Shown: positions 1-64,000 of the stretch, one piece after another
How the letters are laid out: every line of letters starts with the position of its first letter
Position numbering within the stretch: position 1 is the stretch's first letter
Assembly: GCF_900120375.1 (NCBI RefSeq)
Contig: NZ_LT635480.1
Location: forward strand, 1 to 64,000
Source: Ndongobacter massiliensis
GTDB lineage: Bacteria; Bacillota; Clostridia; Tissierellales; Peptoniphilaceae
Direction of reading: 5' to 3'
Length of the DNA: 64,000 bases
The notes under the pieces: generated by a model
The model's database searches: none
The model's input: the letters and a program-made list of their open reading frames with translations, nothing else
What the model was told of the DNA's origin: nothing
Position numbers and translations under genes: made by a program

Positions 1-18
1 TTGTACCTTGAAAACAGA

Positions 19-37
19 ATCATGAAAGATATTTCCG

Positions 38-44
<7 letters not shown>
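19..44 (+). other. 5' arm of 23S rRNA processing stem
   Basis: These 26 bases are exactly complementary to positions 3059-3084 just past the 23S 3' end. In the precursor RNA the two arms would pair into a perfect 26-bp helix enclosing the 23S rRNA, the usual substrate for RNase III or Mini-III. The pairing is seen directly; the processing role is family knowledge. Confidence 0.85.
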
Positions 45-3068
<3,024 letters not shown>

Positions 3069-3214
3069 AAATATCTTTCATGATGACGACCTAACCCGGT
3101 GAATGAGGTGCGAAGCACCGAATGAACCGCTGGTAGGTCGGGATGCAGTTTGCGAAGCAAACTGCGAACCTTGTGAAGAACCGCTGAGCCAGCGGCGCAG
3201 CCGCGCAGGCGGTC
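3069..3214 (+). other. 23S-5S spacer with stacked hairpins
   Basis: The first part holds the 3' arm of the 23S processing stem (3059-3084). After it come several palindromes: an outer GACCTA/TAGGTC pair enclosing GGTGCGAAGCACC, then GCAGTTTGCGAAGCAAACTGC, then CCGCTG-AGCC-AGCGG. Two of the hairpins share a GCGAAGC loop. No coding signal is seen. The hairpins probably shape precursor processing; this is inference. Confidence 0.6.
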
Positions 3215-3243
3215 TTGACAGGAAAGTTTTCAGAGCGTACAAT
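3215..3243 (+). promoter_or_regulatory. Promoter for 5S rRNA and tRNA-fMet
   Basis: TTGACA (3215-3220), a 17-base spacer and TACAAT (3238-3243) make a near-consensus sigma-A promoter between 23S and 5S. Transcription would start near 3250, about 20 bases before mature 5S. It would allow 5S and the initiator tRNA to be made apart from the upstream rRNA promoters. The match is seen; activity is inferred. Confidence 0.6.
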
Positions 3244-3270
3244 ACAACAACAGAATGCGTGGAAGCGCAT

Positions 3271-3388
3271 ATATGGTGACAATGGCAAAGAGGATCCACC
3301 TGTTCCCATCTCGAACACAGAAGTTAAGCTCTTTTACGCCGATGGTACTTGGTTGGAGACGACCTGGGAGAGTAGGAAGTTGCCAAAT
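3271..3388 (+). rRNA. 5S ribosomal RNA
   Basis: Typical 5S core is visible: GAGGATCCACCTGTTCCCATCTCGAACACAG, GAAGTTAAGCTC, GATGGTACTTGG and GGGAGAGTAGG. The 5' TATGGTGAC pairs with the 3' GTTGCCAAAT, which closes helix I and sets the approximate ends. A short GGTGCT-GAAA-AGCACC hairpin at about 3394-3411 separates it from the following tRNA. Confidence 0.95.
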
Positions 3389-3416
3389 AAAATAGGTGCT
3401 GAAAAGCACCTTCTAT

Positions 3417-3492
3417 CGCGGGGTGGAGCAGCTGGCAGCTCGTCGGGCTCATAACCCGGAGGTCGTAGGTTCGAATCCTGCCCCCGCAACCA
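3417..3492 (+). tRNA. Initiator tRNA-Met (CAT)
   Basis: The sequence folds as a complete cloverleaf with anticodon CAT in the loop CTCATAA. Two initiator hallmarks are present: a C1-A72 mismatch at the end of the acceptor stem, and three G-C pairs (GGG/CCC) in the anticodon stem. The CCA end is encoded (3490-3492). It is co-transcribed with 5S and followed at once by a terminator. The island starts downstream, but no second copy of the tRNA 3' end is seen at the island's far side. Confidence 0.96.
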
Positions 3493-3503
3493 TCTTAGAA
3501 CAT

Positions 3504-3546
3504 AGCCGTTGATACAATTTTCGTATCAGCGGCTGTTTTCTTTTTG
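3504..3546 (+). terminator. rRNA/tRNA operon terminator
   Basis: AGCCGTTGATAC (3504-3515) pairs with GTATCAGCGGCT (3523-3534) around a 7-base loop, with one G-U pair, and is followed by GTTTTCTTTTT. A clear rho-independent terminator ending the rRNA operon. Confidence 0.9.
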
Positions 3547-3634
3547 GAATGCATTCAAAATCACCTTGTAATGCACATTGTTGATGTGTTAATAGAATTG
3601 TATCATTTCAGAAAAAAGAAAGGACAGGGAGCTA

Positions 3635-4117
3635 ATGTTCTATACAAATTCAAAACGAGAGATAAGTTATTTCGGGTTTGAGGATGGCGAGGAAATTAAA
3701 AGGAAGCATCCTGACCCGAGCAAAGCGATTCAAAGCTTGAACGATTTGTTCGGACTACTGCTTAAAGCGTGGTCAAAGGAAACGGCATATCCCTCAAGTC
3801 AAAAGGATCCTAACTTCAATATCGATAACGATCCCACCTTTGGCCAATGTGCAATCACAGCGACACTTGTCTACGATTTGTTTGGTGGGAGCATTCATAA
3901 GGTTAACGTTTCCGGAGGTGGGACCCATTATTTCAATAGAATCAATGGTGGATACATTGATTTAACGAGTGATCAGTTTTCACTTTATGGAATTCCGTTG
4001 TCGTATGAACCTAATCAGGAAATTAGTCGTGAATATTGCGGAAAAAACCCCAATACCCTTAAACGATATAAACTATTGATAAAAAGCGTAGCAGATGAAA
4101 TTGCGAGAATGGAATAG
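3635..4117 (+). CDS. YunG-like hypothetical protein
   Basis: A 160-residue soluble protein with no signal peptide or membrane segment. The central stretch DPTFGQCAITATLVYDLFGG, then GGGTHYFNRINGGYIDLTSDQF, is the recognisable core of the small YunG family of Firmicutes. It has Cys, His and Asp/Ser residues spaced as in papain-like folds, but its function is unknown. AGGGAG lies 4 bases before the ATG. It stands alone at the left edge of the island and points rightward, unlike the phage-like genes beside it. Its codon use is more AT-rich than the chromosomal core. Family assignment is from recall. Confidence 0.7.
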   Translation: MFYTNSKREISYFGFEDGEEIKRKHPDPSKAIQSLNDLFGLLLKAWSKETAYPSSQKDPNFNIDNDPTFGQCAITATLVYDLFGGSIHKVNVSGGGTHYFNRINGGYIDLTSDQFSLYGIPLSYEPNQEISREYCGKNPNTLKRYKLLIKSVADEIARME

Positions 4118-4141
4118 CGGAAGAAATGAGCGGAGCAGAAT

Positions 4142-4702
4142 TCAGATTCTGCCCGGGATAGCAAGTAAAATCTCGCTGCCGTCTTTGAAGTGATAAAGTA
4201 AAGTGCTATCGCTGTTTACGGTCACCGTGTCCACAGTGCTCATCCAAAGTGTATTGCTGAACTTTATGGGCAGGATATCCGAGTCGAAGATGGAAAACAT
4301 ATAGCCGCTCAGAATCGAGCTTCGATGATTTTTATCCTCGATGGCGGACTGTGTTTCCTCAAACTCTGCCTGCAGGGATTCATAGCGGGAGACCTGCATG
4401 TCGTAGCGCTTTTGGTAGTCTTCCTGATCAAGTGCCCGAGTGGCATTTTCATTTACAATCCGCGAGATCATCTCCGCAACCACTTCCATCTCCTGTGAAA
4501 GGTCCTGAAGCCTTGCTTCTTCCTTAGAGCAATCCGTCAGTTCATCCTTTAGTTCACGGCAGTGAACCAGCAGCTTTTCTTTGTCGGCTAAAAGCAGGCT
4601 TAGTGCCTTTACAAAAGATTCCTGAATCTCCGCTCTCGGCCAGGCCGCTTTTCCGAGCGATGATTTCTTCTGATTTACGAAGGAAATCAGCGTCCAGCTC
4701 AT
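4142..4702 (-). pseudogene. Large serine recombinase, C-terminal remnant
   Basis: Only the coiled-coil and C-terminal end of a large serine recombinase remains. AEIQESFVKALSLLLADKEK, then a long charged helical run (coiled coil), then the end motif SNTLWMSTVDTVTVNSDSTLLYHFKDGSEI are typical of these enzymes. The catalytic serine domain, recombinase domain and zinc ribbon are missing. The first 20 or so residues of the open frame belong to a different upstream gene in another frame, so a deletion appears to have joined the two. It cannot catalyse integration. The full-length family member would be about 500 residues. Confidence 0.7.
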
Positions 4703-4781
4703 GGTCCTCTATGAGAGAAAAGAGCAGCGCCATGAGCGATTGATCGCAAAGCACATTCTTTTTTACGTTGTCTTTTTCCAT
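4554..4781 (-). CDS. Small helical protein fused by deletion
   Basis: Starts at MEKDNVKKNVLCDQ and continues as a short helical protein (LMALLFSLIEDHELDADFLRKSEEIIARK). Clostridial mobile elements often carry small SHOCT-like proteins of this layout just before recombinase genes, but I do not recognise the family with certainty. After IIARKSGL the frame runs into sequence that, one frame over, encodes the recombinase remnant; the last 20 or so residues are therefore probably not original. An in-frame start exists 18 codons earlier but has no better ribosome binding site. Function unknown. Confidence 0.45.
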   Translation of the reverse strand: MEKDNVKKNVLCDQSLMALLFSLIEDHELDADFLRKSEEIIARKSGLAESGDSGIFCKGTKPAFSRQRKAAGSLP

Positions 4782-4880
4782 AGTGTTCACCCGGTAATAA
4801 TCATCAGGCAGGGGAGCCGAGATGTATATACACAAGGCTCCCGAGCCTTAACCCTAGCTTGAAGCTATATTTATTTTCTT

Positions 4881-4903
4881 AACCCTATATTGAACATAGG
4901 GTT
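4881..4903 (-). terminator. Hairpin after the capsid gene
   Basis: AACCCTAT (4881-4888) and ATAGGGTT (4896-4903) form an 8-bp hairpin with a 7-base loop just past the capsid stop codon. There is no clean U-tract, so termination is uncertain. The inner 18 bases recur inverted, 16 of 18 matching, at 8584-8601 at the start of the leftward module. Confidence 0.45.
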
Positions 4904-5801
4904 ATTTGACCGTGAGCGTGCGGACGGCTTCCTGTCTTACCAGTTTTCCGTCCAGACGTTCATAGGCCGCATAGGCGACCTGTCCCTTATTTGAGAAAAG
5001 CTCAAATAAGGGCTTTATGGTCAGTTCCTGCCTTTGTAAGAGCCAGAAGTAGGAAAGGTCACCGAAGAGAAGTGGCTTTGTTCCGCTTGATGTGGCAGGT
5101 ATGTAGGGGCTGGTGACTACAGGTTTTCCCAAGAGGGTATCGTGATCCTCCTGCCAGAGGGGATAGCCGCTTTGGTCTTTCTCCATACGAAGAGAAAAAG
5201 CGGTCTCGTCGCTCATAACCCAGATGGCATGTTTCCTATATTCCGGCTCAAGCGAGAAGTAGAGTGTAACTACATCATCAAAGCTGATTTTTCCTGTCTC
5301 AGCTGATGGGGTGGAATCGGCACTGTTTAGAAGTCCTAATGGTTCCTCAATTCCCGTTCCCGTGAGCAGGACTTTTTCTTCCGCTCTGGCAAAGCGTCTT
5401 GCAAAATCCCGCATCAGATAGGTGTCAAGGTCAAATTTTGTGTCTTTGACAAAGCGTAAAAGAAGTTTGGTTAGAGATGCGATTTTATAAAAATCATAAG
5501 CGATTTTCTTAAAATCATCGCTATCTGTAGGATAAAGCATTCCTTCACCGGTTACTTTGGCTTCTCCTGTTGAACAAACTGCAACGATGGTGCCCTCTGC
5601 CCAGTTAACAGCAGTTTTTGTTGCATACTTTCTAAAGAGGCAGTCTTCTTCCATCGCCTTATTAAAAATCTTTACATCAGATTCCGGAATAAGGTATCCG
5701 TTAGATATTTTGCTGTTCGCTTCTTTTAACATATAATTACTTGTGCTTTGGTTGCGAAGCATGTCCTGAAATTCCAATTTATAAGTGTTGGTGTTTAACA
5801 T
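4902..5801 (-). CDS. HK97-fold phage major capsid protein
   Basis: A 299-residue protein with the look of HK97-family major capsid proteins: an N-terminal helical segment, a middle with RDFARRFARAEEKVLLTGTG and EPLGLL, and a C-terminal part with KPVVTSPYIP, LLFGDLSYFWLLQRQEL and a terminal VRQEAVRTLTV. The start was placed at the ATG preceded by AGGAGGAATTTTACCT; the 53 extra upstream codons in frame look non-coding. No terminase, portal, protease or tail gene lies nearby, so it cannot build a particle alone. It would have to assemble on a helper's machinery or be a relic. Confidence 0.8.
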   Translation of the reverse strand: MLNTNTYKLEFQDMLRNQSTSNYMLKEANSKISNGYLIPESDVKIFNKAMEEDCLFRKYATKTAVNWAEGTIVAVCSTGEAKVTGEGMLYPTDSDDFKKIAYDFYKIASLTKLLLRFVKDTKFDLDTYLMRDFARRFARAEEKVLLTGTGIEEPLGLLNSADSTPSAETGKISFDDVVTLYFSLEPEYRKHAIWVMSDETAFSLRMEKDQSGYPLWQEDHDTLLGKPVVTSPYIPATSSGTKPLLFGDLSYFWLLQRQELTIKPLFELFSNKGQVAYAAYERLDGKLVRQEAVRTLTVK

Positions 5802-5999
5802 AGGTAAAATTCCTCCTGAAATTTGATTTTGGGGGTTAGTCCCCCGTTTGAATTGAACTTTTTTTGTACGGCGCCCATCGCCCGTTGCCGGAGAAACCCT
5901 CCCCCCGAGATTAGATGCCCCCTCCAGGTGCGAATCAGGGTGATCTACAGGTTTGACCACAGCGTTTTAGAGTTAGTCGATTTTTAGAATTTCCTTTTT
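5802..5999. other. Gap between capsid and left palindrome
   Basis: No supported gene. The leftward frame of the capsid gene stays open through it, but the translation is low-complexity and lacks a start signal. It contains the capsid ribosome binding site at its left end. A deleted gene may have lain here; this is inference from the open but featureless frame. Confidence 0.4.
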
Positions 6000-6084
6000 G
6001 TAGCTGTATGTAGCAGGATTTTCTATAGAGTCCTATATTTCGCTTAAATAGAGGTAACTGAAAAAACCTGCTACATCTTGCAAC
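6000..6084. repeat. Iteron-bearing palindrome, left copy
   Basis: GTAGCAGG-ATTTT (from 6010) and AAAAAA-CCTGCTAC (to 6074) are inverted arms around an AT-rich core of about 40 bases. Each arm carries a second, degenerate 8-mer exactly 10 bases further out (GTAGCTGT at 6000; CTTGCAAC at 6077-6084). The core 65 bases match the reverse complement of 8739-8802 at about 60 positions. Paired short iterons around an AT-rich core next to a primase-helicase gene resemble satellite replication origins. The structure is seen; the origin role is inferred. Confidence 0.6.
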
Positions 6085-6095
6085 ACGACCTGTGT

Positions 6096-7346
6096 TCATG
6101 AGAGAAAGTCCTCCTCTGCATTTAGTCTGTACGCTAAAAGCATGGTGGTAGGATTGCCTCCGACATTAGGGCGCTTCCTTGCAATCTCCGCAACTTTACG
6201 AAGTTCGTGATTGAAGTTGCGATTGTTCTCAGGAAACAGTGCGTTTCTTACACACCAGACTCGATAAGCGTCATAGACTTGAGAAGTTCTCACTTCGGCA
6301 CTTGAATCTTCAATTAGGGTTTCATCAATGAACTGTATGACCTTGTTGCTGTCACGGGCATAACTTGCTGTGGATTCAAGCACTGCTTTCGGCGGTTCTA
6401 AACCATCCTCAAGCAGCATTTGGTAACCTTCGAGCAACCAGTTTAAAATCGCACTCTGTACATCGGATTTGGCGAAGCGGTCCTTTAAGCTCTTATCCTG
6501 TTCGGACTCGTCAAAGTGCCGTTCAAAAGGAATAATGAGCACCCGACCGCTGGTAAATAGCGTCATATCGTTGACTGTGGGCAAGTAGTTGGTATTGATG
6601 TAAATCTTGAACTGCGGCTGAAAGTCAAAGCTGTTCTCATGCAGAAAGCGGGCGTTTAAGGTGTCGTTTCCCGTCATGGTTTTAACCTGTGCGGCATTTA
6701 AGAGAAGTCCTCGTCCGGGTTCTGAAATATTGGCTAATCGGATACCGACCAGTCTTGCGATATCCTCGCTGGGTGCCTGACTATTTGTGAAGCGCTTCTG
6801 TGCTATGGTTTCAGGTCTTACAGCTCTTCCGTAATCGCCTAAGACTTTGAGCACGCTTTCCATGAGCGTTCCCTTGCCGTTGCGACTGGTTTCGCCATAG
6901 AGGAAGAACAGGCACTCGTGCCGAGTATCGCCCGTAACGGCATAACCGAGAGATTTTTGAAGAAACTTTGCCTTATCAAGGTCACCGCTCATAATCTCAT
7001 CGATATATTGTTCAAAGCGCTCTGAGCGCACTTCCGGCAGGTAGGATGCTCCAGCGATTTTACTGAGGTAGTCTGAATCACTGTGCTCTTTAAAATCCAT
7101 TGTCCGCACATCGAGTGTGCCGTTTTGACAGTTCAGGAGATAACGATCCTGATCAAAGGTATTGAACGGCAAAGGATAAACGCTCTGGGCTTCTTTGAGA
7201 TAGGTTTCCCGGAATCGGCGCTGTTGCCATTTGCCGCATTCTTTGAGGAAGCTTGTCCTGAGATGCTCTTCATTGATGGTGAGGGTGTATTGCAGAAGGC
7301 CGTCCGCTAAACTCTTGCACAGCTCCATGGCCTTTAGGGTTCCCAC
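6096..7346 (-). pseudogene. Primase-helicase, C-terminal (D5/P4 helicase) part
   Basis: The helicase half of a phage/satellite primase: D5-type N-terminal region, then FLYGETSRNGKGTLMESVLKVLG (Walker A GETSRNGKGT), FTNSQAPSEDIARLVGIRLA (Walker B region), IYINTNYLPTVND (sensor) and GRVLIIPFERHF. It opens at a GTG, in the same frame as the upstream ORF, and the reading frame continues unbroken to a single TAA at 7362-7364. The two pieces therefore look like one gene cut by a nonsense mutation. Restart from the GTG has no convincing ribosome binding site. It ends with TGA next to the left palindrome. Confidence 0.8.
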
Positions 7347-7361
7347 ATCCGCCTGCCAGCA

Positions 7362-8390
7362 TTAGCCGCTAAAGACATACCATTTCTTTCGCTCCGGGAC
7401 GAAGCGGCAGATGTCCTTATACACATCGGCAAAAAGTCTACCGAAGCCGATATCGCCGAAGCGGTAGCGAGGATTGTTAAAAAGGTCAAAACTTTGCAGC
7501 TGTCCGGAAATGTTGTTGAAGTCCTCCACTGCAGATGTGACTCGCACAGGCTTATAAAAGGAAGTGCAGGACTTTACGGCTCGTTCGAGCGTAGACTTGC
7601 GGTAATCATCACGCTCCCACTTATCCCGCATAAGTTCGGACTGCCTGAAGATGCGATCCATCTGCTCCATATCTCCACCGCACCAGAATGCGAGCATGGA
7701 GCACAGGGCGAGATCAGCTTCACTCGGACTGGCATAGCCGCTTCTATATCCCTCCCAGAGTTGTAGAAACTTGTCCTTTTGCCTGCTCTTTTGTGCCTTC
7801 CGGATGACGGATTCATCCTCAAGGTAGCTGCCGGGAGCTATGAGCCGAGGAGAAGAATTCATGTCACGCTTCATATAGCGGTCTAGGATCAGTTGCAGTT
7901 CCTCATCTCGGTATGCCGGCTCTGTTTGATGGATGGTATTTCCGGTCAAGGTAACGAAACGGTTAGTTGCTCCCGGAACATAGACCTCCAGACCGATTTT
8001 TCTGTTATTGATGTAATAGTGGGATTTATCGAAAGTGAAATCTTTAACCTTCACAATGATGTGGACGCCCTTTCCGGACGGGCTGTATTCTGTGTAGGAA
8101 TCAAGTGTGTGGATGACATCCTCCGCCAGCCCCGAGAGTTCTCCGTCTTTGACACAGTCGTCGATATCCACAGTGGCAAAGGGAGAAAAAACACCCATGC
8201 CGATGCCGTCATACCGGGGTACGGCTTTTATAACTTCTTCAAAACTTGTGAAATGCTGAATGTTCCTGCTGCTTGCCCGCTGGCCGCTTATTTGATAGGG
8301 CACTTTTGTTTGTCTGCCTTGCTGCTTCTCATAACGCCAGAGACAGAACCTGCCATTTTCTTTTATATCTATTGCTATTTGCTCGTGCAT
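7362..8390 (-). pseudogene. Primase-helicase, N-terminal (primase-polymerase) part
   Basis: A 342-residue product with the prim-pol fold of phage/plasmid primases: RFCLWRYEKQQGRQTKVPY at the N-terminus, then GMGVFSPFATVDIDDCVKDG carrying the DxD metal motif, YSPSGKGVHIIVKV, and NNRKIGLEVYVPGATNRFVTLTG. The expected continuation into the helicase domain is blocked by TAA in place of a codon in KKWYVFSG-stop-CWQADVGTLKAM. A separate active prim-pol is conceivable, but the intact frame on both sides of the stop points to recent inactivation. The ATG overlaps the end of a small upstream ORF. Confidence 0.8.
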
Positions 8391-8494
8391 GCTTCAACCT
8401 GCTCTCTCTTGTATTGAGGGAAATTTCCCTTCACTTTCCCCTTGGACAAGGAGAGCGATTTTGGGCAACTTCTTTGATAATTTGTTTTGTTCAT
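8375..8494 (-). CDS. Small protein B, 39 residues, duplicated pair
   Basis: Begins MNKTNYQRSCPKSLS and contains LSKGKVKGNFPQYKREQVEA. Its ATG overlaps the stop of small protein A (ATGA), and its own end overlaps the primase start by 16 bases in another frame. It is a diverged duplicate of protein A: both share LSKGKVKG, a Q-F/Y-KRE block and a V-x-A ending, and the DNA repeats with a period near 104 bases. It is basic and without a membrane segment. No family is recognised. The ordered overlaps suggest translational coupling into the primase gene. Confidence 0.55.
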   Translation of the reverse strand: MNKTNYQRSCPKSLSLSKGKVKGNFPQYKREQVEACTSK

Positions 8495-8604
8495 GCTTTA
8501 ACCCACTCTCTTTTGAATTGAAGAAGAACCCCCTTCACCTTCCCCTTGGACAGAAGGGATGGTTTTGAGTAATTTTTTGACGACCTATGTTGGATATAGG
8601 GCAT
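8491..8604 (-). CDS. Small protein A, 37 residues, duplicated pair
   Basis: Begins MPYIQHRSSKNYSKPS and continues LLSKGKVKGVLLQFKREWVKA. The ribosome binding site AGAGGAG sits 9 bases before the ATG, the best in this arm of the island, which supports real translation. It ends in ATGA with protein B, its tandem duplicate. Very basic and soluble. The start codon region includes the near-palindrome shared with 4883-4900. No known family; a leader peptide or small DNA/RNA-binding protein controlling the primase is possible, but this is inference. Confidence 0.6.
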   Translation of the reverse strand: MPYIQHRSSKNYSKPSLLSKGKVKGVLLQFKREWVKA

Positions 8605-8659
8605 CAATTATTTCTCCTCTCACTCTGTAGGCAGGAGAAAGGGCTGTTTTGAACGGGGC

Positions 8660-8690
8660 AAAAAAAACGGCCTAAGTTCGGCTTAGGTCG
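8660..8690 (-). terminator. Terminator in the primase leader
   Basis: Read leftward, CGACCTAAG-CCGAA-CTTAGGCCG (8690-8668, one A-C mismatch) is followed by eight T residues (8667-8660). It is a textbook rho-independent terminator, yet no gene lies upstream of it on this strand; the next gene to the right is transcribed away. It therefore either ends a small RNA made from about 8700-8900 or acts as an attenuator before small protein A and the primase. Confidence 0.75.
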
Positions 8691-8728
8691 CGGGTTTAAA
8701 CACAGTTGGTGGAAGAGATTTTCAGCTT

Positions 8729-8812
8729 GTAGCAGGTTGTAGCAGGTTTTTCAGTTACCCCCATTTAAGCGAAATATAGGGCTCTATATAAAATCCTGCT
8801 ACAAGCTGCTAC
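8729..8812. repeat. Iteron-bearing palindrome, right copy
   Basis: Outer and inner 8-mers GTAGCAGG at 8729 and 8739 (10-base period) face CCTGCTAC at 8795 and GCTGCTAC at 8805 (10-base period). They enclose an AT-rich core that is the inverted version of the core at 6023-6061. The outer flanks (for example ACACCTGTGTTTATGA here and ACGACCTGTGTTCATGA at the left copy) lie in the same orientation in both, so the core alone appears flipped. Likely origin or binding site for the primase-helicase; inference. Confidence 0.6.
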
Positions 8813-8932
8813 ACACCTGTGTTTATGATGGGAGCGGAGATTATAATTTGTCAGCGAGGTCATTTTTTGTAGAATTATTCACGTAAAAATGATAGACTAG
8901 GTCTAGTTTCTCAAGGATGAAAGGAAAAAAGT
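8813..8932. promoter_or_regulatory. Divergent control region with operator
   Basis: This stretch separates the leftward primase module from the rightward XRE/defence operon. TAGAC-TAG-GTCTA (8893-8905) is a clear inverted repeat 28 bases before the XRE start and is the best candidate operator for that regulator. AT-rich promoter-like segments are present on both strands, but none matches consensus well enough to fix a start. AAAGGA before the ATG at 8933 is the XRE ribosome binding site. Confidence 0.5.
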
Positions 8933-9157
8933 ATGGCTGTATCCTATGACAAACTCTTACATCTCCTGATTGACAGGCAGATGAGCAATTCACAGCTCAT
9001 CAAAAGAGCCGGCTTCTCCGGCAATGTGATGACGCAGATTAAGCGCAGGAAATACATTTCCCTCGACAGTATAGAACGCATCTGCCGAGTGCTTGACTGT
9101 GGTGTGGACGATATTTTGGAATTTATAGATAGGGAAGACACAAATGGCAATTATTGA
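8933..9157 (+). CDS. XRE-family transcriptional regulator
   Basis: A 74-residue single helix-turn-helix protein: YDKLLHLLIDRQMSNSQLIKRAGFSGNVMTQIKRRKYISLDSIERICRVLDCGVDDILEF has the Cro/C1 five-helix layout with recognition helix around GFSGNVMTQIKRR. It overlaps mod by 14 bases, so it heads the operon. Small Cro-like proteins of this kind often control restriction-modification timing (C proteins) or the lysogeny switch of phage-like elements; its position opposite the primase module fits both. It probably binds the palindrome at 8893-8905 and may repress both directions. Binding is inferred. Confidence 0.85.
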   Translation: MAVSYDKLLHLLIDRQMSNSQLIKRAGFSGNVMTQIKRRKYISLDSIERICRVLDCGVDDILEFIDREDTNGNY

Positions 9158-11123
9158 TGAACTGATTCAGCAAATTAAAGACGATAAACTTAGAGACCGT
9201 ATTCAGGCGGAAACGGACAAGTTAACACAGCAGAAAAAGTTCGGTTTGGTATTTGAAAATCATCTGCCCGAATGTACTCCGCTCTATGAAGTCCCCGTTC
9301 AGGTTGGTAGCACTGTCTCTCTTAAAAACGGAAGTATCGATGAGCTTTATCTTGTTAAGGATATCAAAGATGAACAGGTCTCCTGTGTCAATAAAAAGGA
9401 TGGGAAGGAAGAAATCTTTCCTCTGAATGATCTTGTAACGACTGCGGAATTTGGTGAGCCGATTTATCCTTATCTGCAATATGTTGATTCTCTTTCCAAT
9501 GCGCCGGACAGCGAGCTCTGGCATACTTTGATTGAAGCAGATAATTATCATGCCTTGCAGCTCTTGGAATATCTCTACGCCGGCAAGGTCGACTGCATAT
9601 ATATCGATCCGCCCTACAACACGGGTGCAAGGGACTGGAAATACAATAACGATTATGTCGATAGCTCTGATTCCTATCGCCATTCCAAGTGGCTCTCCAT
9701 GATGGAGAAGCGCTTGAAGTTGGCGAAAAAGCTGCTGAATCCGGAAGATGGTGTGTTAATAGTGGCTATAGATGATTATGAATTTGCACATTTGACTGTT
9801 CTACTGGAAGAGCTATTTTCGGAATATGATTGCAATACGATCGTGGTAAACCATCACCCCCAAGGAGGTTCTGCAGATAATGTTGCAAGAACTCATGAAT
9901 ACGCTATTTTTGTAACACCAAAAGGAAAGAAAGTGATATTCGGGAATAAGAGTGAAGATATAGAAGAGAAATGGTCATTGATGCGTGGTGGTACGAATGA
10001 GCGAAATCTTCGCATAGGAAGACCTAAAAGCTTTTATGCTATTTATATCAATAAATCCACTTTGAAAATTGAAGGTGTTGGACCGGAGCTAGAAGCAAAT
10101 GAATCTTATGATTTAAATGAGATACCTAATGATTGTATAGCCATGTACCCTATTGGGAAGGACGGAAAAGAGAGGGTTTGGCGGTATACTCGTAGCTCAA
10201 TGATACAGCACATACATAATGGCGATATCGTCTGCACCCCCAACTTGTCATTACAAGTAATAAAACGTAGAGATACCAAATATGAGTCCGTGGTGAGCGT
10301 TTGGACAGACACCAAGTATAATGCTGGTACGTCAGGAACAGCTATACTGCAACAGATCTTTTATCCTAACAATCGCTTCCCATACCCGAAATCTCTATAT
10401 TCTGTATTGGACTGTATTAAATATTCGACGTTACACAAACCCAACGCCTTAATTGTTGACTTTTTTGCCGGTTCAGGAACAACCCTCCATGCCGTCAATC
10501 TCTTAAACGCCGAGGATGGCGGAAAGCGTCGCTGCATTATGGTGACAAATAACGAAGTTTCCGACAGTGAAGCAAAGAGTCTTGTTAAGCGGGGTTATCA
10601 ACCTGATGATGAGGAATGGGAACGCTTAGGCATCGCCCGCTATGTGACCTGGCCGAGAACCCTGTGCAGTATCAAGGGCGAAGATATCAACGGTGAACCC
10701 CTCAAAGGCAATTATTTAGAAAGTGACCTTCCTATGGCAGACGGCTTTCAGTCCAATGCCGTCTATTTCAAATTGGGATTTTTAGATAAAATCTCTATCG
10801 CTTTAGGTAGACAGTTCAAGGAGCTGCTCTCCGTACTCTGGATGAAGGCGGGAGCCATAGGATCATGCCCGCAGCTCGGAGGCGAGCACATTCCTAAGAT
10901 GCTCATTTTGCCGGGCAATCGCTTTGCTGTTTTAACGGACGAAAAAGACTTCCCGGAGTTTTTCAAGCAGGTAAAAGCGGCATCAAATATCGAAACCGTC
11001 TTTATCGTGACGGATTCCGAAGCGGGATACCGGGAGATGGCAGCCAAACTCCAGGTAAAAACAAGCTATCAGCTATACCGGGATTACCTAGATAATTTCA
11101 GAATTAATACGGGGAGGAAATAA
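9144..11123 (+). CDS. mod: Type III DNA methyltransferase (Mod)
   Basis: A 659-residue beta-class N6-adenine methyltransferase, the modification and recognition subunit of a type III restriction system. The catalytic motif DPPYNTG is at residues 155-161, before the AdoMet-binding motif FFAGSGTTLHAV near residue 440, which is the beta-class order. The region between them holds the target recognition domain; the C-terminal part is for interaction with Res. Length matches the family. It begins inside the XRE gene and ends 2 bases before res. No simple sequence tract is seen that would make it phase-variable. Confidence 0.93.
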   Translation: MAIIDELIQQIKDDKLRDRIQAETDKLTQQKKFGLVFENHLPECTPLYEVPVQVGSTVSLKNGSIDELYLVKDIKDEQVSCVNKKDGKEEIFPLNDLVTTAEFGEPIYPYLQYVDSLSNAPDSELWHTLIEADNYHALQLLEYLYAGKVDCIYIDPPYNTGARDWKYNNDYVDSSDSYRHSKWLSMMEKRLKLAKKLLNPEDGVLIVAIDDYEFAHLTVLLEELFSEYDCNTIVVNHHPQGGSADNVARTHEYAIFVTPKGKKVIFGNKSEDIEEKWSLMRGGTNERNLRIGRPKSFYAIYINKSTLKIEGVGPELEANESYDLNEIPNDCIAMYPIGKDGKERVWRYTRSSMIQHIHNGDIVCTPNLSLQVIKRRDTKYESVVSVWTDTKYNAGTSGTAILQQIFYPNNRFPYPKSLYSVLDCIKYSTLHKPNALIVDFFAGSGTTLHAVNLLNAEDGGKRRCIMVTNNEVSDSEAKSLVKRGYQPDDEEWERLGIARYVTWPRTLCSIKGEDINGEPLKGNYLESDLPMADGFQSNAVYFKLGFLDKISIALGRQFKELLSVLWMKAGAIGSCPQLGGEHIPKMLILPGNRFAVLTDEKDFPEFFKQVKAASNIETVFIVTDSEAGYREMAAKLQVKTSYQLYRDYLDNFRINTGRK

Positions 11124-11125
11124 GC

Positions 11126-13984
11126 ATGCTAGTTGAACTATTCCCCTTTCAAAGAAAAGCTTTACAAAATCTGCGCATGAATACAGCGGAAGCCTTAGGC
11201 AGCTATCGCCGGACGCATACGCCGCAGGTCGTCTCCTTTACGGCGCCGACAGGCTCCGGCAAGACGATTATTATGGCGGCACTTTTTGAGTCGATTCTTT
11301 TTGGAGACGAGTGCTATCCCGAACAGCTGGAAGCGATTATCGTCTGGCTCTCCGACTCGCCGGAACTTAACCAGCAATCGAAAGATAAAATTGACGGCAA
11401 GGCGGATAAGATTACTCTATCTCAGACGGTAACCATTACGGATGAGTCCTTTGATCAGGAACTTCTTGACGAAGGACATATCTATTTTCTTAACACACAA
11501 AAACTGGGCAAAAGTTCCAATCTGACCAAGCACGGTGACAGCAGGCAGTATACGATCTGGGAAACGCTGAGAAATACCGCCAGAGAAAAATCAGACCGCC
11601 TTTACTTTGTGATTGATGAAGCCCATCGCGGCATGTTGGGGCGTGAAGCAGGCCGGGCGACTACTATCATGCAGAAATTCCTGAAAGGCAGCGCTGAGGA
11701 TGGTCTGGAGCCGATGCCGGTTGTAATCGGCATGTCGGCAACCACAGAACGCTTTAACACGCTCGTAAAGGGAACAACATCCACGATTCACAAGGTCATC
11801 GTAACACCGGATGAAGTGAGAGCCTCGGGACTTCTGAAAGACCGTATCGTCATCACTTACCCGGAAGAAACAGCCGTCAGAAAAGACATGGCCATTCTTC
11901 AGGCGGCTACAGACGAGTGGAGAAAGAAATGGCGACATTGGCAGCAATATTGCTATGAGCAGCACTATGCCTACGTCAATCCTATTTTTGTCGTTCAAAT
12001 CGAAAATGCTACATCAGAAGAAATCTCTAAGACGGATCTCACTGAAGCTCTACGCACGATTGAAAGCAGAGCTGGCTATCGTTTTGAAAAGGGCGAAGTT
12101 GTGCATGCTTTTGGCGAGAAAGAGACCATTAATATACACGGTTTAGAAGTGCCTTATTATGAGCCTTCAGGTATTAATGATAATCGAAAAATCAAGCTGG
12201 TTTTCTTTAAAGAGAGTCTTTCCACCGGGTGGGATTGCCCTCGTGCGGAAACCATGATGTCCTTTCGTCACGCCAAGGATGCCACCTATATCGCCCAACT
12301 TCTTGGTCGGATGGTGAGAACACCGATGCAAATGCGGATTCAAGTGGATGAGAGTCTAAATGATGTACATCTTTTCCTTCCGTACTTTGAGAAAAACACT
12401 GTGGAAGAGATTGTGTGTGCCCTACAGGCTAGTGAAGGCGGCGATATTCCGACAGATATTTATGGTGAGAAGATGGGTGAAAGAACATTTGAAACCTGGT
12501 CTGCGAAATCACTTAAGAAGAAATCTGCTCCTCAAGCAGAAGGGCAAATGAGCTTAGATGATTTAGCTTTTCGTGGTAATGGTAATGCGCTTACTCCCAT
12601 TACAGACACGGTTGACAATTACATTACGAGCGGTGATGCTGCTTTTATCAGCGAAGGAGATACCATAACAAGGTTTGAGGACAGAGCAGCAGGTAATTAC
12701 GATACCTTACCAAAACCGGGTGAAGATGAATCAAGGCCAGTTGAGAGGACACATCTTTCCTCTGGCCGGCAAGCAATCAAAGAGACGGAGCCTTCGCAGG
12801 AGGATGCAGTAGTGTCTTCGCAAGAAGACGCACTCGACCGTGAAAGCATCATCAAGTTCATCAATGATGTCGGGCTTCTTACCTACAATGTACGCCAAAC
12901 CCGTATCAACGATTATTTAACATCCCTCTATAAGTTGACGAGACTCCTTGTACAATCGGGGCTTGATCCTGAGGCTACAGAAACGGTCATCAGTGAAATT
13001 ATCGTTAAAATTCGTGAATACGTACACAGCCTGCGAGAACAGGGCAAATACGATGATTTAGTGACTAAAGCGAAAGAGTTCAAGCTCTCAATGCAGGTCT
13101 TTGATGTCTTTGGAGAGAGTGTAAAGGATTTTCCAGTTCAACAATCTTTTTTCTCTACGAATGCCGATATTGAACGCCAATTTCGCCAGGCGGAAGTAAA
13201 GCTTGGCGGAGAAGGTGTCGGACATGCTTACGGAAACAAGTATTTTGATCCCCTTGATCCGGATAGTTATCAGCTGGATGTGATCCTTTTTGTTTCCGAT
13301 CAGGAAAATCTCAATCAGCTGCACGACTATGCTAAGACCAAGTTCCATCAATTAAATGACGAATACAGGCGCTATATGGTCACAGTAGACGAGAGCTACC
13401 GTCTGCAGTATGAACAAATTGTCTCAGATGGAGATCAAGTAAGTAAACACAACTTCCGTTTGCCGGAACTGATCCAAGCTGAGCACATAACAGGAGGAGA
13501 AAGATATTCTGACCATCTCTTTGTCAATGATGCGGGATATGCCAAGATCAAACTTAATGATTGGGAGAAGGGGGTCTTAAAGGAAGAGCAAGAACGCACG
13601 GATTATGTGTCTTGGCTTCGCAACCCGCCGCGCAAATCCTGGGCTCTTTGTATTCCTTATGAGATGAACAATGAATGGAAGGCCGCTTATCCTGATTTTC
13701 TCGTTATACGAAAAGACGAGCGACTAGGCTACATTGTCGATGTCTTAGAGCCTCATAGCCCGGATTTCGCCGACAACTTGGGCAAGGCAAAGGGCTTTGC
13801 GGAATATGCCCGCCAAAATCCCGGCGTTGGACGCATCGAGCTGATTCGCATGGATAAAGATCCGGTGGGAAATAAGCGTTTTAAGCGTCTTGATATGTCC
13901 AGAAGTGCTATCCGCGATAAAGTTCTGAAAGCTATGACGAATGATGAAATTAACCATATCTTTGATATGGATGGAGTGTTTTAG
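11126..13984 (+). CDS. res: Type III restriction endonuclease (Res)
   Basis: A 952-residue helicase-nuclease, the cleaving partner of Mod. The superfamily 2 motor starts with FTAPTGSGKTIIM (Walker A, about residues 39-50); FVIDEAHRG near residue 162 is the DEAH box; GMSATTERF is motif III; a later QLLGRMVRTP is motif VI. The C-terminal YPDFLVIRKDERLGYIVDVLEPH, near residues 855-880, is the PD-(D/E)xK-type nuclease. With Mod it tracks along DNA by ATP hydrolysis and cuts unmethylated head-to-head sites. All motor motifs look intact, and the stop is immediately followed by the next gene's ATG. Confidence 0.93.
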   Translation: MLVELFPFQRKALQNLRMNTAEALGSYRRTHTPQVVSFTAPTGSGKTIIMAALFESILFGDECYPEQLEAIIVWLSDSPELNQQSKDKIDGKADKITLSQTVTITDESFDQELLDEGHIYFLNTQKLGKSSNLTKHGDSRQYTIWETLRNTAREKSDRLYFVIDEAHRGMLGREAGRATTIMQKFLKGSAEDGLEPMPVVIGMSATTERFNTLVKGTTSTIHKVIVTPDEVRASGLLKDRIVITYPEETAVRKDMAILQAATDEWRKKWRHWQQYCYEQHYAYVNPIFVVQIENATSEEISKTDLTEALRTIESRAGYRFEKGEVVHAFGEKETINIHGLEVPYYEPSGINDNRKIKLVFFKESLSTGWDCPRAETMMSFRHAKDATYIAQLLGRMVRTPMQMRIQVDESLNDVHLFLPYFEKNTVEEIVCALQASEGGDIPTDIYGEKMGERTFETWSAKSLKKKSAPQAEGQMSLDDLAFRGNGNALTPITDTVDNYITSGDAAFISEGDTITRFEDRAAGNYDTLPKPGEDESRPVERTHLSSGRQAIKETEPSQEDAVVSSQEDALDRESIIKFINDVGLLTYNVRQTRINDYLTSLYKLTRLLVQSGLDPEATETVISEIIVKIREYVHSLREQGKYDDLVTKAKEFKLSMQVFDVFGESVKDFPVQQSFFSTNADIERQFRQAEVKLGGEGVGHAYGNKYFDPLDPDSYQLDVILFVSDQENLNQLHDYAKTKFHQLNDEYRRYMVTVDESYRLQYEQIVSDGDQVSKHNFRLPELIQAEHITGGERYSDHLFVNDAGYAKIKLNDWEKGVLKEEQERTDYVSWLRNPPRKSWALCIPYEMNNEWKAAYPDFLVIRKDERLGYIVDVLEPHSPDFADNLGKAKGFAEYARQNPGVGRIELIRMDKDPVGNKRFKRLDMSRSAIRDKVLKAMTNDEINHIFDMDGVF

Positions 13985-14593
13985 ATGTGCAATATTTGCA
14001 ATGGAGTGATAGGTAATATGGGTGATAATAGGTCAGATGAACTTATGGTGATCGAAGATAATATTAGAAACACATATGGGAGTGTTGTTTGGTCACACAA
14101 AATTCAGGAAAAAGAAGCAGATATTTCAATCAAAAAATATAAGATTCTTGAAACTATGAGGGTAATAGCTTCTTCTCTCACATCTGTTGGTATCATATCG
14201 TTGCTCTTTTCAAATGATTTGTGGATTAAAATTGTATCAGCAATACTATCTTTTATTTCTGTAGGCGTGAGCGCTTTTTTCAAATCTTTCGATTTGCAGA
14301 AAACGGTATCAAGCCATAAGGCAGCTGCTAACAAGTTACTAAAAGCTAGGGATGAACTTAGACTATTGCTAATCAAGACACGTTTGGATACCCACTCTAC
14401 CAAAAAGTTGCTAGAAGAGTATCAACAACTCGTGGCGGAAATTGATGCTATATATGCAGAAGCTCCAACTACATCAGATTTAGCCGTAAGAAAAGCGAGA
14501 ACTGCGCTTAACGTCACAAAAGACAATTTAATTACTGATGCGGAAATTGACAATAATCTTCCCCAATCATTAAGAAAGGATTATGTTGAATGA
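13985..14593 (+). CDS. SLATT-domain two-TM effector
   Basis: A 202-residue protein with two adjacent hydrophobic segments (about 49-68 and 72-93) between a charged N-terminal region and a long C-terminal helical region (KAAANKLLKARDELRLLL). This is the SLATT layout: two membrane helices plus a soluble helical module, thought to form pores when triggered by a CD-NTase. It starts on the base after the Res stop, with GGAG 8 bases before; an alternative ATG lies 33 bases in. It overlaps the CD-NTase gene by ATGA, so effector and sensor are coupled. The gene is visibly more AT-rich than mod and res. Confidence 0.8.
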   Translation: MCNICNGVIGNMGDNRSDELMVIEDNIRNTYGSVVWSHKIQEKEADISIKKYKILETMRVIASSLTSVGIISLLFSNDLWIKIVSAILSFISVGVSAFFKSFDLQKTVSSHKAAANKLLKARDELRLLLIKTRLDTHSTKKLLEEYQQLVAEIDAIYAEAPTTSDLAVRKARTALNVTKDNLITDAEIDNNLPQSLRKDYVE

Positions 14594-15402
14594 GTTACAC
14601 AGTTACAAAAAGCGCAGGAGTCATTCCTCAAGAAACAAGAAGTTTAATTTCTAGACGGTATAAAAGTATTACTTCGGCAATCAACAGAGATTTTTGGTCA
14701 ATCACGAGTGATACGAGCAATAGTTTTTATGTTGGTTCATATGGTAGAAACACTGCAATTTCCACTAGTGACATTGATATATTAACGGTACTACCGAATA
14801 GTGATTTTGACAGTTATAACAATTTAAAAGGAAATGCTCAGTCAAGACTTTTGCAAGCAGTTAGAAATGCCATTTTATCTTCTTATCCTCGCAGTGATAT
14901 TCGGGCTGATGGTCAGGTTGTTAAAATTGCATTTTCGGATGGCATGTATTTCGAGATTTTGCCTGCATTTCAGAACAAAGACTGGTTTGGTAACTGGAGT
15001 AGTACATACACATACCCGAATTCAAATATGGGAGGCAATTGGAAATCAACCAATCCTAAAGCAGAACAGGAAGCGATAGCACAGAAAAATAGAAATAGTA
15101 ACGGCTTGTTAGTGGATACTTGCAGACATCTTCGAGTCGTACGAGATACTTGCTTCAAAAGTTATCATTTGTCCGGAATAGTAATAGATACGTTTGTTTA
15201 TGATGCTATAGAAGGTTGGCATTGGCTTGAGCTGGGTGAAGAATCAACTCCAAATATAATTTCATACGAGCAAGTCCTTATGAATTACTTTAATGACAAC
15301 TTGACTTATATATCCGAATTACGTGCTCCTGGTAGTGGCGACTCAGTCAGCTTGGATAAAAGCAAAGAATGCCTTGGAAAAGTATTACGATTCATCGTTT
15401 GA
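14590..15402 (+). CDS. SMODS nucleotidyltransferase (CD-NTase), CBASS-like
   Basis: A 270-residue DNA polymerase beta-fold nucleotidyltransferase. GSYGRNTAISTSDIDIL (residues 49-65) supplies the GS motif and the two metal-binding Asp residues D61 and D63; FEILPAF (121-127) carries the third acidic residue as Glu122, where Asp is more common. Such enzymes make cyclic oligonucleotides on phage infection, and these activate a linked effector, here the SLATT protein. No Cap2/Cap3 ancillary genes are present, so it resembles a minimal type I CBASS. The last 20 residues are less typical, so a small C-terminal frameshift cannot be excluded. Confidence 0.82.
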   Translation: MSYTVTKSAGVIPQETRSLISRRYKSITSAINRDFWSITSDTSNSFYVGSYGRNTAISTSDIDILTVLPNSDFDSYNNLKGNAQSRLLQAVRNAILSSYPRSDIRADGQVVKIAFSDGMYFEILPAFQNKDWFGNWSSTYTYPNSNMGGNWKSTNPKAEQEAIAQKNRNSNGLLVDTCRHLRVVRDTCFKSYHLSGIVIDTFVYDAIEGWHWLELGEESTPNIISYEQVLMNYFNDNLTYISELRAPGSGDSVSLDKSKECLGKVLRFIV

Positions 15403-15450
15403 GAAAATCAAACTAATTTTTGTATCAACCACTCCGTCCTTAGCCATCTC

Positions 15451-15476
15451 AAAACCGCTTGGAATAGCGGTTTTTC
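15451..15476 (+). terminator. Terminator of the defence operon
   Basis: AAAACCGCT-TGGAAT-AGCGGTTTT followed by T-rich sequence forms a 9-bp rho-independent terminator 49 bases after the CD-NTase stop. It closes the rightward XRE-Mod-Res-SLATT-CD-NTase unit and marks the practical right end of the island. Nothing else recognisable lies in 15477-15620. Confidence 0.85.
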
Positions 15477-15620
15477 TTATGCTTATATTTATTATTTTTA
15501 ACCTGTTTCACTCAATTTTTCACCTATTTTTGTTTCATCCATAAGGAAAACCTCTGAACAAATGAAAAGGCTTCCAATGGGCATTTTTAGAGTAAAGTTG
15601 AAAGCTGAAAAAAAGAAAAT

Positions 15621-15658
15621 AAAAAAGCTTCGCAAGATCGTACGGGAACTTACGAAGC
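15621..15658 (-). terminator. Terminator of the selenium operon
   Basis: Read leftward, GCTTCGTAAG (15658-15649) pairs with CTTGCGAAGC (15636-15627), one mismatch, followed by TTTTTTA. It lies 23 bases after the desulfurase stop and ends the selD-led operon. Confidence 0.75.
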
Positions 15659-15680
15659 CGGTGCTTGAAATCGGTACTCT

Positions 15681-16823
15681 CTATAGCATTCCACCGATCT
15701 CTCGAATAGCACGGATGGCAGCATCCACTTCCTCGAAAGTATTGAAATAGGAGAAGGAGAATCGGACCATGCCCTGTTCCACCGTTTGAAACTTTTCGTG
15801 AATCAAAGGGGCGCAATGCGCCCCCGGGCGGACTTCAATATTATAGTTTTCCTCCAACAGCAGTGCCAACTCCGAAGAATTCATATCTCGAAGGTTCAGG
15901 CTGACAAGCGCGGTGGACGATCCTTCCGGCAACGTAGGCCTTTTGGAGTAAATTTTTATTCCCGGTACGGTACAGATGCCGTCGTAGAACCGTTGCGCAA
16001 GGGTGATTAATTTTTGGTGGATTTCAGAGAGCCCGACGCTTTTTAGAAAGTCAATACTCGCCTTCATGGCAATGCAGTCCATGTAATTAGCGGTTCCGGG
16101 TTCAAAAATGGCCGGGAAAGAGTGGGGCCCCTCTTTGGAAAAGGAATTGGAGCCGGATCCGCCGCAAAAAACCGGTTGAAAATCAAAATCTCCATTTTTG
16201 AGAATAAAGCCGGCACCGCTCGGCCCATAGAGCGACTTATGACCGGTCATGACAAAAAGGCTGTGATCGTAGCGGGACAGATCGATGTCAAAGGTTCCTG
16301 CTGTTTGACTCATATCAACCATTAAAATCAGGTTATGCGCTTTACAGAAAGCATGAATCCGATCTAAATCATTGATGCTTCCCAGGAGATTGGAAGCGTG
16401 ATTTATGATGACAAAGCGCGTTTCTTTTCGACGCAGTTTTTCCAGATCTTCATAGGCAACTTCTAAATTTTCGGCAATGTCCAGGAAAGAGAGGGGGCAG
16501 CCGGAAAGATAGAGGGGGCGGAGTACGGAATTGTGCTCGCCCAGGTCGGTGATAACGTGATCTTTTTTGCGTACCAGTGAACGGATCAGAAAATTGAGCC
16601 CAAACGTCGCATTTTGACAGAAGGCAATGTCCATGGGATTCTTGCAATGAAAAAGATTCGCAAGGGCTTTGCGCGTTGCAAGGATCGCCAACATGCTGTT
16701 TTGACTCTTTTGATGGCCGCTTCTTGCCGGGTTCCCGTAACGGTGCGATTTTATGATCGTTGTGTAGGCATCGGCAAGGGCGTCCGGTTTTTTGAGACTG
16801 GTGGCGGCATTATCGAAATACAT
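15681..16823 (-). CDS. Cysteine desulfurase-like PLP enzyme
   Basis: A 380-residue class V aminotransferase-fold enzyme. It starts MYFDNAATSLKKP after AGGTGG; TGHKSLYGPSGAGF holds the PLP lysine (K196), NHASNLLGSINDL and VDMSQTAGTFDID line the cofactor pocket, and RPGAHCAP carries the likely persulfide/selenosulfide cysteine (C337). Enzymes of this subgroup sit beside selD, yedF and DUF3343 genes and probably release selenium or sulfur from cysteine analogues for SelD or for cofactor selenation. It overlaps the DUF3343 gene by 14 bases. Whether it prefers selenocysteine cannot be told from sequence. Confidence 0.88.
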   Translation of the reverse strand: MYFDNAATSLKKPDALADAYTTIIKSHRYGNPARSGHQKSQNSMLAILATRKALANLFHCKNPMDIAFCQNATFGLNFLIRSLVRKKDHVITDLGEHNSVLRPLYLSGCPLSFLDIAENLEVAYEDLEKLRRKETRFVIINHASNLLGSINDLDRIHAFCKAHNLILMVDMSQTAGTFDIDLSRYDHSLFVMTGHKSLYGPSGAGFILKNGDFDFQPVFCGGSGSNSFSKEGPHSFPAIFEPGTANYMDCIAMKASIDFLKSVGLSEIHQKLITLAQRFYDGICTVPGIKIYSKRPTLPEGSSTALVSLNLRDMNSSELALLLEENYNIEVRPGAHCAPLIHEKFQTVEQGMVRFSFSYFNTFEEVDAAIRAIREIGGML

Positions 16824-17079
16824 ATTTTTCCACCTTTCTTCGGCCGTCAATTTTTTTTAACGTATAAGTGGATTCAAAGCCTTTATTTTCCAGTAAGGCA
16901 AGGGCCCGATCAAAGTCATTCGGCAAAATCCGCAGGGCGAAGCCGCACCCGGCGTCGATTTCCGGGGGCAGGGGAATCAGTCGCGCCTGTTCCAATCCCT
17001 GTACTCGGTCTAAGGCGAGGGTGGCTTCGTCTGTGGATGCAAAGGAAAAAAGAATAAAATCAGCAGGGTGTGACAACAT
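16810..17079 (-). CDS. DUF3343 putative Se/S carrier protein
   Basis: An 89-residue soluble protein of the DUF3343 family, often linked to YedF and SelD. The one Cys of note is in PPEIDAGCGFALRI, the conserved position of the family and a candidate carrier thiol. It overlaps yedF upstream by 20 bases and the desulfurase downstream, showing tight co-expression. The family's biochemistry is unproven; a role in handing selenium or sulfur from the desulfurase to YedF or the hydroxylase cofactor is inferred from context. Confidence 0.8.
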   Translation of the reverse strand: MLSHPADFILFSFASTDEATLALDRVQGLEQARLIPLPPEIDAGCGFALRILPNDFDRALALLENKGFESTYTLKKIDGRRKVEKYVFR

Positions 17080-17665
17080 GGTTTTCCCGCATCAGTTCTA
17101 CGATTCGGTACATATTTGTGATCGTCCCCACTTGCAGATCTTCCTTCAGCTTGTAGTTGCCGAGACAGAGACCGCAGGAAAGAATTTCAACGCCCTTTGC
17201 TTCCAGCCCCCTCATATCCTCGATAACTTTCTCGTTTTTCGTGGTGTTGAAAACCCCACGGTTGTAGAAAATGACTGCTTTCGGCAACACATCCTGCTCC
17301 GTCAAGGCATAGAGGAAACCTTCCAGAAGCGATTTTGAAAACGCAGGATCGCCGTCCGAAATCACGTCCGATTTGACGACAACCACATAGGAAGCCCCCC
17401 CCATCGCATATTGTGTTTCGTCAAATGTTTCCGCCGCCTGCGCATTTTCATCGCGCGCAATCGTCACGGCATATTCCCGGGGGGCACGCTTCTCAACGCT
17501 TGCCTGCATATGCAGGGCCTCCGCCATTTTGGCAAGGTTTTGTGTGGCGACTTCATTGTCTACGAGGATCCGGAACATGGTTTCCTCATTATTTTCCCGC
17601 ATTGCTTTTTTCGTTTCAATGACGGGCAGGGGGCATACTAAACCCAGGGCGTTGATTTCTTTCAC
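17060..17665 (-). CDS. yedF: Selenium metabolism protein YedF
   Basis: A 201-residue protein with an N-terminal TusA-like domain (INALGLVCPLPVIETKKAM, with the CPxP carrier cysteine) and a C-terminal DsrE-like part (GGASYVVVVKSDVI; VLPKAVIFYNRGVFNTTK; GVEILSCGLCLGNYKLKEDL). It starts at a GTG with AGGAG 7 bases upstream; the 45 codons open before it are not coding. YedF is the marker of orphan-SelD genomes that use selenium in molybdenum hydroxylases. The extra cysteines near 170-175 could form a second carrier site. It follows selD by 80 bases. Confidence 0.88.
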   Translation of the reverse strand: MKEINALGLVCPLPVIETKKAMRENNEETMFRILVDNEVATQNLAKMAEALHMQASVEKRAPREYAVTIARDENAQAAETFDETQYAMGGASYVVVVKSDVISDGDPAFSKSLLEGFLYALTEQDVLPKAVIFYNRGVFNTTKNEKVIEDMRGLEAKGVEILSCGLCLGNYKLKEDLQVGTITNMYRIVELMRENHVVTPC

Positions 17666-17745
17666 TTTTTTCTCCTTTACCGTTTTTTCGGATCTTGAAT
17701 CCGAAGCTATCGTCGCAATAGAACGGCGATTTTCCAATAGCAAAT

Positions 17746-18759
17746 TTATTTTACAATGAGTGCGTAAGAGCGCCTCTTTTTCACATGACCGATTTCCCAA
17801 AGCGGGAGACCCTTTTCTTGAAAGGCAGCCACAATTTTCGATGCTTCCATCTCACTGACGGCAACACAAAGACCGCCGGAGGTCTGTGGGTCAAAGAGCA
17901 CTTCCTGCAGAGCAAAATCATCCCGGATGAATTCCACCGCACTCTCAATATAATTCCGGTTGTTCTGTCCGCCGGAAGTGTAGAGAAATTCACCGGCGAG
18001 TTCCCGGGCGGGCTCCAACAGGGGAACCTTTTTTGAATCGACAACAATCGTAAAATCGTCTCCCGCCATTTCATAGAGATGCCCCAAAAGGCCGAAGCCC
18101 GTGATGTCCGTCGCGGCGTGAATGTCGTAATTTACAAAAATATCCCGACTGTACTTATTCAGCGTAGCCATTTGTTCTACACAGACGTCAAATGCACTCT
18201 GAGGAACAAGGCCTTGCGGATAATTGGCCGAAATCAGCCCGGTCCCGAGTTTTTTTGTCAGAAGAATCACATCGCCATCCTGTGGCGTGTGATTTCTCCA
18301 GATTTTTTTCGTGTTCACCTTGCCGGTCACCGCCAGTCCGTACTTGATGGAAGGGTCGTGAATGGAGTGCCCGCCGGTTAAAGAGCCGCCGGCTTCGGAC
18401 ACCTTGTCATTGCCGCCGCGCAGGATTTCCTGCAAGATGTGCAGATCTTCTTCGATAGGAAACAGCGCGATATTCAGGGCGGAAACGACTTCGCCGCCCA
18501 TGGCATAAACGTCCGAAAGAGAATTGGCTGCTGCAATCTGGCCAAAGGTGTAAGGATCCTCGATCATCGGCGGGAAAAAGTCAAGCGTTTGAATGATGGA
18601 CAGGCTGTCGTCAATTTTCAGAACGGCAGCATCATCTTTTTTATCAAAGCCGACAATGATATCGTTTCGGCGCAAGGGTATAATATCCTTCAAAATCTTA
18701 TCCAAGTTGGCTGCCGCGATTTTCGCATTACAGCCGCCGCAGACTTGAATTTTCGGCAT
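17746..18759 (-). CDS. selD: Selenide, water dikinase
   Basis: A 337-residue selenophosphate synthetase that makes selenophosphate from selenide and ATP. The N-terminal CGGCNAK segment supplies a Cys (C10) and Lys (K13) with the spacing of the catalytic Cys17/Lys20 pair of the E. coli enzyme; the active-site residue is Cys, not selenocysteine. DDAAV, QTLDFFPPMIEDP, GQIAAANSLSDVYAMGG and TGGHSIHDPSIKYG match the family. AAAGGA precedes the ATG. It heads the leftward operon. No selA, selB or tRNA-Sec is seen in the window, consistent with use for cofactor selenation. Confidence 0.95.
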   Translation of the reverse strand: MPKIQVCGGCNAKIAAANLDKILKDIIPLRRNDIIVGFDKKDDAAVLKIDDSLSIIQTLDFFPPMIEDPYTFGQIAAANSLSDVYAMGGEVVSALNIALFPIEEDLHILQEILRGGNDKVSEAGGSLTGGHSIHDPSIKYGLAVTGKVNTKKIWRNHTPQDGDVILLTKKLGTGLISANYPQGLVPQSAFDVCVEQMATLNKYSRDIFVNYDIHAATDITGFGLLGHLYEMAGDDFTIVVDSKKVPLLEPARELAGEFLYTSGGQNNRNYIESAVEFIRDDFALQEVLFDPQTSGGLCVAVSEMEASKIVAAFQEKGLPLWEIGHVKKRRSYALIVK

Positions 18760-19073
18760 TTCGGCGTCCTTTCTACCAGATACTCAGCAGCGTTTGGCCG
18801 CTTGTCGGCCGTATCGCTGATTCGAACTTCCTGTATTTGAGGAAATTTTTATAAACTATAATAAACATTATAACGAAAACATGTGGCACGAGCGAATTCT
18901 CTTGTGAAGTACCGTGCCGGATAAGTATGTTTATTAAAAAAAACAATATTTTATTCTTCTGAAATTCTTTGACAAGAATTCTGGTTTTTTGGTAATATTC
19001 AATAGGACAAGGTTTTCTTTCAAAGGCGGTCAGTTCGAGAGAAAACAGTTACTATATTTTAGGAGGCGTCATT
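18760..19073. promoter_or_regulatory. selD/permease divergent region
   Basis: A 314-base region with no gene. For the permease, TTGACA (18969-18974), an 18-base spacer and TAATAT (18993-18998) make a good promoter; AGGAGG precedes the start codon. On the selD side lies a two-stem palindrome: AATAAACAT (18860-18868) with ATGTTTATT (18927-18935), and inside it GGCACG (18885-18890) with CGTGCC (18913-18918). It lies upstream of the permease promoter, so it would be in the selD leader or act at DNA level. It does not match the purine riboswitch core. Confidence 0.55.
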
Positions 19074-20447
19074 ATGTTTGAAAAGTGGTTTCATCTTAAA
19101 GAACACAATGTAACCGTAAAGAGCGAAATGGCTGCGGGACTTACGACATTTATGACCATGGCCTACATCTTGGCGGTGAACCCGCAGATTTTGAGCCTTG
19201 CCGGAACGGAAGCAAATCCTTTCCCGGCGGGCGGCATTCTCATTGCGACGGCGATTGCATCGTGTTTCGCATGTATTTGCATGGCCTTTTTCTCGAATTT
19301 GCCGTTTGCACTTGCACCCGGCATGGGGCTGAATGCCTATTTCACGTACACGGTTTGCATGTCGTATGGCTACGCTTGGCAATTTGCATTGTTTGCTGTA
19401 TTTGTGGAAGGACTTATTTTTCTTGTATTATCACTGACCAATGTGCGGGAAGCCATTTTCAACGCGATTCCGATCAGCCTGAAGCAGGCGATCAGCGCCG
19501 GCATCGGGCTCTTCATCGCATTTATCGGATTGCAAAGCGCACATATTGTCATTGAAAGCCCAACATTGGTGGGATTGCAGAATTTTAAGGCAACGATACA
19601 TACTGCCGGCATCTGTGCCATTCTCTGCTTAGTCGGCGTTCTTTTGATTGCCATCATGTCCCATAAAAAGGTCAAGGGCGCCATCCTGTACGGCATCCTG
19701 ATTACCTGGGCACTCGGCATGATTGCGCAAGCCGTCGGAATTTATATTCCGGATGTGGAAAACGGATTTTTCTCCTTGTATCCGAGTTTCGGCATGCCGG
19801 ACTTTTCCCAATTCGGGCAGATCGTCGGACAATGCTTCAAGTTTGATTTTTCTTCCGTCGAAGTCCTCGATTTTGTCGTTATTATGTTTGCATTCCTGTT
19901 TGTCGATATCTTTGATACGCTGGGCACCCTGATCGGCGTGGCGTCCAAAGCGGATATGCTGGACGAAAACGGCCGCCTTCCTTCCATCAAGGGCGCGCTT
20001 TTTGCCGATGCGATGGGGACCACGGTCGGCGCCGTTTTGGGCACTTCGACCGTTACAACTTTTGTCGAAAGTGCAGCAGGCGTCGCCGAGGGCGGACGCA
20101 CTGGTCTTACCGCGCTGACCACCGGCGGACTTTTCCTACTGTCCATTCTACTGGCTCCGCTGTTCATTTCCATTCCGGGTTTTGCCACGGCCGCAGCCTT
20201 GATTTACGTCGGTTTCTTAATGCTGACCTCCATCCTCAAGGTCAATTTCGATAATCTGACCGAAGCGGTTCCTGCGTATATCGCGTTGATTTCCATGCCC
20301 TTCTTCTACAGCATTGCGGAAGGCATTTCCTTTGGCATCATTTCCTATGTCATCATCAATCTTGTCACGGGCAACAGCAAAAAGATCAGCGGTCTGATGT
20401 ACGCATTGGGCATCGTCTTTATTCTCCGCTACATCTTCCTTGTTTGA
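19074..20447 (+). CDS. AzgA/PbuG-type purine permease
   Basis: A 457-residue NCS2-superfamily permease of the AzgA/PbuG (COG2252) branch, importing adenine, guanine or hypoxanthine with protons. The start FHLKEHNVTVKSEMAAGLTTFMTMAYILAVNP is diagnostic, and SFEVAPGMGLNAYF-like PFALAPGMGLNAYFTYTV and FLFVDIFDTLGTLIGVASKA carry the conserved substrate-site segments. About 12-14 hydrophobic segments are evident. It precedes adenine deaminase, which suggests adenine as a main substrate, though that is inferred. Confidence 0.9.
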   Translation: MFEKWFHLKEHNVTVKSEMAAGLTTFMTMAYILAVNPQILSLAGTEANPFPAGGILIATAIASCFACICMAFFSNLPFALAPGMGLNAYFTYTVCMSYGYAWQFALFAVFVEGLIFLVLSLTNVREAIFNAIPISLKQAISAGIGLFIAFIGLQSAHIVIESPTLVGLQNFKATIHTAGICAILCLVGVLLIAIMSHKKVKGAILYGILITWALGMIAQAVGIYIPDVENGFFSLYPSFGMPDFSQFGQIVGQCFKFDFSSVEVLDFVVIMFAFLFVDIFDTLGTLIGVASKADMLDENGRLPSIKGALFADAMGTTVGAVLGTSTVTTFVESAAGVAEGGRTGLTALTTGGLFLLSILLAPLFISIPGFATAAALIYVGFLMLTSILKVNFDNLTEAVPAYIALISMPFFYSIAEGISFGIISYVIINLVTGNSKKISGLMYALGIVFILRYIFLV

Positions 20448-20512
20448 CGACATGAAAGAAAAAGATAGCCACCGCGACATTCCGTTGGTGAACTGGATGG
20501 AATGACGCAATA

Positions 20513-20556
20513 CGGCCTGCACCGGGGGACTGACCGACCGGGCAGGCCGCTTGTTT
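20513..20556 (+). terminator. Hairpin between permease and ade
   Basis: CGGCCTGC (20513-20520) and GCAGGCCG (20542-20549) form an 8-bp stem with a large loop, followed by CTTGTTT. A weak terminator or partial attenuator between the permease and adenine deaminase. Confidence 0.5.
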
Positions 20557-20574
20557 ACCGGAAAGGAAGTACGA

Positions 20575-22347
20575 ATGTCAAAATTACAATCCGATAACGA
20601 TCATGCGCAACGACTCGTCGCCTTGCAGCATCGCGTGGAGGTCGCTGCCGGACGTCAACCGGCGGACCTGCTTCTAAAAAATGTAAAAATTGTCGATGTC
20701 GGAACGGCACAAATCCGAGAAGGATCCATTGCCGTGGCGGATGGGCGAATTGTCGGCTTTGAGGCCTGTGCGGCCAAGAAAGTGGTGGATTGTGAAGGGC
20801 TTTACGCCCTCCCGGGGCTGATCGACGGGCATATTCATATTGAATCCTCCATGGTCACCCCGGAAGAACTCAGTCGGCTGCTCGTTCCGCACGGGACAAC
20901 GACCATTATTGCGGATCCGCATGAAATTGTGAATGTGGCAGGGTTGGATGGCATGAATTATATGTTGGAGGCGGCATCGAAGGCGGCATTGCATATTGAA
21001 TATATGTTGCCATCCTGTGTGCCTGCGACGCCGTTTGAACATGCCGGCGCCGTTCTCGATGCGCAGGCGCTGCGGGAGCCGTTGCAAGACGAGCGGATCC
21101 GAGGGCTGGGGGAATTCATGAATGCGGTGGGCGTGGTCAAAGCGGATCGGGACTGTCTCGAGAAAATCGTCACCGCCCAGGAAGCCGGGAAGCAGATTGA
21201 CGGGCACAGCCCCGGACTGACCGGCGGCGCGCTCAGCGCATATGCCGGAGCGGGGGTGAGCAATGATCACGAATGCTCGACCTGTGCGGAAATGGAAGAG
21301 CGCTTGTTTAACGGCATGTACATTTTGTTGCGCCACGGCTCCGCCTGTCATAATCTCGAAGATCTGCTGCCCGCCGTTACGACGGCGAACAGCCGGCGTT
21401 GTCTGCTTTGTTCAGATGATCGGCAGGCGCATACCATTTTGACCGAAGGACATGTGGAAGATCTCTTGCGTCGCTGCGTCGCTTTCGGCATTGACCCGGT
21501 GATTGCCGTGCAGATGGCGACTTTGAATGCGGCGGAAGCCTTCGGACTTTCCGATCGCGGGGCGCTGTTTCCGGGCAGAAGGGCGGACATCACTCTGGTC
21601 GAGGATCTGACTTCCTTTCATGTGCGTCGTGTTTATATCGACGGTGTGGAAACGGCACGCGAGGGACGCTATTTACCGGCGGTGGAGCGCGCGGACATCA
21701 CACCGGTGCGCGGTCGTTTTTTTGTTAAAGCGTTTTCGGAAGAGAAACTCAAACTGCCCCTCCGGTCCGATCGCGTTCGCGTCATCGAAATTTTGCCGGG
21801 CGGCGTGGTGACGGGAAAGCGCACGGCTTCAGTGAAACGGGACAAGCATGGAAATTTCTTGCCGCAAGCGAATGAAGACATTGTAAAATTGGCCGTTGTG
21901 GAGCGCCACCGCAACACGGGCAATGTCGCCTGCGCACTTTTGGCTGGCTACGGATTAAAACGGGGCGCCGTTGCGGTTTCTATCGCGCATGATTCGCACA
22001 ATATCATTGTCGCGGGACGAAACGACGCGGATATGGCGCTCGCCGTTCGTACGCTAATTGAACAGGAAGGCGGAATTGTTCTCATAAAGGAAGGGCGGGT
22101 GCTTGGAACGATGCCGCTGCCGGTGGGCGGAATCATGAGTGATCAACCGGGCGAGTGGGTCAGCGAACGCCTTGCGCAGCTGCACGACCTTGCCATCCGG
22201 GAATTGGGCGTCAACAGCAAGATCGACCCGATCATGACACTGAGCTTCATGGCCCTGCCGGTGATCCCGGAACTGAAACTGACCGATATGGGGCTTTTCG
22301 ATGTCGAGCGCTTTCAATTCGTCCCCGTAGAAGCGGAGGAAGAATAG
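20575..22347 (+). CDS. ade: Adenine deaminase
   Basis: A 590-residue amidohydrolase-fold adenine deaminase converting adenine to hypoxanthine and ammonia. Metal-site motifs are visible: GLIDGHIHIESSMVTPEEL, TTIIADPHEIVNVAG, QIDGHSPGL, and LLCSDDRQAHTI with the active Asp. The C-terminal domain with AGRNDADMALAVRTLIEQEGG is typical of the bacterial Ade family. The start was set at MSKLQSDN behind GGAAAGGAAG, 8 codons into the open frame. It feeds hypoxanthine to the molybdenum hydroxylases encoded further right. Confidence 0.95.
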   Translation: MSKLQSDNDHAQRLVALQHRVEVAAGRQPADLLLKNVKIVDVGTAQIREGSIAVADGRIVGFEACAAKKVVDCEGLYALPGLIDGHIHIESSMVTPEELSRLLVPHGTTTIIADPHEIVNVAGLDGMNYMLEAASKAALHIEYMLPSCVPATPFEHAGAVLDAQALREPLQDERIRGLGEFMNAVGVVKADRDCLEKIVTAQEAGKQIDGHSPGLTGGALSAYAGAGVSNDHECSTCAEMEERLFNGMYILLRHGSACHNLEDLLPAVTTANSRRCLLCSDDRQAHTILTEGHVEDLLRRCVAFGIDPVIAVQMATLNAAEAFGLSDRGALFPGRRADITLVEDLTSFHVRRVYIDGVETAREGRYLPAVERADITPVRGRFFVKAFSEEKLKLPLRSDRVRVIEILPGGVVTGKRTASVKRDKHGNFLPQANEDIVKLAVVERHRNTGNVACALLAGYGLKRGAVAVSIAHDSHNIIVAGRNDADMALAVRTLIEQEGGIVLIKEGRVLGTMPLPVGGIMSDQPGEWVSERLAQLHDLAIRELGVNSKIDPIMTLSFMALPVIPELKLTDMGLFDVERFQFVPVEAEEE

Positions 22348-22364
22348 TACGAATTGGAAATGGC

Positions 22365-22396
22365 AGCGGTCGAATCGTCGGATCCGGCCGCTTTTT
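22365..22396 (+). terminator. Terminator after ade
   Basis: AGCGGTC (22365-22371) pairs with GGCCGCT (22386-22392) with one G-U pair, followed by TTTTT. A rho-independent terminator between ade and the next permease, which therefore needs its own promoter in 22397-22500; AT-rich candidates are present there but none is close to consensus. Confidence 0.75.
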
Positions 22397-22509
22397 AATA
22401 CGAAAAAAATTTTTTCAAAACAGTAGACCTGGGATAAAGAAAATGATAAAATTCATACCGGCATGTAACATATCACTTATAACCCTATAACACCTATTTG
22501 GAGGAAGTA

Positions 22510-23910
22510 ATGAAAAACAAGTCGAATGCAAACGTTACCGTCGACAATATTTACCGCCTGGAGGGGCGTGTGCCCATTGCCAAGGCCATTCCGTTCGGAT
22601 TGCAGCACGTCCTTGCCATGTTTGTCTCCAACCTGGCGCCGATCATTATCGTCGTCGGGGCGGCGCAGGCGGCACATCCGGAGGTGAACATTGATTTGCC
22701 CATGTTGATTCAGAACGCGATGTTTATTGCGGGCCTCGGAACGCTGATTCAACTCTATCCGATATGGAAAATCGGTGCTAAACTTCCCGTCGTCATGGGT
22801 GTCAGCTTCACCTTTTTAGCTTCGCTGCTTTATGTCGCAACGAACTTCGGATATCCGACGATGATCGGTGCAATCATCGTTGGCGGCTGTATTGTAGGTT
22901 CGTTGGGGCTTTGTGCCAAGTATTGGAGACATTTCATTTCCCCAATCGTTTCTGCCTGTGTCGTGACGTCGATCGGTTTTTCCCTTCTCGTTGTCGGCGC
23001 GGCGTCTTTTGGCGGCGGACAAGGCGCAGCCGACTTCGGATCGGCACAGAATTTGCTGGTCGGTACGGTCACTCTGATAGCCTGCCTAACTTTTAATGTA
23101 CTTGCAAAAAGCTTCTGGAAACAATTGTCGGTATTATTCGGTTTAATTGTCGGCTACATACTGTCCATCGGATTGAATATGGTGGATTTTTCGCCAATTT
23201 TGCAAAGTAAACTGATCGCGATTCCCACGTTTATGCCCTTTGTGCCGGAGTTTCGTCTCAGTGCAATCATCGCCTTAGTCGTCGTATACTTGGTATCGGC
23301 GGCGGAAACCATCGGCGATACGACTGCGGTATGCGCCGGTGGACTGGGTCGAGATATTACTGCAAGAGAAGTGCAGGGATCCTTGGCTTGCGACGGATTT
23401 TTGAGCGCAGTTTCCGGTTGCTTCGGTTGCACACCTATTACATCATTTAGTCAAAATGTCGGGCTGATTGCCATGACAAAGGTAGTCAATCGTTTCACCA
23501 TTATGTTCGGCGCATTGACCTTGATTTTGGCGGGGCTTTTTCCACCGATCGGAGCATTCTTTTCCACACTTCCACAGGCTGTACTTGGCGGATGCACCAT
23601 TATGATGTTCGGTTCCATCGTGGTCAGCGGCATGAACATGATCGCCCGCTGTGGCTTTACCCACAGAAATACGACTATTGCGGCGCTGTCGATCAGCATC
23701 GGCATCGGATTTACGCAAGTGCCGGAAATTTACAATATCCTGCCGGCCCTGGCGCGAGACGTATTCGCCGGAAACCCGGTCGCGAATGTCTTTGTCATTT
23801 CACTCATTATGAGTTTTGTTCTGCCGAAGAGCGAAGAGGATCGAAAATTCGAAGCAGCGGACGCAGCAGAAGTGGCAGCAGCAGAAGCGGCAGAAATGTC
23901 GGAAAATTAA
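22510..23910 (+). CDS. Uracil/xanthine permease (NCS2)
   Basis: A 466-residue NCS2 permease of the UraA/PbuX/UapA branch. KAIPFGLQHVLAMFVSNLAPIIIV is the family N-terminal signature; TVTLIAC, SAAETIGDTTAVCAGGLGRDITAREVQGSLACDGFLSAVSGCFGCTPITSFSQNVGLIAMTKV covers the substrate-binding helices. The Glu in SAAETIGD and the PITSFSQN segment favour xanthine/urate over uracil. Start chosen at the ATG after GGAGGAAGTA. The C-terminal tail is alanine- and glutamate-rich. It converges on the guanine deaminase gene with a 4-base overlap. Confidence 0.88.
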   Translation: MKNKSNANVTVDNIYRLEGRVPIAKAIPFGLQHVLAMFVSNLAPIIIVVGAAQAAHPEVNIDLPMLIQNAMFIAGLGTLIQLYPIWKIGAKLPVVMGVSFTFLASLLYVATNFGYPTMIGAIIVGGCIVGSLGLCAKYWRHFISPIVSACVVTSIGFSLLVVGAASFGGGQGAADFGSAQNLLVGTVTLIACLTFNVLAKSFWKQLSVLFGLIVGYILSIGLNMVDFSPILQSKLIAIPTFMPFVPEFRLSAIIALVVVYLVSAAETIGDTTAVCAGGLGRDITAREVQGSLACDGFLSAVSGCFGCTPITSFSQNVGLIAMTKVVNRFTIMFGALTLILAGLFPPIGAFFSTLPQAVLGGCTIMMFGSIVVSGMNMIARCGFTHRNTTIAALSISIGIGFTQVPEIYNILPALARDVFAGNPVANVFVISLIMSFVLPKSEEDRKFEAADAAEVAAAEAAEMSEN

Positions 23911-25181
23911 TAATCAGTTTGAGAGCGCTCCGTCGACGCAGTGATGTCCGGCGGTGGAAGTTTTCGTCCGCCGGCAAAGCGTTCCAAAATATTTCGATCG
24001 TCGCCTTGATAGAGTAAACGCTCAATGCGATCCTCGGTCGAAAGATGCGGATCAATGTCCACGACGAGGGCGTCAAAGTCATAGCCTTCTTCGAAACTTC
24101 CAACGTTTCCGAAAAAGGCACCGCCGCCCTTGGTTGCCAGGTAAAAAGCTTCCTGACTTTTTAATGGGGGCTTGGACGCATCGACATAGAGCGTATACAT
24201 CTTGCTGACTTGGATGGCGCTGACGATTACGGCAAACATATTCAGCGTATGTCCACCGGAAACATCAGAACCCAGACCGACCGAAATCCCGCGGTCGAGG
24301 TAATCCCGTATGGGTGCCAGTCCGCTCATCAGATTTAAGTTGGAAGTCGGGCAGTGCGCCACCATGACGCCCCCCTTTTTCAACAGGACCTTCTCCTCTT
24401 CGGTGCAGTGAATACAGTGGGCCATGATGGTGGGCGTTGTGCCGAGCATGTCGTACCGGTCATAGACGGCCGTGTAACTCGGGCATTCCGGATGAAGTTC
24501 ACTGACCCAGGCAATTTCGCGGCGGTTTTCCGAAAGATGGGATTGCACGGGCAGGTGGGTTTCCTGAATCAGCGCCTGCAGCGCTTCCATCAGGACATCG
24601 CTGCAGCTGGGCACAAAGCGGGGCGTGATAATGGGGCGGACGCGCGTACTTGCGCGGTGCCGAGCAAGAATCCGGCGCGTTACCGCCAGCGATTCTTCGG
24701 TGCTCTCCGACAGATCCGCACTTGCATTCCGGTCCATGTTGACCTTTCCAATGTAGGCATAGAGGCCGGATTTTTCAAAGCAGTCAAAAAGGATCTCGGT
24801 GGCTTCCTCATGAAGAGTGGCAAATACGACACTTCGAGCAATGCCATTTTTCCACAAATTTTTTACGAAATCGTTGTACACAAAACGGGCGAATGTCGCA
24901 TCTTTGTACTTCGCTTCCGTGGGAAAAGTGTATTTGTTGAGCCAGGGAAGAAGCTCCTCATCGTATCCCAGTCCCTCATTGGGATGTTGGGGGGCATGTA
25001 AATGGATATCGGAAAACGCCGGAATGATCAGCTTTCCGGAGTAGTCCGAAATGGGACAGTCGGGCGGCTCTTTAACAATGCCCCGAATCCTCCCGTCTTC
25101 TACAAGGATGTAACTGTCGTCATAGATGGTGAATCGCTCTTTTTCCTTCGTGAATACAATATCTCCTCGATAGGCCTGCAT
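23907..25181 (-). CDS. guaD: Guanine deaminase
   Basis: A 424-residue amidohydrolase producing xanthine and ammonia from guanine. FSDIHLHAPQHPNEGLGYDEELLPWLNKYTFP is the guanine-deaminase signature (metal HxH plus substrate-binding residues); QSHLSEN, AHCIHCTEEE and GLGSDVSGGH supply the remaining metal and catalytic residues. GGAGG sits 7 bases before the ATG. It is the only leftward gene of the purine block, transcribed from the gap shared with modA. Its product xanthine is the substrate of the downstream dehydrogenases. Confidence 0.93.
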   Translation of the reverse strand: MQAYRGDIVFTKEKERFTIYDDSYILVEDGRIRGIVKEPPDCPISDYSGKLIIPAFSDIHLHAPQHPNEGLGYDEELLPWLNKYTFPTEAKYKDATFARFVYNDFVKNLWKNGIARSVVFATLHEEATEILFDCFEKSGLYAYIGKVNMDRNASADLSESTEESLAVTRRILARHRASTRVRPIITPRFVPSCSDVLMEALQALIQETHLPVQSHLSENRREIAWVSELHPECPSYTAVYDRYDMLGTTPTIMAHCIHCTEEEKVLLKKGGVMVAHCPTSNLNLMSGLAPIRDYLDRGISVGLGSDVSGGHTLNMFAVIVSAIQVSKMYTLYVDASKPPLKSQEAFYLATKGGGAFFGNVGSFEEGYDFDALVVDIDPHLSTEDRIERLLYQGDDRNILERFAGGRKLPPPDITASTERSQTDY

Positions 25182-25308
25182 GACAGCCTCCTTTCCATGC
25201 TTACGAAAACTGCGTTATGTTTTGGGGCCATTTTATCCATGCCCCTGAGGAAAGCATGACAGATCAGGGAAATAACGTCAATGGAGATTTTGAGGAATTT
25301 GTCATCGA

Positions 25309-25337
25309 TTGACGGATTAGTTTGATAAAATTATAAT
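25309..25337 (+). promoter_or_regulatory. Promoter of the mod-moa operon
   Basis: TTGACG (25309-25314), a 17-base spacer and TATAAT (25332-25337) form a near-consensus promoter 78 bases before modA. The leader holds a small inverted repeat, GGACGAA with TTCGTCC, at about 25353-25388. I see neither an E. coli-type ModE box nor the Moco riboswitch core there. Confidence 0.7.
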
Positions 25338-25415
25338 AAGCAGAACGGCGAGGACGAACGCTGTAAAAATAAAAATCATTCGTCCAAATTTTCATTAAAG
25401 AAGGAGAAAATGGAA

Positions 25416-26297
25416 ATGAAAAAAGTGGCAACGCTGTTTTTTGCCGCAGTGCTTACACTGAGCCTTGTCGGTTGCGGAAGTAATAAACCGGCCGAGGAAA
25501 GTAAGGTGTCGGAAGAAAGCGTATCAGCAGGAGAGAATGAGTCGGAAGAAATGAGTACGGCAGCAGAAGAGAGTGAGAAAATGGAAAAGAAGGATTTGAT
25601 CGTTTTTGCGGCAGCGTCTATGACGGAATCGCTGGGCGAAGTGAAAAAGCTTTATGAAGAGGCAAACCCAAATGTCAACGTCGTGTTGAATCTGGATTCA
25701 TCAGGGACCCTCAAGTCGCAAATTTCAGAAGGTGCGGATGCAGATGTATTTATTTCCGCTTCGAGCAAGCAGATGAACGAATTGGATAAGGAAAAAGATA
25801 CGTATAATGCAAATGCCGCTATTGATTCCGCGACACGCTTTGATCTGTTAGAAAATCAGGTGACTTTGGCGGTAAAAGAAGACAGCAACAAGGGAATTAC
25901 GTCCTTTGAAGACATCAATACGGACAAGGTCGAAACCATTGCCTTGGGCAACGCGGATGTTCCCGTGGGACAGTATTCGGAAGAACTGTTAAAAAAGATG
26001 GATATGTGGGAAGCCATTCAGGGCAAGATCAGCTTTGCTTCCAACGTCAAAGAGGTCACCGCATGGGTGAGTGAAGGCGCTGTCGATTGCGGCATTATTT
26101 ATTCCACCGATGCGAAAGCGGCGGGATTGAAAATTATAGATTCGGCGGATAGTGATATGTTCGAAAAGAAGATCATTTATCCGGCTGCTATGGTGGAGGG
26201 CTCCAAAAACAGCGAAGAGGCGAAGAAATTTTTAGATTTCCTCAAGAGCGATCAAGCGAAGGCTGTATTCGACAAGTACGGCTTTAAAACGCACTAA
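25416..26297 (+). CDS. modA: Molybdate ABC transporter, binding lipoprotein
   Basis: A 293-residue extracellular lipoprotein that captures molybdate or tungstate. The signal peptide ends in LSLVGCGSN, giving a lipidated Cys near residue 20, and is followed by a Glu/Ser-rich linker to about residue 60. The binding domain starts LIVFAAASMTESLGEVKKLY, with the oxyanion-binding AAAS and DSSGTLKSQI segments; GNADVPVGQYSEELL and VDCGIIYSTDA match ModA. The second of two close ATGs was taken, as it has proper spacing from AAGGAG. First gene of the Mo operon. Confidence 0.94.
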   Translation: MKKVATLFFAAVLTLSLVGCGSNKPAEESKVSEESVSAGENESEEMSTAAEESEKMEKKDLIVFAAASMTESLGEVKKLYEEANPNVNVVLNLDSSGTLKSQISEGADADVFISASSKQMNELDKEKDTYNANAAIDSATRFDLLENQVTLAVKEDSNKGITSFEDINTDKVETIALGNADVPVGQYSEELLKKMDMWEAIQGKISFASNVKEVTAWVSEGAVDCGIIYSTDAKAAGLKIIDSADSDMFEKKIIYPAAMVEGSKNSEEAKKFLDFLKSDQAKAVFDKYGFKTH

Positions 26298-26309
26298 GGT
26301 AAAGGTATA

Positions 26310-26347
26310 GATGGAGGGGTTCAAAATTTCGATTTTGAGCCCCCATC
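26310..26347 (+). other. Stable hairpin between modA and modB
   Basis: GATGG-GGGG-TCAAAAT pairs with ATTTTGA-CCCC-CATC around a TTCG tetraloop, with small bulges; there is no U-tract. It probably protects the modA message or causes partial termination, so that binding protein is made in excess over permease. The fold is seen; the effect is inferred. Confidence 0.65.
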
Positions 26348-26396
26348 GCTTATAATAAAAAATACAGAAATTTCAAAAACAGAAACCGGACAAGAA

Positions 26397-27065
26397 ATGG
26401 ACTTATTTCCTTTATACAATTCGCTTCGAATCTCCTTATTATCGACATTTTTTACTTTTTTTCTGGGGATTTTTGCGGCCTACGAGATCAAAAAGTTGCG
26501 ACCGATCGCGAAGGGCTTTTTGGATGTCTTACTGACCCTGCCGCTCGTTCTTCCGCCGACCGTGGTGGGCTTTTTTCTACTGAAGTGGTTGGGCCCGAAC
26601 AGCGGCATCGGAAAATTTTTTGAAGGGATGAACGTATCGCTGATTATGCGATGGTATTCTTCCATTTTTGCGACCATTGTCGTCACATTTCCCTTGATGT
26701 ATCGCACGGCACGCGGCGCTTTTGAAGCCTTTGACAGCAACCTCAAATATGCCGGACAAACTTTGGGGAAAAACAACACCTGGATATTCTGGAAGATAAT
26801 TATGCCGAATTGTAAGAAAGAAATTTTGGCTGGGGTGATTCTTTCTTTTGCCCGTGCACTTGGCGAATACGGCGCAACCAGTATGGTTTCCGGCTATATT
26901 CCAAACCGCACCGCTACCATATCGACGACAGTGTATCAACTTTGGCGCATCGGTGAGGACAGCCTTGCGTATCAATGGGTTTTGATCAATGTCGGTATAT
27001 CCTTTTTTGTTCTTCTCGCCATTAACCTTTTGGAAAGCAAAGGGGCAAAGAATGCTCGCGTGTAA
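26397..27065 (+). CDS. modB: Molybdate ABC transporter, permease
   Basis: A 222-residue inner-membrane permease with about five membrane helices. FPLYNSLRISLLSTFFTFFLGIFAAYEI is the ModB N-terminus, LPLVLPPTVVGFFLL is typical, and the coupling-helix EAA motif is FARALGEYGATSMVSGYIPNRT. The ATG has only a weak ribosome binding site, which with the upstream hairpin would keep ModB below ModA. It overlaps modC by 14 bases. Confidence 0.93.
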   Translation: MDLFPLYNSLRISLLSTFFTFFLGIFAAYEIKKLRPIAKGFLDVLLTLPLVLPPTVVGFFLLKWLGPNSGIGKFFEGMNVSLIMRWYSSIFATIVVTFPLMYRTARGAFEAFDSNLKYAGQTLGKNNTWIFWKIIMPNCKKEILAGVILSFARALGEYGATSMVSGYIPNRTATISTTVYQLWRIGEDSLAYQWVLINVGISFFVLLAINLLESKGAKNARV

Positions 27066-28080
27066 AATTAAAAAAGATTTCAAAAATTTCAAACTGGACA
27101 TCGATTTTACGATGGAGAATGAAACATTGGCATTGCTCGGAGCGTCCGGCTCCGGAAAGACGCTGACTTTGCAGTCGATTGCCGGGCTTATCAAGCCGGA
27201 TTGGGGCAAAATCGTTTTGAACGGTCGGGTACTCTTTGATTCGGAAAAAAAGATCAACTGCAGTCCTCAGGAACGTCGCGTGGGGTATCTTTTTCAGGAT
27301 TATGCGCTCTTTCCGAATTTTACAGTTCGGGGAAATGTCCTATGCGGTTTGCGCGGAGATGATGTCGGGAAAGTGGAGCAAGTATTAAATGAATTACATA
27401 TTGCGCATATCGCCAACAAGTATCCGGCGCAGATTTCGGGCGGAGAAAAGCAACGAACCGCGCTGGCACGAATTTTAGTGAATCAGGCGGAAATCCTTTT
27501 GCTGGACGAACCTTTTTCTGCGATCGATTCTTTTCTGAAAGACAAGATTGAGGATGAGGTACTTCATCTAATTCAAAAATATCAGATCAAGACTATTTTA
27601 GTCAGCCATAACAAAGAAGAATCTTATCGGCTGAGTGATTCTATTGTTGCCGTGAATGGCGGGAAAAATGAAAAGAAGATTGAAACCGACCGATTCTTTC
27701 GGCATCCACCTACCTTGACTGCCGCAAAATTGATAGGAATCAAAAACTTTTCCCGAGTCAGGAAACTTACAGAAGATTGTATTCGCACCGAAGACTGGGG
27801 AATCAATCTACAGGTTGGTACACAAAATGTCAAAGACTATGTTGGCATTTTTTCCGACAAAATTTGGTTAAGCGAAAAAAAACAGCCTGAAAATTCTTTC
27901 CTGTTGGATAAATTTTCAGTGGTTGAGAACATTGATCACTATTCCGTTACGTGCACGGCTCCCCTTGACCGAACCGCAGGAATATGTTTTGCTGTGGATA
28001 AGGCGGTTTGGCAGAATTTCGTGGGCAAGGAAAAGTATATCAACATAGATTCGAAAGAACTTCTCTTTTTTGATGCATGA
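27052..28080 (+). CDS. modC: Molybdate ABC transporter, ATPase
   Basis: A 342-residue ATPase driving molybdate import. Walker A is GASGSGKT (residues near 32-39), Q-loop YLFQDYALFPNFTV, signature ISGGEKQRTALARIL, Walker B ILLLDEPFSAID and switch His in LVSHNKEE. The C-terminal third, beyond about residue 230, occupies the place of the molybdate-sensing Mop domain but is only weakly recognisable. The start MLACKIKKDF was preferred to an in-frame start 21 codons upstream because it overlaps modB naturally. Confidence 0.93.
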   Translation: MLACKIKKDFKNFKLDIDFTMENETLALLGASGSGKTLTLQSIAGLIKPDWGKIVLNGRVLFDSEKKINCSPQERRVGYLFQDYALFPNFTVRGNVLCGLRGDDVGKVEQVLNELHIAHIANKYPAQISGGEKQRTALARILVNQAEILLLDEPFSAIDSFLKDKIEDEVLHLIQKYQIKTILVSHNKEESYRLSDSIVAVNGGKNEKKIETDRFFRHPPTLTAAKLIGIKNFSRVRKLTEDCIRTEDWGINLQVGTQNVKDYVGIFSDKIWLSEKKQPENSFLLDKFSVVENIDHYSVTCTAPLDRTAGICFAVDKAVWQNFVGKEKYINIDSKELLFFDA

Positions 28081-28101
28081 ACATTTTTGGATGGAGTGAC
28101 T

Positions 28102-29076
28102 ATGAAAGATCAATTTCAAAGAAATATCAATTACCTACGGATTTCCGTGACCGATCGATGTAATTTTCGGTGCCGTTATTGCATGCCGCCGGAAGGCATT
28201 CAAAAACTTCCGCATACGGAGATTCTGTCTTTTGATGAAATTGTTTCTGTGGTGAAAATCTGTGCCGACCTGGGCATTGACAAGGTACGCATTACAGGAG
28301 GCGAGCCCTTTGTTCGCAAAAATGTGTTAGCACTCATACAAAAAATTGCACAGGTTCAAGGAATTCGGGACATTGGGATCACGACAAACGGCTCACTTCT
28401 TGCCCCTCATATGGATGCGCTGGAAAAGATCGGCGTAAAACGACTCAATTTCAGTTTGGATAGCTTAAAAAAAGAGCGGTTTGAGAAAATGAGTCGCGGC
28501 GGAGATTTTTGTTCCACCATGCAAAACCTGAAACAAGCCGTTAACCGAGACTTTGCGGTAAAAATCAATTGCGTCCTCATTCCTTCTTTTAATGACGATG
28601 AAATCAATGATTTTATTGCTTTGACAAAGGAACATGACTTGGAAGTTCGATTTATTGAACTAATGCCGATCGGTCCCGCCGCTGCCTTTGACGCCGAAGT
28701 CTTCGAACAAAGTGTTACGTGCTTCGAAGATGTTGCGGGAAATGGATTGCCAAAGCTTTTTGGCGATAAAAAAGTTAAACAATTGCGTTCCGATGGTGTT
28801 GCGGAGCTTTTTCAGGTCGAGGGCTATCGGGGCAGAGTCGGATTAATTCGTCCTCTGTCGCATAGCTTTTGCAGATCCTGTAATCGTATTCGTTTAACTG
28901 CAGACGGAAAGCTGAAACCTTGCCTGCACTCAGCGAACGAGATTGATCTACGGGGATTATCCGGAAGGGCGCTCCGCGAGGCGATTGAGCGGGCGATTTT
29001 CTTTAAGCCGGCAGCGCATCATTTAAAGGAGTCCGGCTCTTTGAGTCAAAGAACCATGAATCGAATTGGAGGATAG
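28102..29076 (+). CDS. moaA: GTP 3',8-cyclase MoaA
   Basis: A 324-residue radical SAM enzyme for the first step of molybdopterin synthesis, turning GTP into 3',8-cyclo-GTP. YLRISVTDRCNFRCRYCMPPEG carries the CxxxCxxC [4Fe-4S]/SAM cluster; RITGGEPFVR is the SAM-binding GGE motif; the C-terminal FCRSCNRIRLTADGKLKPCL carries the second cluster that binds GTP. The usual terminal GG (RMNRIGG) is present (TMNRIGG). Start taken at the ATG following GGAG rather than the TTG 5 codons earlier. Confidence 0.96.
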   Translation: MKDQFQRNINYLRISVTDRCNFRCRYCMPPEGIQKLPHTEILSFDEIVSVVKICADLGIDKVRITGGEPFVRKNVLALIQKIAQVQGIRDIGITTNGSLLAPHMDALEKIGVKRLNFSLDSLKKERFEKMSRGGDFCSTMQNLKQAVNRDFAVKINCVLIPSFNDDEINDFIALTKEHDLEVRFIELMPIGPAAAFDAEVFEQSVTCFEDVAGNGLPKLFGDKKVKQLRSDGVAELFQVEGYRGRVGLIRPLSHSFCRSCNRIRLTADGKLKPCLHSANEIDLRGLSGRALREAIERAIFFKPAAHHLKESGSLSQRTMNRIGG

Positions 29077-29077
29077 G

Positions 29078-29566
29078 GTGAATCAACTGAGCCATATTGA
29101 TAAAAACGGGCGCGCGCAGATGGTCGACGTTTCTGAAAAGAAAGAAACGAACCGGCTCGCGTATGCCGAAGGTCGGGTCAAATTGAATCGGGAAACTTAT
29201 GAATTGGTAAAAAACCAAGGAATCAAGAAAGGGGATGTCCTTGCTGTTGCGCGCGTTGCTGGCATAATGGCGGCGAAAAATACGGCAGGCATCATTCCCA
29301 TGTGCCATCCGATCAATATTACTTGTGTAGAAATTACTTTTGCCCTTGATGACCCGGGGCATTTTATCGACATCGGTTGTACGGTAAAAATCGATGCAAG
29401 AACCGGCGTCGAGATGGAGGCGCTTACCGCCGTGTCCGTTGCAGCGCTGACAATTTATGACATGTGCAAGGCGGTGCAAAGAGATATTGAAATCAGCGAT
29501 ATTCGGCTGATTCGCAAGAGCGGCGGGAAAAGTGGTGATTTTGTGCGGAAAGAAGCGGATAAATAA
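29078..29566 (+). CDS. moaC: Cyclic pyranopterin monophosphate synthase MoaC
   Basis: A 162-residue enzyme that completes cPMP formation after MoaA. LSHIDKNGRAQMVDVSEKKETNRLAYAEG is the family start, KNTAGIIPMCHPINITCVEI the active-site loop with HP, and TGVEMEALTAVSVAALTIYDMCKAV the C-terminal signature with DM. The start is a GTG after GGAGGATAG, 1 base past the moaA stop. It overlaps the MOSC gene by ATGA style (29566). I see no moaD, moaE or moeB in the window; they would have to be elsewhere. Confidence 0.95.
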   Translation: MNQLSHIDKNGRAQMVDVSEKKETNRLAYAEGRVKLNRETYELVKNQGIKKGDVLAVARVAGIMAAKNTAGIIPMCHPINITCVEITFALDDPGHFIDIGCTVKIDARTGVEMEALTAVSVAALTIYDMCKAVQRDIEISDIRLIRKSGGKSGDFVRKEADK

Positions 29567-30033
29567 TGAAAGTGATTTCTGTTAATATCAGTGAAAAAAA
29601 GGGAACCGTGAAAACGCCAGTGGAGGATGTGACGATCCGTAAAGATTACGGCATAGTCGGCGATGCTCATGCAGGGAAGTGGCATCGGCAGATCAGCCTT
29701 TTAGCGGAAGAATCACTCCAGAAAATGCAAAAGGAGCTTCCGAATCTCAAAGCGGGCGACTTTGCAGAGAATGTGTTGACACGGGGGCTGATTTTGCACA
29801 CCCTACCGGTGGGAACACTGTTGCAGGTTGGACAAACGGTTTTACGGGTCAGTCAGATCGGCAAGGAGTGTCACAAAGGCTGTCAAATTCGGCAAAAAAC
29901 CGGACATTGTATCATGCCTACGGAAGGGATTTTTGCGACGGTGATCCAAGAAGGACAAATTTTTCCGGGGGATCCGATTCATATATTGCAGGAAGTTGAC
30001 AGCGAAGGAGCGCATCATGATAAAAAAAATTAA
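29566..30033 (+). CDS. MOSC-domain protein
   Basis: A 155-residue MOSC-domain protein. The conserved segments are GIVGDAHAGKWHRQISLLAEE, GDFAENVLTRGL, LPVGTLLQVGQTVLRVSQIGKECHKGC, and MPTEGIFATVIQEG; the Cys in IGKECHKGC is the family's candidate sulfur carrier. Stand-alone MOSC proteins are thought to carry sulfur or bind molybdenum cofactor; in SDMH genomes they lie with moaC and mogA, as here. It shares one base with moaC and overlaps the next gene by 17 bases. The exact role is not established. Confidence 0.87.
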   Translation: MKVISVNISEKKGTVKTPVEDVTIRKDYGIVGDAHAGKWHRQISLLAEESLQKMQKELPNLKAGDFAENVLTRGLILHTLPVGTLLQVGQTVLRVSQIGKECHKGCQIRQKTGHCIMPTEGIFATVIQEGQIFPGDPIHILQEVDSEGAHHDKKN

Positions 30034-30994
30034 AGTGGCCGAAGCGGTGGGACTGCCCCTTCTGCATGATATTACGGCTATTATGCCGGACGGCTTTAAA
30101 GGAGTAATGTATAAGCGGGGGCAGGTAATTCGCGAGTCTGATATCGAAGGACTGAAAAACATCGGGAAAGAACATATCTATGTCGGAACCCTTGATGAGA
30201 ATCAGGTGCATGAAGAAGATGCCATTTTGGCCATCAGTCCCTATCTTGCCGATATAAATATTGAAATTTCAACGGTTAGCGAAGGTAAGGTAACATTGCG
30301 AGCCAAGCAGGAAGGGCTTTTTGTTATTGACCGGGCGGGTTTAAAGGCATTACATTCGGTCGGTGATTATACATTGCCGACGATTCGCTCCTATTCCGCT
30401 GTAAAAAAAGGCGATAGGCTTGTCGGCGCGCGTATCGTCCCTTTGTGGACCGATCGCGAAACGGTGAACCGAGCACTTGCTGTCGTTAAAAAATTTCAAC
30501 CGATCTTTCAGGTAGTCCGTTATAAAAAGTTAAAAGTCGGTTGTATTATCACCGGCGATGAGGTGTATTATGGACGGATTCAGGACGCTTTTCAGCCGGT
30601 GTTGGAAGAGAAACTGCGGGCTTTTGATGCGGATATACTCGGTTACGAATTTTGCCCCGATGACATGGAGACTATTGTCCAAGCTTTTGCAAACTTTAAA
30701 GCGCAGGGAGCGGATCTAGTTCTCTTTACCGGCGGAATGAGCGTCGATCCGGATGATACGACGCCAAACGCGATACGCCAAACTGGAGCCCGTGTCATTG
30801 TACAGGGCATTCCCATGCAGCCGGGAAATATGCTGATGGTGGCAAAGTTGGGGGAGACTTATCTGGTTGGGGTACCCGGTGCCAGCATTCACAGCAAAAA
30901 AACAAGTTTTGATGTATTTTTGCCGCGTATTTTTGCCGGCCTGGATTTGAAAAAAGAGGACTTCTTCGAGATGGCGGAAGGTGGACTTTTATGA
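30017..30994 (+). CDS. MoeA-like molybdopterin-binding protein
   Basis: A 325-residue protein with a C-terminal MoCF_biosynth domain: KVGCIITGDEVYYGRIQDAF, LVLFTGGMSVDPDDTTPNAIRQTGA, GIPMQPGNMLMVAKLGETYLVGVPGAS carry the molybdopterin-binding GGMS/GxPGxS elements. The N-terminal half (VAEAVGLPLLHDITAIMPDGFKGVMYKRGQVI) differs from classical MoeA. This variant recurs in SDMH gene clusters. It probably inserts molybdate into molybdopterin or presents cofactor for later selenation. The start at MIKKIKVAEAVG follows AAGGAG. It overlaps mogA by ATGA. Confidence 0.85.
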   Translation: MIKKIKVAEAVGLPLLHDITAIMPDGFKGVMYKRGQVIRESDIEGLKNIGKEHIYVGTLDENQVHEEDAILAISPYLADINIEISTVSEGKVTLRAKQEGLFVIDRAGLKALHSVGDYTLPTIRSYSAVKKGDRLVGARIVPLWTDRETVNRALAVVKKFQPIFQVVRYKKLKVGCIITGDEVYYGRIQDAFQPVLEEKLRAFDADILGYEFCPDDMETIVQAFANFKAQGADLVLFTGGMSVDPDDTTPNAIRQTGARVIVQGIPMQPGNMLMVAKLGETYLVGVPGASIHSKKTSFDVFLPRIFAGLDLKKEDFFEMAEGGLL

Positions 30995-31482
30995 TCTACG
31001 AGGCGGCAGTTATCACCATTTCCGATCGGGCGAGTCGGGGCGTGTATGCGGACGAGAGCGGCAAGCGGCTTCAAACACTCTTGACCGAACAGAATTTTCG
31101 GGTAAAGTCCTATGAAGTCATTCCCGATGACTGTGAAATGATCAAAGAGCGGTTGATCGCCCTATCGGATGAGGGAATCCACCTGGTACTCACCAGCGGC
31201 GGAACCGGTTTTTCGCAGCGAGATGTGACTCCGGAAGCAACGCAGGCGGTGATTGAGAAGCAGACGCCCGGAATCTGCGAAGCAATGCGCGCCGAGGGCG
31301 CAAAAAAAACCCCTATGGCCTACTTGTCCAGAGGGGTCTCCGGTATACGGAAAAAGAGCTTATTGATCAATTTCCCCGGCAGTCCGAAGGCATGTGAAGA
31401 AAACTTCGCGGCCATTCTTCCATTTTTGCGACATGGTCTTGAAATTCTAATCGGCTGTAATCACTCCGGTCATACAAAATAA
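30991..31482 (+). CDS. mogA: Molybdopterin adenylyltransferase (MogA/MoaB type)
   Basis: A 163-residue MogA/MoaB-family protein that adenylylates molybdopterin before metal insertion. AVITISDRASRGVYADESGKRL, VLTSGGTGFSQRDVTPEAT and the C-terminal RGVSGIRKKSLLINFPGSPKACEE are all family motifs (GGTG and PGSP bind the pterin). It overlaps the preceding gene by ATGA and converges on the GntR gene with 13 bases of overlap. It is the last gene of the Mo operon. Confidence 0.92.
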   Translation: MIYEAAVITISDRASRGVYADESGKRLQTLLTEQNFRVKSYEVIPDDCEMIKERLIALSDEGIHLVLTSGGTGFSQRDVTPEATQAVIEKQTPGICEAMRAEGAKKTPMAYLSRGVSGIRKKSLLINFPGSPKACEENFAAILPFLRHGLEILIGCNHSGHTK

Positions 31483-32180
31483 TCCTTGTAGGCGTCTTCT
31501 CGACGCAATTGTGCCAGCGAATCTTTATCCAGGACATTTGTCCAGTTGATTTCAAGCTTTTTTAAAGATTTTTGAAGATCTCCTTCTTCCAGGGCTTCGA
31601 TCAATGCGAGGTGTTCCTCGTAGGAGGAAGGCGGCTCGTTGATTTTTTTTGATTTGTAGAAGAGCGTTTCCAGTCGACGAAGCTTGCGTTTGAGACTGTC
31701 GAGGATGGGACGCACCTCGATATTTTCGGAAAGCTGAATAATTTTATTGTGAAAGGTATTGTCCAGTTCCAGAAGGCTTTCCTGGTGACTGTGTTGATTT
31801 TCCTCCAGGATAAGTGCATTGATTTTCCGAAGTTCGTCAGTAAAATTCCGATCAATTTTGACAAAACCGTCTTTTAGACAGAAAGCCTCCAGGTCGTAGA
31901 CGAGGGGATAGATGTATTTAATAGAATCGATCCGGATCGGTGCAACAATGGTCCACTGATTCGCTTTGGAAATCACCAGCCCTTCATTTTCCAAGCGAAG
32001 AATGGCCTCCCGAATGGGGGTCCGGCTGATGCCTAATGTCTCGGAAAGTTCATTAATTTTTAAGCGGGCATTGGGTGCCAAATCGCCGTTTACAATAGCT
32101 TCTTCCAGCATATTATAGGCTTCGTCTTTCACGAAAACCCGCTTGATTTTTTTTGTAGAGTGTACATCATGTTCTTTCAT
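31470..32180 (-). CDS. GntR-family regulator, FCD type
   Basis: A 236-residue FadR-subfamily regulator. The N-terminal winged helix is AYNMLEEAIVNGDLAPNARLKINELSETLGISRTPIREAILRLENEGLV; the C-terminal all-helical FCD ligand-binding domain spans about 90-220. The start MKEHDVHS follows GGAGGAG by 8 bases; the longer upstream frame is a hydrophobic artefact. It is divergent from ygeX and the 19-kb purine operon, whose promoter carries a 19-bp palindrome at 32267-32285, so it most likely controls that operon and itself. The ligand is unknown; a purine catabolite is a reasonable guess. Confidence 0.9.
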   Translation of the reverse strand: MKEHDVHSTKKIKRVFVKDEAYNMLEEAIVNGDLAPNARLKINELSETLGISRTPIREAILRLENEGLVISKANQWTIVAPIRIDSIKYIYPLVYDLEAFCLKDGFVKIDRNFTDELRKINALILEENQHSHQESLLELDNTFHNKIIQLSENIEVRPILDSLKRKLRRLETLFYKSKKINEPPSSYEEHLALIEALEEGDLQKSLKKLEINWTNVLDKDSLAQLRREDAYKDYFV

Positions 32181-32233
32181 CGAAATGCTCCTCCGATACC
32201 TTTCAAAGCTTTCAAAATATAGTATAATATAAA

Positions 32234-32285
32234 TTGACAGAAGGAAAAACAAAAAATATAATAGCGGTGATATATTACATATCAC
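32234..32285 (+). promoter_or_regulatory. Promoter and GntR-type operator of purine operon
   Basis: TTGACA (32234-32239), 17 bases, TATAAT (32257-32262) is a perfect-consensus promoter. Immediately downstream GTGATAT-ATTAC-ATATCAC (32267-32285) is an inverted repeat covering the expected start site, ideally placed for repression by the divergently encoded GntR protein. The leader to the ygeX start is about 140 bases. Confidence 0.75.
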
Positions 32286-32409
32286 AAAGAGGCGGGTAGA
32301 AAGAGGCTTTTCACCAAAACGCAGACAGCGTTTTCATATTCCGTCAAAGTAGAGAAGGCCGCGTTCGGGCAGCGAATGGTATCGCAAATGCAAGGAGAAA
32401 GGATTTATT

Positions 32410-33651
32410 TTGGAAGGGAAATTTCAGATCGTTCTGAATGATCACAAGGAAAAAAAGGAGACTTCATTGGATTTCATCAATGAAGACGTTGTCAAAACGG
32501 CGCAGCATTTTCATCAAAGTTTCCCGGACTATAAGCAAACACCGCTGCGCAGGCTTAAAAACCTGGCACAACAATGTGGCGTCCGGGAAATTTATGTCAA
32601 GGATGAATCCTATCGATTTGGCTTGAACGCCTTCAAGGTTTTGGGCGGATCCTTTGCCATCGGCAAGTACATCGCTAAAAAGCTGGGGTTTTCCATTGCA
32701 GATTTGCCGTTTGAGAAAATGATTTCCGAAGAGGTTCGAGAAAAGTTGGGTGAAATCACCTTTATTACAGCGACCGACGGAAACCATGGAAGGGGCGTTG
32801 CCTGGACGGCGCAGCAACTGAAACAGAAGTGTGTCGTATTGATGCCGGACGGTTCGGCGCTGGAAAGGCGCGATAACATTCGTGCACACGGTGCCACCTG
32901 TGACATCATGGAAGGTTTAAACTACGATGCCTGCGTACGACTTGCCAATCAATATGCGGAGGAAAAGGGCTGGGTTATGGTCCAAGACACGGCATGGGAC
33001 GGCTACGAAGAGATTCCGACCTGGATTATCCAAGGCTACGGCACTTTGGCGAAAGAGGCCAAGGAACAACTGGAAAGAGACGGCTTGCGCCCGACGCATA
33101 TTTTTGTGCAGGCGGGGGTCGGATCCTTTGCCACCGGCGTGACAGGCTACTTTTCCAGTGTTTATCGGGGAGAAGAAAAGCCTTTTATCACGGTGGTTGA
33201 ACCGGAAAAAGCAAATTGCAACTACTTAACGGCGAAAGCGAATGACGGAACGATTCACAATGTGACCGGAAAAATGGATACGATCATGGCGGGCTTGGCT
33301 TGCGGTGAACCGGTAACCGTAGGTTGGCCGGTGTTGCACGCGTATGCGGACGCCTTTTTATCAGTGCCCGATACGGTGGCAGCGCGTGGCATGCGGATTC
33401 TCGGTAATCCCTTAAAAGACGATCCGAGAGTCATCTCCGGCGAAAGCGGTGCCGTCACGACGGGCGTTGTTACGGAATTGTTGCAACGGACGGATTTGGC
33501 AGAAATCAAAGAGGCGCTGAAATTAGACGAAAACTCGGTGATCCTTCTAATTTCAACGGAGGGAGACACGGATTTTGCGCATTACAGACAGGTCGTTTGG
33601 GACGGTTTGTATACAAATGATGCAAATTATATCTACAAAATTCAAAGATAA
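32410..33651 (+). CDS. ygeX: Diaminopropionate ammonia-lyase
   Basis: A 413-residue fold-type II PLP enzyme that converts 2,3-diaminopropionate to pyruvate and two ammonia. TPLRRLKNLAQQCGVREIYVKDESYRFGLNAFKVLGG holds the PLP lysine in the NAFK motif; ATDGNHGRGVAW binds the phosphate side, and VVEPEKANC and SGESGAVTTGV match the family. It starts at a TTG behind AAAGGA. In SDMH clusters it stands with ygeW and ygeY, where it may act on a purine or hydantoin-derived amino acid; the true substrate in that pathway is not settled. Confidence 0.92.
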   Translation: MEGKFQIVLNDHKEKKETSLDFINEDVVKTAQHFHQSFPDYKQTPLRRLKNLAQQCGVREIYVKDESYRFGLNAFKVLGGSFAIGKYIAKKLGFSIADLPFEKMISEEVREKLGEITFITATDGNHGRGVAWTAQQLKQKCVVLMPDGSALERRDNIRAHGATCDIMEGLNYDACVRLANQYAEEKGWVMVQDTAWDGYEEIPTWIIQGYGTLAKEAKEQLERDGLRPTHIFVQAGVGSFATGVTGYFSSVYRGEEKPFITVVEPEKANCNYLTAKANDGTIHNVTGKMDTIMAGLACGEPVTVGWPVLHAYADAFLSVPDTVAARGMRILGNPLKDDPRVISGESGAVTTGVVTELLQRTDLAEIKEALKLDENSVILLISTEGDTDFAHYRQVVWDGLYTNDANYIYKIQR

Positions 33652-33665
33652 AAGGAGAGAAGAAA

Positions 33666-34868
33666 ATGGCAAAAGACATCAAAAAACTGATTCAGGAGCT
33701 CGACAATTACGATTTTAGCAAACTCTATCATGACGACTTTTTCCACACATGGGACAAGTCACAGGATGAACTGCAGGCAATCTGGCAGGTAGCAGACATT
33801 TTGCGGGCTATGCGCGAAGAAAACATCTCCCCAAAAATTTTCGATTCCGGGTTGGGCATTTCTCTTTTCCGAGACAACTCGACGCGCACACGCTTTTCCT
33901 TTGCTTCCGCATGCAATCTTCTGGGCCTGGAAGTACAGGATTTGGATGAGGGCAAGAGCCAAATCGCTCATGGCGAAACGGTAAAAGAAACCGCCAACAT
34001 GATCTCCTTTATGGCGGATGTCATCGGCATTCGCGATGATATGTACATCGGCAAGGGCTACACCTATATGAAAAACTTCTCCGAGTATGTCCAAGAAGGC
34101 TACGATGACGGTGTGCTGGAACAGCGCCCGACACTGGTCAACCTCCAGTGTGACATCGACCACCCGACGCAGGCAATGGCGGACCTGTTACATGTGATTC
34201 ACGAATTCGGCGGCATTGAAAATCTCAAGGGCAAAAAGGTTGCAATGACATGGGCCTATTCGCCGTCCTATGGCAAACCGCTGTCCGTACCACAGGGTGT
34301 TTCAGGTCTATTCACTCGCTTGGGCATGGATGTCGTTTTGGCACATCCGGAAGGTTATGAAATCATGCCGGAAGTGGAAGAAATAGCAAAGAAGAACGCC
34401 GAGCAGTATGGCGGGAGCTTCACAAAGACGAACTCTATGGAAGAAGCCTTTAAGGATGCGGATATCGTGTATCCGAAGTCATGGGCGCCCTTTGCTGCCA
34501 TGGAGAAGCGCACCGAACTCTACGGAAACGGCGATAAAGAAGGTATCGACAAGTTGGAGCAGGAATTGCTGGAAGCGAACAAATCCCATATGGATTGGCA
34601 GTGCACGGAAGAGCTGATGAAGCTGACCAAAGACGGCAAGGCGCTGTATCTCCACTGCCTGCCGGCGGACATCACCGGTGTTTCCTGTGAAGAGGGTGAA
34701 GTGGACGCATCCGTCTTTGATCGCTATCGGGAGCCGTTGTACAAAGAGGCGAGTTACAAACCTTACATCATCGCGGCAATGATCTTTCTGCAAAAAATCA
34801 AAAATCCGCAGGCGAAATTGACGGAGATTCTCGAAAAGGCGAAAAAGCGGTTGGACGGCAACGACTGA
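33666..34868 (+). CDS. ygeW: Knotted carbamoyltransferase YgeW
   Basis: A 400-residue member of the aspartate/ornithine carbamoyltransferase fold. RDNSTRTRFSFASACNLLG carries the STRTR carbamoyl-phosphate loop, DIDHPTQAMADLLH the HPTQ motif, and LHCLPADITG the HCLP motif. YgeW proteins form a separate branch with unknown second substrate; in purine degradation they could run in reverse to release carbamoyl phosphate for ATP. It lies 14 bases after ygeX with AGGAGA before its ATG. Confidence 0.93.
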   Translation: MAKDIKKLIQELDNYDFSKLYHDDFFHTWDKSQDELQAIWQVADILRAMREENISPKIFDSGLGISLFRDNSTRTRFSFASACNLLGLEVQDLDEGKSQIAHGETVKETANMISFMADVIGIRDDMYIGKGYTYMKNFSEYVQEGYDDGVLEQRPTLVNLQCDIDHPTQAMADLLHVIHEFGGIENLKGKKVAMTWAYSPSYGKPLSVPQGVSGLFTRLGMDVVLAHPEGYEIMPEVEEIAKKNAEQYGGSFTKTNSMEEAFKDADIVYPKSWAPFAAMEKRTELYGNGDKEGIDKLEQELLEANKSHMDWQCTEELMKLTKDGKALYLHCLPADITGVSCEEGEVDASVFDRYREPLYKEASYKPYIIAAMIFLQKIKNPQAKLTEILEKAKKRLDGND

Positions 34869-34931
34869 AGTCGAAACCGCAATCGAATCCATGGAATAAA
34901 ATAAGATTGACAGCGTATTAGGAGGATGGCA

Positions 34932-36251
34932 ATGGCAGATTTTGATTTCAATGCAATTAAACAAAAAGCGGCGGACTACAAGGAAGATATGATCGCCTTT
35001 TTGCGCGATCTCATTAAACTCAAGGGCGAATCCTGCGAAGAGGGCGACAAGGCAAAACGCATTAAGGAAGAAATGGAAAAGGTCGGCTTCGATAAAGCTT
35101 GGATCGACAAACAGGGCAATGTGCTTGGAGAGATGGGCACGGGAGAGACGCTCATCGCTTTCGACGGGCACATCGATACCGTAGGAATCGGCAATATAGA
35201 AAACTGGGAATTTGATCCGTACGAAGGTTTTGAGGATGAGGTACGCATTGGCGGACGCGGCGCCAGTGATCAGTTGGGCGGTCCGGTATCGGCGGTGTAT
35301 GGCGCGAAGATCCTGAAAGATCTCGGATATCTGAATGATAAATTTAAAATCCTTGTAACCGGTACGGTACAGGAAGAAGATTGTGACGGGAACTGCTGGC
35401 TCTATATGATCGAGCAGGAAAATATCAGGCCGGAATTTGTCGTTTCCACGGAACCGACGGACGGCGGCATTTACCGCGGCCAGCGCGGGCGCATGGAAAT
35501 TCGCGTCGATGTGCAGGGCGTCTCCTGCCACGGCTCCGCTCCAGAGCGCGGAGACAATGCAATCTACAAGATGGCGGATATCCTGAAAGAGGTCGAGCAG
35601 CTCAATGAAAACCCTGCCGACGACAGTGTCGAGATTAAGGGATTGGTCAAAATGCTCGACGAGAAATATAACAAAGAGTACAAAGAAGCGAATTTCCTGG
35701 GTCGCGGCACGGTCACGACCAGTCAGATTTTCTTCACCTCTCCCTCCCGCTGTGCAGTTGCCGACTCCTGTGCGATTTCACTTGACCGCCGAATGACGGC
35801 CGGAGAAACGTGGGAATCCTGTATCAAGGAAATTGAAGATCTGCCTTCCGTGAAAAAGCATGGTGCGAAGGTTTCCATGTACAACTACAAGCGCGCTTCC
35901 TGGACGGGGCTGGAATATGAGCAGGAGTGCTACTTCCCGACATGGGTCATTCCCGAGGACCACAAGGTGACAAAAGCGCTGGAAGCAGCCTATAAGAGCT
36001 TGTACGGGGACAAGCGTATCGCGCCTCCGATTGAAAAAGAAGAGATAAAGCGTGCGGAGCGCCCCTTGACGGATAAGTGGACGTTCTCGACCAACGGCGT
36101 TGCCATTATGGGGCGTCATAATATTCCGGTGATCGGATTCGGACCGGGTGCGGAAGACCAGGCGCATGCACCGAATGAAGTCACATTTAAGCAGGATCTC
36201 GTGACTTGTGCTGCGGTCTATGCTGCACTGCCCCTGATGTATACGAAGTAG
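34932..36251 (+). CDS. ygeY: YgeY-family M20 hydrolase
   Basis: A 439-residue metal-dependent hydrolase of the M20 family (YgeY, selenium-metabolism-linked). [12 protein letters not shown] supplies the first metal ligand, [21 protein letters not shown] the bridging Asp, [12 protein letters not shown] the catalytic Glu pair, and [20 protein letters not shown] the next ligand. M20 relatives cleave amide bonds of acylated amino acids; here it probably opens a ureido or acyl intermediate in purine breakdown. The second ATG was chosen since GGAGG is 6 bases before it. Confidence 0.92.
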
Positions 36252-36260
36252 AGAATAGAG

Positions 36261-36289
36261 GGAAAAGCCCGAAGGCATCGGGCTTTTCC
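36261..36289 (+). other. Hairpin between ygeY and ygfK
   Basis: GGAAAAGCCCGA (36261-36272) and TCGGGCTTTTCC (36278-36289) form a perfect 12-bp stem with a 5-base loop. The run after it is TACTTTC, not a clean U-tract. It may be an attenuator or a message-stabilising end that splits the operon into ygeXWY and ygfK-onward parts. Confidence 0.6.
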
Positions 36290-36341
36290 TACTTTCAACG
36301 AGACAAACCTTTTCAGCCGGAAAAGAGAAAGGGAGGAAACG

Positions 36342-39300
36342 ATGAGTGAATTTATGAGACCGATGCCTTTTGAACATCTGATCCAATGGGCGCTCACGGA
36401 ATACAAAAACGAAGGTCGTGTTTTCGGCATGCGCAAAGAAAACTTTTATCGAAACAAAACGGGGAAAAAACTCAAGACGGTTTTTGGCGATGAGATCGCT
36501 TCTGCAGTCGGCCCTGCGGCGGGTCCCCACAGCCAGTTGGCGCAAAATATTATTGTCTCCTACTTAACAGGGGCGCGTTTTATTGAGCTGAAAACAGTTC
36601 AGATCATGGATGGCGAACAGATTCAGAAAGCAATCGGCCGTCCCTGCATTTTAGCGGAAGATGAGGGCTATAACTGCGAATGGTCCACGGAACTTACCGT
36701 ACCGCAAGCCTTTGACGAATACATAAAAGCCTATTTTGCGATTCAGGTGTTGGCGAAAGAATTCGGGATTGCCGATCGCAAGGATTTTGCTTATAACATG
36801 TCCGTGGGATATGACTTGGCGGGCATTCAATCGGCAAAAATTGACCGTTATATCGAGGGATTAAAAGATGCCTCAGAGACGGAAATCTACAAAAACTGTA
36901 TGGATTTCCTGCGAAAAAGTGATGCTTTTGAACATGTAACCGCTGAGGACTTGGATGCAATCAGCCCGAAGGTCTGCAGCTCCATTACACTTTCCACGCT
37001 TCACGGTTGTCCGGCCCATGAGATTGAAGCAATCGCAAATTACCTGTTGACCGAGAAAAAAGTCAACACTTTCATTAAGTGCAATCCGACGATGTTGGGT
37101 TATGAGTACGCAAGAAAAACCCTGGATGACATGGGGTATGACTATATTGCTTTTACAGATTTTCACTTTAAGAACGATTTGCAATACGAAGATGCCATTG
37201 TGATGATGAAACGGCTCCGAGCTACGGCAAAAGAAGAGGGGCTGGTTTTTGGTGTGAAACTTTCCAATACCTTTCCCGTTGATGTGAAACGCAAAGAATT
37301 ACCCTCCGAGGAAATGTATATGTCAGGGCGTGCATTGCTTCCCTTGACGATTTCTATGGCTGCAATGCTTTCCAAGGCTTTTAACGGTGACTTGCCCATC
37401 TCCTACTCAGGCGGCGCCGATGCGGGAAATATCCAAAAGATTTTCCGAGCCATCGGGCAGCCGATCACTGTTGCCACAACGCTTCTCAAGCCGGGCGGCT
37501 ATCCGCGTTTCAACCAGCTTGCAGAAGAGACGGAAGAGCTGTTGGATCGACCCTATCAGGGCATTTCGGTCGATGAGATTGTCGGGCTGCGCGATGAGAT
37601 TATCGGGGATTGGAAGAATAATAAGCTCTATCGGGAAAAAGTGAAATCCCGCAAGACGGACACAGCATTGCCACTCACCGACTGCTTTAAAGCACCGTGC
37701 AAGCAAGGGGGATGCCCCATTACGCAGCAGGTACCGGAATATTTGCAGTTGGTTGCAGAGGAGAAATATGCAGAGGCCTTCGCAGTCATTGCCAACGATA
37801 ATACAGCGCCGACGATATTAGGTAAACTTTGTGCGCATCACTGCCAGGAACATTGCACACGAGTTGATTATGAAAAGACCTTGCAAATTCGCGAGATGAA
37901 GCTGATTGCCGCAGAGCATGCGCAGGAAGACTTTTTGCAGAAGCTGAGCGCTACACCGCTGAAATCCGAGAAAAAAGTTTGTGTCATCGGCGCCGGTCCG
38001 GCAGGAATTGCGGCCGCGTCCTATCTGCGTCGAAACGGCATGGCGGTGCGCGTGTTTGAAAAGCTTGCCAAGCCTTACGGCATTGTCAGCCACGTGATTC
38101 CGTCTTTCCGTATCTCCGATGAAGAGATTGAACGGGATTATCAGATTGCTGTCAAACAAGGCGTTGACTTTGTCTTCAATCATGAGGTTACCGAGTCCTA
38201 TGAGGCATTGCGCAAAGAATACGATTATGTCATCGTCGCGACAGGCGCGTGGAAGGAAGGACGTTCTCCGGTCAAAGAAGGCCGGGAAAATGTCATTGAC
38301 GCCTTGGATTTCCTTTGGCATGCTCGCATGGATGGCGGTGCAAAGGTCGGAAAACGTGTAGCCGTGGTCGGTGCCGGTGATGTGGCGATGGACTGCACGA
38401 GAACGGCAGCGCGGATGCCGGGTGTCGAAGAGGTTTGCCTCGTGTATCGTCGTACGGAAGCCTATATGCCGGCCACGCAAGAAGAAGTCAATATTGTCAA
38501 AGAAGAGGGGCACAAGATTTATGAGCTCCTGGCGCCGGTGTCTTATGACGGGAAAACCCTCCGTTGTGAAAAAATGCAATTAGGGGAATTTGACGCGAGC
38601 GGGCGCAAATCGATTGACGGAACGGGCGAATTTGTTGAAATGAATTTTGATACGGTCATTGGCGCGACGGGTGCTCAGGTCGATGCATCGGCCTTTGAAG
38701 CAAATGGTATTCACATGGATGACCGTCGGCATCCGCGCTTACTGGAAACGAATGAGTCGAACTTGTCCAATGTCTATATCATCGGTGATTGCAAAACCGG
38801 TGCATCGACGATTGTAAAAGCAATGGGCGATGCCAAAAAGACGGCGCTGGATATTCTCAAAAAAGAGGGGCTTGCCAATGATTTCAAGAAAGCTTCTGTA
38901 AAGGCTGATGTCGAAACGCTCTATGAGAAACGCGGCATTCTGGAAGCGGTACGAGCGGGCCATGTCGAGGGCGGTCGTTGCTTAAAGTGCGATCAGATCT
39001 GTGAAATCTGCACCGAAGTTTGCCCGAACCGTGCCAATGTGGCGATACGCGTCGAGGGATTTGACAATCTCCATCAGATTGTTCATATTGACGGCATGTG
39101 CAATGAATGTGGCAACTGCGGCATTTTCTGCCCCCATGCGGGACGTCCGTACAAAGATAAATTCACAGTGTTTTGGACGGAAGAGGACTTTGTGGATTCG
39201 ACCAATGTTGGCATCTTAAAGCGGGAGGACGGTACCTATCGAGTGCGGTTGGAAAACGGCAATTGTATTGAAACCGCGGATGTTGATAAGGATCTGAGTG

Positions 39301-39362
39301 AAGCCATGGCTCGAATCACGCATGCATTGGAAAAAGAGTATTCCTACATGTTGCAACATTGA
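36342..39362 (+). CDS. ygfK: YgfK, putative selenate-reductase-like flavoprotein
   Basis: A 1006-residue iron-sulfur flavoprotein. The first 430 residues resemble a dihydroorotate/pyrimidine dehydrogenase-like barrel; then come Cys-rich FKAPCKQGGCPITQQVPEY and GKLCAHHCQEHCTR, the FAD motif KVCVIGAGPAGIAAASYLRR, the NAD(P)H motif RVAVVGAGDVAMDC, and a C-terminal pair of 4Fe-4S motifs (CLKCDQICEICTEVCPNR; MCNECGNCGIFCPH). It is an electron-transfer subunit like that of glutamate synthase beta. In SDMH clusters it probably takes electrons from xanthine oxidation; the selenate reductase name is only putative. Confidence 0.92.
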   Translation: MSEFMRPMPFEHLIQWALTEYKNEGRVFGMRKENFYRNKTGKKLKTVFGDEIASAVGPAAGPHSQLAQNIIVSYLTGARFIELKTVQIMDGEQIQKAIGRPCILAEDEGYNCEWSTELTVPQAFDEYIKAYFAIQVLAKEFGIADRKDFAYNMSVGYDLAGIQSAKIDRYIEGLKDASETEIYKNCMDFLRKSDAFEHVTAEDLDAISPKVCSSITLSTLHGCPAHEIEAIANYLLTEKKVNTFIKCNPTMLGYEYARKTLDDMGYDYIAFTDFHFKNDLQYEDAIVMMKRLRATAKEEGLVFGVKLSNTFPVDVKRKELPSEEMYMSGRALLPLTISMAAMLSKAFNGDLPISYSGGADAGNIQKIFRAIGQPITVATTLLKPGGYPRFNQLAEETEELLDRPYQGISVDEIVGLRDEIIGDWKNNKLYREKVKSRKTDTALPLTDCFKAPCKQGGCPITQQVPEYLQLVAEEKYAEAFAVIANDNTAPTILGKLCAHHCQEHCTRVDYEKTLQIREMKLIAAEHAQEDFLQKLSATPLKSEKKVCVIGAGPAGIAAASYLRRNGMAVRVFEKLAKPYGIVSHVIPSFRISDEEIERDYQIAVKQGVDFVFNHEVTESYEALRKEYDYVIVATGAWKEGRSPVKEGRENVIDALDFLWHARMDGGAKVGKRVAVVGAGDVAMDCTRTAARMPGVEEVCLVYRRTEAYMPATQEEVNIVKEEGHKIYELLAPVSYDGKTLRCEKMQLGEFDASGRKSIDGTGEFVEMNFDTVIGATGAQVDASAFEANGIHMDDRRHPRLLETNESNLSNVYIIGDCKTGASTIVKAMGDAKKTALDILKKEGLANDFKKASVKADVETLYEKRGILEAVRAGHVEGGRCLKCDQICEICTEVCPNRANVAIRVEGFDNLHQIVHIDGMCNECGNCGIFCPHAGRPYKDKFTVFWTEEDFVDSTNVGILKREDGTYRVRLENGNCIETADVDKDLSEAMARITHALEKEYSYMLQH

Positions 39363-39375
39363 AAAAGGAGAAACT

Positions 39376-40695
39376 ATGATTATTACAGCCAAAGCAATCA
39401 TCTGTAATGATGACGAGAACCGTTTTTACGAGGACGGCGCGGTTTATATCAAAGAAAATTGTATCGAAGATGTCGGCCCTCGCCGGGAAATTTTAGAAAA
39501 ATATCCCGGTGAAGAAGTCGTCGATAAAGGGGACAAGCTGCTCATGCCCGGAATGATTTGCGCCCATTCGCATATCTATTCGGCTTATGCGCGCGGCATG
39601 GCGGTATCCAAACCGACGGATAATTTTTTCAATGTGCTGAAGAATCTCTGGTGGGCATTGGACAAACAATTGACGCTAAAAGATGTGCGTCTGAACGGTC
39701 TGACTACGTATATGGAGTCGATCGCCAACGGCGTCACGACGGTCATCGACCACCATGCCGGCCCCAATGCAATCGAGGGTTCGCTCTTTACACTGGCTGA
39801 AGTTGCAAAAGAGGTCGGCATCCGCACGAGCCTCTGCTATGAAGTTTCGGACCGGGATGGTAAGGAAAAGAGTCTTCAGGGTATAAAGGAAAATATCAAC
39901 TGGATCAAGCAAGCCCAAAAAGAAGATGATATGCTCCACGGGCTCTTCGGACTTCATGCCTCCTTCACATTGAGTGCGGAAACGCTCGAACGTGCGCGGG
40001 AGGAGATGGCCGGATTGTACGACGGGTATCATGTCCATATCGCGGAGGGAATCGCAGATCAGTGGGAGACACTCAAAATGAGCGGCAAGCGCGTTGTCGA
40101 GCGGCTGGAGGGATTTGACATTTTCTCCAAACACACATTGGCGGTTCACAATGTCCACGTGAATGAACGCGAGATGGATATTTTGAAACATCACGACACC
40201 ATGGCGGTTTTCAATCCGGAATCCAATATGAACAATGCTGTTGGATGTCCGCCGATTTTGCGGATGCTGGAAAAGGGCATTTTGGTCGGCATGGGGACGG
40301 ATGCGTATACAAACGATATGTTTGATTCGATGAAAGTATCAAACATCCTTCTGTCCCACAACGCCTGTGACCCGACCAAGGGCTTCGGCGAGACACTGGA
40401 AATTCAGTTTAAGAATACGCCGAAGATCATGGATCGCTATTTGAAAAAGCCGGTCGGGCGGATCCAAAAGGGTGCCTATGCGGACTTAATTACCTTGGAT
40501 TATGATCCGTATACGCCGCTCACTGCCGATAACTGGGGCGGGCACGCGCTCTTCGGATTGACGGGGCGGTTGGTCAACGACACGATGATCAACGGAAAAT
40601 TTGTAATGAAGGATAGGGAGATGGTCAATGTGGATCGCGCGAAGATCCATGCCGATTCCCGGCAACGGGCGAAGGAAATTTGGCCCAATCTTTAG
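39376..40695 (+). CDS. ssnA: SsnA-type aminohydrolase
   Basis: A 439-residue amidohydrolase of the SsnA family. GMICAHSHIYSAYARGMAV gives the HxH metal pair, DHHAGPNAIEGS and GLHASFTLS, YHVHIAEG the other His ligands, and LVGMGTDAYTNDMFDS the catalytic Asp. Relatives deaminate or dehalogenate nitrogen heterocycles such as guanine and triazines; the substrate of SsnA is unknown, but its fixed place in SDMH clusters points to a purine derivative. The start follows AAAAAGGAG, 13 bases after ygfK. Confidence 0.92.
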   Translation: MIITAKAIICNDDENRFYEDGAVYIKENCIEDVGPRREILEKYPGEEVVDKGDKLLMPGMICAHSHIYSAYARGMAVSKPTDNFFNVLKNLWWALDKQLTLKDVRLNGLTTYMESIANGVTTVIDHHAGPNAIEGSLFTLAEVAKEVGIRTSLCYEVSDRDGKEKSLQGIKENINWIKQAQKEDDMLHGLFGLHASFTLSAETLERAREEMAGLYDGYHVHIAEGIADQWETLKMSGKRVVERLEGFDIFSKHTLAVHNVHVNEREMDILKHHDTMAVFNPESNMNNAVGCPPILRMLEKGILVGMGTDAYTNDMFDSMKVSNILLSHNACDPTKGFGETLEIQFKNTPKIMDRYLKKPVGRIQKGAYADLITLDYDPYTPLTADNWGGHALFGLTGRLVNDTMINGKFVMKDREMVNVDRAKIHADSRQRAKEIWPNL

Positions 40696-40719
40696 AGCGC
40701 GAAGAAAGGAGATTTTCGG

Positions 40720-43014
40720 ATGTATGTCGGCAAAAGTGTAAAACGCGTCGATGCTTTTGACAAGGTCACCGGGCGTGCGAAATATACAGAGGATCTCATT
40801 CCGAAAAATGCGTACTATGCAAAAATATTACACTCGACAATCGGACATGGTCGAGTGATTGGTTTTGATTTGGAAGAAGCTTTACAGGTACCGGGTGTCG
40901 TCAAAATTGTCACGTGTTTTGATGTGCCGAAACACGGCTTTCCGACTGCGGGGCATCCTTGGTCGACGGAGGAAGCCCATCAGGACATTTCCGATCGGCG
41001 TCTGTTGAATGAGCACGTGCGTTACTACGGCGATGATATCGCCGTGGTCATCGCGCTTGACGAAATCGCCGCAAAGCGGGCGATAAAAAAGATCCAAGTC
41101 AAATACGAGGAATACGAGGTCAAAACGGATGTCTTCGATGCGATGAAGGACATCGTTCATCCGATTCACGAAGAAAATCCGGACAATATCATCAAGCATA
41201 CGACGAATAATCGGGGGAATTTTGAAGAGGCGATTCAAGAGGAGGGGCTGATCAAGGTTGAAGGCTGGTACGAAACCCCGATGGTGCAGCATTCGCACAT
41301 TGAAAACCCCGACGTTTACGCCTATGAAGAATCCGGGAAAATTGTCGTTGTGGCTTCCACGCAGATTCCGCACATCGTGCGCCGGTGCATCGGTCAGGCG
41401 CTGGGCATCGGCTGGGGGAAGGTGCGCGTCATAAAACCCTATATCGGCGGTGGATTCGGCAACAAGCAGGACGCCTTATATGAACCGTTATGTGCCTTTT
41501 TGACAACGCAGGTTTCCGGGCATCCGGTCAAGCTGCTTCCGACGCGTGAAGAGACTTTTGTCTCTACGAGAACACGTCACGGGATGAAGGTTTATATTGC
41601 AACCTATTTGCGGAAAAATGGAGATTATGTGGCCCGCGAGCTGAAGATTTATTCCAACAACGGCGGTTACGCCTCGCATGGACATTCGATTGCTGCGAAG
41701 GCGCTGGGTTGTTTTCATCAGTTGTATCCCTGTGAAAATGTAAAAGGCGATGCATATTCGGTGTATACGAACCTTCCGACCGCCGGAGCCATGCGTGGCT
41801 ACGGCATTCCACAGGCGATGTTCGTGACGGAATCGCACCACGATGAGATTGCGAAAGCCCTGGGGATGGATCCCCTGGAATTGAAGTTTCGCAATATTAT
41901 GCCGAAGGGCTATGTGGACGGGTTTTCAAAAAATCAAAACTACGCCGATTCTTTCCGTCAATGCTTGACGAAGGGCGCGGAATCGATCGATTACTACAAG
42001 AAGCGTGAATTGTACAAGAATCAAACCGGCAATATCCGTCGCGGGATCGGTTGTGCCGCTTTTTGGTATAACACCGGCGTATATCCCATTTCTTTGGAAT
42101 CTTCTTCCTGTCGAATGCTGGTCAACGAAGACGGCTCCATTCAAGTGCAGCTGCCGGAAACGGAAATCGGGCAGGGTGGCGACACCGCATTTTCGCAGAT
42201 GGCTGCCGATGTTACCGGAATGCGGTTTGAAGATGTTCATATTGTAAGCAATCAGGATACGGACGTAGCGCCGTTCGGACTGGGTGCCTATGCATCCCGT
42301 CAAACGTATATGGCCAGCTTTTCCATTACAAAGACCGGGAAGGCCCTGAAAAAAAAGATTTTGGAGCGCGCCTATCTGGAAACCGGCATTACCCCGGATA
42401 ATTTGGACATCGTCGAGAGTCAGATCGTGCGCGTGCCCGATGGCAAGGTGCTAATGAGCATGGAGGAGTTGGCAACAGAGACGATGTACACGCTCAAAAA
42501 GAGCAATCTGCACATCACGGCGGAAGAAACGCATACGATCCGCTCGAATGCTTTTTCTTTCGGAGCGAGCTTTGCCGAGGTGGAAGTAGATATCAACCTC
42601 GGTAAAGTCAAAGTCTTAAAGCTCATTAACGTGCACGACGCCGGGCGTATTATCAATCCGGCACTGGCGGAAGCGCAGGCGCATGGGGGAATGAGCATGG
42701 CCGTCGGATATGCCTTGTCGGAAGAGCTGAAATACAATGATAAGGGGCGGATTCTCAATGACAATCTGCTCGACTATAAACTGGGAACGGTTGCGGATAC
42801 GCCGGAATTTGAAGTGTATTTTATCGAGAATTACGAGCCCACCAGTCCCTTTAATACGAAATCTCTGGGCGAGCCACCCACGTGCGCGCCGGCGCCGGCC
42901 ATTCGCAATGCCATTTATCAGGCAACAGGCGTTCCCGCGCGCAAGGCTCCGATGACACCGCATGTTCTGTTCCCGCTCTTCAAAGAAGCAGGTCTGATCG
43001 ATAATGACCTGTAG
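40720..43014 (+). CDS. xdhA: Xanthine dehydrogenase, molybdenum subunit
   Basis: A 764-residue molybdopterin-binding subunit of the xanthine oxidase family. It begins VGKSVKRVDAFDKVTGRAKYTEDL (Ald_Xan_dh a/b hammerhead start). PYIGGGFGNKQDALYEP, AGAMRGYGIPQAMFV and the GQGGDTAFSQMAADV segment contact the cofactor; KSLGEPPTCAPAPAIRNA holds the catalytic Glu. It forms a complex with the FAD and Fe-S subunits encoded next, as in E. coli XdhABC. Residues for purine over aldehyde preference cannot be read with certainty here. Confidence 0.93.
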   Translation: MYVGKSVKRVDAFDKVTGRAKYTEDLIPKNAYYAKILHSTIGHGRVIGFDLEEALQVPGVVKIVTCFDVPKHGFPTAGHPWSTEEAHQDISDRRLLNEHVRYYGDDIAVVIALDEIAAKRAIKKIQVKYEEYEVKTDVFDAMKDIVHPIHEENPDNIIKHTTNNRGNFEEAIQEEGLIKVEGWYETPMVQHSHIENPDVYAYEESGKIVVVASTQIPHIVRRCIGQALGIGWGKVRVIKPYIGGGFGNKQDALYEPLCAFLTTQVSGHPVKLLPTREETFVSTRTRHGMKVYIATYLRKNGDYVARELKIYSNNGGYASHGHSIAAKALGCFHQLYPCENVKGDAYSVYTNLPTAGAMRGYGIPQAMFVTESHHDEIAKALGMDPLELKFRNIMPKGYVDGFSKNQNYADSFRQCLTKGAESIDYYKKRELYKNQTGNIRRGIGCAAFWYNTGVYPISLESSSCRMLVNEDGSIQVQLPETEIGQGGDTAFSQMAADVTGMRFEDVHIVSNQDTDVAPFGLGAYASRQTYMASFSITKTGKALKKKILERAYLETGITPDNLDIVESQIVRVPDGKVLMSMEELATETMYTLKKSNLHITAEETHTIRSNAFSFGASFAEVEVDINLGKVKVLKLINVHDAGRIINPALAEAQAHGGMSMAVGYALSEELKYNDKGRILNDNLLDYKLGTVADTPEFEVYFIENYEPTSPFNTKSLGEPPTCAPAPAIRNAIYQATGVPARKAPMTPHVLFPLFKEAGLIDNDL

Positions 43015-43026
43015 AAAGGATGATCC

Positions 43027-43911
43027 ATGTTCGATTTAAAGAATGTGTATGAAGCGTATACCATCGATCAGGCACTGGACCTGCTACAGGAGAAGCCGAA
43101 CCTTCGGATTATCGCCGGAGGGACGGATGTATTGGTCAAAATACGTGCCGGTAGTATGGAGGATGACGAGTTACTGTCCATTCAGCTCGTGGAAGAAATG
43201 AAAAAAGTCACTTTGGACGAGAATCGTGCCATCCATATCGGCGCGGGTATGACTTTTTCACATTTGGCCGATGCCCCGATCATTAAAGAAAACATCAATT
43301 TTTTGGGACAGGCGGTACTGACGGCAGGCGGGCCGCAGCTGCGCAACTCCGCGACCATCGGAGGCAACATCTGCAATGCCGCACCGAGTGCGGATTCTGC
43401 ACCCAGCATGTTTGTACTGGATGCTCTTGTTGAAATTGCAAGCGCCGACGGCAAACGAGAAGTGCCGATCACGGAATTTTATAAAGGGCTGGGAAAGGTG
43501 CATCTCGAACCGAATGAGATGGTTACCGGATTCAAAATTAAAGAGGAGAATTACAAGGGTTACATTGGCCACTATTTCAAATATGCGATGCGCAATGCCA
43601 TGGACATCGCGACCAGTTCCTGCGCGGTGAATGTCAAGCTCAACGCGGACGGTGTCATCGAAAGCATCAAGGCATGTTATGGGGTGGCTTCCGTGGTGCC
43701 CGTACGCGTCTGCCAGGCCGAACAAGAGTTTCAGGGCAAAGTGCTGAATGAAGAAAATATCCGCGCCTTTGCAAAAAAAGCGTTGGAAGAATTGTCGCCG
43801 CGCGATTCCTGGCGCGCCAGCAAGGCTTTGCGTACGCAGGTATTGTATGAGATTTGCGTACGGAATTTACGCGCATGCCTCGAGGATTTTCAAGGAGGGA
43901 AAAATGCATAG
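43027..43911 (+). CDS. xdhB: Xanthine dehydrogenase, FAD subunit
   Basis: A 294-residue FAD-binding subunit. RIIAGGTDVLVKIRAG is the first FAD loop and LRNSATIGGNICNAAPSADSAP the second (TIGGN) that grips the pyrophosphate; the C-terminal CO-dehydrogenase flavoprotein domain follows from about residue 175. It passes electrons from the Fe-S subunit to NAD+ or to another acceptor. It overlaps the Fe-S gene by 8 bases. Confidence 0.93.
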   Translation: MFDLKNVYEAYTIDQALDLLQEKPNLRIIAGGTDVLVKIRAGSMEDDELLSIQLVEEMKKVTLDENRAIHIGAGMTFSHLADAPIIKENINFLGQAVLTAGGPQLRNSATIGGNICNAAPSADSAPSMFVLDALVEIASADGKREVPITEFYKGLGKVHLEPNEMVTGFKIKEENYKGYIGHYFKYAMRNAMDIATSSCAVNVKLNADGVIESIKACYGVASVVPVRVCQAEQEFQGKVLNEENIRAFAKKALEELSPRDSWRASKALRTQVLYEICVRNLRACLEDFQGGKNA

Positions 43912-44464
43912 CAACGAATATGGTCCCTATGCGGTTCGTTCGACCGCCGTCTGCGAGAACCAACCGAGTTATAAATTGGTCAAGTGTACGGTCAACGGCG
44001 TGTATTTAGAAAAAATGGTCGACAAGCGGGCTTCACTGACGGATTTTTTGCGCAATGACTTGGGTTATACATCGGTCAAAAAAGGTTGCGAAGTCGGGGA
44101 ATGCGGTGCGTGTTCCGTTTTAATCAATGGGGAAACGATCGACTCCTGCCTGTATTTGGCAATCTGGGCGGAAGGCAAGGACATCTGGACGACGGAGGGC
44201 TTGCAGGCATCGGACGGCTCCTTGTCCATTGTACAACAGGCTTTTATCGATGAATCGGCCGTACAATGCGGTTTCTGCACGCCGGGATTTATCATTCGCG
44301 CGACGGAGATTGTGCATCGGGCGAAGCGTTACACCCGTCCCGAATTGCGCATGCTCTTAGCAGGAAATATGTGCCGCTGCACAGGCTATGAAAATATTCT
44401 ACGTGCGGTGGAAAAAGCGATCGAAGTCGAAATTGCAGCACGGGAAGAAAAGGCGGATTCCTGA
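43904..44464 (+). CDS. xdhC: Xanthine dehydrogenase, 2Fe-2S subunit
   Basis: A 186-residue subunit with two [2Fe-2S] clusters: the plant-ferredoxin type GCEVGECGACSVLINGETIDSC and the helical type QCGFCTPGFIIRATEI with NMCRCTGYENI. It links the molybdenum site to FAD. The start MHSNEYGPYAV behind AAGGAGG was chosen; the longer open frame reads through xdhB in a different frame. The 35-residue N-terminal extension before the usual start of the family is unusual but well supported by the ribosome binding site. The symbol follows E. coli XdhABC; it is not the XdhC/CoxI factor at 50724. Confidence 0.92.
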   Translation: MHSNEYGPYAVRSTAVCENQPSYKLVKCTVNGVYLEKMVDKRASLTDFLRNDLGYTSVKKGCEVGECGACSVLINGETIDSCLYLAIWAEGKDIWTTEGLQASDGSLSIVQQAFIDESAVQCGFCTPGFIIRATEIVHRAKRYTRPELRMLLAGNMCRCTGYENILRAVEKAIEVEIAAREEKADS

Positions 44465-44494
44465 TCCGACAGCGACGGGAAAATGGGGGCAGGT

Positions 44495-45865
44495 ATGTCG
44501 ATTTTAGTCAAAAACACCCGATTGGTCACAAGCGAAGGGATTCAAAATTGCGACCTGTTTATTGAAGGCGAAAAAATCCGTTCGATGGGCAAAAATTTGT
44601 CTGTTCAGGCGGATCGAGTATTGGATGTGGCAGGGAAGACAGTGCTGCCGGGCGGGGTCGATGTTCACACCCATATGTCGTTGGATTTGGGTACCTATGT
44701 CGCCATTGACGACTTTTATTCCGGAACGGTGGCGGCTGCGCACGGTGGAACAACATCCATTGTCGATCACATTGCTTTCGGCCCTCGCGATTCCCTGGTC
44801 GGAGAAATGATTCAGAAATACCACGGCATGGCCGATGGAAACGCCGTCATCGACTACTCTTTCCACGGTGCCATTCAGCAGGCAAGCGATGCTGTTCTTG
44901 CAGAGATGGGTACGCTGGCTGCACAGGGCATTGTTTCGACAAAAATTTACACGACCTATGGCGGAAAATTGGACGATGCTTCCATGCTCCGCGTATTGAA
45001 GCGGGCAAAGGAGACGGGAACGGTTGTCTGCGTTCATTGTGAAAATGACGGGTTGATTGCGGAACTCCGTAAAGAGGCGGAGGAAAAGGGAAATCTGGAT
45101 CCGATCTATCATGCAAAAACGCGGCCGGCGGAAGCCGAAGCAGAGGCGATCAATCGGTTGACGTATTTGAGTCAGGTAGCGGGTTTTCCGAAACTCTACA
45201 TCGTCCACACGTCTTCGGCGGCGGGCCTGCGAGAGATCGAAAACGCACGGGCAAGAGGTGTAAAAAACTTGTATTGTGAAACCTGTACGCAGTACCTGGT
45301 TCTCACGGAAGAAAAATATACGCAGGGCGGAAATGCCAAAGGCTGCAAATACATTTGTGCGCCGCCGCTGCGAAAAAAAGAAGATGTGGAGGCGCTCTGG
45401 GACGGGATCAAGCGGAGTGTGGTCGATGTCATCGCGACGGATCATTGTCCTTTCTACTATAAAGAACATAAATTGCCCTGCAAGGACAATTTTCTCATTG
45501 CGCCGGGGGGCATACCCGGTGTGGAAGAGCGCATGGAAATCATTTTGACCGAGGGACGACGGCGAGGAATTGCCTGGGAACGGCTGGTTGACTTGTTGGC
45601 CACCAATCCGAGCCGCATTTTCGGACTGGGTCATGTCAAGGGGCGCTTGGAACCGGGCATGGACGCCGATCTTGTTGTCGTCGCGGAAGAAGGCTATACC
45701 ATAAAGCAAGACAATCGACATTCGAAATGCGATTATACGACCTATGAGGGATTTCGGAGTGACTATAAAGTCGAAACAGTGTTGTCCCGCGGACGAGTTG
45801 TGCTGGATAAAGACGGGTTTTACGGCAAACCGGGTGACGGACATTTTATTAAAAGGAAGTTTTGA
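44495..45865 (+). CDS. hyuA: Hydantoinase/dihydropyrimidinase-like hydrolase
   Basis: A 456-residue cyclic-amidohydrolase. GGVDVHTHMSLDLG supplies the HxH metal ligands, GIVSTKIYTTYGG the lysine that is carboxylated to bridge the metals, LYIVHTSSAA a metal His, and DVIATDHCPFY the catalytic Asp. It opens a hydantoin- or dihydropyrimidine-like ring, in line with ring opening after purine oxidation. Of two ATGs the second was preferred because it gives the normal family N-terminus MSILVKNTRLVTSEG; the first is 12 bases earlier. Confidence 0.92.
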   Translation: MSILVKNTRLVTSEGIQNCDLFIEGEKIRSMGKNLSVQADRVLDVAGKTVLPGGVDVHTHMSLDLGTYVAIDDFYSGTVAAAHGGTTSIVDHIAFGPRDSLVGEMIQKYHGMADGNAVIDYSFHGAIQQASDAVLAEMGTLAAQGIVSTKIYTTYGGKLDDASMLRVLKRAKETGTVVCVHCENDGLIAELRKEAEEKGNLDPIYHAKTRPAEAEAEAINRLTYLSQVAGFPKLYIVHTSSAAGLREIENARARGVKNLYCETCTQYLVLTEEKYTQGGNAKGCKYICAPPLRKKEDVEALWDGIKRSVVDVIATDHCPFYYKEHKLPCKDNFLIAPGGIPGVEERMEIILTEGRRRGIAWERLVDLLATNPSRIFGLGHVKGRLEPGMDADLVVVAEEGYTIKQDNRHSKCDYTTYEGFRSDYKVETVLSRGRVVLDKDGFYGKPGDGHFIKRKF

Positions 45866-45874
45866 GGAGCGGTT

Positions 45875-48505
45875 ATGGCGAATATCTTGCTGGGAGAGCG
45901 AGTCGAAGGGGCGGAACCTTTCGTTGTACAAGTGAATGGGAAGACGTACGAGATCTATGAAGATAAGAGTCTTTTACGTTTTTTACGCGACGACCTCAAA
46001 ATCAAATCGGTGAAGGATGGCTGCAGCCAAGGTGCCTGCGGAACCTGCACCGTGTTGGTCGACGACGAGAAAAAATTAGCCTGTACACAACGCCTTTCCA
46101 AACTGGCGGGAAAACACATTTGTACGATAGAAGGATTGACACAAGAGGAAAAAGACGTTTTCGTTCACGCCTTTTCGAAGGTCGGGGCGGTACAGTGCGG
46201 GTTCTGCATACCGGGCATGGTGTTGTCCGGTGTTTCCGTCATCCGGCATAACCAGAGGCCGACGGAAGACGAGATCAAACAGGGCATTCGTCAGAACATC
46301 TGCCGATGCACGGGCTATGTCAAAATCATTGAGGGAATCAAGCTGGCCTCCGCCATTCTCCGGGGGGAGGCGGTGGTTGCAGAGGAAAATGACAAGCCGG
46401 TCAAAATCGGCGAGGAATTTTCCCGCATTCATGCACAGGACAAGGTGCTCGGCCGGGGTGAATATGTCGATGATATGGAGATGGAGGATCTCAAGGTTGC
46501 TTCGGCGATACGCAGTAAATTTCCACGAGCGCGCGTTGTCAAGATCGACAAAACCAAGGCGGAAGCGTTGCCCGGCGTGTATGGGGTATTGACGGCGGCG
46601 GATGTTCCGAATAATAAGGTCGGTCATATTTTTCAGGATTGGGATGTCTTTATTGCCGAGGGCGATATTACGCGATGCCAGGGGGACGCGATCTGTCTGG
46701 TTGTTGCGGAAAATCAGAAGATTTTAGAAGAAGCGAAAAATTTAGTCGAAATCGAGTACGAGGAGTTGCCGACGGTTTCGTCCATTGAGGAGGCAGCCGC
46801 TCCGGATGCGCCGAAGATCCATCCCGGCGGAAATTTGTGTCAAGAGCGACACGTTTTGCGCGGCAATGCGGAGGAGGCCTTTCAAAAGTGTGCCTACATC
46901 GTAGAAGAAACGTATACAACACCATTCACGGAACATGCCTTCCTGGAGCCGGAGTGTGCGATCGCGGAGCCATATAATAACGGAGTCAAACTCTATACGA
47001 CGGATCAGTCAGTTTATGATACGAGGAAAGAGACCCTGATTATGCTCGGTTGGCAGGATGAGCCGGAGCGGGTAGTTGTGGAAAACAAGCTGATTGGCGG
47101 CGCATTCGGCGGCAAAGAAGACGTCTCCTGTCAGCACTTAGCGGCGTTGGCGGCATACACTTACGGCATTAAAGTAAAAATCAAATTCAGCCGGGATGAA
47201 TCTCTCAGATTCCATCCCAAACGGCATCCGATGATCGGTACATTTAAATTGGGCTGCGACAAAGAAGGGAACTTTCTTGCGATGCAGGCGACCATAAAAA
47301 TGGATACCGGAGCCTACGCCTCACTCTGCGGCCCGGTGTTGGAGCGCGCCTGTACGCATTCGGTCGGTCCCTATCACTATGAGAATACGAAAATTGACGG
47401 ATACGGTTACTACACGAATAATCCGCCGGCAGGTGCATTCCGCGGCTTCGGTGTTTGTCAGTCGAATTTTGCTTTAGAGAGCAATATCAATTTGTTGGCG
47501 GAAAAGGTCGGAATTTCACCTTGGCAAATCCGTTATAAAAATGCCATACGACCCGGTGAAGTCTTGCCAAATGGACAAATTGCGGACAGCTCCACGGCAT
47601 TGGTGGAGACCTTGGAAGCGGTAAAGGATGTCTATGAGCAAAATGCCGATCGGGCGGGTATTGCCTGCGCCATGAAAAATGCCGGTGTGGGTGTCGGCCT
47701 TTCGGATAAAGGGCGGGCGAAGTTACGCGTAGAAAAGGGTGTTGTTCGCCTATATTGTGCGGCAAGTGATTTAGGACAGGGCGCCCAGACGGTATTTAAG
47801 CAGATGGTATTGGACATTTTAGGGCTGGCACCCGAACAGGTGGAAATCGTCCAACCGAATTCAGAAAATTCACCGGATTCCGGAACATCCTCCGGATCCC
47901 GGCAAACGCTGATATCCGGGGAAGCCATTAAGAAGGCTTCCGAGAAACTGAAGGCGGATCTGGATAAAAAGGACTTAGCTGCCCTGGAGGGGAAGGAATA
48001 CTTTCATGAGTACTTCGATCCGACTGATCCGTTGGGTTCGGATAAACCAAATCCGGTGAGCCATATTGCCTACGGTTACTCCACGCAGGTTGTCATTTTG
48101 AATGACGATGGAACCGTGCGTGAGGTCGTGGCGGCAACGGATGCCGGAAAAGTCATCAACCCGCGTGCGATTGAGGGACAATTGGAAGGCGGCATCGTCA
48201 TGGGCCTTGGCTATGCACTGACGGAGAATTTCAAGCTGGATCGTTCCCAAGTAAAAGCGAAATATGGAAACCTGGGGCTCTGGCGTGCGCCTATGATTCC
48301 GAAAATCAAAGCAATTTTTGTCAGCAAACCGGATGACGAGCTCCTCGATCGGGCTTTCGGGGCGAAAGGTGTCGGAGAAATTGCGACCATTCCCATCGCA
48401 CCGGCCGTGCAGGGAGCTTATTACAAACTGGATGGCGTTTTGCGACGTGATTTTCCGATGAAAGACACGGCATACAGTACGCCGAAGAAGAAATTTACCG
48501 TTTGA
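45875..48505 (+). CDS. xdh: Selenium-dependent xanthine dehydrogenase (single chain)
   Basis: An 876-residue fusion of a [2Fe-2S] domain and a molybdenum domain, without an FAD domain. Fe-S motifs are GCSQGACGTCTVLVDDEKKLAC and QCGFCIPGMVLSG with NICRCTGYVKI; the Mo domain has KLIGGAFGGKEDVSCQH, AGAFRGFGVCQSNFALESN, DLGQGAQTVFKQM and the catalytic Glu in GAKGVGEIATIPIAPAV. This is the SDMH-type enzyme whose cofactor carries a labile selenium atom. Electrons would leave through a partner such as YgfK. The following genes make or load the cofactor. Selenium is not encoded as Sec; no in-frame TGA exists. Confidence 0.92.
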   Translation: MANILLGERVEGAEPFVVQVNGKTYEIYEDKSLLRFLRDDLKIKSVKDGCSQGACGTCTVLVDDEKKLACTQRLSKLAGKHICTIEGLTQEEKDVFVHAFSKVGAVQCGFCIPGMVLSGVSVIRHNQRPTEDEIKQGIRQNICRCTGYVKIIEGIKLASAILRGEAVVAEENDKPVKIGEEFSRIHAQDKVLGRGEYVDDMEMEDLKVASAIRSKFPRARVVKIDKTKAEALPGVYGVLTAADVPNNKVGHIFQDWDVFIAEGDITRCQGDAICLVVAENQKILEEAKNLVEIEYEELPTVSSIEEAAAPDAPKIHPGGNLCQERHVLRGNAEEAFQKCAYIVEETYTTPFTEHAFLEPECAIAEPYNNGVKLYTTDQSVYDTRKETLIMLGWQDEPERVVVENKLIGGAFGGKEDVSCQHLAALAAYTYGIKVKIKFSRDESLRFHPKRHPMIGTFKLGCDKEGNFLAMQATIKMDTGAYASLCGPVLERACTHSVGPYHYENTKIDGYGYYTNNPPAGAFRGFGVCQSNFALESNINLLAEKVGISPWQIRYKNAIRPGEVLPNGQIADSSTALVETLEAVKDVYEQNADRAGIACAMKNAGVGVGLSDKGRAKLRVEKGVVRLYCAASDLGQGAQTVFKQMVLDILGLAPEQVEIVQPNSENSPDSGTSSGSRQTLISGEAIKKASEKLKADLDKKDLAALEGKEYFHEYFDPTDPLGSDKPNPVSHIAYGYSTQVVILNDDGTVREVVAATDAGKVINPRAIEGQLEGGIVMGLGYALTENFKLDRSQVKAKYGNLGLWRAPMIPKIKAIFVSKPDDELLDRAFGAKGVGEIATIPIAPAVQGAYYKLDGVLRRDFPMKDTAYSTPKKKFTV

Positions 48506-48517
48506 CCGGGAGGGCGC

Positions 48518-49351
48518 TTGAAACCTACTTGGAATCGCGAAAATCGGGAAATGCCGGCGCAAAACCGCCGAGGCGGAGGCAATGATCTGGCTACAATTTT
48601 TCAAATCCGCGAGAGGGACGTCCTTTCTCTTACGGGCAGCGGCGGCAAGACGACTCTACTGTTTCATCTTGCCGCTGAGTTGCGAAAGCGGGGGTCGGTG
48701 CTGGTAACGACATCCACCAAGATCGCCCTGCCGGACAGCGGCTTTGATTTCCTGTATACTAGCCTTGCCGCCTATAAAGAAGCAGCAAAGGAAAAAAGAG
48801 TGGTGTGCTGCGCCGGGACGGGTGCATTTGGCAGGCAGGCGCAACGTGCCGGTTCTCTGTGGGGACCTTCCGTTACATGTCTGGGAGAAAAAGTACCGGG
48901 CATTGCGAAGCTGACCACAGTTGGGGAGGCGGCGCTGCGCAGCATTTGTTCAGATTTTGATTATTGTCTGATTGAGGCAGACGGGTCCCGGAGGTTGCCG
49001 CTTAAGTTTTGGAAGGCGCATGAACCGGTCATTTACGATTTTTCTACGCAGGTGATCGGCATTCTCCCCATCAAAGTCTACGGGAAAATGCCTTCTGCAG
49101 ATTTTATTTACAACTTTGAAGGATATCAGTCGTATATTGGAAGCAACCGTATTGACGGATCGTCGATCGCACGGTTGCTCACTTATCCCGACGGGTTGTT
49201 TAAGGGCTTTTTCGGACTGCGCACGGTTTTTATCAATCAAGTGGAAACGGAAGAGGATTTTAAACATTTGGAAGAAATCCGATGTGCCTTTTGCAACAAG
49301 GTGAAACTGACGTACGGATCGCTCAAGGAGGGAAAATTTTATGCGGATTGA
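48518..49351 (+). CDS. yqeC: Selenium cofactor biosynthesis protein YqeC
   Basis: A 277-residue P-loop protein of the YqeC family, found with selenium-dependent molybdenum hydroxylases. SLTGSGGKTTLLFHLAAEL is the Walker A loop; VLVTTSTKIALP, YCLIEADGSRRLPLKFWKAHEPV and TQVIGILP are family motifs. Its biochemical step is unknown; cofactor selenation is inferred from genome co-occurrence. It starts at a TTG with GGGAGG 4 bases before, in which case there is a 30-residue tail before the core, or at the internal ATG 11 codons on. It overlaps mocA by 11 bases. Confidence 0.88.
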   Translation: MKPTWNRENREMPAQNRRGGGNDLATIFQIRERDVLSLTGSGGKTTLLFHLAAELRKRGSVLVTTSTKIALPDSGFDFLYTSLAAYKEAAKEKRVVCCAGTGAFGRQAQRAGSLWGPSVTCLGEKVPGIAKLTTVGEAALRSICSDFDYCLIEADGSRRLPLKFWKAHEPVIYDFSTQVIGILPIKVYGKMPSADFIYNFEGYQSYIGSNRIDGSSIARLLTYPDGLFKGFFGLRTVFINQVETEEDFKHLEEIRCAFCNKVKLTYGSLKEGKFYAD

Positions 49352-49928
49352 TGCGATTGTGATGGCTTCGGGACAGTCAAAGCGGATGGGGATGAACAAG
49401 CTTTTTATTGAATTCCGCGGCAAGAAGTTATATGAATATACACTGGATCTTATGAAGGCGTTGCAGAAAGAAGCTTTGCTGGATGCCGTAGTCGTCGTTT
49501 CAAGTTACGAAGAAATTTTGGAGGGGGCGCGCAGACGAAATCTCACCGCCCTTTCCAATCCGAATGCCGAAGTGGGGAAATCCGCTTCGATAAAATTGGG
49601 CGTCGAAGCTTGCAACACGGACGCCGCACTGATGTTTTTTGTGGCGGATCAACCCTTGTTGACCAAAGAGACTTGCCAAGCACTTATCGAATCCTTTCGA
49701 GAAAAGGGACAAATGACATTTCCCTGTGTGGGCAAACGGCGGGGAGCACCGGTGATTTTTCCGCCGGAATTTCGAGAGAAGCTGTGGAATTTGACAGAAG
49801 ATCAGGGCGGGATGATTTTTGCGAAGGACCATCCGACCAATCCAGTTTCCATTGCTGACGAGAGAGAACTGCTGGATATTGATACCCATGAGGCTTACAC
49901 GGAGCTCAAAGAGGAAGCGAATGAATAA
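49341..49928 (+). CDS. mocA: MocA-like cytidylyltransferase
   Basis: A 195-residue MobA/MocA-type nucleotidyltransferase that would turn molybdopterin into its cytosine dinucleotide, the cofactor form of many xanthine oxidase-family enzymes. MASGQSKRMGMNKLFIEFRGKKLYEY is the NTP-binding loop (G-x4-RMG-x2-K), VADQPLLTKETC holds the metal-binding Asp, and GKRRGAPVIFPPEF is the product-side loop. It begins inside yqeC and overlaps yqeB by 8 bases. Confidence 0.9.
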   Translation: MRIDAIVMASGQSKRMGMNKLFIEFRGKKLYEYTLDLMKALQKEALLDAVVVVSSYEEILEGARRRNLTALSNPNAEVGKSASIKLGVEACNTDAALMFFVADQPLLTKETCQALIESFREKGQMTFPCVGKRRGAPVIFPPEFREKLWNLTEDQGGMIFAKDHPTNPVSIADERELLDIDTHEAYTELKEEANE

Positions 49929-50724
49929 AAATCTTGTCATTGTCCGCGGCGGGGGCGACGTCGCGACCGGATCGATACAAAAACTCCGTCGCGTCGGTTT
50001 TGACGTTCTCGTGCTGGAAAGTTCAGCGCCCACTTGCATTCGACGCCGTGTTGCGGTCGCACAGGCCGTCTATGACGGTGTTGTGGAGGTGGAGGACATA
50101 CGGGCAGTACGCTGTGACAGCATTCCGGAAATTGAGGCGGCATTCCGGGAATCCTATGTCGCCGTCACCGTCGATCCGCAGGGAATGCTCATTCCAACGA
50201 TGGCGCCGCTTGCCGTAGTCGACGGCATACTTGCGAAGAAAAATCTGGGGACGCATCGGCAGATGGCGCCAATTACAGTCGGCCTCGGTCCAGGTTTTAC
50301 CGCCGGTGTGGATTGTGATGTTGTCATTGAAACGAATCGGGGACATGATTTGGGGCGGCTTATTTTTGAAGGAGCCGCCAGCGAAAACACCGGGAATCCC
50401 GGTAATATACAAGGCTTTACAACGGAACGCATTTTGCGCGCGCCTGCCGACGGCCGCCTTCATGTGCTTCATGATATCGGTGCCATGGTTAAAATGGGCG
50501 AAGCGGTCGCCGAAGTGAACGGCAAGCCCATACCCGCGGGACTGGACGGCATGGTTCGGGGTATGATTCGAGACGGCAGTGAGGTTTTCGAGGGCATGAA
50601 GGTGGGGGATGTGGATCCCCGCGTAGTTCCGAAAAACGCCGAGACGATTTCCGACAAGGCGCGGCTGATCGGTGGCGGAACGCTCGAAGCGATTCTATTA
50701 TTAAAATATCGAAGAGGACTGTAA
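49921..50724 (+). CDS. yqeB: Selenium-dependent Mo cofactor protein YqeB
   Basis: A 267-residue protein of the YqeB/EF2563 family, a hallmark of the SDMH trait. LVIVRGGGDVATGSIQKLRRVGFDVLVLES is a Rossmann-like start related to XdhC; VTVDPQGMLIPTMAPLAVVDGILAKKN and GPGFTAGVDCDVVIETNRGHDLG follow. Its reaction is unknown; it is thought to help place selenium in the cofactor. The first ATG after mocA's end region was chosen by the overlap ATGAATAA. It shares one base with the next gene. Confidence 0.9.
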   Translation: MNKNLVIVRGGGDVATGSIQKLRRVGFDVLVLESSAPTCIRRRVAVAQAVYDGVVEVEDIRAVRCDSIPEIEAAFRESYVAVTVDPQGMLIPTMAPLAVVDGILAKKNLGTHRQMAPITVGLGPGFTAGVDCDVVIETNRGHDLGRLIFEGAASENTGNPGNIQGFTTERILRAPADGRLHVLHDIGAMVKMGEAVAEVNGKPIPAGLDGMVRGMIRDGSEVFEGMKVGDVDPRVVPKNAETISDKARLIGGGTLEAILLLKYRRGL

Positions 50725-51554
50725 TGAAAGCGGAAATTCTCAACAAAATTTACGAAGAAAACAAGCAGGGGCGCGACTGTGCCTTGGCATTTCTGATGGA
50801 AAACAGGGGCTCCACGCCCGGAGAGGACAATTCCGTGATGGCAGTTTTTGCGGATGGCTCCTCCATGGGAACCATCGGCGGCGGTGCGATCGAAGCTGAC
50901 GTCATCCGGCGCTGCCGGGAGAATATGAAGGCGGGTACGTCCTTTGAATTTGACTACAATCTTTCCAAAAGCGGAGAATTGAAAATGGCCTGCGGGGGGA
51001 ACAGCCGGGGCTATGTGCAATATTTTAAGGCGAGAAAACGGCTGATTATTTTTGGTGCGGGGCATGTATCACAGAAACTTGCTCGGATTGCTGTTCGAAC
51101 GGGTTTTTCGGTCGATGTCATCGACGATCGGACGGATTTCAAAGATTCTCCGGACTTTGTCGGCATCGACACCTATTCTACACTTCCTGTTGAGGAAGCG
51201 GCTGCAAACCTTCCTTTTGATGCGGAAAAGACATTTATTGTCCTTTGTACGCGAGGCCATGCCCATGACAAGGAAGCGCTGCGCGCTCTTGTCGGAAAGG
51301 AATGTGCTTATCTGGGCATGATCGGGTCAAAATCGAAAGTGGCCACCGTTTTTCAGGAGCTTCAGAAAGAAGGAACCTCAAAAGAGGCCCTGGATAAAGT
51401 CTATGCTCCGATCGGGCTGGATCTGGACAATGGTTCTGTCGAAGAAATCGCCATTTCCATTCTTTCCCAAATGCTCATGGTAAAGAATGGGAAGGATGGG
51501 CGGAGCTTGAAGGAAAAGCGAGAAAGAGAAGAGGATCATCACAGCAAAAGGTGA
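50724..51554 (+). CDS. XdhC/CoxI-family maturation factor
   Basis: A 276-residue XdhC/CoxI protein that binds molybdenum cofactor and readies it (normally by sulfuration) for insertion into xanthine dehydrogenases. The N-terminal domain has GSTPGEDNSVMAVFADGSSMGTIGGGAIE and MACGG; the Rossmann domain RLIIFGAGHVSQKLARIA with LCTRGHAHDKEAL and YLGMIGSKSK. It is the last gene of the operon (one-base overlap with yqeB), named by function rather than symbol to avoid confusion with the Fe-S subunit. The C-terminal 20 residues are highly charged. Confidence 0.9.
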   Translation: MKAEILNKIYEENKQGRDCALAFLMENRGSTPGEDNSVMAVFADGSSMGTIGGGAIEADVIRRCRENMKAGTSFEFDYNLSKSGELKMACGGNSRGYVQYFKARKRLIIFGAGHVSQKLARIAVRTGFSVDVIDDRTDFKDSPDFVGIDTYSTLPVEEAAANLPFDAEKTFIVLCTRGHAHDKEALRALVGKECAYLGMIGSKSKVATVFQELQKEGTSKEALDKVYAPIGLDLDNGSVEEIAISILSQMLMVKNGKDGRSLKEKREREEDHHSKR

Positions 51555-51568
51555 ATTTAACGAAACGA

Positions 51569-51597
51569 AGGCGACCGGCAAGTTGTACCGTTCGCCT
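51569..51597 (+). terminator. First hairpin after the purine operon
   Basis: AGGCGACCGG (51569-51578) pairs with CCGTTCGCCT (51588-51597), with one mismatch. There is no U-tract. With the stronger terminator at 51681 it closes the purine operon. No gene is seen in 51555-51805. Confidence 0.5.
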
Positions 51598-51680
51598 ATG
51601 TAGCATGGGTCAACTTGAAGAATAAACAATTTCTTTCCTTGCGGGACATATGTGTATGAATGCCAAGGGGAAAAACGAAA

Positions 51681-51714
51681 AAGAAACTGTCGGCTTTGCC
51701 GGCAGTTTCTTTTT
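51681..51714 (+). terminator. Strong terminator of the purine operon
   Basis: GAAACTGTCGGC (51683-51694) and GCCGGCAGTTTC (51698-51709) form a 12-bp stem (one G-U) with a 3-base loop, followed by TTTTTC; A residues before it could make it work in both directions. Confidence 0.88.
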
Positions 51715-51805
51715 CATGTTTACATATCTTTATGCATTTTGTCGTCACGCAGATCTTTCCTTTCCTGCAAAGAGGAGCAAACTAACTTGTTTCCGTTTTC
51801 CTCTA

Positions 51806-51852
51806 TTGACAAAAAAGTTAGCTAAGACTAACATATGTTTGCCAAGGGAAAC
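51806..51852 (+). promoter_or_regulatory. Metal-regulated promoter of the ABC gene cluster
   Basis: TTGACA (51806-51811), 17 bases, TAACAT (51829-51834). Two 16-bp boxes cover it: GTTAGCTAAGACTAAC (51817-51832) across the spacer and -10, and GTTTGCCAAGGGAAAC (51837-51852) at the start site. The same pair arrangement recurs before the NEAT gene. The boxes resemble DtxR/MntR-family operators, so repression by metal-loaded regulator is likely; no such regulator is in the window. Confidence 0.65.
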
Positions 51853-51940
51853 TCAAATGAATATATCGTGAAGAATGCGAAAAGGAATGCATTCAGGGCG
51901 CGTATTTATAAAGTGGCAGCAAGCAGGAAGAGAGGACGCT

Positions 51941-53746
51941 TTGAAAAAAGAAAAGAAGAAGTCAGCGGTTTTCCGCCTTTTGGATTTTGCGGGCAGCTAT
52001 AAGTTTTTAACATACCTCGGTTTGGTGTTGTCGGGGATATCGATGTTGTTGAGCACGCTACCGTATATCTGCATATGGCTTGTTTTACGGGATTTATTGC
52101 AAGTCGCCCCGAATTGGCCGGCAGCTCAAACAATTATTCAATACGGATGGTGGGCTTTCGGTTTTGCTGTCGCGGGGATGTTGCTGTATTTTGCGGCTCT
52201 GATGTGTACGCATTTTGCAGCCTTTCGAACGGCGTCAAATATCCGAAAACAGGGGATGGATCATCTTTTGCATGCCCCTTTGGGCTTTTTTGAGGGGAGA
52301 GCCAGCGGGTATCTGCGCAATCGCTTAGATGCGGGCGCGGCGGATACCGAAACACTTCTGGCGCATATTTTGGCAGATGTGGTCGGTACCGTCGTTTTGT
52401 TTCTTACCATGATTGGATTTCTATTGTATTTCGATTGGCGCATGGGTGCGGCGTGCTTGCTGTCGGTGCTGATTTCAGTGTTGGCGCTTTTTTCCATGAT
52501 GGGCGGTAAGCATAAGCAAACCATCGCCGAATACCAAAGGGCGTTGGATGACATGAGTAAAGCCGCCACCGAATACGTCCGCGGAATTCCCGTCGTTAAG
52601 ATTTTTCAGCAGACAATTTACACCTTTCGGACGTTCAAAAAAGCGATTGAAGAGTACAGTGTCAAAGCCGACGAGTATCAGGGCGTTGTCTGTCGCTTTC
52701 CGCAGTCGGTGAATTTAACCTTTACGAAAAGCGCCTTTGTATTTTTGATTCCTTTTGCATTTCTGTTGGCACCCGCAGCATTGGCAAGCGGTAATTTCGG
52801 GGCTTTTTTGACCAACTTTGCTTTTTACGCCGTGTTTTCGGCCATCATTTCGACGGCATTGGCAAAATTGATGTTTGCGGCAGGCGGGGTCATGCAGGCA
52901 CAGATTGCCATGGATCGTTTGGATGAGGTGTTGCAGGCGCCGATCCTCAAGATGGTAGAGACGCCGAAACAAGCACAGGGACACGATATTGTTTTTCGGG
53001 AGGTATGTTTTACCTATGAGGGGGCGGCCTCCGCCGCACTCACACAGGTTTCTTTTACGGCGAAAGCGGGTGAGGTGATTGCGCTTGTCGGACCGTCGGG
53101 TGGCGGAAAGACAACGATCGCCAGTTTGATTCCGCGGTTTTGGGATGTTGTTTCCGGTGCAGTGGAAATCGGCGGCGTCGATGTGCGCGAGTGGGCACTT
53201 TCAGATTTAATGCGGCAGGTCGCTTTTGTATTTCAGAACAATCACCTTTTCAAAACGTCTATTTATGAAAATGTTTTGGCGGGAAAACCAGATGCTACAC
53301 CGGAAGAAATCGCGGCGGCGCTCCATGCGGCGCAGTGCGATGATATTTTGGAAAAGTTGCCAGAAGGGATGGATACCGTTATAGGAACGCAGGGCACGCA
53401 TCTTTCCGGCGGCGAGCAACAGCGAATTGCGATCGCCCGTGCCATTTTGAAAGATGCGCCGATCGTCATTTTAGATGAAGCGACGGCCTTTGCCGATCCG
53501 GAAAATGAGCGCTTGATTCAAGCGGCTTTCTCGGAGCTGATGCGCGGGAAAACCGTACTCATGATTGCCCATCGGTTATCAACGGTGGTCGGGGCCGATC
53601 AGATTCTTGTGGTAAAAGACGGCTCGATAGCGGAGCGGGGCACACATAAAGAGTTGCTTGAAGCGAATGGATTGTATGCGCGGATGTGGACAGATTATCG
53701 GCAGTCGTTGTCTTGGCGCATTCAAACGAAAACGGAGGTGCGCTGA
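51941..53746 (+). CDS. ABC half-transporter 1 (membrane plus ATPase)
   Basis: A 601-residue exporter-type ABC protein: six membrane helices (about 1-310) then the ATPase with Walker A GPSGGGKTTIASL, signature LSGGEQQRIAIARAIL and Walker B PIVILDEATAFADPENERL. The D-loop reads AFADPE rather than SxLD, as seen in one half of heterodimeric pairs. It partners the next gene, which it overlaps by one base. The start is uncertain: a TTG at 51941 after GAGAGG gives the usual N-terminus; an ATG at 51875 would add 22 residues. Such pairs flank shr-shp-hts loci; import of haem/siderophore or export of toxic haem are both possible. Confidence 0.85.
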   Translation: MKKEKKKSAVFRLLDFAGSYKFLTYLGLVLSGISMLLSTLPYICIWLVLRDLLQVAPNWPAAQTIIQYGWWAFGFAVAGMLLYFAALMCTHFAAFRTASNIRKQGMDHLLHAPLGFFEGRASGYLRNRLDAGAADTETLLAHILADVVGTVVLFLTMIGFLLYFDWRMGAACLLSVLISVLALFSMMGGKHKQTIAEYQRALDDMSKAATEYVRGIPVVKIFQQTIYTFRTFKKAIEEYSVKADEYQGVVCRFPQSVNLTFTKSAFVFLIPFAFLLAPAALASGNFGAFLTNFAFYAVFSAIISTALAKLMFAAGGVMQAQIAMDRLDEVLQAPILKMVETPKQAQGHDIVFREVCFTYEGAASAALTQVSFTAKAGEVIALVGPSGGGKTTIASLIPRFWDVVSGAVEIGGVDVREWALSDLMRQVAFVFQNNHLFKTSIYENVLAGKPDATPEEIAAALHAAQCDDILEKLPEGMDTVIGTQGTHLSGGEQQRIAIARAILKDAPIVILDEATAFADPENERLIQAAFSELMRGKTVLMIAHRLSTVVGADQILVVKDGSIAERGTHKELLEANGLYARMWTDYRQSLSWRIQTKTEVR

Positions 53747-55488
53747 TGTTTGGAAAATCATTTCAAAGGCGCTATGCGTTAACGGAGCGTGGCGCGTCAA
53801 ATATCAAAAAGGGGATGGCGTGGACCATCGTTGTCGATTTACTGGTTATGGGGGGAATCAGTATTCTTTACCTGCTCATGCGTGCGTATATGAATGCGCT
53901 GTTATCCGGGGCGGAACTCCCGAAAGCCCTGCCCTATTTAGGCGCTACGGTGTTGTTTCTTCTGCTTTCGCTGTTTACGCATTATCAGCAGTACCATGCC
54001 ACATATGGATTAGTCTATGGGGAAGTACGCGATGTGCGCATCGGGTTGGCGGAGCAACTGCGCAAGTTGCCACTCGCTTTTTTTGGGAAACGCGATTTAT
54101 CCGATTTAAGTGAAACGATTATGAGCGACGTCAGCCGGCTCGAACACGTGTGGTCGCACGTGCTCGGCTATCTCTATGGATCGTATGTGTCGACGGCGGT
54201 CATTGCCGTCGGTCTTTTCCTGCAGGATTGGCGTTTGGCCCTGGCTTGCCTCTGGGGCGTTCCTGTTGCGTTTGCCCTGCTTTTTGGTGGACGGACGATT
54301 TCCAAGCGAGCTTCCCGACGTACGAAAGACGCGGCGCTGCGCGTTTCGGACAGTATTCAGGAAATACTGGAAACCATACGAGAAATTCGCTCGAACGGCA
54401 TGGAAGAGGCAGTACGCGCGAAATTCGAGGGAAGAGTCGATCAGCACGAAGCAACCATGCGTCGGAGCGAGTTCGTTTTGGGACTTTTCGTCAATGCGGC
54501 TGCGGTCGTCATGCGCTTGGGCATTGCGACGACGATTTTAGTGGGCGCGAATTTGATTTTGAGCGGGCAGATTGATTTCATGAAGTTGTTTTTATTCATG
54601 CTGGTGATTTCGCGCGTATATGCGCCTTTTGACCAGAGCTTAGCTTTAATTGCGGAGTTGTTTGTTTCCGATGTATCGGCGAAACGCTTGATGACTATTC
54701 ATGACATGCCGGCGGCGACCGGGGCGAGCATGTTTGCGCCGAGAAATCATGACATTCGTTTTGCGCACGTTTCTTTTTCCTATGATCGGGAAGAGGTGCT
54801 TCATGAGGTCAGCTTCACAGCAAAAGAGGGTGAAGTGACCGCCTTTGTGGGACCGTCCGGGTCAGGGAAGAGTACTTGCATTCGCCTTGCCGCACGACTA
54901 TGGGAGGCAACCAAAGGGACGGTTCGTGTCGGGGAGGTGCCGATTGCTTCGGTCGATCCCGAAGTATTATGGTCGCACTATTCGATGGTGTTTCAAGAGG
55001 TTGTACTTTTTGACGATACCGTTTTAGAAAACATACGCTTGGGGCGGCGAGACGCCTCGGATGAAGAGGTGTTGGCGGCGGCGCACGCAGCCAATTGCGA
55101 TGAATTCGTTGAAAAGCTGCCGCAGGGCTATCAATCGCAAATCGGTGAAAACGGAGCGCGCCTGTCGGGCGGCGAACGCCAGCGTATCTCTATTGCACGC
55201 GCACTGTTAAAAGATGCTCCTATCGTCTTATTGGATGAAGCCACCGCTTCCTTAGATGTTGAAAACGAGAGTAAGATTCAGGAAGCTTTGTCCCGCTTGC
55301 TTGCCGGAAAGACCGTGCTTGTAATTGCACATCGTATGCGCACGATTGAACAGGCGGATCATCTTATCGTTTTAGATCAGGGACGCATCATCGAATCCGG
55401 TCGTCCGCAGGATCTTTTGGCGAAAGAAGACGGTTTATTCAAGCGGCTGCACGCGATTCAAACGGAAAGCGCCGATTGGGCACTCTAA
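53746..55488 (+). CDS. ABC half-transporter 2 (membrane plus ATPase)
   Basis: A 580-residue partner of the preceding protein. Membrane domain about 1-320; ATPase with Walker A GPSGSGKSTCIRLAARLW, Q-loop MVFQEVVLFDDTV, signature LSGGERQRISIARALL, Walker B PIVLLDEATASLDVEN, and switch His in VIAHRMRTIE, all canonical. The start follows GGAGG by 7 bases, just at the stop of the first half. Expression under the metal-regulated promoter at 51806 suggests iron or haem traffic. Substrate not determinable from sequence. Confidence 0.88.
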   Translation: MFGKSFQRRYALTERGASNIKKGMAWTIVVDLLVMGGISILYLLMRAYMNALLSGAELPKALPYLGATVLFLLLSLFTHYQQYHATYGLVYGEVRDVRIGLAEQLRKLPLAFFGKRDLSDLSETIMSDVSRLEHVWSHVLGYLYGSYVSTAVIAVGLFLQDWRLALACLWGVPVAFALLFGGRTISKRASRRTKDAALRVSDSIQEILETIREIRSNGMEEAVRAKFEGRVDQHEATMRRSEFVLGLFVNAAAVVMRLGIATTILVGANLILSGQIDFMKLFLFMLVISRVYAPFDQSLALIAELFVSDVSAKRLMTIHDMPAATGASMFAPRNHDIRFAHVSFSYDREEVLHEVSFTAKEGEVTAFVGPSGSGKSTCIRLAARLWEATKGTVRVGEVPIASVDPEVLWSHYSMVFQEVVLFDDTVLENIRLGRRDASDEEVLAAAHAANCDEFVEKLPQGYQSQIGENGARLSGGERQRISIARALLKDAPIVLLDEATASLDVENESKIQEALSRLLAGKTVLVIAHRMRTIEQADHLIVLDQGRIIESGRPQDLLAKEDGLFKRLHAIQTESADWAL

Positions 55489-55574
55489 AGTAAGTGCGCG
55501 AATAAAATGGATGGCAACAATAAAAAACGTGGGAAATATGAGACGGAAAAGGAAATAGAAAGCAGCGTAAACAT

Positions 55575-56066
55575 ATGAAAAAAACCGGTAAAATTTTATG
55601 GGCAACCGCAGGATTTCTCTGTTTCGGGCTCGGCACGGTCGGCATAGTTTTGCCGATTTTGCCGACTGTTCCGTTTTATTTGGCAACCTTGTTCTGTTTT
55701 ACGAAGAGTTCGGAGCGCCTGCGCAGTTGGTTTGTCGGCACAGCCTTTTATAAAAAGCATTTGGAATCTTATCGCAAAAAGGGAACGATGTCGATCGGCA
55801 CGAAAGTGAAGACGGTAATTACCGTGACCATTATTATGGGAATCGGCTTTTTCTGCATGAAGCGTGTGGCTGTCGCACGCGGCATTTTAGTGGCGGTTTG
55901 GGTGGCGCATCTGTATTATTTTCTCTTTCGGGTGAAGAGCGGTAAGAACGCGGTTGCGGAAAGCTGCGAAACGGAGGATGTCGCTGCTGGAAAAAAGGGA
56001 TTTGGCAGCAAACCGAACCTTACACGGACAGAAACTCTCTGTGCGTCGCGTAGGAGTACCGAATGA
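55575..56066 (+). CDS. DUF454/YbaN-family membrane protein
   Basis: A 163-residue inner-membrane protein. The N-terminal ILWATAGFLCFGLGTVGIVLPILPTVPFYLATLFCFTKSSERL is the DUF454 (YbaN) signature with two membrane helices; a second hydrophobic pair lies at about 77-115. The last 45 residues are polar. The function is unknown; the family is often near haem and iron genes. It ends overlapping the next ABC gene (ATGA). The ribosome binding site is weak, so it may be expressed at a low level. Confidence 0.85.
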   Translation: MKKTGKILWATAGFLCFGLGTVGIVLPILPTVPFYLATLFCFTKSSERLRSWFVGTAFYKKHLESYRKKGTMSIGTKVKTVITVTIIMGIGFFCMKRVAVARGILVAVWVAHLYYFLFRVKSGKNAVAESCETEDVAAGKKGFGSKPNLTRTETLCASRRSTE

Positions 56067-57802
56067 TAAAAATACGGTTGATTCAACTCGTCTCTCATGC
56101 AAAGCGGACTATCGCTTGGGTGGTTTTATGGCAATGGCTTAGTCTCCTAGCACAAATTCTATTTGTTTTCACCTTGGCCCATCTTCTCGAACAGGTCCTG
56201 TTTCAAACGGGGATTCAGGAAATGATGGGAAAGAGCTTCTTAATCTTGATTGGCTGCATTGCTGTCCGCTGTTTTTGTGAGCGATGTGTCGTTATCGCTT
56301 CGTACCGGGCGTCGGCCGATGTCAAGCATATTCTGCGCGATCAAATTTATCGCAAATTATTGCGGATCGGGGCGTCCTATCGAGAACAAGTTTCCTCGGC
56401 GGAAGTCGTACAAATGACCACCGATGGGGTTGAGCAATTGGAGACGTATTTCGGACGCTATTTGCCGCAGTTTTTTTACAGTCTATTGGCACCGGTAACC
56501 CTCTTCTTGCTGTTGAAAGGGGTCAGTTTCCGTGTCAGCCTGATTTTACTGCTTTGCGTTCCACTGATTCCCTTGTCCATTGCAGCGGTTCAAACCGTTG
56601 CAAAACGCTTATTGAGCGACTATTGGCAAAGCTATACAGGTTTAGGAGACACTTTTCTTGAAAATTTACAAGGATTGACGACATTGAAGATTTACGAAGC
56701 GGATCGGGAACGCGCTCGCATGATGGACGAAGAGGCGGAGCAGTTTCGCCGTATTACAATGAAAGTTCTGACCATGCAATTAAATTCGATCACGGTTATG
56801 GATTTGATTGCCTATGGCGGTGCGGCGGCAGGAATGGTAATTGCCGTCATACAGTTTTTACACGGCGAAATTTCGCTTTCCGGGGCGCTCACGCTGATTC
56901 TTTTGGCGAGTGAATTCTTTATTCCGTTGCGGCTCTTGGGGTCCTTTTTTCATGTGGCCATGGGCGGCATGGCGGCCAGTGACAAAATTTTCCGTTTACT
57001 CGACTTGCAGGAACCGACACCGGGTACACTTCGGCTGCCGAAAGGTCCCCTGTCGATTACTTTACAGGGTGTGCACTTCTGTTATGAGCCGGAGCGAGAA
57101 ATTTTGAAAGGAATTTCTATGAGTTGCTCGGCCGGGCAGTTTCTATCGCTGGTCGGAGAATCTGGGTGCGGGAAGAGTACGATTGCGGGCCTAATTGCCG
57201 GACGAAACCGCGGATTTGCGGGCGTGGTGCAGATTAACGGGCAGGATCTTGCCCGGATACAAGAAGCCGATTTGATGCAGAATGTGGTGTTGGTGCGCCA
57301 TAATAGTTACCTTTTCAAAGGCACCGTCGCAGAAAACCTGCGTATGGCTCGACCGGATGCTTCAGAGGAAGCATTATGTGCTGTCTTACAAAAAGTCAAT
57401 CTGCTCGGCTTTTTAGAGCAGGAGCAGGGGTTGGAAACGCGGCTTTTGGAAAAAGGGACCAATTTTTCCGGTGGGCAGCGCCAACGTTTGGCTATTGCGC
57501 GAGCTTTATTGAAAGATGCTTCCATTTATATTTTCGACGAAGCAACTTCAAATATCGATGTCGAAAGTGAAGCGGTGATTATGGAAGTGATTCATGCGTT
57601 GGCAAAGACAAAAACAGTACTGTTAATTTCTCACCGACTTGCCAATGTGACTCGTTCAGATTGCATTTATTTTATCGAAGACGGAAGGGTTAGGGAATCG
57701 GGCACCCATGAGGCTCTATTGAAAAAGAACGGCGCCTATGCGCGGCTTTATCTCCGTCAGCAGTCCTTGGAGAAATATGGAAAGGAACAGGAGCATGTTT
57801 GA
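56063..57802 (+). CDS. CydD-like ABC transporter
   Basis: A 579-residue fused ABC protein of the CydD type: VEQLETYFGRYLPQFFYSLLAPVTLFLLL and GLGDTFLENLQGLTTLKIYEAD are typical of CydD membrane domains. ATPase: GESGCGKSTIAGLIAG, FSGGQRQRLAIARALL, IYIFDEATSNID, LISHRLANV. In E. coli CydDC exports thiols and binds haem and is needed for cytochrome bd. No cydAB lies nearby, so the symbol is withheld; given the place in a haem cluster it may handle haem. It overlaps the next gene by 8 bases. Confidence 0.85.
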   Translation: MIKIRLIQLVSHAKRTIAWVVLWQWLSLLAQILFVFTLAHLLEQVLFQTGIQEMMGKSFLILIGCIAVRCFCERCVVIASYRASADVKHILRDQIYRKLLRIGASYREQVSSAEVVQMTTDGVEQLETYFGRYLPQFFYSLLAPVTLFLLLKGVSFRVSLILLLCVPLIPLSIAAVQTVAKRLLSDYWQSYTGLGDTFLENLQGLTTLKIYEADRERARMMDEEAEQFRRITMKVLTMQLNSITVMDLIAYGGAAAGMVIAVIQFLHGEISLSGALTLILLASEFFIPLRLLGSFFHVAMGGMAASDKIFRLLDLQEPTPGTLRLPKGPLSITLQGVHFCYEPEREILKGISMSCSAGQFLSLVGESGCGKSTIAGLIAGRNRGFAGVVQINGQDLARIQEADLMQNVVLVRHNSYLFKGTVAENLRMARPDASEEALCAVLQKVNLLGFLEQEQGLETRLLEKGTNFSGGQRQRLAIARALLKDASIYIFDEATSNIDVESEAVIMEVIHALAKTKTVLLISHRLANVTRSDCIYFIEDGRVRESGTHEALLKKNGAYARLYLRQQSLEKYGKEQEHV

Positions 57803-59615
57803 ACCCTTGCAAGAACGATCAGGCATCAAAAACGGAGGGCGGGAACCTGTTAGTAACGCGAAAAGCGAAAAAAAACTCGGAAGCAACGGAGAATATGTCC
57901 GCCGCGGGAAGAAAAAAACGCGCCGCAGAGCTTCGGTCATCATGCGGCAACTCGTCGGCCTGATACGCCCGCTGCTGGGGAGAATGGGCTTGGCCATACT
58001 TTTTGGGGTACTCGGATTTTTATGCGCCATTTTTTTAACCATCTTTGCGGCCCAAGCCGTACTCGTTGCCGTAAGCGCTTTTCAAACGGGGACTGCGATG
58101 TCGGCGGCGGACTGGAAAACGGTGCATCGATTGCTCACCCTCCTGTGCGTGGCGGCAGCTTTACGCGGTGTCTTGCACTATTTGGAACAGTATTGCAACC
58201 ACTATATCGCGTTTCGATTGTTGGCCATTTTGCGACACAAGGTATTTGCAGCTTTGCGGAAATTGTGCCCGGCAAAATTGGAGGGGCGCGACAAAGGCAA
58301 CCTGATTGCACTCATAACGACAGATATTGAATTATTGGAAGTGTTTTACGCCCATACTATTTCGCCCATTGCCATTGCCGTTTTGACGTCGGCCTTCATG
58401 ACGGTCTATCAGTGGTATTTTCATTGGGCGGCGGGGATTCTGGCGTTATCGGTCTATGTGCTTATCGGGGCGGCAATCCCACTTTGGAATGACAGGCGCA
58501 GTGCAGCGCCGGGCATGGAATTTCGGGAGGAATTCGGCGACATGAACAGCTTTGTCTTGGATTCCTTGCACGGCCTGGATGAGATCCTCCAATACGGGCA
58601 GGGGGAGGTGCGTCGCTTGGAAATGGCGCGGCAATCGCAACACTTGGCGAAGACACAAAGGAGGCTCCGCGCCTGTGAGGGACACCAACGCGTTCTGACC
58701 ATGGCGGTAGTGCTCTTCGGTTCACTATTGATGACGGCTCTGTCAGTAATATTGTATCGGAGCGGACAACTTTCTTTGGAGGGGCTGCTTCTTTGTCCCG
58801 TTGCACTAATGGGTTCGTTCGGTCCGGTGTTGGCACTTTCCGCCTTATCCAATCATTTGAATCAGACATTGGCGAGTGGAGAGCGGGTGCTTTCGCTGCT
58901 AGAAGAAACGCCGCTGGTCGAAGAGGTGCCCGACCGGGGAGCAGCAGTGATTCAAATCGATAAAGCCATGCGCCTTTCGGCACAGAAGGTACACTTTTCG
59001 TATGACGAAGAATGCATTTTACGCGACTATTCCATTGCGATTGCACCGGGTAAAATCACCGGCATCCATGGACCGAGTGGGTCGGGCAAGTCTACACTTT
59101 TGAAATTGTTTATGCGTTTTTGGGACGTTCAATCCGGTGCAATTTGTGTGCAGAATCAAGATGTACGAACGATTCCAACGCATCAACTGCGTCAAACGGA
59201 GAGCTATATGACGCAGGAGACACACTTATTTCACGATTCCATTGCGCGGAATATTGGCTTAGCAAAACGGGGGGCAACGCAGGCGGAAATCGAGGAAGCC
59301 GCGAAAAAAGCATCCATTCACGATTTTATTTTGTCTCTGCCCAAAGGGTATGACACCGAAGTCGGGGAATTGGGCGATACCTTGTCGGGCGGCGAGCGCC
59401 AGCGCATTGGCTTGGCGCGTGTTTTTTTGCATGATGCGCCTGTGATTTTATTGGATGAGCCGACGAGCAACTTGGATCCTTTAAATGAGGGGGTGATTTT
59501 GAAATCGTTGCGTGAATCGGCGGCCGATAAGACGGTTGTATTGATTTCTCATCGTGCATCGACAATGCGTGCAGCAGATATCGTCGTTGAGATGGAAACA
59601 ATGCGGCAGTCGTGA
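57795..59615 (+). CDS. CydC-like ABC transporter
   Basis: A 606-residue partner of the CydD-like protein. After a charged N-terminal tail of about 60 residues come six membrane helices and an ATPase: GPSGSGKSTLLKLFMRFW, MTQETHLFHDSIARNI, LSGGERQRIGLARVFL, PVILLDEPTSNLDPLN. The ATG at 57795 follows AGGAG and overlaps the previous stop; another ATG 147 bases further in would drop the odd charged tail and is possible. It is the last gene before a new metal-regulated promoter. Confidence 0.83.
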   Translation: MFEPLQERSGIKNGGREPVSNAKSEKKLGSNGEYVRRGKKKTRRRASVIMRQLVGLIRPLLGRMGLAILFGVLGFLCAIFLTIFAAQAVLVAVSAFQTGTAMSAADWKTVHRLLTLLCVAAALRGVLHYLEQYCNHYIAFRLLAILRHKVFAALRKLCPAKLEGRDKGNLIALITTDIELLEVFYAHTISPIAIAVLTSAFMTVYQWYFHWAAGILALSVYVLIGAAIPLWNDRRSAAPGMEFREEFGDMNSFVLDSLHGLDEILQYGQGEVRRLEMARQSQHLAKTQRRLRACEGHQRVLTMAVVLFGSLLMTALSVILYRSGQLSLEGLLLCPVALMGSFGPVLALSALSNHLNQTLASGERVLSLLEETPLVEEVPDRGAAVIQIDKAMRLSAQKVHFSYDEECILRDYSIAIAPGKITGIHGPSGSGKSTLLKLFMRFWDVQSGAICVQNQDVRTIPTHQLRQTESYMTQETHLFHDSIARNIGLAKRGATQAEIEEAAKKASIHDFILSLPKGYDTEVGELGDTLSGGERQRIGLARVFLHDAPVILLDEPTSNLDPLNEGVILKSLRESAADKTVVLISHRASTMRAADIVVEMETMRQS

Positions 59616-59675
59616 AGTGCAGTAAGAAAGGTGAAAGGAAGTCAACAACTTTCGACGTAAAATTGAGAAAAACAA

Positions 59676-59730
59676 TTGACAGCCCGAAGACGTTAGCATA
59701 TGCTAACAAATAGAGTTAGCCAAGGGCAAC
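59676..59730 (+). promoter_or_regulatory. Metal-regulated promoter of NEAT-shp operon
   Basis: TTGACA (59676-59681), 17 bases, TATGCT (59699-59704). GTTAGCATATGCTAAC (59692-59707) is a perfect 16-bp palindrome over the -10, and GTTAGCCAAGGGCAAC (59715-59730) lies just past the start site. Together with the pair at 51817/51837 the four boxes share GTT-GC at the left and AAC at the right. A DtxR/MntR-type repressor is the likely reader. Confidence 0.7.
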
Positions 59731-59762
59731 AAAAAGAACTTGGTAAATAGAAGGAGGAATGT

Positions 59763-62447
59763 ATGCGGAAAAAATGGGTAGCGCTTTTGATGGCGTTTAC
59801 ATTGGTGCTTGGAATATTTGCGCCGGCGACACCGTCATTTGCAGAGGGAGAGACGCCGGATGCGGCGGACGAATTGACGCAAGCTGTGGAGGAATTACAG
59901 GAACTGCCCAGTGTGCTCAATGAGGAAGCGGAAAAAATTAGAGATGCTGCCGGAGAATATGCAACGAAGCTTTTGGACGCAGACGTGTATCGTCCGTTTC
60001 AGCTCCGAATGATGGCTCAGGTGCTCCGTGAATTAAAAACAGCGTTAGGCAGTGATCCCTATCCTCAAGACGGCACCTATGAAATCGACGGGCTCTTGCA
60101 CCATGCGTACCAGGATTCGGCTTCCATGGGCAACAATGCCATTGTAAAGCCCATGCATATTACGGTAAAAGATCAGCAGGTGCGCGCAGGGCTGAATTTC
60201 ATTCCACTGAAATTTTGGGGCATGGAAGGCTACCTTTCGCTGCTTTATTATTTACCGGAATGGGAAACGGAAATGGGACCGAGCCCTGCAGGAACGGATA
60301 CTCCGATCGTACTCGCGGATGTGGATGAATATTATGTGGGGCTCCGCGACGCGCTTAACGATCCGAACTCAAAAGATTGCATCGAAAAAATCAAAGATCA
60401 GGATTACCCGAAGTGGATCAGCTTTCCGATGACCTGGGGCGATCCGGAAGTGTGGGTGCGGGTGTTCGTGCCCATTATGGAGAGGATTGGGCTGAACGGC
60501 GGCACCGAGGGGATGGGCACACAATTTGCCAAGCTACAGTTTGACTGGTCGACGCTCAAACAAATTGAAACGCCGGAACTCCATTGGGATAACTTCAACC
60601 AGTATTTCAGCGATATGAAGAGGATCGCTGATAACGACATTGATAACGGCAACACGCCTCAAGACACCATCAATGCACAGCGTGACTTCGCACTTGCCAT
60701 GCATAATTACGGTACGAAGCTGCTGGATGAAAAACGAGTCAATCAGGACGTAATCGACGCGATGGCGGAAGCTTGTCGATTGTTCACTGAATTTGTGACG
60801 CCCATCGATTTTTCAGCCTTAGAAAAAGCCGTCAATGACGCCAAGGCGGCACTAAATAATACAGAACAATACACGCACTCGTCCTTGGAAGCTTTGCGCC
60901 CGCTCATGGAAGCCGGCGAGAAAATCTGTAAAGGCGAAGAAATCGTGACGCAGGAACGGTTAGAGGAAGCGACCCAAAAATTGCGCCAAGCGCTGCGAGC
61001 GTTGACAGAAAAAGCGCAGCCGATGGCTACCGACAAGCCGGCACAGCCGTACGTATTAAAAAAAAGCACCGGCGGACTTAAATTTGTCTTTACCCCGGCG
61101 CTGGACGATTTCGTTGCGGCTTATTTGGATAAGCAAGAAGATAGTGCCAAACTTCCCGATACCGCGTATACGCTTGCGTCCGGCAGTACGGTGCTCACAT
61201 TACAGGATGCCTATCTGAATACCTTGAAAGAGGGTACACACAAGCTCCTTGTTGATTTCCGCGCGGGCGATGAGACGAAAGCCGGATTGGTGGAGGTTGC
61301 TTTTACCATCGAAAAGGAAAAAGCTGAAAAGGAAAAAGCGCAGCCGATGGTTGCCGACAAGCCGGCACAGCCGTACGTATTGAAAAAAAGCACCGGCGGA
61401 CTTAAATTTGTCTTTACCCCGGCCATGGAAGATTGTCTCGCGGCTTATTTGGAGAAAAAAGAAGACAGCGCCAAGCTTCCCGATACGGCGTATACGCTTG
61501 CGTCCGGCAGTACGGTGCTCACATTACAGGATGCCTATCTGAATACCTTGAAAGAGGGTACACACAAGCTCCTTGTTGATTTCCGCGCGGGCGATGAGAC
61601 GAAAGCCGGATTGGTGGAGGTTGCTTTTACCATCGAAAAGGCGCCGGCCGAACCGAAGCCGGGTGAAGATCCGAGCAAGCCGCTGGATTACAAAAAGCTT
61701 TCGGACGGAACCTATTATTTACCCGGAAAAATGGTGAAGACGAATAAAAAAGACCCCTCGATGTCGAATGGCGCCATTGACCACGATATCAAATTAACCG
61801 TGAAAGATGGACAATATTTCTTGTCTATGAAATTTAAGTCGTTGCATTTCGCCGGGAAAATCGGAAATTTGGGAACGCTGAAATACTTCAAAACCGGATA
61901 TACCGAAGATCGATACGGCGTACCTCAAGGGGCGACGGGCGAGGTGAGCATTGATGAATATATGAGAGACGGCAAAGGCAATCGGCTGGTGGACGATTTC
62001 GGCACGGATTATCCGGAACAGGTCACGTACCCGATGCTCGCCGAAGCATTGGAAAACGACGGCTGGGTGCCGCTTCAGGTCTTTGTCCCGGTGATGGAAT
62101 CCATTGCGCAGGGTTTGGGGACGCAGCCGGTTTATCTGAAATTGGATTGGACGCAGATACGAAAAGCGGAAGAAAAATTGCCGGACAATCCGCAACCGGA
62201 TGATCCTGAAAAACCGGGCGGTAAGCAACCGGGAAGCGTGACCCAGGAAAAAAAGCCGGGGACCTTGCCGCAAAAACCGAATGGGAACACCAAACGTCCA
62301 AGCAATGGGAATTTGAACAACGGTAAGAAACCGACGCCGAAAACCGGGGATGTGGGAATTGTAGCCTCCGTCATTCTTATCGCATCGGCGACCGCCGGCT
62401 TGTACGTCAGCCGCAAAGGGCGGAAAGACCCGAATGTCGAGCAATAG
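59763..62447 (+). CDS. NEAT-domain haem-binding surface protein
   Basis: An 894-residue cell-surface protein: signal peptide 1-26 (SFA/EG), NEAT domain about 98-262, helical linker about 270-415, two near-identical X2-like Ig repeats (417-524 and 525-626), a second NEAT domain about 640-800, a Pro/Asn/Lys linker, and a C-terminal PTPKTGD (857-863), hydrophobic helix and KGRKD tail for sortase anchoring. NEAT domains take haem from host haemoproteins and pass it inward; the next gene encodes a Shp-like carrier, as in streptococcal shr-shp. The sorting signal is PKTGD, not LPxTG. AGGAGG precedes the ATG. Confidence 0.9.
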   Translation: MRKKWVALLMAFTLVLGIFAPATPSFAEGETPDAADELTQAVEELQELPSVLNEEAEKIRDAAGEYATKLLDADVYRPFQLRMMAQVLRELKTALGSDPYPQDGTYEIDGLLHHAYQDSASMGNNAIVKPMHITVKDQQVRAGLNFIPLKFWGMEGYLSLLYYLPEWETEMGPSPAGTDTPIVLADVDEYYVGLRDALNDPNSKDCIEKIKDQDYPKWISFPMTWGDPEVWVRVFVPIMERIGLNGGTEGMGTQFAKLQFDWSTLKQIETPELHWDNFNQYFSDMKRIADNDIDNGNTPQDTINAQRDFALAMHNYGTKLLDEKRVNQDVIDAMAEACRLFTEFVTPIDFSALEKAVNDAKAALNNTEQYTHSSLEALRPLMEAGEKICKGEEIVTQERLEEATQKLRQALRALTEKAQPMATDKPAQPYVLKKSTGGLKFVFTPALDDFVAAYLDKQEDSAKLPDTAYTLASGSTVLTLQDAYLNTLKEGTHKLLVDFRAGDETKAGLVEVAFTIEKEKAEKEKAQPMVADKPAQPYVLKKSTGGLKFVFTPAMEDCLAAYLEKKEDSAKLPDTAYTLASGSTVLTLQDAYLNTLKEGTHKLLVDFRAGDETKAGLVEVAFTIEKAPAEPKPGEDPSKPLDYKKLSDGTYYLPGKMVKTNKKDPSMSNGAIDHDIKLTVKDGQYFLSMKFKSLHFAGKIGNLGTLKYFKTGYTEDRYGVPQGATGEVSIDEYMRDGKGNRLVDDFGTDYPEQVTYPMLAEALENDGWVPLQVFVPVMESIAQGLGTQPVYLKLDWTQIRKAEEKLPDNPQPDDPEKPGGKQPGSVTQEKKPGTLPQKPNGNTKRPSNGNLNNGKKPTPKTGDVGIVASVILIASATAGLYVSRKGRKDPNVEQ
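61014..61640 (+). repeat. Tandem 324-bp repeat within the NEAT gene
   Basis: Two copies begin at 61014 and 61338 (GCGCAGCCGATGG...). Most of the right half, from the GCGTATACGCTTGCG to the ACCATCGAAAAGG segment, is the same in both copies over about 160 bases; differences cluster in the middle. Each encodes a 108-residue X2-like Ig module. Recent duplication or gene conversion is likely, and copy number may vary between strains. Confidence 0.9.
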
Positions 62448-62499
62448 AGACATTGCAGCCATTTCGGTTGTATTGGATAGCTGAAGAAGATACGAAAAG

Positions 62500-62539
62500 C
62501 GGCTTACGTTGACTGCAATAAGTCGGCGTAAGCCGTTTT
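62500..62539 (+). terminator. Terminator between NEAT and shp genes
   Basis: CGGCTTACG (62500-62508) pairs with CGTAAGCCG (62527-62535), and inside the loop GACT pairs with AGTC; TTTTC follows. It is probably a partial terminator lowering expression of the downstream genes, since no new consensus promoter is seen before 62582. Confidence 0.7.
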
Positions 62540-62581
62540 CATCGGAAGATATGTAATAAAAGGGGAGGAATAAGGATTCAA

Positions 62582-63562
62582 ATGCGAAAAAAGAATCTTC
62601 TTTGGGGCGTAGTATGTAGCCTCCTTGTTTCACTTTTTCTGCCGTGCCATGTCGGCGCGGCGTCGGGAACCGTGTATTCTTGTACCATCAATCGCTGCTA
62701 TGCCCATCCGGTAACGGGAGTAATCGAGGATGCCGGCGGCGAAGCGGCTTTTACGACCGGACAAGGCATGGTCGAGGGCACAATTTACGATATCGGAATC
62801 TTGGAAGAGACGACGGACGGGCAATACTATTTGACGATTCGAAAATCCTTGGAGGATTATACGACGAACCTCGTGTTTTATGTCCAGAATACCGGAGATT
62901 CAGATTGGTACTCGATGGATGTGGCAACAACGGCAACAGGAACCGACAACAACGGTACGACGGGTGATTATCGGATCCAGCTGCCGAGCCCGGATGCCGT
63001 CATCCGCGGATCAATGTACGTCGAGCCGATGGGCCGCGATGTCGTTTTTTATCTCTATCCGAGCGATTATGTCGAGGGTAATGCCTATGGAATGGAGCAA
63101 ACCATCGTCAATTCGGCGGCACCGAACGAGCCGGAGGGAGCGGATGCCGGCGAAACGGGCGAAATCCAACAAAAGAAGAGCGCCGATCTGCCGAAGCCGG
63201 ATCCGTCAGTAACGCAAAAACAAGGGGCAGCGGATGCCGCATCGAACGGAGAAACAAATGCGCCGAAAGCGCCGGCACCTAGCAATGCCTCCGGCCCCAA
63301 ATCCTCCATTACGACCGAAAAAAGGCCGGATCTTACGCAAAGTCCGGGTGGCATTACCAACGTAGAAACGGACGGACGCGTTCGTGGGCTGACCCTTTCC
63401 GGGGAGTCCGAAGAAGAAGCAGCCACGCCGGAACCGGCGGGCGGCGCCTCGCCGTATGGCGTGATTTTCGCTACAGCGGCGGTAGTAGTTGTCGTTTTAT
63501 TGGTAGCGGCAGGTATTGTTTACTTTATGCGTAAGCATTGGAAACGTTGGGGGGATGCCTGA
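62582..63562 (+). CDS. Shp-like haem-binding surface protein
   Basis: A 326-residue membrane-anchored protein: signal peptide about 1-27, a Shp-type haem-binding domain about 30-180 (GTVYSCTINRCYAHPVTG, YYLTIRKSLEDYTTNLVFYVQ, PDAVIRGSMYVEPMGRDVVFYLYPSDY), a Pro/Ala/Ser linker, a membrane helix about 293-316 and a basic tail. In Streptococcus pyogenes Shp takes haem from Shr and gives it to the HtsA lipoprotein; the gene order here is the same. Shp uses two Met axial ligands; candidate Met residues are in the domain, but I cannot assign them. It ends with TGATG into the next gene. Confidence 0.85.
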   Translation: MRKKNLLWGVVCSLLVSLFLPCHVGAASGTVYSCTINRCYAHPVTGVIEDAGGEAAFTTGQGMVEGTIYDIGILEETTDGQYYLTIRKSLEDYTTNLVFYVQNTGDSDWYSMDVATTATGTDNNGTTGDYRIQLPSPDAVIRGSMYVEPMGRDVVFYLYPSDYVEGNAYGMEQTIVNSAAPNEPEGADAGETGEIQQKKSADLPKPDPSVTQKQGAADAASNGETNAPKAPAPSNASGPKSSITTEKRPDLTQSPGGITNVETDGRVRGLTLSGESEEEAATPEPAGGASPYGVIFATAAVVVVVLLVAAGIVYFMRKHWKRWGDA

Positions 63563-64000
63563 TGCAGAACCATCGGTCTGAATGCCCGATCGAAACAGGA
63601 GTTGACAACGTTACTGTGCGGAAGGGCATGCAATTTTTTCATCATTTTCAAAGGAGTCTTCTCTTTGTCTTTGCGTTGCTTATGTTGACCGCTTGCGTCA
63701 ACCAACATCCGGGCAAGTCGGATGCTCCGTCTCGCGAGAGCGGGAATACAGCGGAACAGAGCGCAGTGGAAAGTGCCGCGCAAAAAATCGAAGCGTTGGG
63801 GCGGCCGCCGCGGGTCATTGCGACATCGCCTTCGGCGAGTGTAATTTGTGATCGCTTGGAGATGGATCTTGTTGGAGTGTGTAAGAGTACGATTTCCAAA
63901 ATACCGGAGCGATACGATTCAGTAGAGCGGATCGGCATGCCCATGAGCCCTGACATGGAAAAGGTGGGCGCGTTGCACCCCGATTTTATCCTCAGTCCGG
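63562..64000 (+). CDS. Haem ABC transporter binding lipoprotein (partial)
   Basis: The 5' part of a gene running off the window. After an unusually long hydrophilic start (about 30 residues) there is a hydrophobic segment ending in LLMLTAC, a lipobox; then a Ser/Glu-rich linker and a helical-backbone binding domain: PPRVIATSPSASVICDRLEMDLVGVC, IPERYDSVERIGMPMSPDMEKVGALHPDFILS. This is the iron/haem substrate-binding protein family (HtsA/IsdE/FhuD-like). The position right after a Shp-like gene supports haem. The start was set by GGGGGG 8 bases before ATG; an ATG at 63628 is the alternative. The permease and ATPase should follow outside. Confidence 0.85.
   Translation, partial: MQNHRSECPIETGVDNVTVRKGMQFFHHFQRSLLFVFALLMLTACVNQHPGKSDAPSRESGNTAEQSAVESAAQKIEALGRPPRVIATSPSASVICDRLEMDLVGVCKSTISKIPERYDSVERIGMPMSPDMEKVGALHPDFILSP

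What the first reader, a model, noticed from the sequence alone, without database searches (positions are those of the whole stretch)
6000..8812. Inverted iteron palindromes flanking the primase gene, with a flipped core
The elements at 6000-6084 and 8729-8812 each have two 8-mers at a 10-base period on each side (GTAGCAGG family) around an AT-rich core. The 65-base cores match at about 60 positions only when one is reverse-complemented, while the outer flanks (ACACCTGTGTTTATGA versus ACGACCTGTGTTCATGA) match in the same direction. So the core has inverted between its arms, or the two were built by strand switching at a hairpin. This resembles a satellite replication origin present in two copies around its own initiator gene.
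Basis: partly seen in the sequence, partly recalled or inferred. Interest (0 to 1): 0.7.

Follow-up and report, generated by a model that had tools for sequence, protein, structure and literature searches.

The report
Twin flip-prone satellite replication origins
Two mirror-image DNA landing pads around a phage-satellite replication gene look like start sites for copying the element: the one after the gene is present in nearly every close relative, its centre has flipped over repeatedly in evolution, and two amino acids of the copying protein predict which DNA letter the pads carry.

Summary
Two inverted-iteron dyads (window 5999-6086 and 8728-8813) flank a primase-helicase gene, and they are the only two copies in the genome.

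Across about 130 related loci, a single dyad (two ~8-bp iterons about 10 bp apart on each side of a ~50-bp AT-rich core) lies directly 3' of the initiator stop codon. This is the PICI/SaPI-type origin layout. Only the window's clade adds an upstream copy; a second clade adds a copy ~580 bp downstream.

The flipped core is real and recurrent: the same dyad carries opposite core orientations in close relatives (proteins 91% and 80% identical), and the upstream copy is flipped between the window and viral contig L004. Template switching between inverted arms fits.

New here: the variable iteron letter (TGTNGCA) is predicted by residues 398-399 in the wing of the C-terminal winged helix (EK/HK/DK to G, SE/GE to C, small or nonpolar pairs to A). 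They are the two top-ranked of 410 columns. The model resembles RFX1, which reads DNA with its wing, and the P4 origin-binding domain.

The window copy is a decaying remnant. Origin function itself is inferred.

The parts
5999..6086 (-). Downstream dyad (ori1): iterons TGTTGCAA, TGTAGCAG / TGTAGCAG, TGTAGCTG in primase sense around an AT-rich core; begins 13 nt after the start of the primase stop codon
   Evidence: a dyad at the equivalent place in nearly all close relatives
8728..8813 (+). Upstream dyad (ori2), clade-specific second copy; core inverted relative to ori1 and to the upstream copy of L004
6086..6101 (-). AACACAGG box overlapping the primase stop codon (flank of ori1)
   Evidence: same box in other clades
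8814..8828 (-).
8697..8708 (+). TAAACACAGTTG, inverted partner of the same box on the terminator side of ori2
   Evidence: (I16)
8671..8687 (-). Intrinsic-terminator-like stem with T-run between ori2 and the primase, reading toward the primase; similar stem in L004 and L017
7362..8390 (-). Initiator gene, 5' part: primase-polymerase part and NrS-1-type HBD; ends at in-frame TAA 7362-7364
6096..7346 (-). Initiator gene, 3' part: D5_N/SF3 helicase and C-terminal winged helix (Pox_D5); wing residues N398-P399 predict iteron letter A
4902..5801 (-). HK97-type major capsid protein gene downstream of ori1
4142..4835 (-). Remnant: small ORF joined to the C-terminal piece of a large serine recombinase; intact in L017 and L004
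8933..9157 (+). Cro/C1-type HTH regulator, divergent from the primase
9144..13984 (+). Cargo: type III-like methyltransferase and ResIII/SNF2-type helicase-nuclease

Best explanation
The dyads are initiator-binding replication origins of an integrated phage satellite. The C-terminal winged helix of the primase-helicase (initiator) binds the iterons that face each other across an AT-rich core. This loads the SF3 helicase ring there, the core melts, and the fused primase starts synthesis. The copy directly 3' of the gene is the general origin; the upstream copy is a clade-specific second site, by analogy with P4 crr and ori1. Because the iterons form inverted repeats, the segment between them flips now and then, most simply by polymerase template switching between the arms. 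The dyad seems to tolerate either core orientation. Base specificity sits in wing residues 398-399, which have switched repeatedly together with the variable base of the iteron. Shown by sequence: conservation of the dyad, its position, the recurrent inversion, and the residue-letter covariation. Inferred: binding, melting, origin activity, the role of the second copy and the inversion mechanism. In the window the system is broken, because its initiator carries a nonsense codon.
For: A dyad follows the initiator stop codon in about 50 aligned loci from two searches, and an automated test passes in about 130 loci, some of them duplicates. It follows the helicase/winged-helix part, not the primase type: the DnaG-type primase of L012 (Zn_ribbon_DnaG, Toprim) has the same helicase and dyad as the PrimPol types. 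Wing residues 399 and 398 are ranks 1 and 2 of 410 columns by mutual information with the iteron letter (excess 1.11 and 0.96 bits; next 0.65). In 45 non-redundant loci every residue pair maps to one letter, with about 10 letter changes on a tree built without the wing. Loci found after the rule was noticed mostly fit: L064-L071, L105-L127. The domain model (mean pLDDT 82) matches RFX1-DBD Z 9.4 and the P4 origin-binding domain 1ka8 Z 8.4; RFX1 reads the major groove with its wing (PMC4333399). Core inversion: L007 vs L019 (proteins 91% identical), L048 vs L044 (80%), L050 vs L041 (74%), win_up vs L004_up, each 0 of 1000 shuffles; at least 7 polarity changes on the tree. PICI origins lie 3' of rep with two iteron sets flanking an AT-rich region and support plasmid replication (PMC6092414). 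[quoted passage not shown]
Against: No replication or binding data exist for this family. In P4, the site next to the alpha gene (crr) is annotated as a cis-required region while the origin is elsewhere, so the dyad after the gene might be accessory. For Cch2, deleting inverted repeats near the gene did not affect binding whereas deleting direct repeats did (PMC7581432). The residue rule has exceptions: E399 goes with A in L118 (NE), Q399 goes with G in L132 (EQ), and NA goes with both A and T if distant L139 is included. L113/L114/L128 (RKHP...GQ) have another iteron form. Some loci, such as L147, have no dyad at that place. Polarity calls for L109, L138, L142, L136, L124 and L117 are weak.
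Confidence: 0.85

Rival explanations
1. The upstream dyad is an operator: the initiator binds it to repress its own transcription or that of the divergent HTH gene, and only the downstream dyad is an origin.
For: ori2 lies between divergent genes, next to promoter-like sites (8848-8875 on +, 8854-8825 on -), and a terminator-like stem stands between it and the primase. Most relatives lack the second copy.
Against: ori2 keeps the whole four-iteron dyad and AT core, more than an operator needs, and its iterons are better preserved than those of ori1. In the HK clade the second copy lies ~580 bp downstream, not at the promoter. Promoter matches are near chance (2 found, 1.0 expected).
Confidence: 0.3
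2. The two sites work together like P4 crr and ori1: the downstream dyad is a cis enhancer and the upstream one is the true origin.
For: P4 has iteron clusters directly 3' of alpha (crr, with facing iteron pairs) and upstream of the operon (ori1). The winged helix matches the P4 origin-binding domain.
Against: Most relatives have only the downstream dyad in the several kb searched on each side, so it must suffice there or the true origin lies elsewhere.
Confidence: 0.2
3. The dyads are recombination or inversion sites (att-like or invertible switch) rather than origins.
For: Cores really invert, the elements carry large serine recombinases, and homology between L017 and the window ends at ori2 on the cargo side.
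Against: The dyad also follows the DnaG-type primase gene in phage-like contigs, its letter covaries with the initiator, and inversion breakpoints differ between cases. It fits the known PICI origin layout.
Confidence: 0.06
4. The dyad is an RNA hairpin or transcription terminator of the initiator gene.
For: It lies 3' of the gene and folds well (DNA energy z -4.7 to -7.3).
Against: No T-run follows the stem. Loops of ~50 nt and 10-bp iteron periodicity are not terminator-like, and the base covariation is with protein residues.
Confidence: 0.03

Closest known systems
PICI/SaPI rep-ori module (SaPIbov1, SaPI5, EcCICFT073; PMC6092414)
   Same: Primase and SF3 helicase initiator with the origin directly 3' of its gene; two iteron sets flanking an AT-rich region. 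Nearest solved sequence homologue by phmmer is the primase-helicase 7ola, from SaPI5 (E 1.1e-9).
   Different: Here the iterons are two plus two facing at ~10 bp; some clades have two dyads; the core flips; the elements carry large serine recombinases, their own HK97 capsid gene and R-M cargo.
Satellite phage P4 alpha with crr and ori1 (NC_001609)
   Same: Primase-helicase with C-terminal winged-helix origin-binding domain (1ka8); 8-bp iterons in facing pairs directly 3' of alpha, and a second cluster upstream.
   Different: Unrelated iteron sequence (GGTGAACA), crr is itself two 120-bp direct repeats, arm-type integrase; flipped-core state not examined.
pRN1-type plasmids (ORF904; PMC4234260)
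   Same: PrimPol-SF3-winged-helix protein with an essential ~100-bp stem-loop 3' of its gene.
   Different: The pRN1 stem-loop is 54 bp after the gene; no two-plus-two iteron arrangement or residue-base rule was seen in the passages read.
Geminivirus Rep iteron-related domain (PMC2974675)
   Same: Conceptual precedent: a variable base in the iteron (GGNGTCC) tracks one residue in the initiator.
   Different: Rolling-circle Rep of plant viruses; unrelated protein fold and origin.

Membership tests
PICI-type replication origin | Located immediately 3' of the initiator gene | tested here: met
   Window 5999-6086 after stop at 6096-6098; same in relatives
[quoted passage not shown]
   Four-iteron dyads in the relatives examined
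PICI-type replication origin | Initiator-dependent autonomous replication of a plasmid | not testable with these tools
   Needs a plasmid assay
PICI (whole element) | PICI-type integrase, PICI-specific regulators, phage-dependent induction | tested here: inconclusive
   L017 and L023 carry large serine recombinases (Resolvase, Recombinase), unlike the tyrosine integrases I know from PICIs; induction not testable. Not filed as a PICI
P4-type two-site replicon | Iteron clusters both directly 3' of the primase-helicase gene and upstream of it | tested here: met
   Window, L004, L017 only
P4-type two-site replicon | C-terminal winged-helix origin-binding domain | tested here: met
   Model vs 1ka8 Z 8.4, 78 residues, rmsd 2.6; RFX1-DBD scores Z 9.4
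P4-type two-site replicon | Both sites required in cis for replication | not testable with these tools
   Needs deletion mutants

The most novel reading that the evidence does not exclude
Satellite and phage initiators of this family read their origins through a two-residue code in the wing of an RFX-like winged helix, and they switch origin type repeatedly by changing these two residues together with one iteron base, while the origin core flips orientation freely between its iteron arms, so that origin direction is dispensable.
Probability: 0.55. Interest if true: 0.75.

Novelty: new variant of a known kind. Interest (0 to 1): 0.62.

Why it matters
How replicons that share an initiator family avoid firing each other's origins is seldom traceable to single residues. 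Here repeated, independent switches give a natural experiment: a two-residue, one-base rule that can be tested with a gel shift. The recurrent core flip shows an origin whose direction seems not to matter, and gives a clear natural case of inversion between short inverted repeats at an origin. The rule could also help predict which satellites and phages can co-replicate or compete in one cell.

Tried and rejected
Generic dispersed repeat: rejected, only two copies in the genome and no significant copies elsewhere in 130 family and 249 order genomes (the weak 21-32-bp hits there are chance-like). DNA-level search of the phage collection: no match; plasmid collection: only weak matches, mainly in the primase gene. 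L018 as a fourth close relative: set aside, its gene runs into unrelated sequence, probably an assembly joint. Gene conversion of ori2 from ori1 in L004: considered, but outer-iteron letters of L004_up (TGTAGCAGG...CTGCTACA) are of the upstream type, so it is orthologous to win_up and flipped; its near flank ACACACGGGC does equal that of L004_down, so partial conversion of the flank is not excluded. Single-residue rule (399 alone): replaced by the pair 398-399 after L118 and L132. numbers residues one too high (its N399P400 is N398P399). The whole-helicase fold model has low confidence (mean pLDDT 67.6), so only the C-terminal model was used for fold comparison of the wing. Literature searches for satellites with capsid and serine recombinase returned nothing.

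Full report
What was checked. Each has two 8-bp iterons of the TGTAGCAG family about 10 bp apart on each side of an AT-rich core of about 50 bp. TGTAGCAGG occurs 6 times in the window against 0.14 expected, five of them in these dyads. No other place in 64 kb has such paired arms, and the whole 1.86-Mb genome holds only these two copies.

Surroundings. The gene between them, on the minus strand, codes for a primase-polymerase with an NrS-1-type domain, a D5_N/SF3 helicase and a Pox_D5-type C-terminal domain. In the window it is split by an in-frame TAA at 7362-7364; intact copies exist in L004 and L017. Next to it lie an HK97-type capsid gene, a recombinase remnant, a divergent Cro/C1 regulator and a type III-like restriction-modification cargo. 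In L017 the same order is intact with two large serine recombinases. The window copy has lost most of both recombinases, so it is a decaying satellite remnant.

The family state. Searches of viral contigs and bacterial genomes gave 13 and 45 relatives in the first round, and more by alignment. In the relatives whose gene end is present and aligned, an inverted four-iteron dyad starts directly after the initiator stop codon. The iteron letters vary by clade: TGTAGCA, TGTCGCA, TGTGGCA or TGGGGCA. An automated test passed in about 130 loci, some of them duplicates. A few relatives, such as L147, do not show it at that place. Even remote homologues (27-32% identity) appear to have their own inverted repeats after the stop (by eye). 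The dyad goes with the helicase and winged-helix part: L012 has a DnaG-type primase (zinc ribbon and Toprim) fused to the same helicase and has the same dyad.

One copy or two. A second dyad was found only in the window, L004 and L017 (upstream of the gene) and in the L064-L071 clade (about 580 bp downstream). So the upstream copy is most simply a late addition. The arrangement of one cluster after the gene and one upstream is that of P4, where crr follows alpha directly and ori1 lies upstream.

The flipped core. In the window the two cores match in reverse complement. Relatives show which part moved. L004 has its upstream unit in the other orientation, inside the same surroundings (AACACA box, far TGTGTT box, terminator-like stem). 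Its outer iterons are of the upstream type, so it is the same copy, flipped. The single downstream dyad also flips: L007 vs L019 (proteins 91% identical), L048 vs L044 (80%) and L050 vs L041 (74%), each with 0 of 1000 shuffles as extreme. The tree needs at least 7 polarity changes, although a few polarity calls are weak. In L007/L019 the outer iterons stay in place and the flip lies between the inner ones (by eye); in the window/L004 case the outer iterons flipped too. Template switching between short inverted repeats is known to invert spacers and to homogenise arms (PMC8604942), and fits; a recombinase is not needed. The spacers inverted in that study were much shorter than this core, so the mechanism is an inference.

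A recognition rule. On a tree of the helicase the A-type iteron arose at least twice, once in the window's clade, which lies inside a G-type clade. I then looked for residues that follow the letter. Columns 399 and 398 (window numbering; motif RKRPxxGG-398-399-TT) rank first and second of 410 by mutual information, well ahead of the third. EK, HK, DK and EQ go with G; SE and GE with C; NP, GM, GA, SA, NE, AL, GL, SP, NM and NA with A. With very distant loci, NA and CA also go with T. In 45 non-redundant loci the pair predicts the letter without conflict; leave-one-out, 35 are right and 10 are abstentions because their pair is unique. A tree built without the wing needs about 10 letter changes, and within one phage clade SE/C, NE/A, AL/A and EQ/G occur side by side. 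The rule was noticed on 33 proteins; later loci mostly agreed, but L118 and L132 forced the change from one residue to the pair, so it is partly fitted. Shuffles ignore relatedness; the tree counts are the better guide.

Structure. The C-terminal domain was modelled from 42 sequences (mean pLDDT 82). Residues 398-399 lie at the end of the wing loop, just before the last strand. Its best solved matches include RFX1 and RFX5 DNA-binding domains (Z 9.4 and 9.6) and the P4 origin-binding domain (Z 8.4). RFX1 is the known case in which the wing, not the recognition helix, reads the major groove (PMC4333399). This makes direct contact between 398-399 and the variable base plausible; it is not shown.

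What it is. The dyads are best explained as initiator-binding origins of the PICI/SaPI layout, in a family of integrated satellites with their own capsid gene, serine recombinases and restriction-modification cargo, and in some phages. PICI origins lie directly 3' of rep with two iteron sets flanking an AT-rich region (PMC6092414), and a stem-loop after a PrimPol-helicase gene is needed for pRN1 replication (PMC4234260). I do not file the elements as PICIs, because the recombinase type differs and induction is untested. In the window the origins no longer have an intact close initiator in the same genome: the only other helicase found there is a 25%-identical one.

Limits. No binding or replication data exist for this family. 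The second copy could be an operator or a P4-like auxiliary site. Counts of loci include near-duplicates of the same contigs fetched by different searches.

Noticed in passing
L017 1-13242; L023 1-13245; L020 1-13248; L005 1-11032: A recurring compact element: R-M cargo, small HTH, primase-helicase, dyad, HK97 capsid gene, one or two large serine recombinases; no terminase or portal seen in the stretches read. Possibly a satellite family that brings its own capsid protein only.
   Followed up: partly
L023-L037, L043, L053, L061: Almost identical primase-helicase and dyad in very different Bacilli and Clostridia genomes (Rummeliibacillus, Pelotomaculum, Thermincola, Brevibacillus and others), pointing to recent wide transfer or shared contamination.
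   Followed up: no
window 8385-8578: Two tandem 90-nt copies (72% alike) upstream of the primase start, with similar sequence in L004 and L017, that could code short peptides or form a leader.
   Followed up: no
window 3414-4634: Stretch with tRNA-Met and a YunG-like gene is 96% identical to L017 from another organism, so the YunG gene may be element cargo at the right end.
   Followed up: partly
window 13985-15402: SLATT-domain protein followed by a gene whose sequence looks like a CD-NTase-type nucleotidyltransferase (second part by eye only); possible second defence cargo, within the 91%-identical stretch shared with L087.
   Followed up: no
L139: Iteron GTTGCCG contains the half-site recalled for the RFX X-box (GTTGCC, from memory), and the binding domain of this family has an RFX-like fold.
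   Followed up: no
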